Positions 1 to 36,236 of a stretch of 36,236 nt of DNA are shown here, in pieces; positions within the stretch are counted from its first letter, which is position 1, and every line of letters begins with the position of its first letter. Under the pieces are notes generated by a model. That model was not told the origin of the DNA. It worked only from the letters and a program-made list of their open reading frames with translations, and did not search any database. The translations under genes and the position numbers were made by a program. Location: positions 1-36,236 of the forward strand of contig NZ_JMME01000019.1 of assembly GCF_000686945.1 (NCBI RefSeq), read 5' to 3'. This DNA comes from Selenomonas sp. AE3005 (GTDB lineage: Bacteria > Bacillota > Negativicutes > Selenomonadales > Selenomonadaceae).

Positions 1-2
1 AG

Positions 3-33
3 GAGTCTATCCCGGATTTTGTGTAAACCTCCC
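3..33 (+). repeat. IS256 element left inverted repeat
   Basis: The segment matches the reverse complement of 1414-1445 at most positions, including the blocks GAG, TCCC, ATT and TGTGTAAAC. It lies about 40 bases before the transposase start, as expected for the transposase-binding end. Confidence 0.8.
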
Positions 34-74
34 CAGTGATGTAAAATAGGAGCATCATTTGGGGAGGTTTTATC

Positions 75-1313
75 ATGAGCAGAAAAACACGCAGTCCAGA
101 AGAACAAGCTCGCAGAGCAAAGATTCGGGAGTTGTTGCAGGCAAGCAACATTGGCAGTATGGAGGACATCCAGAACTTGTTCAGGGAAACCATTGCCGAA
201 TTTATGGAAAACGGCCTTGAAACCGAGATGGATGAATCTCTGGGCTATGGTAAGTACGACTATAAGAACAAAGATACCGACAATAGCCGCAATGGGCATA
301 GCAAAAAGAACCTTCGCACCAGCTTTGGTGAAGTTGAAGTCTCTGTCCCTAGAGACCGCAAGGGAGAGTTCGACCCGCAACTCATCAAAAAGAACCAGAC
401 CAGCATAAGTCAGGATATTGAGGAGAAGATCTTCTCCATGTATGCCAAAGGCATGACTACCAGTGATATTGAATCCCACGTTCGAGACATATATGGTATC
501 GAGGTGTCAGACACCACCATTAGCCGCATCACAGACAAAATACTGCCGATTGCCAGAGAGTGGCAGCAACGTCCACTGGAAAGCCTTTATGCCGTAGTGT
601 TTATGGATGCCATTCATTACCATGTTCGCAGTGAGGGGCAAATTGTCAAGAAAGCCGTATATATCGCCATTGGCATTGACATGGACGGACACAAAGATGT
701 ACTGGGGATGTGGGTAGGCGAGAACGAAAGTGCCAAATTCTGGGCCAACATCCTGAACAGTCTCAGGAACCGTGGTGTAGAAGACATCCTCATTGCCTGC
801 ACGGACAACCTGACGGGCTTCTCAGCAGCCATAGAGGCGGTTTTCCCACAGACAGATATACAAAACTGCATTATCCACCAATTGCGAAATTCCAGCAAAT
901 ATGTCAGCTACAAAGACCTCAAGGCACTTATGGCTGATTTGAAAGAGGTTTACGCAGCGGTAGATGAGCCATCTGCCCTGGCTGCATTGGAGCGATTTTC
1001 GGAGCGTTGGGATAAGAAATATCCCAAGATTTCCCAATCCTGGCAGGATAACTGGGCTAATTTGAGCACCTACTTTAAATTTCCCAAAGAGCTAAGAAAG
1101 TTGATTTACACCACTAATACTATTGAAGGCTTTAACCGCCAACTACGGAAAGTGACAAAAGCCAAATCTGTATTCCCGACAGATGACAGCTTGCTGAAGA
1201 TGCTTTATCTGGCCATGATGGATATTACAAGGAAATGGACAGGACGCCGCCAAGACTGGAGCCTTATCCATGCCCAGCTTGCCATTTATTTCGACGGGAG
1301 AATTCCGGAATAA
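75..1313 (+). CDS. IS256-family transposase
   Basis: This 412-residue DDE transposase has the length and layout of the IS256/MULE family. It catalyses cut-and-paste or copy-out movement of the surrounding element. The catalytic triad is visible as D178 in FMDAIHYHVR, D244 in ACTDNLTGF and E351 in TNTIEGFNRQLRK. The N-terminal third holds the helical DNA-binding part, including the typical NSRNGHSKK stretch. The ATG is preceded by GGAGG at a normal distance. The frame is uninterrupted and the inverted repeats lie just outside it, so the gene appears functional. Other frames inside it are shadows. Confidence 0.97.
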   Translation: MSRKTRSPEEQARRAKIRELLQASNIGSMEDIQNLFRETIAEFMENGLETEMDESLGYGKYDYKNKDTDNSRNGHSKKNLRTSFGEVEVSVPRDRKGEFDPQLIKKNQTSISQDIEEKIFSMYAKGMTTSDIESHVRDIYGIEVSDTTISRITDKILPIAREWQQRPLESLYAVVFMDAIHYHVRSEGQIVKKAVYIAIGIDMDGHKDVLGMWVGENESAKFWANILNSLRNRGVEDILIACTDNLTGFSAAIEAVFPQTDIQNCIIHQLRNSSKYVSYKDLKALMADLKEVYAAVDEPSALAALERFSERWDKKYPKISQSWQDNWANLSTYFKFPKELRKLIYTTNTIEGFNRQLRKVTKAKSVFPTDDSLLKMLYLAMMDITRKWTGRRQDWSLIHAQLAIYFDGRIPE

Positions 1314-1413
1314 AAAATGCCTGCACTACCAAGAATCTCTTGGTGTGCAGACAAAGGATTTCTATACTTCGATATAGAAAGAAAAAAAATACTATACCTG
1401 TTTTACATTGCTA

Positions 1414-1445
1414 CAGGGAGTTTACACAGAATTTGGGACAGCCTC
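1414..1445 (+). repeat. IS256 element right inverted repeat
   Basis: This is the inverted partner of bases 3-33. It lies 100 bases after the transposase stop and marks the right end of the element. Confidence 0.8.
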
Positions 1446-1458
1446 GAAATAAGCCGTG

Positions 1459-1486
1459 AGGCAGGTTCCCCGGAACCTGCCTTTTT
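1459..1486 (+). terminator. Intrinsic terminator next to the IS end
   Basis: A perfect 11-base-pair stem (AGGCAGGTTCC with GGAACCTGCCT, loop CC) is followed by TTTT. It sits just outside the IS right end. It probably terminated a host gene displaced by the insertion, since no intact gene leads into it now. Confidence 0.75.
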
Positions 1487-1527
1487 CGGGCGCTGTGGAT
1501 GCAGAACATGATTCTTTACTTTTTAAC

Positions 1528-1566
1528 CAAAACACAAGAGCGGCTGACATTTGATATGTCAGCCGC
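1528..1566 (-). terminator. Terminator of the minus-strand peptide operon
   Basis: The stem GCGGCTGACA/TGTCAGCCGC has a 7-base loop. On the minus strand it is followed by a T-rich run. It begins 14 bases after the stop of the last minus-strand peptide gene, so it most likely ends that operon. Confidence 0.7.
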
Positions 1567-1579
1567 CTTATTGTTTTAA

Positions 1580-1741
1580 TTAGAGAGAATTAAACAGGTC
1601 AGCCCAGGATTGTGCCGCATCTTCAACCTCATTGACAATTACATCTCCCGCATCTTCAAAAAAGTCGCCAATTTCACTAAGCCAATTACCGCCAGCCACC
1701 GTGTCCAATTGCATTACGTTAAGTTCTTTCTTGTCCATCAT
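1580..1741 (-). CDS. Double-glycine leader peptide 1 (acidic core)
   Basis: This 53-residue gene is too short for routine ORF calling. Its leader reads MMDKKELNVMQLDTVAGG. The double-glycine leader type is normally cleaved after GG by the peptidase domain of an ABC exporter (PCAT). The predicted 35-residue core has no basic residue and about nine acidic ones, with W at the start and again near the end. It could form an amphipathic helix. A purine-rich GGGG site precedes the first ATG. It is the last gene of a three-gene minus-strand operon. The leader and upstream bases closely match peptide 3, which indicates duplication. The leader call is direct from sequence; the exported-peptide role is inferred from the leader family. 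The target is unknown. Confidence 0.8.
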   Translation of the reverse strand: MMDKKELNVMQLDTVAGGNWLSEIGDFFEDAGDVIVNEVEDAAQSWADLFNSL

Positions 1742-1780
1742 TTTTGACATCCCCTTTCTTTTCTGCTTAGTTGACTTTAA

Positions 1781-1936
1781 CTATTTTGGACTTATTCTAT
1801 GATCCACAGGGTCATTCCACGGGCATAAATGAGGATCATCTACAGGGTCAAAAGAGGGATCACCAAGAGGAGGAGTCTCGATTCCGCCGGCAATCATTTC
1901 CATTTCCATAATCTCTAGTTCCTTCTTGTCCATCAT
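1781..1936 (-). CDS. Double-glycine leader peptide 2 (Pro/Asp-rich core)
   Basis: The peptide has 51 residues. The leader MMDKKELEIMEMEMIAGG is followed by a 33-residue core rich in proline and aspartate (GDPSFDPVDDPHLCPWNDP), with one cysteine and net negative charge. The start is fixed by AGGAGG upstream of an ATG-ATG pair; a longer open frame reaching upstream lacks such a site and is not used. It lies between peptides 3 and 1 in a minus-strand operon, with gaps of 25 and 39 bases. The core resembles neither neighbour, although the leaders are near-identical. The repeated DP units and the single Cys are unusual for a pore-forming bacteriocin. Function unknown. Confidence 0.8.
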   Translation of the reverse strand: MMDKKELEIMEMEMIAGGIETPPLGDPSFDPVDDPHLCPWNDPVDHRISPK

Positions 1937-1961
1937 TTTGAAAACCTCCTTTCCATTGATA

Positions 1962-2162
1962 TTACTCTTGGATAGGATATATCGCATCATAAACCATCTC
2001 CATGCCCTTCCAGGTCACTTCCACTACTTCGTTTGTAACATCTTCAACGCCGTTCCAGACATCCTTGGCGGTATCTTCAACAAAATCCACAACATCACCA
2101 ATCCAACTACCACCAGCCACCATGTCCATCTCCATCATGTTAAGTTCTTTCTTGTCCATCAT
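1962..2162 (-). CDS. Double-glycine leader peptide 3 (acidic, Trp/Val-rich core)
   Basis: The peptide has 66 residues. The leader is MMDKKELNMMEMDMVAGG and the core has 48 residues, three Trp, many Val and about twelve acidic against two basic residues. The start SWIGDVVDFVED parallels NWLSEIGDFFED in peptide 1, so these two cores are related, unlike most in the array. It is the first gene of the minus-strand operon and starts from a GGGG-containing site. Its upstream region is divergent from peptide 4 and contains the tract GCCTATACATACGCTTGA, which is also found upstream of the cyclase at 6436-7098. Export by a peptidase-ABC transporter is inferred; none is encoded in the window. Confidence 0.8.
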   Translation of the reverse strand: MMDKKELNMMEMDMVAGGSWIGDVVDFVEDTAKDVWNGVEDVTNEVVEVTWKGMEMVYDAIYPIQE

Positions 2163-2206
2163 TTTTGACAGCCCCTTTCTTTTGTGTTTAGTTGACTTTG
2201 ATTACC

Positions 2207-2339
2207 TTTGCCTATACATACGCTTGATAAAGTCAAGTATTACATTTTTTTTCTCCAGCACTACACACTTTTTGCTTTCGGGGATATAAAGAACAGAAAG
2301 TAAGATAACAACATGCTAAGATGTGAGGAGGAAAACAAA
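2207..2339 (+). repeat. Upstream cassette module, copy A (divergent control region)
   Basis: This is one of five copies of a module that precedes peptide cassettes. It contains an imperfect palindrome CTTGATAAAGTCAAG, a T-rich tract with two ACATTTTTT/ACACTTTTT-like 9-mers, the promoter core at 2262-2290, and a GAGGAGG ribosome site. The other copies lie at 3207-3314, 3870-3977, 4571-4651 (shortened) and 7141-7235. Confidence 0.8.
2262..2290 (+). promoter_or_regulatory. Cassette promoter, copy A
   Basis: TACACA, a 17-base spacer and TATAAA resemble a sigma-70 promoter with a weak -35. The spacer carries the conserved block CTTTCGGGGA. A weak -35 with conserved upstream direct repeats suggests an activator-dependent promoter (inference). 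Confidence 0.55.
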
Positions 2340-2528
2340 ATGGACAAGAAATTCATGAATAAGATGGACGGTATGGAAATGGACAAGGTATCTGGAGGAC
2401 GATGCAATCCCGGTGGGAGCAAGAAACGTCCCCGTCCTAGCTTCCATGACAGTAATGCAAATTCTATGGCAGCTAATATAATGGGGGCCACCGAGAACGC
2501 AAATTCTATGGCAGCAAAAGGTAAATAA
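2340..2528 (+). CDS. Double-glycine leader peptide 4 (cationic, repeated NANSMAA core)
   Basis: The peptide has 62 residues. The leader MDKKFMNKMDGMEMDKVSGG is followed by a 42-residue core that starts with a basic Pro/Gly-rich part (RCNPGGSKKRPRP). It ends in two copies of NANSMAA separated by a short linker. The ATG is preceded by GAGGAGG; an open frame beginning 27 bases upstream is ignored because of that site. The NANSMAA segment and its DNA, plus the bases after the stop (AATAGCGACACAGG), recur in peptide 7, which is evidence of exchange between genes. It is transcribed from cassette promoter A and ended by the terminator at 2554-2584. Function unknown; an exported antimicrobial or signalling peptide is possible. 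Confidence 0.82.
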   Translation: MDKKFMNKMDGMEMDKVSGGRCNPGGSKKRPRPSFHDSNANSMAANIMGATENANSMAAKGK

Positions 2529-2553
2529 TAGCGACACAGGAGAAGACATAGAC

Positions 2554-2584
2554 AGAGGGCATATCATCAGATGTGCGCTCTTTT
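2554..2584 (+). terminator. Cassette terminator, copy 1
   Basis: The hairpin AGAGGGC(A) / TGCGCTCT is followed by TTTTATTGTG. It belongs to the 3' repeat found after nearly every plus-strand peptide gene. This copy continues as a long repeat to about 2656 that matches 4884-4984. Confidence 0.65.
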
Positions 2585-2658
2585 ATTGTGTCTGCGGAAA
2601 GCGTAGTTCATAATTAAATATAAATCATGGACTGACATGGCGTTAACATAAAAAGAGA

Positions 2659-2680
2659 GGGAGGCATTGCCTCCCTTTTG
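2659..2680 (-). terminator. Terminator between convergent genes
   Basis: The perfect stem GGGAGGC/GCCTCCC has the loop ATT. T runs lie on both sides, so it can act in both directions. It mainly serves the minus-strand gene ending at 2684. Confidence 0.7.
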
Positions 2681-2683
2681 TCA

Positions 2684-3139
2684 TTATTGATTAGCCAAAT
2701 GAAACCTTATTCTAGAGATAATAAGCTCTATCATCTCTTCGGAAAATTCAGCCTGATAATAATTGTAATTTACCCTAGTAACCGCAGATAACCCCGTAAC
2801 CATAGGTGAATAAAAAGAGTCCTTTTGCAGGAACATCTCGATGGTTTTCTTATTTGCTGATGCCCATCCCAATTCAACATGTACTCCGCCTGAAATAGTG
2901 GAACCTGGAATACAACATACTAGGTCGCATTTTTTTATAGTATCGTAATCAATTCTTGTACTTTCGATATCAGAAGTATATTCTTTTCCAAAATTCTCAC
3001 GTTCAACGGCCAAGAAATAATCAACGCCCTCGTTCTTAATTTTACGAGTTAATAAAGAAAAAAACTTTCGATATTTTTCTTTAACCATGTAATTTTCATC
3101 ACATAACTGGGTATATGGTGTAGCTAAGAAAACAAACAT
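2684..3139 (-). CDS. Nucleoside 2-deoxyribosyltransferase-like protein
   Basis: The protein has 151 residues. The N-terminus MFVFLATPYTQ and the later block CDLVCCIPGSTISGGVHVELGWASA fit the nucleoside 2-deoxyribosyltransferase / nucleotide N-hydrolase fold. In that fold a Glu of the G-x-x-x-E-x-G-x-A motif attacks the glycosidic bond. That Glu is present (GVHVELGWA). No signal peptide or membrane segment is seen. AAGGAGGC precedes the ATG at a normal distance. The gene sits between peptide cassettes 4 and 5 on the opposite strand with its own terminator. The fold also occurs in NAD-cleaving and defence proteins, so a nucleotide-salvage role is not certain. An immunity role for the peptides is possible but unsupported. 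Confidence 0.7.
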   Translation of the reverse strand: MFVFLATPYTQLCDENYMVKEKYRKFFSLLTRKIKNEGVDYFLAVERENFGKEYTSDIESTRIDYDTIKKCDLVCCIPGSTISGGVHVELGWASANKKTIEMFLQKDSFYSPMVTGLSAVTRVNYNYYQAEFSEEMIELIISRIRFHLANQ

Positions 3140-3238
3140 TGAACGATGCCTCCTTAATAAATATATAATTTAATAATTCTATATAAATTAACTAAATCCT
3201 CTTAATAAAGTCAAGTATTACATTTTTTTCTCCCGTAC

Positions 3239-3267
3239 TACACATTTTTTGCTTTCGGGGATATAAA
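3239..3267 (+). promoter_or_regulatory. Cassette promoter, copy B
   Basis: TACACA, 17 bases and TATAAA lie within the same conserved block as copy A. The upstream module begins near 3207 with AAAGTCAAGTATTACA and drives peptide 5. Confidence 0.55.
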
Positions 3268-3314
3268 GAACAGAAAGCAAAAACAACACTCAAGATTGTG
3301 AGGAGGAAAATAAA

Positions 3315-3551
3315 ATGGATAAGCTGATGATGAACAAACTGGACGATATGGAACTGGACATGGTAGCTGGTGGATACGTTAAGAACGGAGGTCCAGATGA
3401 TAATAATTCTCCAGCTCATCGATTGGGTCGTAAAATGAACAATGCAATAGTAAATGGCGGTAAAGCAGTAGTAAATGGAGTTAAAGCAGTTGGCAGCGCG
3501 TTTGGAAGATTTTTCCGCTTGGCTCGTGAGTGTAGAGACAGGGCTCTGTAA
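3315..3551 (+). CDS. Double-glycine leader peptide 5 (cationic amphipathic core)
   Basis: The peptide has 78 residues. The leader MDKLMMNKLDDMELDMVAGG is followed by a 58-residue core with about +7 net charge. The middle (NGGKAVVNGVKAVGSAFGR) has the small-residue and hydrophobic spacing typical of membrane-active class II bacteriocins. The end is rich in Arg with one Cys. AGGAGG lies upstream. Its first 59 coding bases match those of peptide 6 exactly, after which the two genes are unrelated. It has its own promoter (copy B) and terminator (3562-3592). Bacteriocin-like function is inferred from charge and pattern; export would need a peptidase-ABC transporter encoded elsewhere. Confidence 0.82.
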   Translation: MDKLMMNKLDDMELDMVAGGYVKNGGPDDNNSPAHRLGRKMNNAIVNGGKAVVNGVKAVGSAFGRFFRLARECRDRAL

Positions 3552-3561
3552 ATTCATAGTC

Positions 3562-3592
3562 AGAGGGCATATCATCAGATGTGCTCTCTTTT
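3562..3592 (+). terminator. Cassette terminator, copy 2
   Basis: AGAGGGCA and TGCTCTCT pair across CATCAGA and are followed by TTTATTG. This is the same 3' repeat as at 2554, and homology stops abruptly at about 3610. Confidence 0.65.
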
Positions 3593-3610
3593 ATTGTGTC
3601 TGCAGAAAGC

Positions 3611-3682
3611 AAGGCCGCCAACCTCAAAGAAGAGGCCAGGACAATTATCAGGAACAGCGAGATAGGAGGACACAAGGCATGA
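3611..3682 (+). pseudogene. C-terminal remnant of the gene upstream of YolD (UmuC/DinB-type?)
   Basis: Directly after the cassette repeat, a frame reads KAANLKEEARTIIRNSEIGG and ends in a TGA that overlaps the ATG of the YolD-like gene (ATGA). The composition looks coding, and the translational coupling fits the usual UmuC/DinB-YolD gene order. Only about 23 codons remain. The UmuC assignment is inferred from gene order, not from a diagnostic motif. Confidence 0.4.
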
Positions 3683-3870
3683 TAACACGCAGAGATATTA
3701 AGGACTACCAGCACATAATCAACCTGCCACGCCCCGAACCACAGAGGCACATACGTATGGCCATGTACAAACGTGCCGCCCAATTCGCCCCCTTTGCCGC
3801 CTTGACCGGCTATGAAGAAATAGTGCAGGCAACAGCCAAGGCCCACGAAAAAGTAGTGGCGGGCGGTTGA
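3679..3870 (+). pseudogene. YolD-like protein, 3' end truncated by cassette module
   Basis: The frame encodes 63 residues starting at an ATG behind AGGAGGA. The segment YKRAAQFAPFAALTGYEEIV is the hallmark of the YolD-like family, which is usually encoded beside Y-family DNA polymerases. Family members are usually about 90-120 residues. Here the protein stops at VVAGG, with its TGA exactly where the upstream module of cassette C begins (TTGAAAGTCAAG). The 3' end was therefore probably lost when the cassette arrived or recombined. It has no link in function to the peptides and marks a former SOS-type polymerase operon. Confidence 0.65.
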
Positions 3871-3901
3871 AAGTCAAGTATTACATTTTTTTCTCCCGCA
3901 C

Positions 3902-3930
3902 TACACACTTTTTGCTTTCGGGGATATAAA
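3902..3930 (+). promoter_or_regulatory. Cassette promoter, copy C
   Basis: TACACA, 17 bases and TATAAA, nearly identical to copies A and B. The two upstream 9-mers ACATTTTTT and ACACTTTTT start 22 bases apart. It drives peptide 6 and, through a fused junction, peptide 7. Confidence 0.55.
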
Positions 3931-3977
3931 GAACAGAAAGCAAAAACAATACTCAAAGATGTGAGGAGGTACATAAA

Positions 3978-4133
3978 ATGGATAAGCTGATGATGAACAA
4001 ACTGGACGATATGGAACTGGACATGGTAGCTGGTGGGAAAGTGGAATTCCCTAAATTCCTTAGATTTCTTAAAAAGGATAAGCCACCTAAAAAGCCCACG
4101 GTTAGCCCAAACAGACTTATCAGAATACCGTGA
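3978..4133 (+). CDS. Double-glycine leader peptide 6 (short, strongly cationic core)
   Basis: The peptide has 51 residues and is too short for routine calling. The leader MDKLMMNKLDDMELDMVAGG is identical to that of peptide 5. The 31-residue core (start KVEFPKFLRFLKKDKPPKKP) has seven Lys and three Arg against one Asp and one Glu, plus several Pro. This is the profile of a cationic antimicrobial peptide. GAGGAGG lies ahead of the ATG. No full terminator follows: the partial 3' repeat at 4171 runs straight into the ribosome site of peptide 7, so the two are probably co-transcribed. The antimicrobial role is inferred from composition only. Confidence 0.82.
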   Translation: MDKLMMNKLDDMELDMVAGGKVEFPKFLRFLKKDKPPKKPTVSPNRLIRIP

Positions 4134-4170
4134 AAAGGCCTCTTGATTATACAACAACATAAGTCGTGGC

Positions 4171-4207
4171 AGAGGGCATATCATCAGATTGTAAGGAGGA
4201 AAATAAA
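4171..4207 (+). repeat. Recombined junction: half terminator fused to ribosome site
   Basis: AGAGGGCATATCATCAGAT is the left half of the cassette 3' repeat. It continues directly as TGTAAGGAGGAAAATAAAATG, the right end of the 5' module. The terminator right arm and a whole promoter are missing. The short identity at AGAT/TGT is a likely recombination point. Confidence 0.75.
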
Positions 4208-4402
4208 ATGGAAAAGAAGTTCATGAATAAGCTGGACAATATGGAAATGGATATGGTAGCTGGGGCTAGGGGATATGTGCCAATGCCGCCTTGGACGCGT
4301 CATTCCGGTTGCCATGACAGTAATGCAAATTCTATGGCAGCAAATGTAGACGAAACACAAAATGCACGTTGGAGAGAAATTGCAAAGATAAAACCAGACT
4401 AA
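4208..4402 (+). CDS. Double-glycine-type peptide 7 with GA in place of GG
   Basis: The peptide has 64 residues. The leader MEKKFMNKLDNMEMDMVAGA ends in GA rather than GG; GA is tolerated by some leader peptidases but may change cleavage here. The core has a Pro/Trp-rich start (RGYVPMPPWTRHSGC) with one Cys, then DSNANSMAAN, which is shared with peptide 4, then a mixed-charge tail. Net charge is near +1, unlike the other plus-strand cores. AGGAGG precedes the ATG. The gene has no promoter of its own because of the fused junction upstream, and it ends at a full cassette terminator (4428-4458). It may be a recombinant in the course of diversification. Confidence 0.78.
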   Translation: MEKKFMNKLDNMEMDMVAGARGYVPMPPWTRHSGCHDSNANSMAANVDETQNARWREIAKIKPD

Positions 4403-4427
4403 TAGCGACACAGGTATAGACACAGCC

Positions 4428-4458
4428 AAAGGGCATATCATCAGATGTGCTCTCTTTT
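4428..4458 (+). terminator. Cassette terminator, copy 4
   Basis: AAGGGCATATCATCAGATG-type hairpin with TGCTCTC on the right and TTTT after it. The left arm is one pair weaker than in other copies. The 3' repeat continues to about 4503 (ATAATTAAATATAAATC). Confidence 0.6.
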
Positions 4459-4572
4459 ATTGTGTCTGCAGAAAGCGTGGTTTATAATTAAATATAAATC
4501 ATGAGCGCTTGCAGTATGCAGGTGGTATGGTTACCTTTCGCCACACATTCAGTGTGAAAAAATCAATCTAAC

Positions 4573-4602
4573 TACACACTTTCCCTACTTCGGGGATATA
4601 AA
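4573..4602 (+). promoter_or_regulatory. Cassette promoter, copy D (shortened module)
   Basis: TACACA, 18 bases and TATAAA with CTTCGGGGA kept. The upstream AAAGTCAAG palindrome and the first 9-mer are missing and replaced by unrelated sequence. If those sites bind a regulator, peptide 8 would be controlled differently. Confidence 0.5.
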
Positions 4603-4651
4603 GAACAGAAAGCAAAATAACAACATACAAAAGTGTGAGGAGGAATATAAA

Positions 4652-4870
4652 ATGACTAAGAAGTTCATGAACAAGATGGACAATATGGCACTGGACAAGG
4701 TATCTGGTGGAAGAATAATCTTGACGCCAAAATTAGATAATTCAGGTAAAATCGGAAATGCTATAGAAAATAAGATCAAAAAAGGAGTTAAGGAAATTAA
4801 GGAGTTCTTCGATTTCTTAAAACCAAAGTGGACACAGCCAGGTAAGCTCAAAAACAACATTATCGCTTGA
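4652..4870 (+). CDS. Double-glycine leader peptide 8 (Lys-rich core)
   Basis: The peptide has 72 residues. The leader MTKKFMNKMDNMALDKVSGG is followed by a 52-residue core with eleven Lys and one Arg against about five acidic residues. The helical-looking middle is NKIKKGVKEIKEFFDFLKP. GAGGAGG precedes the ATG. It is the last plus-strand cassette, with promoter D and terminator at 4884-4914. The regular spacing of Ile/Val/Phe among Lys suggests a cationic amphipathic helix. A bacteriocin-like role is plausible but unproven. No partner immunity gene is recognisable downstream, where the next gene is a convergent esterase. Confidence 0.82.
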   Translation: MTKKFMNKMDNMALDKVSGGRIILTPKLDNSGKIGNAIENKIKKGVKEIKEFFDFLKPKWTQPGKLKNNIIA

Positions 4871-4883
4871 TTACAGAATAGCC

Positions 4884-4984
4884 AGAGAGCATATCATCAG
4901 ATGTGCTCTCTTTTATTGTGTCTGCAGAAAGCGTGGTTCATAATTAAATATAAATCGCGGACTGACATGGCGTGAACATAAAAA
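4884..4984 (+). repeat. Long 3' cassette repeat, second full copy
   Basis: The first 31 bases form the terminator AGAGAGCA/TGCTCTCT with TTTT after it. The remainder (TGTCTGCAGAAAGCG, ATAATTAAATATAAATC, GGACTGACATGGCGT) matches 2554-2656 nearly base for base. This shows that entire cassettes with flanks were duplicated. Confidence 0.8.
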
Positions 4985-5007
4985 GGGAAGCTGTCTCACA
5001 GCCTCCC
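4980..5007 (-). terminator. Terminator of the esterase gene
   Basis: On the minus strand GGGAGGCTGT pairs with ACAGCTTCCC and is followed by TTTT. It begins 13 bases after the esterase stop. Confidence 0.65.
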
Positions 5008-5019
5008 TGGTATGCGTGT

Positions 5020-6306
5020 TTATTTGTGTTGGGCAAAAATCCATTCCATGGCTGGCTGCAGGTCATAAGCATGTTGCCATGTGGAACGATGGCTACCGCC
5101 GTTATAAAGTGTATAGTAGATGTGGCAGTCAGGTACAATCATGTTGGCAGCCTGCTTATTTATTTCTGTTTGCGGGGCAGTTAAGTCAAGTGTTTGCCGC
5201 AAAACTTTAGCACCATTTTGTTCCAGTCCATTAAGAATTTTGGTCATGCTGGGGGAGGCCCCGGGATCGCCTCCGGCGGCTACGGCCCAAATATTTTGCG
5301 CACCTAGGGGGGCGGTAACTTTTTCGTCCCACTTGCAGGCTACCAGGTAAGAGGCGGCAAAGAAATCGGGATATTTGACATCCATGGCGATGGAAGTCAT
5401 GCCACCCATGGATTGACCGGTATTATAGATACGTTTTTTGTCGATGTTGTATTTATCCAGCAGGTCTTTGACCAAATGTATGGTACGGTCAAGCTCCGGC
5501 CCGTATTGATAGTCATCATTTACAATGACCGTATCGTATTGCGGCGCGAGGACGAAACAGGGATGTTTGGCCTGCCATTCAGGAGTTGTCCAGGCTACGG
5601 CACCTTTGCCTTGATAAAGCGTTGCCATATTTTCCGGGGAAACCGTACCGGCATCGTGCATGAACAGTACCAGAGGATACGCCTTTTGCGGGTCATAATT
5701 TTCGGGGATGTAGAGGTTATACATTAGCTGGGCATTATTTTGCTTTGGGTCTGTAAATATCCCCTGCTTGAAATTTTCCACTAATAATTCTCTGGTGAAT
5801 GATGATTTTAGTGTACTGGTGGGAGGATAAAGGGTTCCGTCGGTGCCTTTTAGCATGCCTTGTTGCTGTACTTCTGCCGTTATTTTTTTCAACGGCTTTG
5901 GATTGCCATGGCTGCCCAGTTCCGGGCCGTTTTTACCAGCTTTTTTCCTGGCAGCGCGGTCTTTTTCATCGTGGACAGGCTCCATTCCCTGTTCGGTCAT
6001 AGGCAGTTGTTCCAGTTCGAGCACCACGTATTTTCCTGCGGTCAGTTTTTGTTTTCCCATGGCGGCATGGTCGGCAACGTACGCCTGTATGATGTTTCTG
6101 CCGGGAACGTGGAAATCTGCGGCTTCAACGGAAGATGACTCTATTGGTTGGCCGTAGTCCAAAATTACTGCGGATAGTGCTGCTCCGTCACCGTATACTT
6201 CGGCAACAGCCTCCACGTCAGGCGTAAGCACCGCCGCTTCACAGCTGCTGCCCCAGGAGATAGCACTTAGGCAGATAGTAAATAAACATTTTCGCAGCAT
6301 ATTCAT
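5020..6306 (-). CDS. Secreted alpha/beta hydrolase, PHB-depolymerase/feruloyl-esterase-like
   Basis: The protein has 428 residues with a Sec signal peptide (about residues 1-24, ending SSCEA-A). A roughly 150-residue N-terminal part of unknown fold comes first. The C-terminal hydrolase domain has NLYIPENYDPQKAYPLVLFMHD, the nucleophile motif GQSMGG, a likely acid in the AAGGDPGAS region, and the catalytic His in GGSHRSTW. This arrangement is typical of esterase-D/PHB-depolymerase-like and polysaccharide esterases. It should hydrolyse an ester outside the cytoplasm, perhaps of plant polymer side chains; the substrate is not deducible. The start is set by GGAGG ten bases ahead. The gene stands alone on the minus strand with its own terminator. 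Confidence 0.8.
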   Translation of the reverse strand: MNMLRKCLFTICLSAISWGSSCEAAVLTPDVEAVAEVYGDGAALSAVILDYGQPIESSSVEAADFHVPGRNIIQAYVADHAAMGKQKLTAGKYVVLELEQLPMTEQGMEPVHDEKDRAARKKAGKNGPELGSHGNPKPLKKITAEVQQQGMLKGTDGTLYPPTSTLKSSFTRELLVENFKQGIFTDPKQNNAQLMYNLYIPENYDPQKAYPLVLFMHDAGTVSPENMATLYQGKGAVAWTTPEWQAKHPCFVLAPQYDTVIVNDDYQYGPELDRTIHLVKDLLDKYNIDKKRIYNTGQSMGGMTSIAMDVKYPDFFAASYLVACKWDEKVTAPLGAQNIWAVAAGGDPGASPSMTKILNGLEQNGAKVLRQTLDLTAPQTEINKQAANMIVPDCHIYYTLYNGGSHRSTWQHAYDLQPAMEWIFAQHK

Positions 6307-6340
6307 ATAAAACTCGCCTCCATATTATTTCTGACAAATA

Positions 6341-6402
6341 AAAAAATCGACGTCCCCTAAAAAGGGCGGAAAACCATTGCTGGCTTTCCACGTCGATTTT
6401 TT
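6341..6402 (-). terminator. Large hairpin between cyclase and esterase
   Basis: Outer arms AAAAAATCGACGT and ACGTCGATTTTTT pair perfectly over 13 bases, with smaller helices inside. It follows the cyclase stop in the minus direction and ends in a T run, so a terminator is likely. A structured leader for the esterase is a less likely alternative; no known riboswitch consensus was recognised. Confidence 0.6.
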
Positions 6403-6435
6403 GCTGCTGAAACAGCACGGCTCCTACACAGCCGT

Positions 6436-7098
6436 TTATGCTATTGGCTTTACTATAACACAGTTGTCAGGATTTGACAATCCGTCCCGTTCATAGCAAA
6501 CAAGACCATCCACAGATATACGACTTAAGTGTTCTTTATTCTTTGAATTCAATTTATTATATACTCTGTCTGATATAATTAAGTTTACATACCCATTTCT
6601 TCCAGCAGCGTTACAAAAATGGCACGCATGATTTACGACATCACCAATCCATAATATGTCATTTATTCCGGATCCTTTCAATCCAGCCTTAATCATAAGT
6701 GCTCTGCCATAAGCCATTCCAATTCCCGCGCCAAAGTTTATACTTTGTTTTCTATATTTGTCTGCTAATTCTCTTTGCATAGAATCTATCGATAAAGCTA
6801 TGTTAAACAAAAAGTTCATATCCTTTTCTTGTGTCACGTTAAAAACTGCGCCAACGCAATCTCCTTGAATAGTTATGTATTGACTGTTTCCATATGATTT
6901 TTCTATAGCTTTTGAGATAAACTCCCTATATAGTCTAGCCAACGTTGGTCTTTTATGGCCATCAAGCAACTTGGATGAACCAACAATATCTGTATATATT
7001 GCAACTACATTTACATAAAAGCCATTGTCATATGTCAGACTAGATTCTTTGGGTATAGTGTCTCTCTCAGGATAAGTTAAGTTTTCATTTATAAACAT
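6436..7098 (-). CDS. Class III nucleotide cyclase domain protein
   Basis: The protein has 220 residues, almost entirely one cyclase catalytic domain. Metal-binding positions are visible: Asp in VAIYTDIVGSSKL and Asp in IQGDCVGAVF. WIGDVVNHACHFCNAAGR matches the conserved GxxVNxAxR-like element. No receptor, membrane or regulatory domain is attached. GGAGGGG directly precedes ATG 7098; the open frame continuing upstream only reads antisense through a cassette module and is rejected. Stand-alone cyclases of this size include cCMP/cUMP synthases of the Pycsar phage-defence type, but no cyclic-nucleotide effector gene is adjacent here. Product and role are therefore open. Its upstream region is shared with cassette module E. 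Confidence 0.75.
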   Translation of the reverse strand: MFINENLTYPERDTIPKESSLTYDNGFYVNVVAIYTDIVGSSKLLDGHKRPTLARLYREFISKAIEKSYGNSQYITIQGDCVGAVFNVTQEKDMNFLFNIALSIDSMQRELADKYRKQSINFGAGIGMAYGRALMIKAGLKGSGINDILWIGDVVNHACHFCNAAGRNGYVNLIISDRVYNKLNSKNKEHLSRISVDGLVCYERDGLSNPDNCVIVKPIA

Positions 7099-7140
7099 TA
7101 TTTCCCCTCCAAACCTATGATAAGAAAATACTAACATTTG

Positions 7141-7235
7141 CCTATACATACGCTTGACAAAGTCAAGCATTACATTTTTTTCTACAGCACTACACACTTT
7201 TCCTTCTTTGGGGATATAAAGAACAGAATGCATTA
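7141..7235 (+). repeat. Upstream cassette module, copy E
   Basis: The module has a perfect palindrome CTTGAC-AAA-GTCAAG, then TTACATTTTTTTCTACAGC and the promoter core at 7191-7220. It is shared between the divergent cyclase (minus) and the secreted protein gene (plus), as copy A is shared between peptides 3 and 4. Confidence 0.75.
7191..7220 (+). promoter_or_regulatory. Cassette promoter, copy E
   Basis: TACACA, 18 bases and TATAAA, then AGAACAGAA as in the peptide cassettes. It lies 71 bases before the start of the secreted protein at 7291, which places that gene in the same regulon (inference). Confidence 0.55.
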
Positions 7236-7290
7236 CGGCAAAGATAAGCCGGGTGGTATAAGGATGAATCATTGATAAGGAGTGAGGAAC

Positions 7291-7638
7291 ATGTCGTTGA
7301 AGAAAGTATTCCCTTTGTTGTTTTTGCTGACGTTGATGCTATCGAGCAGTGCCTTTGCGGAAAAAGCGACGGTGGTTTATTACAATGCTGTGAATAAAAG
7401 CGTGGTTGTATCCAGTTTTCATGGCTACAGTTGTGGCTGGGTACGGAAATATTACGCCAAACCGCACCGGCTGCACCCTGGTGATGTCCTGGAAGGAAGT
7501 TTTGTGCTGGGTTCCCATAGATGTTCCGATGAGAGCAACGAAAGAGACGTCGAAATTTATTTTGATGAATGGTGGGTGAAAAAAGACGTAGCTCACAAAT
7601 GGGTCGAGACACAGGAAGATAAAGATTGTTTCTGGTGA
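7291..7638 (+). CDS. Small secreted Cys-containing protein under cassette promoter
   Basis: The protein has 115 residues. The Sec signal peptide MSLKKVFPLLFLLTLMLSSS ends at AFA-E, leaving a mature part of about 90 residues. Three cysteines are visible (YSCGW, HRCSD, KDCFW), as is a Trp-rich end. The ATG at 7291 follows AAGGAG at eight bases; a GTG nine bases earlier lies too close to that site. I do not recognise the family. It carries the same promoter module as the double-glycine peptides but a Sec leader, so it would leave the cell by another route at the same time. A terminator follows at 7682. Confidence 0.75.
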   Translation: MSLKKVFPLLFLLTLMLSSSAFAEKATVVYYNAVNKSVVVSSFHGYSCGWVRKYYAKPHRLHPGDVLEGSFVLGSHRCSDESNERDVEIYFDEWWVKKDVAHKWVETQEDKDCFW

Positions 7639-7681
7639 ATACGGTCAGCTTCAAATGGCAGCACAAGCTAAATAAGTAAAC

Positions 7682-7728
7682 AAGCCGCTGAATTAACGGG
7701 CTGTATGTCCGATTAGTTCAGCGGTTTT
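7682..7728 (+). terminator. Intrinsic terminator after the secreted protein
   Basis: AAGCCGCTGAA pairs with TTCAGCGGTTT, with a T run at the end. Confidence 0.7.
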
Positions 7729-7850
7729 ACTTTGCCATCATGAGATTTTTCGCGTTAACAAGAGGATAAGTCTTACATTTATCGAATTTATATAGTTGTA
7801 CGCTTTTTTAATTATAATATTTGTATATTGATTGAACAGGGAGTAAACAG

Positions 7851-8525
7851 ATGAAAAAGGAAAATTTCAAGCCAGAAAAATTTATGATAAGAAAGACATT
7901 GTTTCTTCTAGTGGTTTCACTTTTCCTTATGACAGAAACTTTTGCTGGTGAATTACAGATAATTGATAAACCTATTCTATGGTCTGATTTTAGAGAGCAG
8001 CTTATTCGTGAGTATGCCGCAACACACTACAACCTGGAGCAAATAGATATCATCCCTAAAGCTGTTGTTGTGCATTGGACAGCCTCTGGTACTTGGGAGT
8101 CAGCGTATAACCATTTTTACCATGAGGCACGTGCTGATGGGACGCTAAATGTTGCATCCCACTTTCTTGTGTCACGGGATGGGAAAATATACCGACTCAC
8201 ACCTGAAACAGCGCTTAACAGACATATTATAGGCTATAACTGGTGTGCAATTGGCATAGAAAATGTAGGTGGAGTTAATGGCGTGGAAGATTTAACGGAC
8301 GCGCAACTGGAAGCAAATGTCGAGCTAATCAAATATTTACATAAAAAATACGCTACAATTTCCTATGTCTTTGGTCACTATCAGCAGGATGCTGCCCGAA
8401 GTAGTGGATTATACATTGAAAATGTACCGAACTATCGCTCAGAAAAAATAGATCCGGGCTATAATTTCATGACTGCTTTGAAAAATCGCCTGCAAGGTGA
8501 AGGTCTTATATTTTATGATAACTAA
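7851..8525 (+). CDS. N-acetylmuramoyl-L-alanine amidase (amidase_2/PGRP type), secreted
   Basis: The protein has 224 residues. A short charged N-terminus precedes a hydrophobic segment (MIRKTLFLLVVSLFLMTETF) that serves as signal peptide or anchor. The zinc amidase domain shows VVVHWTASGTWE (first His ligand), SHFLVSRDGKIYRL, FGHYQQD (second His) and KIDPGYNF (third ligand Asp). These enzymes cut the bond between muramic acid and the stem peptide. Met1 at 7851 follows GGGAG; a start at Met12 has no ribosome site. The symporter gene begins 29 bases after the stop, which suggests an operon for scavenging or recycling wall fragments, but the symporter substrate is unknown. Confidence 0.88.
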   Translation: MKKENFKPEKFMIRKTLFLLVVSLFLMTETFAGELQIIDKPILWSDFREQLIREYAATHYNLEQIDIIPKAVVVHWTASGTWESAYNHFYHEARADGTLNVASHFLVSRDGKIYRLTPETALNRHIIGYNWCAIGIENVGGVNGVEDLTDAQLEANVELIKYLHKKYATISYVFGHYQQDAARSSGLYIENVPNYRSEKIDPGYNFMTALKNRLQGEGLIFYDN

Positions 8526-8554
8526 GATGAGACGAGGGAAGGAAGCGTATTGGT

Positions 8555-9952
8555 GTGAATTTTTCATTAGCTCATTTGGTAATAATGGCCATGACGATTG
8601 GTTTTGTTTTAGCAGGTGGGCTTTATGCTGCACGGTCAGTAAAATCAGCCGAAGGGTTTAGCCTGGGCGGTCGTTCGGCAGGTATACCAATGATTGCTGG
8701 CAGTATTGCCGGAACTTGTGTTGGCGGCGGGGCAACGGTAGGCACAGCTCAGTTGGCAGGTTCAATCGGTTTGTCCGCAGTATGGTTTACTATTGGCGTA
8801 GGCTTGTCACTACTGGTTATGGGGCTTATTTACGCGCGGCCGCTAAGATACACGGGCCTTGAAACGATATCGCAGTATCTGGTCGAAAACTATGGTAAAG
8901 GAGCTGGGCGTTTTACCAGTTTTGCTACATCTTTGGGGATTTTGTTCAGTGCTGTTGCCAGTACGTTGCCGGGAATTGGCTTGCTGGCAGCATTAACGGG
9001 CCTTTCTTATGCGGTATCAGCAGGTATATTACTGTTGTTAGTGATTTTATATGCTTTTTTCGGCGGGATGAAAACTGCCTCTGTCGGTGGCATTTTGAAG
9101 ATGCTCATCCTGTTCGTGACGCTATTTGCATTGGGAATCGCAGCATGGCAGGGCCTTATTAGTGCTCCTGAAATGCTCGCCAATAAACCGGTAGGGTTCC
9201 TAAACCTTTGGGGCATCAGTAATGGTTCCATTTTGAATAATCTTGCCTCTATAATTGTGGGGATGATTTGTACGCAGACCTATATACAGGCGATATTTTC
9301 CGCGGCAACGCCGCGAACTGCAGCAATAGGCCTTATATTGGCGGCGATGGTGGCTATTCCTGTTGGCTTGCCGTGTGCAGTTATGGGGATTTATATGCAA
9401 ACGTTACATCCGGAAATCCCGGCTATGCTGGCATTGCCTGCTTATCTGCTGCAATATGCGTCACCGGTTATGGGGGGCGCAGCACTGGGAGGGATTGTTC
9501 TAGGGATAATCGGTTCTATTGCAGGTCTATCATTGGGAGTAGGAACTATGGTGGCAAGGGACATGCTGGAGCCGCTTTTGAAAATACAGTCCGAGCAGGG
9601 AAAATTAACCTTGATGCGCTTATCTGTTGTAGTTGCGATAATAATCGCTATGCTGATTGCCATAACCCATAAAGATTCCCAAATTCTGTTTTGGAATTAT
9701 CTTTCTATGGCGCTAAGAGGCTGCGGCATATTTATACCGCTAACACTGGCAATCTTCAAGCCAAAGGCAATTTCGCCACGTTGGGCGCTTGCCTCCATGA
9801 TGTTATCGCTTGGTGCGGCGATATTTGCAGGATTGGTTCATACGGCTGTGTTACCTATCTTTGTGGGCTTAGTTGTAAGCTTTATTGTGGTGGTTATGGG
9901 AATGAGTTGGAAAAAAATAACGTCAGAATCTTTTTCTTTGCATGCGCAGTAA
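8555..9952 (+). CDS. Sodium:solute symporter family transporter
   Basis: The 465-residue protein has about 12-13 hydrophobic membrane helices over its entire length. The start (VIMAMTIGFVLAGGLYAARS) and GGRSAGIPMIAGSIAGTCVG match the SSS family core, where TM1 forms the sodium and substrate site. The start is GTG 8555, with GGAAGG upstream. It probably shares a transcript with the amidase. Known members of the family carry sugars, amino acids, nucleobases or carboxylates; nothing in the sequence decides among them. A wall-derived substrate is suggested by the neighbour only. Confidence 0.85.
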   Translation: MNFSLAHLVIMAMTIGFVLAGGLYAARSVKSAEGFSLGGRSAGIPMIAGSIAGTCVGGGATVGTAQLAGSIGLSAVWFTIGVGLSLLVMGLIYARPLRYTGLETISQYLVENYGKGAGRFTSFATSLGILFSAVASTLPGIGLLAALTGLSYAVSAGILLLLVILYAFFGGMKTASVGGILKMLILFVTLFALGIAAWQGLISAPEMLANKPVGFLNLWGISNGSILNNLASIIVGMICTQTYIQAIFSAATPRTAAIGLILAAMVAIPVGLPCAVMGIYMQTLHPEIPAMLALPAYLLQYASPVMGGAALGGIVLGIIGSIAGLSLGVGTMVARDMLEPLLKIQSEQGKLTLMRLSVVVAIIIAMLIAITHKDSQILFWNYLSMALRGCGIFIPLTLAIFKPKAISPRWALASMMLSLGAAIFAGLVHTAVLPIFVGLVVSFIVVVMGMSWKKITSESFSLHAQ

Positions 9953-10114
9953 TGCAAAAATCTTGCTTTTAGAATCTATGGGTGATAAAGCTCAATATGA
10001 CTAGGTAAAATGCAAAGCCTATATGGATGAGCCTTTCCACCGTTGCTGCAATGCTACACCAATCTGGCTGTTCCATTGATGTGGCCAGAGATAAGGAGTA
10101 AGCAGATAAAGAAA

Positions 10115-10155
10115 CGCCCCGACATACATTAACGAGTATATCGGGGCGCTTTCTT
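10115..10155 (-). terminator. Terminator between convergent genes
   Basis: CGCCCCGA pairs with TCGGGGCG within a 12-base arm with one mismatch. A T-rich run follows on both strands. It ends the minus-strand ATPase and may also serve the symporter. Nothing else is seen in 9953-10114. Confidence 0.75.
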
Positions 10156-11461
10156 AGCTTAACAAGAAATCCAACAAATTTATAATTCTTATACCATCCT
10201 CTGTCAGTTTGATATTACTATCTAAGGTTAATACAATCTTAGGAAAGTTATCTTTTATCTCTTTTAAAGGAGCTAATTCCCGTGTAATTGTTTCTTCAGA
10301 GCGCATTTCTTGTGTAACTTGATAATATATCTTTTCTTCACCTTTTATGGCAATAAAGTCTACTTCTTTATTGCCAATTTTGCCAACGGCTACATCATAT
10401 CCTCGGCGAAGTAATTCAAAATAGACGATGTTTTCAATCTGGTGCCCGGTATCTATTCCTCGGTAACCTAGCAGATAATTTCTAAGCCCTGTATCTACCA
10501 TGTAATATTTACCAAGAGTTTGTAAATACTCCTTACCTTTTATATCAAATCTCTTTATGGGATAAAAAAGATAAGCTTCTGTCATATCATCTACATAATT
10601 GGAAATGGTTCTGACAGCTGGTTTTCCATGTCTTTTCCTTTCCTGCAACATTTTATTAGATACCAATGTATTGCTAATATTGTTGAAGGAAATACTGCTG
10701 CCGATATTATCAGCAAGGAATTGACATACCTTTTCGAGCAAGACAGAATCTATGGTGTGGGAGTTAGGTTTTAAATTAGCACGGTCAATGATATCTCTTT
10801 TTACAACTGTGTTATATATGCCATCTAATATAGCTAAAACTTTATCCTGTTCAAGTCCTATATCACTTAAAACCGGGAAGCCACCATAACGAACATATGC
10901 CTCGAATAAATCTGCAATTTCTGTCATTTCTCCCATGGAGTCATAGGCGCGTTTTCTCTGTTCGCCAATTGGTGAAACATAATCTTTTAATGTATATCCT
11001 TGAAAGGTTATGAACTCATTAAAAGATAAAGGCAGCATCTTTATTTCAACATATCTACCAGACAAATAAGTAGCATATTCAGACGATAATAAGTAAGCAT
11101 TTGAACCTGTTATATATATATCGCAATTAAAATCAACCTGAAATGAATTTACAGTCTTATTCCAGTTTTCTATAGTCTGTGGTTCATCAAGAAAGATATA
11201 CATTTTCTTTCCTGTAATGATTCTTTCTTGAACATACTGATAGACTTGCTTACGGTCAAAATCATCAAACTGATTAGATTCAAAATTCATGTAGATTATT
11301 TGCTCAGATTGAGTATCATGCTCAATTAGATATTGCATCATTAACTTCATAACTGTTGATTTTCCGCAACGTCTGATACCAGTAATGATTTTGACTGGCT
11401 CCTGGTCCTTAAAAGACAGTAGTTGCCTAAGATATATGTTGCGTTGCTTAATTTCTTCCAT
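10154..11461 (-). CDS. P-loop ATPase with DUF4143 C-terminus
   Basis: The protein has 435 residues. The Walker A motif is ITGIRRCGKST (about residues 26-36), Walker B is MYIFLDEPQ (about residue 95), and the sensor stretch ITGSNAYLLSSE follows. The C-terminal half is of the DUF4143 type and has VDFIAIKGEEKIYYQVTQE, a D-x-x-A-x-K-like nuclease fold signature. Such ATPases are abundant, scattered and often horizontally acquired, with roles that are not established. The gene stands alone; the start codon lies directly before the upstream AT-rich region. It is not related closely to the second ATPase at 12460, which is of the DUF234 type. Confidence 0.82.
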   Translation of the reverse strand: MEEIKQRNIYLRQLLSFKDQEPVKIITGIRRCGKSTVMKLMMQYLIEHDTQSEQIIYMNFESNQFDDFDRKQVYQYVQERIITGKKMYIFLDEPQTIENWNKTVNSFQVDFNCDIYITGSNAYLLSSEYATYLSGRYVEIKMLPLSFNEFITFQGYTLKDYVSPIGEQRKRAYDSMGEMTEIADLFEAYVRYGGFPVLSDIGLEQDKVLAILDGIYNTVVKRDIIDRANLKPNSHTIDSVLLEKVCQFLADNIGSSISFNNISNTLVSNKMLQERKRHGKPAVRTISNYVDDMTEAYLFYPIKRFDIKGKEYLQTLGKYYMVDTGLRNYLLGYRGIDTGHQIENIVYFELLRRGYDVAVGKIGNKEVDFIAIKGEEKIYYQVTQEMRSEETITRELAPLKEIKDNFPKIVLTLDSNIKLTEDGIRIINLLDFLLS

Positions 11462-11789
11462 AATGCACCTCCGTTATAATAACAATACCATAAACTATAA
11501 GTTATATCAAGTTTATTATTCATAATGCAACAAAATCTATAAATTGGCGACTTTATTCCAACATGAACAATTAGGTCATGCAGGTATACCGGAACGCTTA
11601 CAACAGTACAGACAAGGATGATCACGAGGCCACTTGCTCAAGGCCATAGGCTACTGCTTGGACAGAGGAGCCACCAAAAGTGAACTCCATGGTTGAAACA
11701 AGATTTATCGTGAGAAGTCAGCCGAGGTCATAGTACTAAGCGGGGTATAGACCGTTTTGGAAGGACTGAACTTTAGGAGATGTCAGTAA
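11462..11789 (+). other. Gap without a supported gene
   Basis: The first 60 bases are AT-rich and would hold the promoter of the minus-strand ATPase. The remainder shows short open stretches broken by several stops in all frames. It is probably decayed sequence upstream of the frameshifted gene at 11790. No repeat or hairpin stands out. Confidence 0.5.
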
Positions 11790-12399
11790 ATGAATGTAAC
11801 CAAGCAGGAATATAAAGGCAGAAAATTTCATAAGGAAAATCCAATCGAGGAGCAGGCGGAGTGGACTTTAGAAAAAGCCCTTGACTCCATGGCCAAACAG
11901 AAATTTACAGGAGAATACAAAGGCTTCAAACTCTCTACTGCCTTTGACTGGATGAATAACTCTCCCTATATTCAGGCCGTAAACGCCACCGATTTCCGCA
12001 TCGACATTTATGGCAGCAAGAAACGTATATTGTCGGCTATCAAAGGCATTGACAAGCAGATTGACAAGAAAAATTAGCACCAAGGAAATCGAGGGGGATG
12101 TACGCCGGAGTCGTATTCTGAAGCTGGTGGATAAGGATGGCCACCTGGACTTCACCAAGCTGGAAGGAAAATCCGACATAGAGCGGACAGACTTCTTCCG
12201 GGCAGCCGATGCCCTGACCCGAAACGACAACGCCTATCCTCCTGACAATGCCATGAGCACAGACAAAGGGATAGCTGATGCCATGATAGCCAAGGGGTAC
12301 GACCTCGAAAACATATATAAGACCATCGAGAAACTGTCCCCAAGCATGATAAAGGCTGTTGATGTAAAGCGGGTGTTTTGCTTTTCTTTTTTTATATGA
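11790..12399 (+). pseudogene. Frameshifted plasmid/ICE-type protein fragment
   Basis: The first frame (95 residues from ATG 11790, AGGAG ahead) ends GSKKRILSAIKGIDKQIDKK. The next frame continues with STKEIEGDVRRSRILKLVDK up to a stop at 12397. A single-base slip in the A-rich stretch near 12070 would join the two into one protein of about 200 residues. Composition is charged and soluble. SPYIQAVNATDFRIDIYG and YDLENIYKTIEKLSP look like parts of the very large accessory proteins of conjugative elements (inference). The end (RVFCFSFFI) is probably not original. It most likely no longer makes a product. Confidence 0.55.
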
Positions 12400-12459
12400 T
12401 GTTATATAATATAGTCAATAGAAACTTAGTAAATAGCTATTGAGTAAAAGGTGATGGAG

Positions 12460-13869
12460 ATGCAGGAGCATAATTTTATCGGTCGGGAACGAGAATTAAA
12501 GAGATTGAATAAAATGCATAGCAGCCAGGGGCAGGAAGTTGCTTTGATTTATGGTAGGCGCCGAGTAGGTAAAAGTGAATTGATAAAGTATTTTATTCAG
12601 CAACATGATGAAGATGCTATTTATTATGAGTGTAAGCAGACTACTGAACCGAACAATGTAGATTCGCTGGCTGAAATTGTTTCGGAAAAGATGAATTTAC
12701 CACCTCTGGGATTTACCAATGTGGAACAGGTACTGGATTTCCTGTTCAAGCAAGCTTGTACGAGAAAGACTATATTGGTGTTGGATGAGTATCCGTATCT
12801 GCAAAAGATAGTTGCAGGGTTAGATAGTATATTGCAGGCACTGGTTGATAAATATAAGAATCAATCGCAAATGAAGCTGATATTATGCGGCTCCTTTGTG
12901 GATACGATGAAAAAACTTCTCTTACGGCACAATCCTTTATATGGGAGAATTTCTGTCGTACTTAATCTAAAGCCCATGAACTATTTGGAGTCAGCACGGT
13001 TTTATCCATCTTTTTCCCATGATGACAAGGTAAGAATTTACAGTGTATATGGCGGAATCCCATACTACAATAGCCTTATTGATGAGAGCTTGTCAGTAAA
13101 GGAAAACATCATGGATTTGATTGCGCTGCCTGGTGCCCGTCTGGAAGATGAAGTTTCTTTGTATCTAAATACGGAGCTTTCCAAGATAAACAGTGCAAAT
13201 GAAGTGTTTGAAGCATTAACCAGAGGGTTTTCAAGATTCAGTGATGTTCTATCGCAATCGCATTTGTCCAGCAGCTCTTTATTGGCCGATGTGTTGAAAA
13301 AGCTGATGCTGATGGATATGGTAGAGAAGGAAGCGCCTATCAATGATGCCAACAATAAGCGGAAAACCGGTTATTATATCAGCGATAATATGTCTATGTT
13401 TTATTATCGGTATGTTTTCCGTTACGCATCCCAAAGGCGCATTATGAATCCGGAAGTATTCTATCAGCGTTACATTGAGAATGATTTTGAACAATTTTAT
13501 GTACCAAAGAGGTTTGAGGATATTTGCAAACAATTCCTTATTATGAAGAATAAGCAGGGGGAAATGGAGGAACCTTTCGAGGCCATAGGTAAATACTACT
13601 ATGATTTGCCCAAGGAACATAAAAATTGTGAATTCGATGTTGTGACGAAGGATGACCGTGGGTATGTCTTCTATGAAGCGAAGTTTCGTGAAGCGCCTGT
13701 TTCCAATGCCATGGTGGAAACAGAAATCCAGCAGGTAAATATGACTGGTTTGTACTGCTATCGGTATGGGTTCTTTTCTAAATCAGGCTATGATGAAGAT
13801 ATTTCCCGTTCTGATGTGGTCAAATATACATTGGATGACCTGTATAATGGAAAAAATAGTTCATATTGA
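12460..13869 (+). CDS. P-loop ATPase with DUF234/PD-(D/E)XK-like C-terminus
   Basis: The protein has about 470 residues. The N-terminal NFIGRERELKRL is followed by Walker A (IYGRRRVGKSE) and Walker B (ILVLDEYPYL), the layout of the archaeal-type ATPase family. The C-terminal 120 residues carry CEFDVVTKDDRGYVFYEAKF, a D-x(n)-E-x-K pattern like PD-(D/E)XK nucleases of the DUF234 group. AAAAGG fits ATG 12460 best at eight bases; GTG 12451 and ATG 12454 are in-frame alternatives. A -10-like TATAAT lies at 12405. It sits between two blocks of decayed plasmid genes, as if inserted. The role of the family is unknown. Confidence 0.8.
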   Translation: MQEHNFIGRERELKRLNKMHSSQGQEVALIYGRRRVGKSELIKYFIQQHDEDAIYYECKQTTEPNNVDSLAEIVSEKMNLPPLGFTNVEQVLDFLFKQACTRKTILVLDEYPYLQKIVAGLDSILQALVDKYKNQSQMKLILCGSFVDTMKKLLLRHNPLYGRISVVLNLKPMNYLESARFYPSFSHDDKVRIYSVYGGIPYYNSLIDESLSVKENIMDLIALPGARLEDEVSLYLNTELSKINSANEVFEALTRGFSRFSDVLSQSHLSSSSLLADVLKKLMLMDMVEKEAPINDANNKRKTGYYISDNMSMFYYRYVFRYASQRRIMNPEVFYQRYIENDFEQFYVPKRFEDICKQFLIMKNKQGEMEEPFEAIGKYYYDLPKEHKNCEFDVVTKDDRGYVFYEAKFREAPVSNAMVETEIQQVNMTGLYCYRYGFFSKSGYDEDISRSDVVKYTLDDLYNGKNSSY

Positions 13870-13897
13870 AAAATATAAATAAAACTTGTAAATAAAA

Positions 13898-14212
13898 ATG
13901 ATTTACAATGTAAAAAAATACATTGAAGCAGTCTTACATCAGGACGTGGACATCCATCCTTTTACGGATACCAAAAAGCTGCCGCTAGTATACAGGAATA
14001 GGTATATGCTTTCTAATATGGTCATATCTGGTCAGATGACATTGTTGGCTATACCGGTAGAACATAAGAGATTTGGATGTTGTTCTCATCGTTGAGGCGC
14101 TGACACCGGCTTTCGGTGAGCGATTTTGGCAGTTTATTCATGATGGCGGTTATCAGAATAGGGCTAAAGCTTCAGGACAACCCCAGTTTTATCATTTTGA
14201 TAAGCCAAGTGA
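13898..14212 (+). pseudogene. Degenerate region with two overlapping partial frames
   Basis: A first frame starts MIYNVKKYIEAVLHQDVDIH and runs to 14093. A second frame takes over at about 14073 (DVVLIVEALTPAFGERFW) and runs into the YodL-like fragment, where the frame changes again near 14212. Each piece has coding-like composition, but none is complete. I cannot assign a family. Confidence 0.35.
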
Positions 14213-14935
14213 GACGGAATTCCCTTCTATGATTTCAAGGCCTACGAACAGAAATGGCAGGAAGCCTATGAAGCCAAGGGAGAGAATATATCGTCCATTT
14301 TCGAACACATCTACACCGAGCACAACGCAGATAACAGACCTTCCGGGCAGGTGATGTCTTCCCTGTCTATGAGTGATGTAGTACAGGTCAATGAGCGTTA
14401 CTTTTATGTAGACAGCGTAGGTTTTCAGGAACTTAACGTCAAGCCTTTCAAGGATATGGAGCTTATGACCCCGGTTTCAAATGAAAAAATCGAAAAGACC
14501 ATTGCTGCAGACCGAGAGGCCATAGGTGCAGACAAGCACGATGCTTACCAAAAAAGTTTCAACGAAGCATATTTTGCCGGTTCTCCAGTAAATTTCTCGA
14601 ATTCCGGTACGGTAGAAGACGATTACAACAAGTTTATCTTCAATAATGCCCAGAAATACAGTCTTTCCAGCCTCCGCTCTGCGGATCAGGCTGGATGGGA
14701 AAAAGCAGACGAGGCTTTTTTAGAAGAAGTTGCCCATAAGAGCTGCGAGAAAAACGGATATGTAGATAAGACCGACATTGACCGGGCCACCATAACCCTC
14801 TTCAAGTTAAGCCCCAGAATGGCTGTGTTGGAAGGGGACAAGCAGGAATATACCAAAAAGCTCAAAGATAACGTTCTGGCATCCGAATTCTGTAAGGAAC
14901 ATACGACCACCAAGACAGCGGCAGCGGTCAGATAA
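14213..14935 (+). pseudogene. YodL-domain accessory protein, 5' end missing
   Basis: The frame is open from 14213 (DGIPFYDFKAYEQKW) to 14935. SLSMSDVVQVNERYFYVDSV is the signature of the YodL domain found in large accessory proteins of plasmids and conjugative elements. The domain already begins before the first possible start codon (GTG 14351, ATG 14354), so the gene has lost its 5' part; a start there would cut the domain. The second half (about 140 residues) is charged and includes ATITLFKLSPRMAVLEGDKQ. A related KLSPxM phrase occurs in the fragment at 12300-12350, suggesting one dispersed gene or element. The next gene follows after 12 bases. Confidence 0.6.
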
Positions 14936-14947
14936 GAGGTATCGCCA

Positions 14948-15460
14948 ATGAAAACCGTAGTTACAGATGTAGACGTAGAACGCTCCTGCGGTGGTCAGTA
15001 TTTCACCATTTACATCAAACAGGGTAAGCTGGCCGGTAATATGCTATTGCTGCAGGAAGCCATAGCAGACAAAGAAAAAGGCATCATCGAGGCCGCACAG
15101 GATTATATAGACAAACATGAAGAAGATGTGCCCATACTAGCGGAACTTCTGGATATCACAGCAGTTGGAACTGTGACACGATATCTGGTCGATAGGTCGC
15201 TGGCAAGTAAGTCAGGCATGGTATTCGTGGAAAATGACAGCGAAGAAATAGAAAGCCTTGTGGCCGAGCTGCATGAAGCTGACAGCAAAATTCACTCCTT
15301 AGATGATGTGTTGACCTGCCTAGAAGTTGATTGCCAGAAGTTACCTGCCTTACGTGATAGTGTAGACTACCACAGGCCTGATGAATACATCCCCGGTGGA
15401 GAGCCGCTAATTAATTGCTATACAAGTATTTCTGGGTTATTTATCGAAAAAATAATTTGA
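14948..15460 (+). CDS. Hypothetical acidic protein of a mobile-element operon
   Basis: The protein has 170 residues, is acidic and soluble, and has no signal peptide. It starts MKTVVTDVDVERSCGGQYFT, and AGAGGT lies upstream. The middle (DSEEIESLVAELHEADSKIH) is likely a coiled or helical hairpin. It follows the YodL-type fragment by 12 bases and ends 35 bases before a strong terminator, so the two were the tail of one operon. I do not recognise the family. The end (NCYTSISGLFIEKII) is less acidic than the rest. Confidence 0.6.
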   Translation: MKTVVTDVDVERSCGGQYFTIYIKQGKLAGNMLLLQEAIADKEKGIIEAAQDYIDKHEEDVPILAELLDITAVGTVTRYLVDRSLASKSGMVFVENDSEEIESLVAELHEADSKIHSLDDVLTCLEVDCQKLPALRDSVDYHRPDEYIPGGEPLINCYTSISGLFIEKII

Positions 15461-15495
15461 TGTAGGGGGCTGTGAAATAACACATCCCCAATAAC

Positions 15496-15540
15496 AAAGG
15501 CGGACCGCTGACTAGAAATAGTCGGCGGCCCGCCTTTTGT
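15496..15540 (+). terminator. Strong intrinsic terminator
   Basis: Nineteen-base arms (AAAGGCGG...GACTA with TAGTC...CCGCCTTT) have two non-Watson-Crick positions, followed by a short T tail. It ends the mobile-element operon. Confidence 0.85.
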
Positions 15541-15579
15541 AGTAAAATTTACATACCACATGAAAACTTTAACCACCAA

Positions 15580-15666
15580 TCATTCTAAAACCCGGGAGGC
15601 AAGTTCCGTGCGCTTGAAGCCGGCGCGCTCATACAGAGAGTCGTCGATGATAAAAACTGTGGAGCG
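15580..15666 (-). pseudogene. IS4-family transposase fragment
   Basis: On the minus strand, 28 codons read RSTVFIIDDSLYERAGFKRT followed by ELASRVLE and a stop. This resembles the conserved block after the first catalytic Asp (FIIDDS) of IS4-type transposases. No further part of the element is present, so this is an old remnant lying in the leader region of the FAD oxidoreductase. Confidence 0.65.
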
Positions 15667-15788
15667 ATAAAGGAGATAAGAATATTTATGGCGAATAGAA
15701 AAAAATTAAGATAATTTGGAACACTTAAACGGTTAGGGTTATCATGAAAAAATGCAATGAAGAGGGCATATAGAATTGGAGGCAGACT

Positions 15789-17321
15789 ATGGAAAAAGCA
15801 TTCGCAATCCCAATATCCAGGCGTGACTTCATGAAACTGGCGGGACTTACGGCGGCATCGTCCTTACTTGGTATCAAGGACGATGCCGCAAAGGCAGAGG
15901 CTGCTTCGCCAACGATATCTACGATGGATTTCGATAATGCGGAGCTTCCCGTACTCTTTGATGCCGATGTCTGCGTGGTTGGTGGTGGCGTAGCGGGGAC
16001 TGCGGCTGCTGTTACCGCTGCGCGAAAAGGAGCGAAGGTTGTTCTTGTGGAGCGAGGCATTTCCCTGGGGGGACTGGCCACCTTGGGCTGTGTTTTCCCA
16101 TGTATGGCTACTTATTGCTATGACAGCGATACGCCCTACATCACGGATCTGAACAAACGCATGGAAAAACAGGGGGTGCCGCCGCTCCTTGGAGTGGATA
16201 CTGACTCCTATTTCGGTGGTGGCAGAGGACAATATGTGCCTGAATATCTTTCTTTTGTTTATGATGAAATGTGTGAAGAGGCGGGGGTAGATATCCTTTA
16301 CAACACTTCATTGGTGGGGGCGGTGACTGATGGAGGAAAGATTGTCTCCTGTGTTGTCCAGACCATTGAGGGCCTGGCAAAGATACAGGCAAAGACCTTC
16401 GTCGATGGCACGGGAGACGCATTGCTTTCACGGTTTGCGGGCATTCCTGTGGAAAAAGGCTCAGAAAAGACAGGACGCAACCAGCCCATGAGCCTGCGTT
16501 TTGAAATGGGCGGCATTGATATGGGCAAGCTCTATCATCAGTTCATTATAAAGGGGGTAAAAGAGAGAGGTCCTTTCGACAAACTGGCAGAAGACACTCT
16601 GAGGAAGAAAGGCCGGCCATTCCTTCAGTTCTGGAAGTGGAAACAGAACGAGAAATTCTTCCAGGACGGTGTTGCCCGGGGTGAACTGACCGAGGATGAT
16701 ATTGTGTATATTCAGGCGTTTACGATTACCGGCAAACCCACCGTATTATCCATGAACTGTCCTGAGATGCCGGCACTGAACTTCAGTGCCACGGATACCG
16801 CCTCATACAGCAGGGCTGTGACCTTCGGCCGGAAGATGATGCACCGTCTGGCAGGATTCTTCATCAAGAACGTCCCCGGTTTTGAGAAGGCCTATATCAG
16901 CCGCGAAGCAAGTATGGTGGGAGTTCGGGAATCATGGCGCATCCGTGGTAAGTATTACATGACAGATAAGGAATATACCGATGCCAGGCATTTCCACGAT
17001 GCAGTGGCTCGGACGGCGTATCCCATCGATATCCATGATGTGAATCTGGACCTCAGCAAAAAGTTGAAAAAGGGCGAGTATTATGAGATTCCCTATCGTG
17101 CCTTGGTGACCAACGAGATTTCCAATCTGCTTGTGGTGGGACGCTGCGCCAGTGGCAGCTTCGCTGCCCAGGCCTCCTTCCGCATCCAGCCAACTTGCAT
17201 GAGTATGGGAGAAGCGGCTGGCATTGCTGCTGCGTGGGGGATTTCTCACGGAATCGAAGCTAACGCCCTGCGCTGGGAAGATATTCCTGCAGAAGAGCGT
17301 AGCTACGTGAGCGAGGGATAA
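15789..17321 (+). CDS. Tat-exported FAD-dependent oxidoreductase, paralog 1
   Basis: The protein has 510 residues. The twin-arginine signal ISRRDFMKLAG (about residues 9-19) implies folded export with bound cofactor. The Rossmann FAD site DVCVVGGGVAGTAAAVTAAR lies near residue 60 with the ribose-binding acid in VVLVERG. Near the C-terminus, LLVVGRCASGSFAAQASFRI and MSMGEAAGIAAAW form the second FAD-contact block of the FAD_oxidored family. GGAGGC precedes the ATG. It is very similar over its whole length to the gene at 20770. No heme, FMN-binding or quinone-reactive partner is nearby. The substrate is unknown; it may reduce or oxidise an external organic acid or similar compound. Confidence 0.85.
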   Translation: MEKAFAIPISRRDFMKLAGLTAASSLLGIKDDAAKAEAASPTISTMDFDNAELPVLFDADVCVVGGGVAGTAAAVTAARKGAKVVLVERGISLGGLATLGCVFPCMATYCYDSDTPYITDLNKRMEKQGVPPLLGVDTDSYFGGGRGQYVPEYLSFVYDEMCEEAGVDILYNTSLVGAVTDGGKIVSCVVQTIEGLAKIQAKTFVDGTGDALLSRFAGIPVEKGSEKTGRNQPMSLRFEMGGIDMGKLYHQFIIKGVKERGPFDKLAEDTLRKKGRPFLQFWKWKQNEKFFQDGVARGELTEDDIVYIQAFTITGKPTVLSMNCPEMPALNFSATDTASYSRAVTFGRKMMHRLAGFFIKNVPGFEKAYISREASMVGVRESWRIRGKYYMTDKEYTDARHFHDAVARTAYPIDIHDVNLDLSKKLKKGEYYEIPYRALVTNEISNLLVVGRCASGSFAAQASFRIQPTCMSMGEAAGIAAAWGISHGIEANALRWEDIPAEERSYVSEG

Positions 17322-17557
17322 TGGGAACGTCCCAATATAAAAGATGGTTTCCTAATGCATTATGAATGGTGAAGCCGTTGAGGAAGATGAACGGAATCTG
17401 GGCAAATTCAGCGGCAATTATATTGGGGAAGAGCAGTTGGGCGATGCCATTTGCCGTCATGCGTTCAGCAAATGAAGTATGAATTTCAGAAATATGAGGA
17501 AGAAATAAGAGCAAAGGCGTTATAACAAGGCAATTCACAATAAGGAAAATGGTGATT

Positions 17558-18523
17558 ATGATGAACTACAATCGGAAAAGGCGTTGGGGAACTGTTGTTA
17601 TCGTATTCATAGCGGCTGTTTTGGCGGCAGGCTACGCCATAGGAGATTATTTTGTTGATTATGCCCTGAAGCGCGGCAGCGATGCAGATCCCTTGGCGCC
17701 TCCTGCTGCCTGCGTCAATATTCTTGACAAGAGCAGGGAAATGCCGGAAGAGCCGGCGGTGCCAACGGAAGAGTGGCGTATGACCATGCCGGACGGCAGG
17801 AATGTAGTGGCAGTAAGCTACAGGCCCGCTCAAGCGGGACACCGCTGGGTTATACTGGCCCATGGCTATGGCAGGGACCACCGTTATGTCCGGGATTATG
17901 CCGAGGTTTATCTGAAGCATGGTTATCACGTGCTCTCGCCGGACTTATGCGCTGCCGGGGAAAGTGATGGCCAGTACATTACCATGGGGGTCAAGGAAAG
18001 TGAGGAAATTGCCAAATGGGCGGCTAAAGTCAAGGAATCCGATGAGAATGCAGAAATTGTATTGCACGGAATATCTATGGGGGCAGCCACTGTAATGCTG
18101 ACAGCGGGCAGATACGAAATGCCGGGACTGGCAGCCGTCATAGAGGACTGCGGCTATACCAGCGCCTACGATATGTTTACAAATCAACTGGACGTTATCT
18201 TTGGCCTGCCGGAATTCCCCATTATGACATGCGTAGACATTGTAAGTGGCATCAAAACCGGGGTGAAAGTGTCAGACGCTGCCCCCATAAAGGCGGTTCC
18301 CGGCATCAAGGTTCCGATTATGTTCATCCATGGGACGGCGGACAAACTGGTGCCGCCTTCTATGATGGATAAGCTGTACAATGCCTGCCCTGCGCCCAAG
18401 AGTAAATTTATCGTAGAAGGAGCAGGACATGGGGATGCGATGACAGCGGCAGGAAAAGAGTATTGGGAGGCTGTTTTCAGCTTTTTGGATGACTGCCCGG
18501 GGGCGTTATCCATATCAAGGTGA
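17558..18523 (+). CDS. Membrane-anchored alpha/beta hydrolase (YqkD-like)
   Basis: The protein has about 321 residues. One N-terminal membrane segment ([20 protein letters not shown]) places the catalytic domain outside. Catalytic elements are the oxyanion motif LAHGYGRD, the nucleophile HGISMGA, the acid in HGTADKLVP and the His in GAGHGDAM. Substrate unknown; the family includes peptidase-like and esterase members. ATG 17558 is chosen for its distance from AAGGA; ATG 17549 and 17561 are possible. It lies 236 bases after the first FAD enzyme and overlaps functionally with nothing recognised. The 227 bases before it hold no convincing gene. Confidence 0.8.
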
Positions 18524-18527
18524 GATA

Positions 18528-18755
18528 ATGACGGACAGAAATAAATGTATGCACTGTGCCATAGCAAAGCCTATTCGTATTGGCAATGATGTGTGGATTG
18601 GCGGTAATGTGACGATTATGCCGGGGCTTACTATTGGGAATAACGTGGTTATTGCGGCTGGTGCTGTCGTTACTAAAGATGTGCCGGATAATTCATTGGT
18701 GGCTGGAGTACCGGCCAAAAAAGTCCGTGATTTGGAAAATGATATTTTTGAATGA
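18528..18755 (+). pseudogene. Hexapeptide acetyltransferase, C-terminal half only
   Basis: The frame encodes 75 residues from ATG 18528, four bases after the hydrolase stop. [20 protein letters not shown] and [20 protein letters not shown] are left-handed beta-helix repeats of maltose/galactoside O-acetyltransferases, ending in the usual [11 protein letters not shown]. The family is normally about 180-200 residues, and the N-terminal part with the catalytic His and substrate lid is missing. A ribosome site is present (AAGGTGAG), so a short product could be made, but it would lack activity in known terms. Likely a truncation after recombination with the upstream hydrolase. Confidence 0.7.
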
Positions 18756-18801
18756 TGTGGACATGAACACCCTATAGCAACAAGACAAAGGGGGAATGAA
18801 T

Positions 18802-19761
18802 ATGCCAAAAATGACAGGAAAACGCTCGTTTTTTTTTTTGCTGACAATTGGTTTTTTGTGCAGTTTGGTTTATGCATCAGTTGCGCAGGCGGCAGAAATC
18901 CTCAGAGAGGCAGTTCCTTTAGAACGTAATCATGTGGCCTTGCATTTGGAACGCTATATAGAACAGGATGGGCAGTCGAAAAAACCAATCCTGTTCGTAC
19001 ATGGCGTGACTTTTTCCTCCCATGAGTTCGATGTCAATTATAAAGATTACAGCTTGGCGAGATATTTTGCCAAGCATGGTTATGAAGTATGGTTGCTGGA
19101 TATTGCAGGATTTGGCCATTCAGAGGCGGTCAAGGATGGTTTTATGCCGGACTCGGATTATGCGGCAGAGGACATAGAAGCGGCTGTGCGCTGCATTTTG
19201 GCGCGAAATAACCTTTCCTCCATGGATGTTTTAGGTTGGAGCTGGGGGACTGTGACCAGTGGGCGCTTTGCTGCACGTCACCCGGAACTGGTGCATCGTC
19301 TTGTGCTGTATGCTCCTATTTTCGTTGGCATGGGCGAAAAGGTAGTTAAGGAGCCGTTCCATCACAATACATGGGGAAGTGCGGCCTCTGATTTTCAGAG
19401 AAAAGCTGATGGAAGCATCGATTTTGATATCGCAGAAGAGCTTCTGGTCAATACCTACATTGCCAATGCTTGGCATTATGACCGGGACAGCAGCCCTAAC
19501 GGAGGAAGACGGGATTTATTGGTCAGTGATAATGTAAGGCTGATACCTATGGAAAGTATCAATGTTCCTGTGCTGATTATTGCCGGTTCTAAAGACCAAT
19601 ATGCGTCCCCTGCCCTATGCAAAGAAGCATTTGCAATGCTATCCAATAGGGATAAGTCTCAGCTCGTAATTATTGATGGTGGTGGTCATGCTATGGTCAT
19701 GGAAAGACCATATTACAAGAAGTTTAGGGAAAATGTGCTGAGATTTTTGCAGGCAAATTAA
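18802..19761 (+). CDS. Secreted alpha/beta hydrolase
   Basis: The protein has 319 residues with a Sec signal peptide ending at VAQAAEI. The alpha/beta hydrolase core shows ILFVHGVTFSSHEF, the nucleophile elbow LGWSWGTVT, the acid in IAGSKDQYASP and the His in DGGGHAMVM. This set is complete. ATG 18802 lies seven bases after AAAGGGGG; the ATG at 18796 is too close to the site. The downstream gene starts 12 bases after the stop, so both form an operon. The esterase or amidase substrate is not deducible; the hydrolase is not closely similar to those at 5020 or 17558. Confidence 0.82.
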   Translation: MPKMTGKRSFFFLLTIGFLCSLVYASVAQAAEILREAVPLERNHVALHLERYIEQDGQSKKPILFVHGVTFSSHEFDVNYKDYSLARYFAKHGYEVWLLDIAGFGHSEAVKDGFMPDSDYAAEDIEAAVRCILARNNLSSMDVLGWSWGTVTSGRFAARHPELVHRLVLYAPIFVGMGEKVVKEPFHHNTWGSAASDFQRKADGSIDFDIAEELLVNTYIANAWHYDRDSSPNGGRRDLLVSDNVRLIPMESINVPVLIIAGSKDQYASPALCKEAFAMLSNRDKSQLVIIDGGGHAMVMERPYYKKFRENVLRFLQAN

Positions 19762-19773
19762 GGAGAATTTTTA

Positions 19774-20562
19774 GTGAAAGCAGCAATAGTTTATGATTCA
19801 GGAACACATACGACTAAAAAAATGAAATCATGGGCAGATGTATTTGTGGCATACTTTCAGCGAAGGATTAAGCGCAACATTGTACCAAGGCTGGGAATTG
19901 AAATTGAGCATTTTATTGTGAGCCATGATACAAAGACCGCTGTTCCCTATGACGGAAAGAATGGTGTCAGGGAGATTTTATGCAGGCTTATGGCGCATTA
20001 TCCGAATGCGACGGTGCTGATGGAGGAAGATTTATTATTAGGTTTTTTAACCGAATATTTCACTGTCACCCTTGAACCGGCTGGGCAAATCGAAATAAGT
20101 ATTGTGCCTACGGAGTCTATCGCTTGTATTGCTGATATTTACGCTGATTTTTGCCGTATATTGCAAAAAGAGCTTTCTCCCCATAACTATGATTTAATGA
20201 CAGTCGGTTGTCAACCGGTGAGCTGTGTGGACAATTTGCCATTACTTCCCAAGATGCGCTATCGGCTGCTGGACGAGCACTTTGCCAAAACGGGAGACGG
20301 GGGAAGGGAAATGATGCGGGGCACGGCTTCTCTTCAAGTGTCCGTCGATTACTTTTCCGAAGATGATTTCCGACGCAAAATACAGGCGGCTTATTATTAT
20401 TCGCCGATATTCAAAATTTTGACAGATAATTCCCCAACTTTTGAGGGTAAGCTTCTTACAGGTTTTCTTAAACGGACGGATATATGGCGGGGGGGTGCCG
20501 CAGACCATCCTGAGCTGATGAAGGGCAAGAGCATGGAACAACTCCTGAAAGGTAGAAGCTAG
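19774..20562 (+). CDS. Glutamate-cysteine ligase (GCS2)-like protein, shortened
   Basis: The frame encodes 262 residues. LGIEIEHFIVSHDTKTAVPY and FTVTLEPAGQIEISIVPTES are the two ATP/metal-binding core blocks of the GCS2 gamma-glutamyl ligase family, and ASLQVSVDYFSEDDFRRKI follows. Full-length members are about 370-450 residues, so the last third is missing, and the sequence after the stop does not restore it in any frame. The N-terminus MKAAIVYDSGTHTTKKM is unlike the family and superficially resembles a flavodoxin start. GTG 19774 follows AAGGAG. Whether the short form can ligate glutamate to an amine is doubtful. It is in operon with the hydrolase at 18802. Confidence 0.65.
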   Translation: MKAAIVYDSGTHTTKKMKSWADVFVAYFQRRIKRNIVPRLGIEIEHFIVSHDTKTAVPYDGKNGVREILCRLMAHYPNATVLMEEDLLLGFLTEYFTVTLEPAGQIEISIVPTESIACIADIYADFCRILQKELSPHNYDLMTVGCQPVSCVDNLPLLPKMRYRLLDEHFAKTGDGGREMMRGTASLQVSVDYFSEDDFRRKIQAAYYYSPIFKILTDNSPTFEGKLLTGFLKRTDIWRGGAADHPELMKGKSMEQLLKGRS

Positions 20563-20631
20563 TAAGTTATATAGAGTAGGGCAGACGGATGCATTACTCC
20601 TCATTCAGCAGCCGTTTAACTGCAAACCAAC

Positions 20632-20675
20632 AGGGGCCTGACTATTATAACGCGGTCAGGCTCCTCTTATTATTT
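20632..20675 (+). terminator. Intrinsic terminator
   Basis: GCCTGAC pairs with GTCAGGC within an 11-base arm with one mismatch, followed by a T-rich run. It ends the 18802-20562 operon. Confidence 0.7.
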
Positions 20676-20769
20676 TTAGCAAGCCAGGCAGGATTATAGT
20701 CAAAAAAGAAGAATTATTTCAGCAGATAAGAATACGCAGAGAAACAGGTGACAGACAGGGAGGTACAAC

Positions 20770-22296
20770 ATGGAAAAATCATTTTCGATTCCGATTTCTC
20801 GCCGGGCCTTTATGAAGCTGGTGGGAATGGGAACTGTGGGGGTGCTCGCGGAAACAGCTATGCCGAGCGGCAAAGCTGCAGCAGCTTCGGCAGGAGTGCA
20901 TGGCGAAGGCCTGCCCATTCTGCTGACCGCTGATGTCTGTGTGGTTGGTGGCGGTGCGGCAGGGACGGCGGCGGCCATCAGTGCCGCACACGCAGGCGTA
21001 AAGGTTGTACTGGTCGAGCGGGGGATTTCTCTTGGCGGCCTGGCAACCCAAGGGTGTGTTTTTCCGTGTATGCCTACTTATGCATTTGACAGCGATACGC
21101 CTTATATAAAAGAACTGAATAAACGCATAGAGAAAAAGACTGGCTTTTCGCCTGTACCCAATCTCCCCGAAACGGACACACATTATGGTGAGGGGATGGG
21201 GGCTTATACACCGGAATTGCTGACAGAAGTCTATGATGAATGGTGCGAGAAAACGGGAGTAACGGTTTTATATGATGCTGCTCTTGTGGGCGCGACTGTA
21301 GAAGATGGAACCATCACGGCCTGTGTGGTGCAGACCGTAGAGGGACTGGGGAAAATCCAAGCCAAGACGTTTATTGATGCCACAGGCGATGCCCTGTTGT
21401 CGCGATTTGCCGGGGTGCCCACGGAAAAAGGTTCGGAAACAAATGGGCGGAATCAACCCATGAGCCTGCGGTTTGAAATGGGAGGCATAGATGTACCGAA
21501 AGTTTATCATTTCTTTCATGATAAACTGAAGGACACCTGGTTAGAAGAAAACTGGTCTAAAAAATTTAAGGAAGATATGAAAAAAGGCCGCGATCCGTTT
21601 TGGGAATTTGCCAAATGGAAGAAAACCGAGCAGGTCTTTCGGGAAGGCGTTAAGAAAGGCGAGCTCACGGAAGATGATGTTCTGTATATTCAGGCTTTTT
21701 CCGTACAGGGCAAGCCACATACCATGTCCATGAACTGCCCGGAAATGCCGCCGTTGATGTTTTCGGCCACCGATGCTGTTTCACGCAGCAAGGCGGTATC
21801 CTTTGGGCGGAAGATGATGCGCCGTTTGGCCGTGTACTTCAAGGGCAATATTCCCGGCTTCGAAAAAGCCTATATCAGCCGTGAAGCCAGTATGGTAGGC
21901 GTGCGCGAGTCTTGGCGGATTCGTGGGAAGTACTATATGGAAGCTGATGATTATCTGCAGGCACGTCATTTCCCCGATGCAGTCTGCCGGACGGCATACC
22001 CCATTGATATTCATGATGTGAAGTTGGATTTTTTTGAAAAGCTGAAAAAGGGCCAGTATTACGAAATCCCCTATCGTGCGCTGGTGACCAATGAGCTGTC
22101 CAATCTGCTGGTGGCAGGACGCTGTGCCAGCGGCAGTTTCGCTGCGCAGGCTTCCTTCCGTATACAGCCCACCTGTATGAGTATGGGAGAGGCAGCCGGT
22201 ATTGCGGCAGCTTGGGGACTATCGCGGAACATTCCTGTAAATGAAGTTAAATGGGAGGATATACCTGCTGAAAAACGCAGTTATGTAAGCCAATAA
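20770..22296 (+). CDS. Tat-exported FAD-dependent oxidoreductase, paralog 2
   Basis: The protein has 508 residues. The Tat signal is ISRRAFMKLVG and the FAD site is DVCVVGGGAAGTAAAISAAH. The C-terminal block NLLVAGRCASGSFAAQASFR is the same as in the gene at 15789, and most of the chain is alignable without gaps. The main differences are in the signal peptide, a short insertion near residue 125 (EKKTGFSPVPNLPETD) and the region around residues 240-280. This pattern suggests gene duplication with a shift in substrate preference. GGGAGG precedes the ATG. It is monocistronic. Both paralogs keep the conserved stretch AYISREASMVGVRESWRIRG, a likely part of the active site. Confidence 0.85.
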   Translation: MEKSFSIPISRRAFMKLVGMGTVGVLAETAMPSGKAAAASAGVHGEGLPILLTADVCVVGGGAAGTAAAISAAHAGVKVVLVERGISLGGLATQGCVFPCMPTYAFDSDTPYIKELNKRIEKKTGFSPVPNLPETDTHYGEGMGAYTPELLTEVYDEWCEKTGVTVLYDAALVGATVEDGTITACVVQTVEGLGKIQAKTFIDATGDALLSRFAGVPTEKGSETNGRNQPMSLRFEMGGIDVPKVYHFFHDKLKDTWLEENWSKKFKEDMKKGRDPFWEFAKWKKTEQVFREGVKKGELTEDDVLYIQAFSVQGKPHTMSMNCPEMPPLMFSATDAVSRSKAVSFGRKMMRRLAVYFKGNIPGFEKAYISREASMVGVRESWRIRGKYYMEADDYLQARHFPDAVCRTAYPIDIHDVKLDFFEKLKKGQYYEIPYRALVTNELSNLLVAGRCASGSFAAQASFRIQPTCMSMGEAAGIAAAWGLSRNIPVNEVKWEDIPAEKRSYVSQ

Positions 22297-22784
22297 CACG
22301 GCTCATCAAGATTTTTTGCTGTGTAAGGGGAAATATCTTGAGGTCAGAGGTGTTGGCATGGAACCTCTCCGGTATAGCCGCTAAACTGCAGACGGAAGGC
22401 CCGGACTATGTATATCTAAAGGCTTTCTTGCAGGAACTGGCGGATAGATGAATAAAATTTTTCTCTTTTCCATCTGAAAAACGGCCTCACAGAATTGCTT
22501 ATAAGCCCCATCCGGAAGATTTTGCATATAAAGTATCACGTAGATATCTAAAAACGCGTACAGGCAATTCTAGGGGCTATGATTTGAATTTTACTATTTC
22601 AGACTGATAAATAAGCATAAAAAAGGTATTTTATGTCCGTTTCGTTAGTCTGAAAATTTTTCCACAATTTAGTGTTGCTAATTGGCGAAAGCCACAGTAA
22701 AATATAAAAAGAAACATTTCCACCATCTTTTTCGAATCAACTGATATTACCATAATTATCTGATAACTTAGAGAGGAGGATTCC
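22297..22784 (+). other. Gap with decayed open frame before the recombinase
   Basis: One frame reads SEVLAWNLSGIAAKLQTEGP onward to TGA 22449-22451. It then stays open in the same frame through YKPHPEDFAYKVSRRYLKTR to a stop near 22610. This looks like the tail of a lost gene with an internal stop, but I cannot name a family. The last 170 bases are AT-rich, include one arm of an inverted repeat at 22639-22650, and carry the GAGAGGAGG ribosome site of the recombinase. Confidence 0.4.
22639..22650 (+). repeat. Left arm of inverted repeat flanking the recombinase
   Basis: GTTTCGTTAGTC matches the reverse complement of 23811-23822 (GTTTCGTTAGAC) with one mismatch. The pair encloses the tyrosine recombinase gene. 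Confidence 0.5.
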
Positions 22785-23789
22785 ATGTCTGACACTAATT
22801 TGACTATATCAACAAATTCATTATCACAAACGCTTGATGTTCATCAGATTACCCCGGAATATTTCATCCTGCACTATGCTGAATTCATTCGCCGGGTTAT
22901 TGCCAAGGGAAATCCCTCCGATGATACCATGAGGCATTACTGCAACCAGATTGACTTTTTCATCCGTTGGTGTATATCCCATGAACGCAATCCGTTAGCA
23001 CTTAATGAGTACCAACTTATCATGTATCGGGAATTTCTCTTAAACAGGCAGTACAAGCCGGACAGCATTCAAGTTATGCTTGTCGCTGTAAAAGCCTTTT
23101 ATGCTGCCGCAAAGAAAGTCGGTCTTATAAGGATAAACCCAGCTGCTGAGTTAGAAGCACCATCTATCGGCAGCAACAGTGAGGCACTGTTACATTACTA
23201 TACGCCCCAGCAGATGAATGAAATCGTACATGTTTTTGATGAAGACACAAATCTCTTTACACGGTATCGGAACACGCTTATCTTATACCTAATGGGCGTT
23301 GAGGGATTGCGCAACATAGAGGTGCACCGCGCCTGCGTGGAAGATATCAACTGGGATGCCAGGGCTATAATGGTTCGGGGGAAAGGTGCTAAGGGCAGAA
23401 TGGAGCCCATATATCCATGTGATGAAACCTTTGATATTCTGGAAGAATATCTGCAGGCGATTCCTACTGACCGGAAAATAAAAAAAGACGGCGTTCTCAC
23501 GCCGCTGATTCTTTCTTCATCTAATAGGAACCTGATGGGGCGCATCTCCCGCAACGGCATCCGCTCCATTATGAATAAGGCTTTGGAAGCCTGCAACTTA
23601 AAGCATCCTGGTTTTTCCTGCCATGTATTCCGCCACAGCTGCGGCACCAATTTATATAAGGAAACAAAAGATTTGCGACTGGTTCAGGATACACTCCGCC
23701 ACCGTGATCCCAAGGTTACCTCCAGATATGCGCATGTTACCGAGCGATTGTCCAAAAGATATACATCCAAGCTCGTTCCGCATGATTAA
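22785..23789 (+). CDS. Tyrosine recombinase/integrase
   Basis: The protein has 334 residues. An N-terminal SAM-like core-binding domain (about residues 25-115) precedes the catalytic domain. Catalytic residues are visible: Arg in EGLRNIEVHRA, Lys in RGKGAKGR, His and Arg in HVFRHSCGTN, His in DTLRHRDPKV and the nucleophile Tyr in SRYAHVTE. The Xer/phage-integrase fold is clear. It cuts and rejoins DNA at specific sites. GAGAGGAGG precedes the ATG. No excisionase, relaxase or phage gene is near, so it is either the remnant of an integrated element or a small self-contained element bounded by the inverted repeats on each side. Confidence 0.9.
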   Translation: MSDTNLTISTNSLSQTLDVHQITPEYFILHYAEFIRRVIAKGNPSDDTMRHYCNQIDFFIRWCISHERNPLALNEYQLIMYREFLLNRQYKPDSIQVMLVAVKAFYAAAKKVGLIRINPAAELEAPSIGSNSEALLHYYTPQQMNEIVHVFDEDTNLFTRYRNTLILYLMGVEGLRNIEVHRACVEDINWDARAIMVRGKGAKGRMEPIYPCDETFDILEEYLQAIPTDRKIKKDGVLTPLILSSSNRNLMGRISRNGIRSIMNKALEACNLKHPGFSCHVFRHSCGTNLYKETKDLRLVQDTLRHRDPKVTSRYAHVTERLSKRYTSKLVPHD

Positions 23790-23810
23790 TCACTAAGACA
23801 CTAAAATAAG

Positions 23811-23822
23811 GTCTAACGAAAC
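23811..23822 (+). repeat. Right arm of inverted repeat flanking the recombinase
   Basis: GTCTAACGAAAC is the inverted partner of 22639-22650. It lies 21 bases after the recombinase stop and two bases before the long hairpin. Confidence 0.5.
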
Positions 23823-23823
23823 A

Positions 23824-23888
23824 GTGATATGCTCCCCCTATGAGAGACAGTAAAAAATAAAACTGTCATCATAGGGGGAGCATATCAC
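23824..23888. repeat. 65-base hairpin, 20-base perfect arms
   Basis: Arms 23824-23843 and 23869-23888 are exact inverse complements (GTGATATGCTCC... / ...GGAGCATATCAC). Inside, GACAGT and ACTGTC form a second stem around an A-rich loop. No T run follows, so a simple terminator is unlikely. It may be a recombination site of the adjacent recombinase or the end of another element. Confidence 0.7.
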
Positions 23889-23974
23889 TTCCAGCGGCAG
23901 CCCCGTTAATTTCGCGTTATCTATACCGTAAAACAAATCCAGTCAGTGCCATCGAGTCAAGCTTGTTCACCATT

Positions 23975-25123
23975 CTATGTTTCTTTCCTACATCTCAGTA
24001 TCAGCCGCATCACCTGCTCTACGGTATCTGCCATATTCCGTCTGGCAGTTACCGTCTCCATAGCTTCTTGGACTGTAACAGGCTCCCGCAGGATGGGGAA
24101 GAAAGCATCTATGCCGTGCTCATTACACAACCTGGCCTCCCGGGTTACGCAACCGGCAAAGGCTATGACCGGCTTATTGTACCTCTGGGCAATTCTGGCT
24201 ACCCCAATTGGGGCTTTGCCCATAACCGTTTGCCTGTCCAAGCGGCCTTCCCCTGTAATGACAAGGTCAGCCTTAGCTATATGACCTTCGAGATTTATCT
24301 CATCCAGCACAATGTCTATGCCCGATTCCAAGGCAGCATCCATGAATGTGCAAAACGCAAATCCCAATCCTCCAGCGGCTCCACAGCCGGGAGTCTGTGG
24401 ATTGGCACGAGGATATTTTGCCTGTGCTATCTTCGCATATCTCTCCAGCCACTCATCCATCTGCACTATCTCAGCCGCATTGGCTCCCTTTTGTGGAGCA
24501 AAGACGGCACTGCATCCATCCTGTCCGCACAGGGGGTTCTTTACATCGCAGGCAATGCGAAAATGACATTCCCTCAGCTCCGGTAACACACGGGCATCAT
24601 CAATGCTTGCCAATTTCTGTAGCCCTATTGCACCAAAAGGAACAGCTGCACCGTTTTCATCCAGCATATCAAACCCTAGAGCCTGCAACATGCCTATACC
24701 GCCATCATTGGTGGCACTGCCGCCAATACCGATAATAAAATTACGACAGCCGCTGCGGATAGCATCCATTATAATTTCCCCCACACCGTAAGTGGTAGTG
24801 TACAGGGGCTTCCTTTTGTCTGTCGGAACTAAGGTAAGACCAGCAACAGAAGCCATTTCTATAACGGAGGTTTGGTTTTGTGGTAAAATTCCATAATAAG
24901 TGGATACTTTGTTTCCCAACGGCCCGGTAGCTTCCAGATGCTTAATGATGCCCCCCATGCCGCTCACCAGGGCATCCACCGTTCCCTCTCCGCCATCAGC
25001 AAGAGGCGAAACATAAACATCTGCCTGAGGGCACGCTTTCATGATGCCCTTTTTTACAGCCTCCCCTGCTTCTGCGGAGCTAAGGCTTCCCTTAAACGAA
25101 TCAACTGCCACAACAATGTTCAT
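23975..25123 (-). CDS. glxK: Glycerate kinase, type 1 (GlxK/GarK family)
   Basis: The full-length 382-residue protein belongs to the glycerate 2-kinase family, which phosphorylates D-glycerate with ATP to 2-phosphoglycerate. The hallmark N-terminus MNIVVAVDSFKGSLSSAEAG is followed by SPLADGGEGTVDAL, GIGGSATNDGGIGMLQALG and DLVITGEGRLDRQT. A GAGG site precedes the ATG. It is a cytoplasmic enzyme. The gene stands alone between a recombination-site hairpin and a TnpB element; no glycerate permease or CdaR-type regulator is adjacent. The choice of the name glxK over garK is by family only. Confidence 0.93.
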   Translation of the reverse strand: MNIVVAVDSFKGSLSSAEAGEAVKKGIMKACPQADVYVSPLADGGEGTVDALVSGMGGIIKHLEATGPLGNKVSTYYGILPQNQTSVIEMASVAGLTLVPTDKRKPLYTTTYGVGEIIMDAIRSGCRNFIIGIGGSATNDGGIGMLQALGFDMLDENGAAVPFGAIGLQKLASIDDARVLPELRECHFRIACDVKNPLCGQDGCSAVFAPQKGANAAEIVQMDEWLERYAKIAQAKYPRANPQTPGCGAAGGLGFAFCTFMDAALESGIDIVLDEINLEGHIAKADLVITGEGRLDRQTVMGKAPIGVARIAQRYNKPVIAFAGCVTREARLCNEHGIDAFFPILREPVTVQEAMETVTARRNMADTVEQVMRLILRCRKET

Positions 25124-25183
25124 GTACGATACCTCACTTTTCCAACATAGCCTTCCGCTCTTTAGAATGTTCTATGCCTGTAC

Positions 25184-25246
25184 ATGATTAACCTGCTAAA
25201 AGCGGCTCCACATTTACCTATGCCTCAACTCCCATTCCCCTATGAC
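25184..25246 (+). pseudogene. N-terminal piece of a gene split by the TnpB element
   Basis: Twenty-one codons (MINLLKAAPHLPMPQLPFPY, then D) stop making sense at 25247, where the IS605-like end begins. Joining codon GAC 25244-25246 to AAT 26844-26846 restores one open frame into the fragment beyond the element. No strong ribosome site is seen before the ATG, so the true start may be elsewhere. Confidence 0.45.
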
Positions 25247-25275
25247 ATAATTTGTAAAGGAAAGCATGTCAACTA

Positions 25276-25297
25276 CCGCCACTTAAAAAAGTGGCGG
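25276..25297 (-). repeat. TnpB element right-end hairpin
   Basis: CCGCCACTT and AAGTGGCGG form perfect 9-base arms around AAAA. Such subterminal hairpins are the recognition structures of IS200/IS605 ends. Confidence 0.7.
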
Positions 25298-25475
25298 CTT
25301 GTAAGTCGGAGAAGCATAGGTGATAACGGCATCGAAAAATGCCTCCCTAAATCCGCCTACATGGGGGTGGCTGACAGCACCCTTTGACATCTGCGAGAAA
25401 CAAATATCTCACAGGCTCACGGGGCATGCCCGTTACGCCGAGGTTCAAACGACTTTCGTCTCCCTCGTATTGATT
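25276..25475 (-). ncRNA. Possible omega RNA (reRNA) downstream of tnpB
   Basis: TnpB proteins use a guide RNA transcribed from the 3' part of tnpB and the right end of the element. The 200 bases between the tnpB stop and the right-end hairpin contain no gene and have GC-rich paired-looking tracts. The position follows from the known family layout; the exact RNA ends are not determinable here. Confidence 0.4.
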
Positions 25476-26702
25476 TTAGTCAGTTATGGGTATCGGCTTC
25501 TGGAATCTGGGCGTTTCTGTGCCAGAAATCCACATGGTTCCGAGAAACTGTATATTCATGGCTCCAATACGGTCATCATTGGAATTGTAACCGCACTGGC
25601 AGCTATACAGATGCCGATGATGGTCACGATTTTTCTTGTGGATTGAACCGCATTTTGGACAACGCTGCGAAGTGTATCGTGCCGATACCTTCAGGACTTC
25701 GGAACGATTTTCATGTGCCTTGTAGGTCAGGAATTGTTCCAACTGATAGAAGCTCCAGCTTCGTAAATCATAGTTCTGTTTGGCTGTTTTGGAAAGGTTG
25801 CTTTCTTCAAAACTAACGCCAGTCAAGTCTTCGAGCACGAAAAGCGTATCCTTGCCGTATTTCTGTACGAGTGTCTTAGAAATCTGATGGTTTACATCAG
25901 ACATCCAACGGTTCTCTCGCCCAGAAATAGCTTTAAGTTTACGTTTTGCAGACTTAGTTCCTTTTGACTGGAGCTGGCGGCGGACTTCCTGAAACTTGTG
26001 GCGTTTGGCAGCAATCTTTCTGCCAGAAACGAACTCCGTTTTGCCTTGCTCGTCATAGCTGACTGTAAGGAAACGGAGTCCACGGTCAATACCGACGACG
26101 TGACGGACGTTTTCTTTCTGGAAATCTTCGACAGTTTTGGTAACGGGAATATGGAGATACCATAAACCTTTGAGTTCTACCAGTTTAGCAGTACCAAGGT
26201 CATAGGAACCGTCAAGGAATTCAGCAAAGTGCTCGCCTTCAAATGTGCATTTTGTTCGTTTGTTGAGGGTGTTGATGGACAGAGTTTGCCCGTCATCAAC
26301 GAAGCTGTAGTCACGGTTGCGAACCAAATCGGCTTGTGGACGGCTGAAAGACACGGGTTTCCAGAGCCATTCCAGCGTTTTGGTGATATATTCCCATTTG
26401 CCATCTTCATTCTTGTATCTGTAAGGTTTTTGAAGGAGCTGTTGCCTGACCGTTTTGTATCTGGCAATAGCCGTCTTAATGGAGGACTGAGCCATCTGAG
26501 ATTTTAACCCAAACGAGCTACGAAGGTCGCTATACAGCTCTTTGTTTAGGCTTTGATAAGCCATATTGAACTGGTTATCGAAGATGTATTGGGATACAAA
26601 ATTACACGCCTGACGATATTGTTCGGTCATTTGACGAAACAATACTTCTTGTTCAGAAGTAACGTGTATACGAAGTTTTATCGTTTTGGTTAGGTCGAAC
26701 AT
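25476..26702 (-). CDS. tnpB: TnpB RNA-guided nuclease
   Basis: The 408-residue protein has all parts of an active TnpB. The N-terminal helical/WED region (about residues 1-190) precedes the RuvC-like nuclease. Catalytic acids are present: Asp in VVGIDRGLRFL, Glu in LFVLEDLTGV and Asp in SNDDRIGAMNI. The zinc ribbon CPKCG...CQCG lies between the second and third. TnpB cuts DNA next to a short target-adjacent motif under guidance of RNA from the element's right end, and helps the element persist. The start at 26702 lies at the end of an AT-rich stretch. The gene is intact, while the host gene around it is broken. Confidence 0.93.
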   Translation of the reverse strand: MFDLTKTIKLRIHVTSEQEVLFRQMTEQYRQACNFVSQYIFDNQFNMAYQSLNKELYSDLRSSFGLKSQMAQSSIKTAIARYKTVRQQLLQKPYRYKNEDGKWEYITKTLEWLWKPVSFSRPQADLVRNRDYSFVDDGQTLSINTLNKRTKCTFEGEHFAEFLDGSYDLGTAKLVELKGLWYLHIPVTKTVEDFQKENVRHVVGIDRGLRFLTVSYDEQGKTEFVSGRKIAAKRHKFQEVRRQLQSKGTKSAKRKLKAISGRENRWMSDVNHQISKTLVQKYGKDTLFVLEDLTGVSFEESNLSKTAKQNYDLRSWSFYQLEQFLTYKAHENRSEVLKVSARYTSQRCPKCGSIHKKNRDHHRHLYSCQCGYNSNDDRIGAMNIQFLGTMWISGTETPRFQKPIPITD

Positions 26703-26798
26703 TTTTTCACCTGCCTTTCTGAAATGTATATTACTTCATCAAGAAAATTATAATATATTTTTTTGCTGAAAATCTAGTCAATAAGAAAGTGAGGTGAA

Positions 26799-26843
26799 GC
26801 GGGCATTCCTCCCCGACCTTAGAGGTCGGAGTATCCTGCCCGC
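26799..26843 (-). repeat. TnpB element left-end hairpin
   Basis: Inner stem CCGACCT/AGGTCGG (loop TAG) and outer arms GCGGGCA/TGCCCGC. A second sequence of the same design lies at 33694-33737. Confidence 0.7.
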
Positions 26844-27218
26844 AATTCGATGAAAATCGGCGGCTGTGCCGCCATCACGGCCTGCGATTGCAGCATCTAC
26901 TTTGAACTCTACAAGGCCAAGGCGGGGCTTTATCCTCACGACATACAAAACATCTCCAAAGCAAACTACGTGGATTTTGCCTATGTCATGGAGCCATACC
27001 TAAAGCCACGCTGGACAGGCATTGACCGCTTGGATATTTATATCGACGGCTTCTCAAGCTTCCTGCGTGACCATGGTGTAACCGACATAACTCTTGCCCC
27101 CTGGGACGGTGAGAACAGCCTTGCGGCCACCAAGGAGACTATCAAAAAGCAAATCGACGAAGGCTGGCTTATCCCCTGCCTGACCCTGAAGCACGGCCAT
27201 CCCTCCATGTGCAATTAA
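26844..27218 (+). pseudogene. C-terminal piece of the gene split by the TnpB element
   Basis: The frame is open from the element edge. MKIGGCAAITACDCSIYFEL and PYLKPRWTGIDRLDIYIDGF belong to an uncharacterised Firmicutes family whose members are, as far as I recall, longer at the C-terminus. The Cys-rich GGCAAxTACDxS block resembles a cysteine-protease-like nucleophile region, but that is speculation. The fragment ends abruptly (KHGHPSMCN). Together with 25184-25246 it would give one protein of about 145 residues before further truncation. Confidence 0.5.
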
Positions 27219-27330
27219 CCTTGATGACTGCTCATACAGCTATTTTGTATTATTCTGTCATGATTTTCTTTTTCCTTCCTAAAATCGAAGGTTATTCCAT
27301 CTTCATTAAATGTTCTCCGAACATGGACAA

Positions 27331-27383
27331 CAAAAAGCCCCCTCCCAAAATGGAAAGAGGGTTGTTTTGCGAGTTTGGGGCTT
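27331..27383 (-). terminator. Terminator downstream of the HAD remnant
   Basis: On the minus strand CCCTC pairs with GAGGG and is followed by GGGCTTTTTG. A longer pairing AAGCCCC/GGGGCTT encloses it. The 237 bases 27219-27455 hold no other feature. Confidence 0.5.
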
Positions 27384-27455
27384 AACTTAATGACATTGCC
27401 GAAAGGGCCGCCTTTTCTATGCGTATGTGTATACTTTCATCTAAATCACAGCTTT

Positions 27456-27575
27456 TCAAACCAATCCTAGCCGTTGGAAAGCATGGGTAAGTCCATCCTC
27501 TGCCACGGCATCCGTCACAAAATCAGCAATGGCCTTTATTTCCTCTCCACCGTTGCCCATCAGTCTCAGAATATC
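27456..27575 (-). pseudogene. Cof-type HAD hydrolase, last ~39 codons
   Basis: The minus-strand frame LMGNGGEEIKAIADFVTDAV, then AEDGLTHAFQRLGLV and a stop, matches the end of Cof-type HAD phosphatases (GNG-x-EEIK-x-IAD-x-VT). Homology begins at 27575, inside the end of the next gene, so a deletion joined the two. Confidence 0.65.
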
Positions 27576-27928
27576 ATTTTTATCTTCGAATTTGCTCCTA
27601 ATATTGATTCTATCATTAGGTCAACTCCCATTCTTACACCATTGATATAAGCAAAAGCCTCTTCCTCTGATTTAAACTCACGTCTGAACATGTAGCCGCT
27701 CATTGCTGTTTCTTCTTCTTTTACTTTATGTCTTATATTGCTACATGCATCACTATAGTCATTATACGTCTCTTCATCTACTCCAAACGGACGCGGATAC
27801 AAGACAACCGATTTCCCTTTGTACTCATAGTTCCACAGACAACCACTTCTCAAACCATAATCCTGATTTAGCAAATATATCTCTGAACCTAAGCATTTTT
27901 TATAATCATCACTCTTATCATCCTTCAT
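27566..27928 (-). CDS. Hypothetical soluble protein
   Basis: The protein has 120 residues. ATG 27928 follows GGAGG; the longer frame from 27997 has no such site. The middle reads YEYKGKSVVLYPRPFGVDEE, and the last third (FKSEEEAFAYINGVRMGVDL) looks like a helix pair. The last codons overlap the junction with the HAD remnant, so the natural C-terminus may be lost. An inverted repeat upstream at 27984-28007 may be an operator. I do not recognise the family. Confidence 0.55.
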   Translation of the reverse strand: MKDDKSDDYKKCLGSEIYLLNQDYGLRSGCLWNYEYKGKSVVLYPRPFGVDEETYNDYSDACSNIRHKVKEEETAMSGYMFRREFKSEEEAFAYINGVRMGVDLMIESILGANSKIKMIF

Positions 27929-27983
27929 CACAAACACCTCCACGTTTTCTAGGATGACCTTTATCCTAGTTTCTGAATCGGTT

Positions 27984-28007
27984 AACACAAACAACACTTA
28001 TTGTGTT
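27984..28007 (-). promoter_or_regulatory. Inverted repeat upstream of the hypothetical gene
   Basis: AACACAA and TTGTGTT are spaced by ten bases and lie 56-79 bases before the start at 27928. It could be an operator of that gene; unsupported beyond symmetry. Confidence 0.3.
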
Positions 28008-28059
28008 ATTAACATCATGGGAAAAATATGGAACATCTAAAACAACTGCGTAGACTTAC

Positions 28060-28614
28060 TTATTCCAACGATTGCGGCCCTGCCTCGTTCGTCTCAATTA
28101 TTTCTTGGAGATAAGCAAGGGACACAGGGCTGAACCCCGTCTTATCAACGCTAATATTGAAGTATATCCCTTCCTGCTCTCGCCGATAGAATGGTAGTTT
28201 ATCATGGACATGGCCATGAATGTTGGCGAGATACCCTGTTGGTTCACACGGCCTATGCGTCAGCAGAAATCCGTCCAAAACCATTTGCTTCTCCACAGCT
28301 TCCCATCCGCACTCCCGGCTTACCCTCGCTTTTGCGTCATGGTTCCCTAGAATAAGTGTCTTATGTCCGTTCAGCTGTGCCAGAAGCTCTCGGCATGTCC
28401 TGATATAAGCTTGCTTGTAACTTTCCCACTTACCTTCCACAAAATGGGCCATCGTGAAGTCTCCAAGATGGAATACCTCATCATCAGGACAAACAACACT
28501 ATTCCAGTTCGAAATAAGAGTCTGATTCATCTCCCCAATGTGCTTGAAGGGGCGATGGCAATACTCTATGATGTTTTTGTGGTAAAAATGCGTATCCGAA
28601 ACAAGATATATCAT
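28060..28614 (-). CDS. Metallophosphoesterase, phage/YfcE-like small type
   Basis: The protein has 184 residues. The calcineurin-like motifs appear in order: LVSDTHFYH (D-x-H), FHLGDFT (GD), LILGNHDAK (GNHD) and IHGHVHDKLP (GHxH). All metal ligands are present. ATG 28614 follows GGAGG at eight bases; the longer frame to 28638 is rejected. It lies 23 bases after the 684-residue protein gene in one operon with a second phosphoesterase upstream. Members cleave phosphodiesters or phosphomonoesters of nucleotides or nucleic acids; the substrate here is unknown. Confidence 0.85.
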   Translation of the reverse strand: MIYLVSDTHFYHKNIIEYCHRPFKHIGEMNQTLISNWNSVVCPDDEVFHLGDFTMAHFVEGKWESYKQAYIRTCRELLAQLNGHKTLILGNHDAKARVSRECGWEAVEKQMVLDGFLLTHRPCEPTGYLANIHGHVHDKLPFYRREQEGIYFNISVDKTGFSPVSLAYLQEIIETNEAGPQSLE

Positions 28615-28637
28615 ATTGATGCCCTCCAGGTAATCCA

Positions 28638-30692
28638 TTACTTGAGTATTTCTCGAAGCTCGCTAACAACGGAGTTGGCCGTAACAGCGTTATAATACCA
28701 GAATCGCTTACGTCCGGCAGCCTGCACTTCAGGACTACGTTCGTCTTTCCAGCCCAACTCTTCACAAACGTCCTCATAACTCTTAAGATGCTTCTCTTGT
28801 TCCTCCTGCGGCAAATTACGAATATCCTCGATTTCCTCTATGGCTTCATCCAGTTCCTGACGCCTCTCGCTTTGGTCATCTTCCGTCATACCATGGAAAG
28901 TCATTTCTGTCAGGACAGCATGGATACATTCCTGAAGACCAACTCGCCGCAAATTGCCTATGCTGACCTTAAAGCCAAGCATTTCCTCCCAAGGCGTGAA
29001 ATCGCATGCATAGCCCTCTGGCACTTCAGCATACACACCCTTGTGATACTCTATCAGCTCTTTTTCTGACAGCTGTTGCAGCCTTTTCTCAGGCAAGAGA
29101 ACCACATTGGGAACTTTATCACGGAATTTATCCAAGTCTAGCCGCCTATACAGAGAAACGTCAACAAACTCTTCCACTTCGTCACCCAATCCATCCCAGG
29201 TTCTCATGAAGACCAGCATATCCTCTGAATCCTGACAATGATATTCTGACATCTTCCTTAGAAAAGTTTGCCACAGCCTATATACGTCAGCTCTGTCAGC
29301 GGATTCATTTTCGTCTGTTCTGCATTCTTTATCTACTAATTTTTCCATATCCACAAATTTGAGCAATTCCTTTACTGTCATCCAATCTCTGACCAGCTGG
29401 GGAGGCTTAACCTCCTGCCATGTGGTTTTCTCAACAAAATCTGCATATTCGTCATCCCAATAGTGGATATTCATGAAATCAACGACCTTTTCCCCCGGGA
29501 AAAACTTTTCGCAGTATCGTGGCAACACTCCATTAGGAACTATTCCCACTTTATCTGTCCCCAGACATCTTGCCAGCAATTCCTCCATATCCCCGAGCTT
29601 AACCATGATACCGTGCTGCCTCAAGGCGATAAAAAATCTTATTACTTCGCCAGGACGGTGCAAGCCAGCAAGATACAAATAGTACCTTCCCTCCTTGTTT
29701 TCACCAAGACGATGACTCACAGAAAAAGTCACATGTGTCGAACTCCCACCACGTATTACTTCCCATGGATGATTGCCATTGAACACCTGCAGCTTTCCAT
29801 TCTTCCAACTATTGAACTCTTCAGGTGAGTCAAGGGCTATTTCCGTCAAGCCATTATCCCGGCCATCAGCGATTCGCTTGTACAGCTCTACATCGTCTTC
29901 AATCTTTTTGCAGTGCGGGAAGTTGTTTGCCTCATAGCCAAGACGGCAATAGGCAAAATATTTAGCTGCGGTCATGTCTTCGATGATAAAATCATCATCG
30001 CTGAAGGTCTTTTGCTCTGCCACCAGTTTTTCGAAAATCTTGATTTCCTCTTCTGAAATAATTTTATCGTCCCTGCCTGCCAGGTCATATTTCCGACCTT
30101 CTGGAACTATCTTCCAATATTCCTTCCTCGGAATTGTCCCCGTACGGTAATAGTATGGAAGATTATTTTTGATGAAACCATCATACTTACCTGCTATTAT
30201 CTGCTGCACGGCCTTCCTGCACTGTTCCAGGACCCATTTCAGCAATGGCGTTGTATCTGCACAAATTCCAGACTTATCTTGAGTTATCTCCTCCGGAGAT
30301 TCTATCAGACCTCTTTCTCCCAGAGCAATGGCCATAAATTTCCCATGTCTAAAAAAATAACACTCGTAGAACTTTATCTCATCAGGATAATAATCGAGCC
30401 AGAATTGCTCGTACTCTTCCCTCGAATTTATTTCTTCGTACTCTACTGCATCATCATATGTTCGCCAATCTGTTATATCTCCGCGTTCAGCGGTAAACCA
30501 CAAGTTGATACGAGTATCTTCTTCATCACGGCTGTTATCAAGTATTTCCAAAACTTGCCCAATTTGCTCTAACAGCAGCCTTTCTCTCCTATAGCATAGC
30601 TCGTGGCCGCTTATAGTGCCTGACCTCTCAATTATATGCAATGCAGAATCAACGTCAGGTGCGTATTTTAAGACTTCCTTTTTCCTTTTCAT
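28638..30692 (-). CDS. Uncharacterised 684-residue protein (DUF6557-like C-terminus)
   Basis: The protein is large, acidic and cytoplasmic, with no signal peptide or membrane helix. The last part (CDFTPWEEMLGFKVSIGNLR, then ECIHAVLTEMTFHGMTEDD, followed by a Glu-rich helix) resembles the DUF6557 type. The N-terminal 400 residues contain YYYRTGTIPRKEYWKIVPEG and SSTHVTFSVSHRLGENKEGR, which I cannot place. No nucleotide-binding motif is seen. ATG 30692 suits GAGGGGG at nine bases; in-frame TTG 30710 and ATG 30701 are alternatives. It lies between two metallophosphoesterase genes with tight spacing, so the three probably act together. The protein may be a substrate-binding or regulatory partner (inference). 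Confidence 0.7.
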   Translation of the reverse strand: MKRKKEVLKYAPDVDSALHIIERSGTISGHELCYRRERLLLEQIGQVLEILDNSRDEEDTRINLWFTAERGDITDWRTYDDAVEYEEINSREEYEQFWLDYYPDEIKFYECYFFRHGKFMAIALGERGLIESPEEITQDKSGICADTTPLLKWVLEQCRKAVQQIIAGKYDGFIKNNLPYYYRTGTIPRKEYWKIVPEGRKYDLAGRDDKIISEEEIKIFEKLVAEQKTFSDDDFIIEDMTAAKYFAYCRLGYEANNFPHCKKIEDDVELYKRIADGRDNGLTEIALDSPEEFNSWKNGKLQVFNGNHPWEVIRGGSSTHVTFSVSHRLGENKEGRYYLYLAGLHRPGEVIRFFIALRQHGIMVKLGDMEELLARCLGTDKVGIVPNGVLPRYCEKFFPGEKVVDFMNIHYWDDEYADFVEKTTWQEVKPPQLVRDWMTVKELLKFVDMEKLVDKECRTDENESADRADVYRLWQTFLRKMSEYHCQDSEDMLVFMRTWDGLGDEVEEFVDVSLYRRLDLDKFRDKVPNVVLLPEKRLQQLSEKELIEYHKGVYAEVPEGYACDFTPWEEMLGFKVSIGNLRRVGLQECIHAVLTEMTFHGMTEDDQSERRQELDEAIEEIEDIRNLPQEEQEKHLKSYEDVCEELGWKDERSPEVQAAGRKRFWYYNAVTANSVVSELREILK

Positions 30693-30706
30693 TGCTTCCA
30701 TCCCCC

Positions 30707-31423
30707 TCAATTAGACTGCCAGACTTCCTTTGTCAGCAGGTTCGCACAAGATATATGGCCATTTTCCAAAAAGCTGCCTGTATCCATAAGCACTAATTGT
30801 CCCTGCCTCAGCCAACATGGCTTGGAGCCAAGATGTAACGCCTGCACAGGAGTATGCCCCAAAACAATAATTTGCGCCCCTTGATGCAGGCTAGGATACT
30901 TAGCCAGGTTCCTGCTCCACAACAAGGTTTTTGCCTTCTGATTCTCCAAAGGTTGCTCCGGATTGCAATCTGCGTGCACAAACCAATACTTATGTCCATC
31001 CACTTCGACTTCCGCATACAAAGGCATCTTTTCTATCAACCGCAGCCATGCCGTAGTAATTTCTTCCAATCTTCCAGTTGCTTCCATAGCTCTATAGGTT
31101 TCCTTACCGCCATTATCTCCCCACAGATATTTAGGCGACTCTATCCGAAAATCAACCAATCCATCCTTGAGGCTCTCATTCCTCAATGCCTCATAAAACA
31201 TTTGTTCATGATTCCCCCGGAGGAATATCATATTCTTGCTTTCAAAGTGTTCCAGAACCCATTCCATCACTGGTACAGGATTTTCTCCTCTATCCAGATA
31301 GTCACCCAAAAACACCATCAAGTCATGTTCCGGGTTGAATCCCACCTTCTGGTATACATTCAAAAATCTTTCCCATTTTCCATGTATATCGCCAAACACT
31401 AGAAGTCTTTCAATTTTATCCAA
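30707..31423 (-). CDS. Serine/threonine-type metallophosphoesterase
   Basis: The protein has 238 residues. The motifs are LVFGDIHGKWERF (GDIHG), LVFLGDYLDRGENP (GDYVDRG-type), MIFLRGNHEQM (GNHE), YWFVHADCNP and IIVLGHTPVQ. This is the full signature of PPP-type phosphatases of the PrpA/ApaH-like group, which act on phosphoproteins or dinucleoside polyphosphates. It is the first gene of a three-gene operon followed 14 bases later by the 684-residue protein and then the second phosphoesterase. The start is ATG 31423 in a region with a purine-rich site. Confidence 0.88.
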   Translation of the reverse strand: MDKIERLLVFGDIHGKWERFLNVYQKVGFNPEHDLMVFLGDYLDRGENPVPVMEWVLEHFESKNMIFLRGNHEQMFYEALRNESLKDGLVDFRIESPKYLWGDNGGKETYRAMEATGRLEEITTAWLRLIEKMPLYAEVEVDGHKYWFVHADCNPEQPLENQKAKTLLWSRNLAKYPSLHQGAQIIVLGHTPVQALHLGSKPCWLRQGQLVLMDTGSFLENGHISCANLLTKEVWQSN

Positions 31424-31497
31424 CTTTCCACCACCTCACATGCAACACGCTGACGGTGCCATAGCTTAGAACATATTGTCGAATCCTATGATAGTAT

Positions 31498-31538
31498 TGT
31501 AGCACGGATTCATCAGCAATGTCGGAATCCGTGCTACA
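31498..31538. repeat. Strong hairpin in the gap before the phosphoesterase operon
   Basis: TGTAGCACGGATTC and GAATCCGTGCTACA pair over 14 bases with a 13-base loop. It lies 75 bases before the phosphoesterase start, between divergent or convergent units. Lack of a clear T run leaves it as a terminator or structured element of unknown role. The remaining bases of 31424-31702 are AT-rich with no gene. Confidence 0.6.
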
Positions 31539-31702
31539 TTGCCCTTTATATTCAATGTTTTACATTTTTTCTATGGAGTTTTTGGGGATTTTTGCACTTT
31601 TTCAAAGGAGTTCGCTGTTACCACCCATTTTTGAGGTCAAAATAACACCACTCTTTATAATCTGCCCATCTAACAGAACAGTACAAGGATAGAAAAAACA
31701 AA

Positions 31703-31738
31703 AATCCCCATAAGCAGAACTAATCGCTTATGGGGATT
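31703..31738 (-). terminator. Intrinsic terminator
   Basis: AATCCCCATAAGC pairs with GCTTATGGGGATT. On the minus strand a TTTTTGTTTTTT run follows. It ends transcription coming from the minus-strand gene at 31879-32130. Confidence 0.8.
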
Positions 31739-31878
31739 ACGTCTCCTGCAGGCAGCCCGCTGAACTTTTTTTGAAGGTATCGAAATCGATGTAACGGATT
31801 TCTGCATCCTTCCTCGCCAGTAGTGCTGATGAGGTCATGAGATATTTTTCCATTATAGTATAGAAAATTACTGCCAAG

Positions 31879-32130
31879 CTATCGGGCCAAATCCTCCACA
31901 TAATCCTGTGCAAACTCAAAGATACCGCGTACTTTCTGCATATCTTCCATCGTCAAATACTTTTCTGTTAGGATTTCAGCCCATATCCGGTTTATTCTTC
32001 GTTGAAATACACAAAGTGGATGTCGCACATCCGAAATCTTGCGGCTTTCGATTTCTCTGTCCAAGTCCGCCAACAGTCCGGCAAAAACTTCCCGCAGTAT
32101 TTCCTTTTCTTCTGTTACCTTGTAGTCCAT
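31879..32130 (-). CDS. Hypothetical small helical protein
   Basis: The protein has 83 residues. The start MDYKVTEEKEILREVFAGLL, a basic middle (VFQRRINRIWAEIL) and the acidic end predict an all-helical soluble protein. A purine-rich GGGGAAG site precedes the ATG. The 140 bases to the terminator also contain an open frame (KDAEIRYIDFDTFKKSS) that may be an older continuation. Family not recognised. Confidence 0.55.
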   Translation of the reverse strand: MDYKVTEEKEILREVFAGLLADLDREIESRKISDVRHPLCVFQRRINRIWAEILTEKYLTMEDMQKVRGIFEFAQDYVEDLAR

Positions 32131-32311
32131 TGTCTTCCCCCTTTGCTCCTAACCTTACCACAACGAAATGACATTGTCTAATTTCTTAATCTGGCTTCTC
32201 AATCACAATCCATTGTTTTGCCCAAACATGGTATACTTATTGTATATATGCAGCACATTCAGGCATCAGTTTTTGCCCTGTGCCTTTATTTTGTGGAAGG
32301 ACGGTAACTCA

Positions 32312-32824
32312 TTGAAAGTATTAAATTTTTACGGAGGTGCCGGCATCGGCAAGAGCACCATCGCCGCAGATATTTTTTCGAAGCTGAAACGAAAAGGACA
32401 CAAAACGGAACTGGTTGGTGAATACGCCAAGTGGCTTTGGTACCAGAATGCCACGGATATTGTGCAAGACCAGCTCTATCTGTTTGCCGAACAGGTTCAC
32501 AGGCTGAAGACCTTGGAACGCTATGGTGTGGAGTATGCGGTGTGCGATTCCCCTCTCCCGCTGAATATTATCTACAACAACACGCCGGATGACCTCTTTG
32601 ACCAGCTGGTAATGCACGAACATGCAAAATTCGATAATGTGGAATATCTGCTGCGACGCAATGACGAGTTCATCAGTATTGATGGCCGCAAAGAAACCAA
32701 TCTGGAGCGAGCTAAAGTCAAAGATGATGAAATCAAGACAGTTCTTGATGGAGCTGGTATCAACTATACCATCATATCCCCATGGGAAACCGATAAGGTA
32801 CTGTTAGATTTGAAAATGAAATGA
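32312..32824 (+). CDS. P-loop kinase/ATPase (AAA_28/NadR-kinase-like)
   Basis: The protein has 170 residues. Walker A is NFYGGAGIGKSTIA at the very N-terminus, followed by VVGEYAKW-like LVGEYAKWLW and YAVCDSPLPLN, where the Asp can act as Walker B. This is the compact layout of NadR-type and phage nucleotide kinases. The start is TTG 32312 with GGAAGG upstream; the longer frame to 32168 would add an implausible hydrophobic stretch and is rejected. The next gene starts 12 bases after the stop. The pair probably works in nucleotide metabolism, as such pairs do in phage genomes. Confidence 0.75.
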   Translation: MKVLNFYGGAGIGKSTIAADIFSKLKRKGHKTELVGEYAKWLWYQNATDIVQDQLYLFAEQVHRLKTLERYGVEYAVCDSPLPLNIIYNNTPDDLFDQLVMHEHAKFDNVEYLLRRNDEFISIDGRKETNLERAKVKDDEIKTVLDGAGINYTIISPWETDKVLLDLKMK

Positions 32825-32836
32825 GGCGTGAAACCA

Positions 32837-33232
32837 ATGAAAATATATTTTGCCGGTTCTATCCGTGGAGGCAGACAAGACGCGGAACTCTACCGTAAAG
32901 TTATTGCCGCACTAAAGGATAAGCACCAGGTGCTCACCGAACATGTAGGAGACTTGAGCCTTTCCACTGTTGAAAATAAAGGCGATAAAGCCATCTACGA
33001 ACAAGACATGGCATGGCTGCGAGAATCTGATTTGGTGGTGGCTGAATGTACTCAGGTATCATTGGGAGTGGGCTATGAGCTGGCTTATGCCGAGGCCCAT
33101 GGCAAAGAAGTGCATATTTTCTATCGTCCTAAGAAAACCCAGCTTTCTGCTATGCTTTCTGGAAACGAGTATTTCCATATTCATCCATATGACACCGAGG
33201 AAGAACTACTGGCACAGGTGCGAGTTTTTTGA
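32837..33232 (+). CDS. 2'-deoxynucleoside 5'-phosphate N-hydrolase-like (DNPH1/Rcl)
   Basis: The protein has 131 residues. MKIYFAGSIRGGRQDAELYR carries the GSIRGGR phosphate-binding motif of DNPH1/Rcl. LVVAECTQVSLGVGYELAYA holds the catalytic Glu. The family cleaves the base from deoxynucleoside monophosphates. It is the closest to a known enzyme of the two deoxyribosyltransferase-fold proteins in the window (the other is at 2684). ATG 32837 has GAGG at ten bases; GTG 32828 is an in-frame alternative. It is in operon with the kinase-like gene. Confidence 0.85.
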   Translation: MKIYFAGSIRGGRQDAELYRKVIAALKDKHQVLTEHVGDLSLSTVENKGDKAIYEQDMAWLRESDLVVAECTQVSLGVGYELAYAEAHGKEVHIFYRPKKTQLSAMLSGNEYFHIHPYDTEEELLAQVRVF

Positions 33233-33441
33233 AGATGGACAATCTGAGCAAATAGGGATAGTGGCTCAATAGCCTAAACATTACACCGCTACTATTGGCC
33301 CCGATTGGCTTCGACTCACTCAATGAACTACTTCAACTATACTCATAGTGTTTTGATTTTAGTTTACTTTAATCAGAAATCATGCAATGCAGGATATAAA
33401 TAACAAAATGACGAAATGCTGAAAAGGTGCCGATAAGAAAC

Positions 33442-33467
33442 AGGGCTGTTGCTATTGCAACAGCCCT
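33442..33467 (+). terminator. Hairpin, likely terminator
   Basis: AGGGCTGTTGC and GCAACAGCCCT form perfect 11-base arms around TATT. The T run comes only about 11 bases later, so efficiency is uncertain. No other gene is seen in 33233-33611. Confidence 0.6.
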
Positions 33468-33611
33468 ATACGTATGCGTTTTTCCTTTACCTGCGAGCTT
33501 CCCCACTCTTGAAGGTGTATATATGTGTTATCACTTCCCCAAGTGACAAAGGCTATTCTACGACTATCCGGAATTGTAAACAATCCTCCAAAAGTAGAAA
33601 GTATATTCTAG

Positions 33612-33737
33612 CCTACTACTAAAGTAGTAGGATTTGGAGCCATCTTTCTTCACTCTAATCACTTATATTGAAGTGGTAAGTTTTGACAAAAAACGGGCAT
33701 TCCTCCCACTACCTTAAAGGTGGGGGAATCCTGCCTG
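33612..33737 (-). mobile_element. Small non-autonomous IS605-like element (candidate)
   Basis: The hairpin CCTACTACT-AA-AGTAGTAGG (33612-33631) has the same 9-base-arm design as the right end at 25276. The sequence at 33694-33737 (CGGGCATTCCTCCC... ...ATCCTGCCTG) matches the left end at 26799 in wording and orientation. About 60 bases without an ORF lie between. This is the arrangement of an internally deleted element that could be moved in trans. Confidence 0.55.
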
Positions 33738-33752
33738 ATTATCGTTGAACTT

Positions 33753-33804
33753 ACTTCAATTTTACTTCAACGCTACTTCAATATCAACTTCAAAACAACT
33801 TCAA
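33753..33804 (+). repeat. Five phased direct repeats ACTTCAA
   Basis: Copies start at 33753, 33764, 33775, 33787 and 33798, thus 11-12 bases apart and on one face of the helix. They lie about 145 bases before hipB. They resemble iterons or a cooperative binding site. Confidence 0.7.
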
Positions 33805-33874
33805 TAACAGTTCTCCCCCGCTTGCTTCCCTAAAACGAGAGGCCGTATGTCTTTCCCCCTTTACTTTTTATGAT

Positions 33875-33927
33875 AACGTTTGTATTTATAAACATTTTGC
33901 GATATAATGTTCATAAATAAAAACATT
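33875..33927 (+). promoter_or_regulatory. hipBA promoter with two palindromic operators
   Basis: The promoter is TTGTAT (33880), 17 bases, TATAAT (33903). Operator 1 (33875-33896) is AACGTTT-N8-AAACATT and operator 2 (33906-33927) is AATGTTC-N8-AAACATT. Their centres are 31 bases apart, about three helical turns. Each arm pair has one mismatch. The 8-base spacer equals that of known HipB operators. They cover the -35 and -10, as expected for autorepression. Confidence 0.7.
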
Positions 33928-33947
33928 ATCATGGAGGGGAATAGATA

Positions 33948-34271
33948 ATGGGCAAGAAAATAGTCCTGACACCGAGCATCCAACGAATCCTTCAGCGTAT
34001 GGGAGAGCAAATCAAACTGGCCCGCCTACGCCGTAATATATCGATGGAAATAGTTGCCGAGCGTTCCGGTCTGGGCAGAACGACTGTTTGGGCCATCGAA
34101 AAAGGCAGCCCGTCCGTTTCCATGGGAGCCTACGCCAAAGTCCTTCATGCGATAGAAGGTATGGATAAAGACTTGCTGCTTATTTGCAAGGACGACGCTA
34201 AAGGCCGCTTGATACAAGACTTAAACTTAACTGTTGCACGTAGGGCACCAAAGAGGAAGAAAGATGAGTAA
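33948..34271 (+). CDS. hipB: HipB-like antitoxin, XRE-family HTH repressor
   Basis: The protein has 107 residues. The HTH lies at about residues 22-75: GEQIKLARLRRNISMEIVAE, then GLGRTTVWAIEKGSPSVSMG. The basic tail ARRAPKRKKDE may contact HipA or DNA. GGAGGGG precedes the ATG. The stop overlaps the start of hipA by eight bases (ATGAGTAA), the usual coupling in type II toxin-antitoxin pairs. It should bind the two operators ahead of it as a dimer and neutralise HipA. Confidence 0.88.
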   Translation: MGKKIVLTPSIQRILQRMGEQIKLARLRRNISMEIVAERSGLGRTTVWAIEKGSPSVSMGAYAKVLHAIEGMDKDLLLICKDDAKGRLIQDLNLTVARRAPKRKKDE

Positions 34272-35502
34272 TACGACGATATACTGCTACTTGGATGATT
34301 ACTACCGCGGTCAAATCCACCTTGGGAATTTATATGTACAAAAAGCTCGTGGGAAAGAAGTATATTCCTTTGAATTTACGCCTGATTTTCTGGCGAGTAA
34401 GGAACATTTGCTTCTAGACCCGCAGCTGCAAGTTGATATTCCTGGCCGTCAATATGCTGACAATCATATTTTCGGCATGTTTTCTGACTCCTGCCCAGAC
34501 CGCTGGGGCAGACTTCTCATGAAAAGGCGTGAATCTATCCGGGCAAGAAAAGAAGCCAGAAAACCCTCGGCCCTGCTAGAAAGTGACTTTCTGCTTGGCG
34601 TCCACGATGAAAGCCGCATGGGAGCATTACGTTTTCGTCTGGACCCTCATGGTGATTTTCAGGCCAATGATTTTTCCCTAGCAACTCCCCCATGGACGGA
34701 ACTGCGTCGATTACAAGATGCGTCCCGAAATTTTGAAGATGACAACGGTTTTGACGAAACATGGCTCGCCCTGCTGATGGCTCCCGGTTCTTCACTAGGC
34801 GGTGCTCGTCCCAAAGCAACCGTTGCTGACGAAAAGGGCAATTTGTGGATTGCCAAATTCCCATCCAAGCACGACACAGAAAATGCCGGTGCCTGGGAAA
34901 TGGTAGCTCACGACTTGGCCGAAATGTGTAACTTAAACGTAGCAGAGGCGCAGGCTTTGTCCCTGACCAAGGAAGGCACCACATTTTTGGTAAAACGGTT
35001 TGACCGCATAGGAAAAGCTCGAATCCACATGGCTTCTGCTATGACCATGTTGGGCAAAACCGATAGTGATAAAGATGCCTCTTATCTTGATATTGCCGAT
35101 TGGCTGACAGCACATAGTGCCAATGCTCCTGCTGACCTGAAGGAACTTTGGTGTCGCATCGTGTTCAACATCGCAATTTCAAATACAGACGACCATCTGC
35201 GAAATCATGGCTTCCTTTTGCACAAGGACGGCTGGCATCTTTCCCCACTATTCGATGTAAATCCTAATCCCTATGGAAACAATTTATCCTTGGGCATTAC
35301 CGAAGAAGATAGCACCCTAGATATGGAACTAGCTCTGGAAGTGGCGGAATTCTACCAAATCAAACCAGCAGCTGCCAAGAACATTATCGCCAACATTAAG
35401 AGCGTCGTAGCTGAGAACTGGCATATTCTGGCTAAAAAATATGGCCTTTCCCGTACAGCAATGGAGCGAATGAGCCCTGCTTTTGAAGGGAACAGTCTCT
35501 AA
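34264..35502 (+). CDS. hipA: HipA-family serine/threonine kinase toxin
   Basis: The protein has 412 residues. The N-terminal HipA_N domain (DYYRGQIHLGNLYVQ...) comes first, and then the kinase fold. SSLGGARPKATVADEKG is the glycine-rich ATP loop, LVKRFDRIGKARIH carries the activation region, NTDDHLRNHGFLL has catalytic Asp and Asn, and LSPLFDVNPNP is the metal-binding DxN. E. coli HipA phosphorylates glutamyl-tRNA synthetase; related kinases have other targets, so the target here is not certain. ATG 34264 overlaps hipB; an earlier GTG frame at 34234 lies inside hipB and is rejected. All catalytic residues are present, so the toxin is probably active. Confidence 0.92.
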   Translation: MSNTTIYCYLDDYYRGQIHLGNLYVQKARGKEVYSFEFTPDFLASKEHLLLDPQLQVDIPGRQYADNHIFGMFSDSCPDRWGRLLMKRRESIRARKEARKPSALLESDFLLGVHDESRMGALRFRLDPHGDFQANDFSLATPPWTELRRLQDASRNFEDDNGFDETWLALLMAPGSSLGGARPKATVADEKGNLWIAKFPSKHDTENAGAWEMVAHDLAEMCNLNVAEAQALSLTKEGTTFLVKRFDRIGKARIHMASAMTMLGKTDSDKDASYLDIADWLTAHSANAPADLKELWCRIVFNIAISNTDDHLRNHGFLLHKDGWHLSPLFDVNPNPYGNNLSLGITEEDSTLDMELALEVAEFYQIKPAAAKNIIANIKSVVAENWHILAKKYGLSRTAMERMSPAFEGNSL

Positions 35503-35551
35503 CGTTCCTGCCTCCGCCTAATAAATTTACCATACAGCCCCAACAATAGAA

Positions 35552-35603
35552 AAGATTTAGCTATTTTGCATAATTAGGCTATCTAAGATTTAACTATTTT
35601 GCA
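35552..35603 (+). repeat. Pair of direct repeats AAGATTTARCTATTTTGCA
   Basis: Two 19-base copies (35552-35570 and 35585-35603) differ at one position and start 33 bases apart. They lie between hipA and the next small gene and may be a regulator-binding site for it. Confidence 0.6.
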
Positions 35604-35647
35604 ATCACCCTCATTTGCAACAACATAAAAAGGAGTAACGCAGATAC

Positions 35648-35851
35648 ATGAAAGATTACGAGCAGCAGGATTGCCAGCTTTTCAACACTGGCAGATTCAA
35701 TGATATTGTCTACGCCTACTTTGTCATGGCCGCTAGACAGGCACAGCTGCCGAATGAGAATGTAGTTCCTCTCTTGGCAGCACTGGAAAATGTGCTAAAC
35801 AATATGCCAGCCGAAGAAGCTCTGCAAAGATTCAGAGGTGGCATTCAATAA
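35648..35851 (+). CDS. Hypothetical small protein
   Basis: The protein has 67 residues, soluble and helical (FNDIVYAYFVMAARQAQLPN, then LLAALENVLNNMPAEEALQR). AAAAGGAG lies upstream of the ATG at about ten bases. It follows hipA by 145 bases with a repeat pair in between, so it has its own promoter. Family not recognised. The 303 bases after it hold no supported gene; a minus-strand open frame there lacks a ribosome site. Confidence 0.6.
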   Translation: MKDYEQQDCQLFNTGRFNDIVYAYFVMAARQAQLPNENVVPLLAALENVLNNMPAEEALQRFRGGIQ

Positions 35852-36154
35852 CAACTCATCTTTCCCACCACGAAAATGGAGCCGCTCCCTTGAGAATACT
35901 GGGGCATCGCGTAAGATATAAAGCCTCTCTTGACAAAAAAGCAATCTGCTGTTTATCCTGTCTATAGACAATGACAACTTCACAATACACTGTAAGAGGA
36001 TGAGAGTATTCGCAAGTGACGATACCAAGGAACCGCATTATACTATGTTTCATTACAACTGTTTTGGGGAGGCCTATGCAATTATTATATATTTTTATCG
36101 GGTTCTTTATTAGCTCATCTGTATTGAAGTAAACACGAAACAAGGAGCATCTTT

Positions 36155-36236
36155 ATGACACTGCGTCATTTCCAAATTTTTCTCTATGTCCACGATGAAG
36201 GCGGCATGACCCGAGCCGCCGAAAAACTGCATATTT
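36155..36236 (+). CDS. LysR-family transcriptional regulator, N-terminal part
   Basis: The gene runs off the window after 27 codons. MTLRHFQIFLYVHDEGGMTR and AAEKLHI match the start of the LysR winged-helix HTH (LRxFxxF...GxxTxAAexL). AAGGAG lies seven to eight bases before the ATG. The family usually has about 300 residues and activates a divergent or nearby operon in response to a small ligand; the target lies outside the window. Confidence 0.85.
   Translation, partial: MTLRHFQIFLYVHDEGGMTRAAEKLHI

What the first reader, a model, noticed from the sequence alone, without database searches (positions are those of the whole stretch)
1580..4870. Array of eight double-glycine leader peptides with unrelated cores
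Eight small genes (51-78 residues) share one leader (MDKK-x-MNK-x-D-x-ME-x-D-x-V-x-GG or close variants), but their cores are Pro/Asp-rich, Lys-rich, Arg-rich or repeat-bearing. No peptidase-ABC exporter, modification enzyme or immunity protein is seen in the window. The leader type is established for bacteriocins and signalling peptides; a diversified set of this size with repeated regulatory flanks is unusual and may be an undescribed exported-peptide system.
Basis: partly seen in the sequence, partly recalled or inferred. Interest (0 to 1): 0.85.

Follow-up and report, generated by a model that had tools for sequence, protein, structure and literature searches.

The report
Shared-promoter family of exported rumen peptides
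A gut (probably rumen) Selenomonas bacterium carries a scattered set of small peptides built for export that share one export tag and a common switch sequence, mostly positively charged ones often placed back to back with negatively charged ones, and their likely export machine sits elsewhere in the genome next to a likely control gene.

Summary
Observation confirmed. The eight small genes are double-glycine (GG) precursors in two divergent groups: five on + (type A), three on - (type B). The exporter lies elsewhere: the 2.82-Mb genome has two C39-peptidase NHLM export operons and more precursors with this leader at other loci.

Type A genes mostly sit 61-67 nt behind the start of a 25-nt element, type B behind a different one. 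Of 62 distinct A-element sites read, 50 precede a GG precursor and 4 a Sec-signal protein. Among 100 genomes the element occurs in 15; 14 of those carry an ECF sigma factor that closes one NHLM operon, against 4 of 85 without the element. In four relatives the element lies about 90-190 nt behind that sigma gene. Type A cores are mostly cationic (50 of 57), type B cores anionic (18 of 18).

Best reading: a sigma-factor-coupled, genome-dispersed regulon of exported peptides, perhaps for competition between bacteria. Export is well supported by inference, sigma control is inferred, antibacterial function is a guess. New variant of a known kind: no family model matched over its cut-off, and my searches listed no paper on it.

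The parts
1580..1750 (-). Type B GG precursor; core of 35 aa, net charge -9, amphipathic
1781..1936 (-). Type B GG precursor; Pro/Asp-rich core of 33 aa, net charge -5
1962..2162 (-). Type B GG precursor; core of 48 aa, net charge -10, amphipathic
2205..2237 (-). B element (33 nt), start of the first type B gene 42 nt behind it
2276..2300 (+). A element, exact copy
2340..2528 (+). Type A GG precursor; core of 42 aa, net charge +5, PRP and SMAAN motifs
2554..2581 (+). Terminator-like hairpin (folding z -4.1)
3253..3277 (+). A element, exact copy
3315..3551 (+). Type A GG precursor; core of 58 aa, net charge +7
3562..3589 (+). Terminator-like hairpin (folding z -4.9)
3916..3940 (+). A element, exact copy
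3978..4133 (+). Type A GG precursor; core of 31 aa, net charge +8
4208..4402 (+). Type A precursor with a GA site; core of 44 aa, net charge +1; no element of its own, probably read with 3978
4430..4453 (+). Terminator-like hairpin (folding z -2.8)
4588..4612 (+). A element, one mismatch
4652..4870 (+). Type A GG precursor; core of 52 aa, net charge +7
4884..4911 (+). Terminator-like hairpin (folding z -5.1)
7206..7230 (+). A element, three mismatches
7282..7638 (+). Small protein with a signal-peptide-like start (by pattern) behind an A element; co-regulated candidate, role unknown
7135..7167 (-). B element, two mismatches, ahead of the PycC-like gene 6436-7098

Best explanation
The array is one node of a genome-dispersed regulon of GG-leader peptides in Selenomonas and relatives. 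A typical type A gene is a small cassette: A element, RBS, leader plus core, terminator-like hairpin. Several type A cassettes stand back to back with type B genes that have an element of their own. The leaders present the same C39 recognition residues, so one exporter can take very different cores. The likely exporter is the NHLM-type operon on contig C2 (RND-type adaptor, HlyD, C39-peptidase ABC, second ABC, TolC-like protein), whose last gene encodes an ECF sigma factor. That sigma factor most likely drives the A element, so exporter and unlinked type A precursors are switched together; type B genes use another promoter. Peptides are cut after GG, GA or GS and released: mostly cationic A peptides and anionic, mostly amphipathic B peptides. 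They most likely act on neighbouring bacteria as a diversified bacteriocin-like repertoire. Shown: sequences, elements, co-occurrence, synteny, charge split. Inferred: export, cleavage, sigma control. Guessed: antibacterial action and what the charge pairing does.
For: Leader residues at -1/-2, -4, -7, -12 fit C39 recognition. Two complete NHLM operons in the genome. Of 62 distinct A-element sites 50 precede GG precursors, 49 of them at 61-67 nt; of 17 B-element sites 15 precede type B precursors. Leader and NHLM ABC1 co-occur: 18 of 20 leader genomes against 13 of 80 others; element and ECF at 60% identity or more: 14 of 15 against 4 of 85; leader and ECF within the genus: 11 of 11 against 1 of 11 (sets). 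Element close behind the ECF gene in four relatives and 0.9 kb behind in a fifth. G011 has one ABC1 over the cut-off, of this type, and 13 leader hits. A sigma-70 consensus scan lists no site at the A or B elements of the array. Leaders under purifying selection. Charge split.
Against: No expression, cleavage, binding or activity data. G052 has two element sites but no close ECF; G001, G002, G023 and G038 have the ECF without an element within 3 mismatches. G006 and G046 have leaders but no ABC1 over the cut-off (both incomplete: 68% and 82%), and G046 no such ECF. The conserved block of the element is longer than two promoter boxes need be. No shared element is visible ahead of eight exporter operons. 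In this genome no element or precursor lies beside the C2 operon in the stretch fetched. Behind the element next to the ECF, L125 has a non-GG ORF and in L126 the GG gene lies further on. No immunity gene identified. Relatives are not independent.
Confidence: 0.55

Rival explanations
1. The peptides are exported as described, but the A element is read by the housekeeping sigma factor or by another regulator; the ECF link only reflects that both travel with the exporter.
For: The element holds a TATAAA like a sigma-70 -10 box, and the conserved block is about 27 nt long, more like an operator or conserved 5' leader. Four genomes have the ECF without the element and one the element without a close ECF.
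Against: Element and ECF agree better (14 of 15 against 4 of 85) than element and ABC1 (14 of 15 against 17 of 85). The element lies beside the ECF gene in five relatives. The sigma-70 scan lists nothing at the elements.
Confidence: 0.25
2. The peptides are signals (pheromones) or surface and biofilm factors rather than antibacterial agents; the short anionic B peptides would be the signal or a surfactant.
For: GG leaders also serve signalling peptides (PMC6363468 abstract). Of 15 scorable B cores 12 are more amphipathic than their shuffles. Some cores are strongly conserved across genomes (FDYGYG dN/dS 0.09).
Against: Many different cores in one genome (19 leader hits) suit a repertoire better than one signal. 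No receptor or two-component gene was looked for. Type A cores are mostly cationic.
Confidence: 0.2
3. Selfish or decaying gene copies: duplicated cassettes without present function.
For: Some copies have cores of only 6-9 residues (L110 13065, L135, L146 3651, L172). An IS256 transposase lies beside the array and a foreign gene remnant inside it.
Against: Leaders are under purifying selection in most core families; element spacing and hairpins are kept across genomes; the eight window genes are intact.
Confidence: 0.07

Closest known systems
NHLP and Nif11-related (N11P) precursors with the NHLM export cassette (Haft 2010, PMC2887384; abstract and passages seen)
   Same: Same exporter families (TIGR03794, TIGR03796, TIGR03797 over their cut-offs), GG leaders, many precursors per genome, leader kept while cores vary.
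   Different: The leaders here are about 18-29 residues and match neither precursor model at E 1 for the eight window genes; no modification enzyme beside the array; shared promoter element, ECF gene and charge-opposed divergent pairs are not in the passages I saw (the words 'sigma factor' and 'dispersed' do not occur in that text).
Cyanobacterial double-glycine bacteriocin clusters (Wang 2011, PMC3140520; passages seen) and the CTB family model NF038167
   Same: Conserved GG leader, very diverse cores, C39 exporters, several precursors per cluster.
   Different: There precursors were sought near the export clusters; here most lie unlinked to it. One window precursor scores 16.7 bits against NF038167, cut-off 32. 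The word 'promoter' does not occur in that text.
Class II two-peptide bacteriocins (recalled; model TIGR03949 as the nearest scanned)
   Same: GG leaders, small cores, some amphipathic, genes in neighbouring pairs.
   Different: No model over cut-off (TIGR03949 E 0.11-0.62); partners are divergently transcribed, oppositely charged and from different promoters; no immunity gene identified.
Prochlorosin-like repertoires: many precursors, one enzyme (recalled, not tested)
   Same: Many precursors with one leader and variable cores served by shared machinery.
   Different: No lanthionine-type enzyme was searched for; cores are poor in Ser, Thr and Cys (mean 10% in A, 8% in B).

Membership tests
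Double-glycine (C39/PCAT-exported) precursor peptides | N-terminal leader ending in GG, GA or GS with hydrophobic -4, -7 and -12 | tested here: met
   Met by all eight window leaders on direct reading; 75 of 75 pattern-found leaders have hydrophobic -7 and -12 and 74 of 75 V or I at -4, but the patterns partly demand this. Rule from PMC6363468 passages.
Double-glycine (C39/PCAT-exported) precursor peptides | C39-peptidase ABC exporter in the same genome | tested here: met
   Two matches over cut-off; the C2 and C6 operons.
Double-glycine (C39/PCAT-exported) precursor peptides | Cleavage after the GG site and release of the core | not testable with these tools
   Needs peptidomics or an enzyme assay.
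NHLP / N11P precursor families (TIGR03793, TIGR03798) | Match to the precursor model | tested here: not met
   No match up to E 1 for the eight window precursors.
NHLM export system | ABC1, ABC2 and HlyD over curated cut-offs | tested here: met
   L013 and L014 proteins. The TolC-like protein of L014 is below its model cut-off (164 against 225 bits).
CTB family bacteriocin (NF038167) | Score over the curated cut-off | tested here: not met
   16.7 bits against 32 for 1580-1750.
ECF sigma factor regulon | ECF gene linked to the system and a shared promoter element on its targets | tested here: met
   ECF in both NHLM operons; element statistics.
ECF sigma factor regulon | The sigma factor recognises the element | not testable with these tools
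   Only co-occurrence and adjacency are available; exceptions G052, G001, G002, G023, G038.
Class II two-peptide bacteriocin | Match to a known class II model | tested here: not met
   Best TIGR03949 E 0.11, 12.3 bits against 21.5.
Class II two-peptide bacteriocin | Killing that needs both peptides, and self-immunity | not testable with these tools
   No assay; the Sec-signal protein 7282-7638 is only a co-regulated candidate.

The most novel reading that the evidence does not exclude
A dedicated ECF sigma factor, carried as the last gene of a peptide exporter operon, commands an unlinked arsenal of exchangeable leader-core cassettes built of charge-opposed divergent pairs: a sigma-driven cationic peptide, often with a Pro-Arg-Pro motif like that of animal proline-rich antimicrobials (likeness recalled, not tested), and a separately driven anionic, mostly helical partner that guards, delivers or triggers it. 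That would be a two-promoter, two-charge peptide weapon of a kind I found no paper on.
Probability: 0.3. Interest if true: 0.8.

Novelty: new variant of a known kind. Interest (0 to 1): 0.62.

Why it matters
Mining that starts at the exporter would miss these unlinked precursors. The A element, the B element and the leader model give three independent handles to find whole repertoires in Selenomonas, Anaerovibrio and relatives. If the sigma link holds, it explains how one exporter serves many remote precursors and gives one gene whose deletion switches a whole peptide set off. The charge-opposed divergent pairing is a concrete, testable puzzle, and such peptides could shape competition in the rumen.

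Tried and rejected
Tried without yield. AlphaFold of the FDYGYG core family: mean pLDDT 36, not used. Model of the Sec-signal protein 7282-7638: best model pLDDT 73, the other four about 40; no PDB match below E 0.26. Pfam and NCBIfam: nothing over cut-off for the eight precursors or the longer GG-leader proteins scanned. Phages: no match; plasmids: one record, S. ruminantium pSRC1, matching window about 3610-3815, which is a gene remnant inside the array (annotated there as the end of a 'DNA methylase' gene and a hypothetical protein), not a peptide gene. Upstream regions of eight exporter operons: no common element seen. My first terminator pattern was faulty and found nothing; a corrected one found 18 places, two of them of another sequence type.

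Considered and rejected. NHLP or Nif11 membership for the array: no model match. Products of a radical SAM enzyme: three SPASM matches exist in the genome, on C5 and C7, none in the window; remote modification is not excluded, and lanthionine or other enzymes were not searched for. Leader inside stable intracellular proteins: in the hits read, the leader lies at the N-terminus of a small ORF.

Limits. Types A and B were separated by leader patterns written after seeing the sequences, not by charge. The relatives are not independent and several are incomplete. The genome sets for the Fisher tests were copied by hand. In the merged charge test cores under 15 residues and repeated or similar cores were dropped (57 to 51 to 26 A; 18 to 17 to 13 B). 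Hydrophobic moments used distinct cores of 18-60 residues; 12 A and 2 B cores without a Pro-free 18-mer were not scored. In the dN/dS script the SMAAN family was skipped and pairs within a family are not independent. The A-site reading covers the sequence held at that point, from the 15 element genomes and some named records.
Full report
WHAT IS THERE. The window is one whole contig (C16, 36,236 bases) of a 2.82-Mb genome. A 22-base string of the A element, scanned against named genomes, gave 19 stretches, all from records labelled Selenomonas ruminantium, Anaerovibrio or uncultured Veillonellaceae. Ten of the 15 genomes with the element belong to the window's own genus. So the window is most likely from a Selenomonas, a rumen genus (habitat recalled). 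Eight GG precursors lie at 1580-4870. Five on the plus strand (type A) have leaders like MDKKFMNKMDNMELDKVSGG; three on the minus strand (type B) have leaders like MSKMMDKKELNxMEMDMVAGG. The leader patterns hit 8 times in the window and 0 times in 200 Markov resamples.

CASSETTES. Genes 2340, 3315, 3978 and 4652 each have an A element (2276, 3253, 3916, 4588) whose first base lies 62-64 nt ahead of the start codon. A hairpin followed by T lies behind 2340, 3315, 4208 and 4652 (folding z -2.8 to -5.1). Gene 4208 has no element of its own: a copy of the left part of the hairpin at 4170-4189 runs straight into its RBS region, so it is probably read together with 3978. The three type B genes stand behind a B element at 2205-2237 in the same intergenic region. 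That divergent region is strongly conserved in eight places in three genomes. Of 13 type B clusters in the set, eight are divergent from an A element with about 104-118 nt between B start and element. Four carry the B element without an A element nearby, and one is unclear. A sigma-70 consensus scan of 1500-5000 found no more promoter-like sites than shuffles (10 against 10.2) and none at the A or B elements.

GENOME-WIDE. A model of the eight precursors finds 22 places in the genome up to E 10, 18 of them at E 0.001 or better; the leader model finds 19 at E 0.001. They lie on C16, C8, C1 and C10, with weaker ones on C11. The A element (up to 3 mismatches) occurs 10 times in the genome, its reversed control 0 times; eight of these precede GG precursors and two precede small Sec-signal proteins. 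Over all sequence held, 62 distinct A sites were read: 50 precede a GG precursor (49 at 61-67 nt; one at 144 nt, the upstream one of two tandem elements), 4 precede Sec-signal proteins, 1 is cut by a contig end and 7 precede other ORFs or none. One of the 7 is a GG precursor with a shortened leader, and two precede ORFs that begin MAIEN. The B element has 17 sites in 6 of 100 genomes: 15 precede type B precursors, one of them truncated; one precedes a Pycsar-cyclase-like gene at window 6436-7098; one has no type B gene.

EXPORTER. Two C39 ABC proteins are in the genome. Both belong to NHLM operons whose ABC1, ABC2 and HlyD proteins pass the curated cut-offs. The C2 operon (L014) reads RND-type adaptor, HlyD, ABC1, ABC2, a TolC-like protein (below its model cut-off) and an ECF sigma factor. 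The C6 operon (L013) has a different ECF gene (41-43% identical) and GG precursors of its own, some rich in Asn and Gln, with no A element in the stretch fetched. Over the 100 genomes, 31 have ABC1 over cut-off, 20 the leader, 15 the element and 18 the C2-type ECF at 60% identity or more. Leader and ABC1: 18 of 20 against 13 of 80. Element and ECF: 14 of 15 against 4 of 85. Element and ABC1: 14 of 15 against 17 of 85. Leader and ECF: 16 of 20 against 2 of 80; within the genus (22 genomes) 11 of 11 against 1 of 11. G011 has one ABC1 over cut-off, with this ECF behind it, and 13 leader hits; G013 has two ABC1 over cut-off but neither this ECF at 60% nor any leader. Against: G006 and G046 have leaders without ABC1 over cut-off; their assemblies are 68% and 82% complete, and G006 has the ECF.

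SIGMA LINK. In L123, L124, L125 and L126 an A element lies about 114, 118, 87 and 191 nt behind the matched end of the ECF gene; in L119 it lies 917 nt behind with one opposite-strand ORF between. In L119, L123 and L124 it directly precedes a GG gene; in L125 it precedes a small non-GG ORF; in L126 the GG gene follows some 290 nt on. In G000 and G010 the corresponding operon has no element in the stretch fetched. Against the link: G052 has two sites without a close ECF; G001, G002, G023 and G038 have the ECF without an element within 3 mismatches; the conserved block is longer than two promoter boxes; no common element precedes the exporter operons. I give sigma control about 0.55.

LEADERS AND CORES. 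The eight window leaders have hydrophobic residues at -4, -7 and -12; of the 75 found by pattern, all have them at -7 and -12 and 74 have V or I at -4, though the patterns partly demand this. These are the positions that matter in the LahT structure and mutants (PMC6363468 passages). Leader dN/dS is 0.09-0.51 in 10 of 12 core families, 0 in one and 3.65 in one with almost no changes. Cores range from strongly conserved (FDYGYG, 0.09) to 2.5 (GLFD). Synonymous divergence differs between leader and core of the same family in both directions (KRYVYP 0.36 against 0.12; SWLDD 0.42 against 0.04; SWWDD 0.01 against 0.46), which suggests leader-core exchange; I did not test this formally. One core (FDYGYG) occurs with clearly different leaders.

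CHARGE SPLIT. Type A cores: mean +3.9; 50 of 57 positive, 3 negative, 4 neutral. Type B: mean -6.7; 18 of 18 negative. After merging similar cores: 26 A groups (23 positive, 1 negative) and 13 B groups (all negative), Mann-Whitney p 5e-7. Of 15 scorable B cores 12 are more amphipathic than shuffles (z over 1.65); of 28 scorable A cores 6 are. Twelve of 57 A cores carry PRP, and all twelve also carry SMAAN.

LITERATURE. Searches on Selenomonas or Negativicutes GG peptides, NHLM/NHLP with ECF factors, ECF genomic contexts, scattered precursors under sigma factors and charged peptide pairs listed no paper that I recognised as describing this system. I judged by listings and abstract openings (the list was capped at 20 of 78) and saw passages of three papers. 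The library lacks most subscription journals.

VERDICT. A real, conserved, exporter-linked peptide family, new in its leader, promoter elements, dispersion and charge pairing as far as my searches reach, but built from known parts. Function is unproven.

Noticed in passing
window 6436-7098 (-), element 7135-7167 (-): A Pycsar-cyclase-like gene (PADLOC PycC, E 3.4e-68) stands behind a B element, divergent from the Sec-signal protein 7282-7638 behind an A element. A defence-type gene seems placed under the peptide promoter pair.
   Followed up: partly
window 7282-7638; L162 5248-5604; L134 1032-1388; L017 19090-19446: Small proteins with signal-peptide-like starts behind A elements; three are 90-93% alike, the fourth only 24% identical. 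Possible immunity or co-secreted factors; role unknown.
   Followed up: partly
window about 3610-3870: A gene remnant inside the array matches S. ruminantium plasmid pSRC1 (70% identity over 206 bases; hypothetical protein SELR_RS16725 and the end of a 'DNA methylase' gene).
   Followed up: partly
window 75-1313 and 11696-11766: IS256-family transposase at the left edge of the contig and a group II intron D1-D4 match.
   Followed up: no
window 10154-11461 and 12451-13869: Two ATPase-like proteins match candidate defence models PDC-S01 (E 9e-150) and PDC-S27 (E 2e-45).
   Followed up: no
L013 10870-12141: The second NHLM operon has GG precursors of its own, several with Asn/Gln-rich repeats, and another ECF gene: a parallel system.
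   Followed up: no
L065, L119, L125, L127 (GG genes beside exporters): GG-leader proteins with cores of about 90 residues that resemble each other and may be small folded proteins, unlike the short peptides of the window.
   Followed up: partly
L123 13355-15526: Beside one exporter, a precursor whose leader looks Nif11-like and a 514-aa protein that looks like a peptide-modifying enzyme (impression from sequence only).
   Followed up: no
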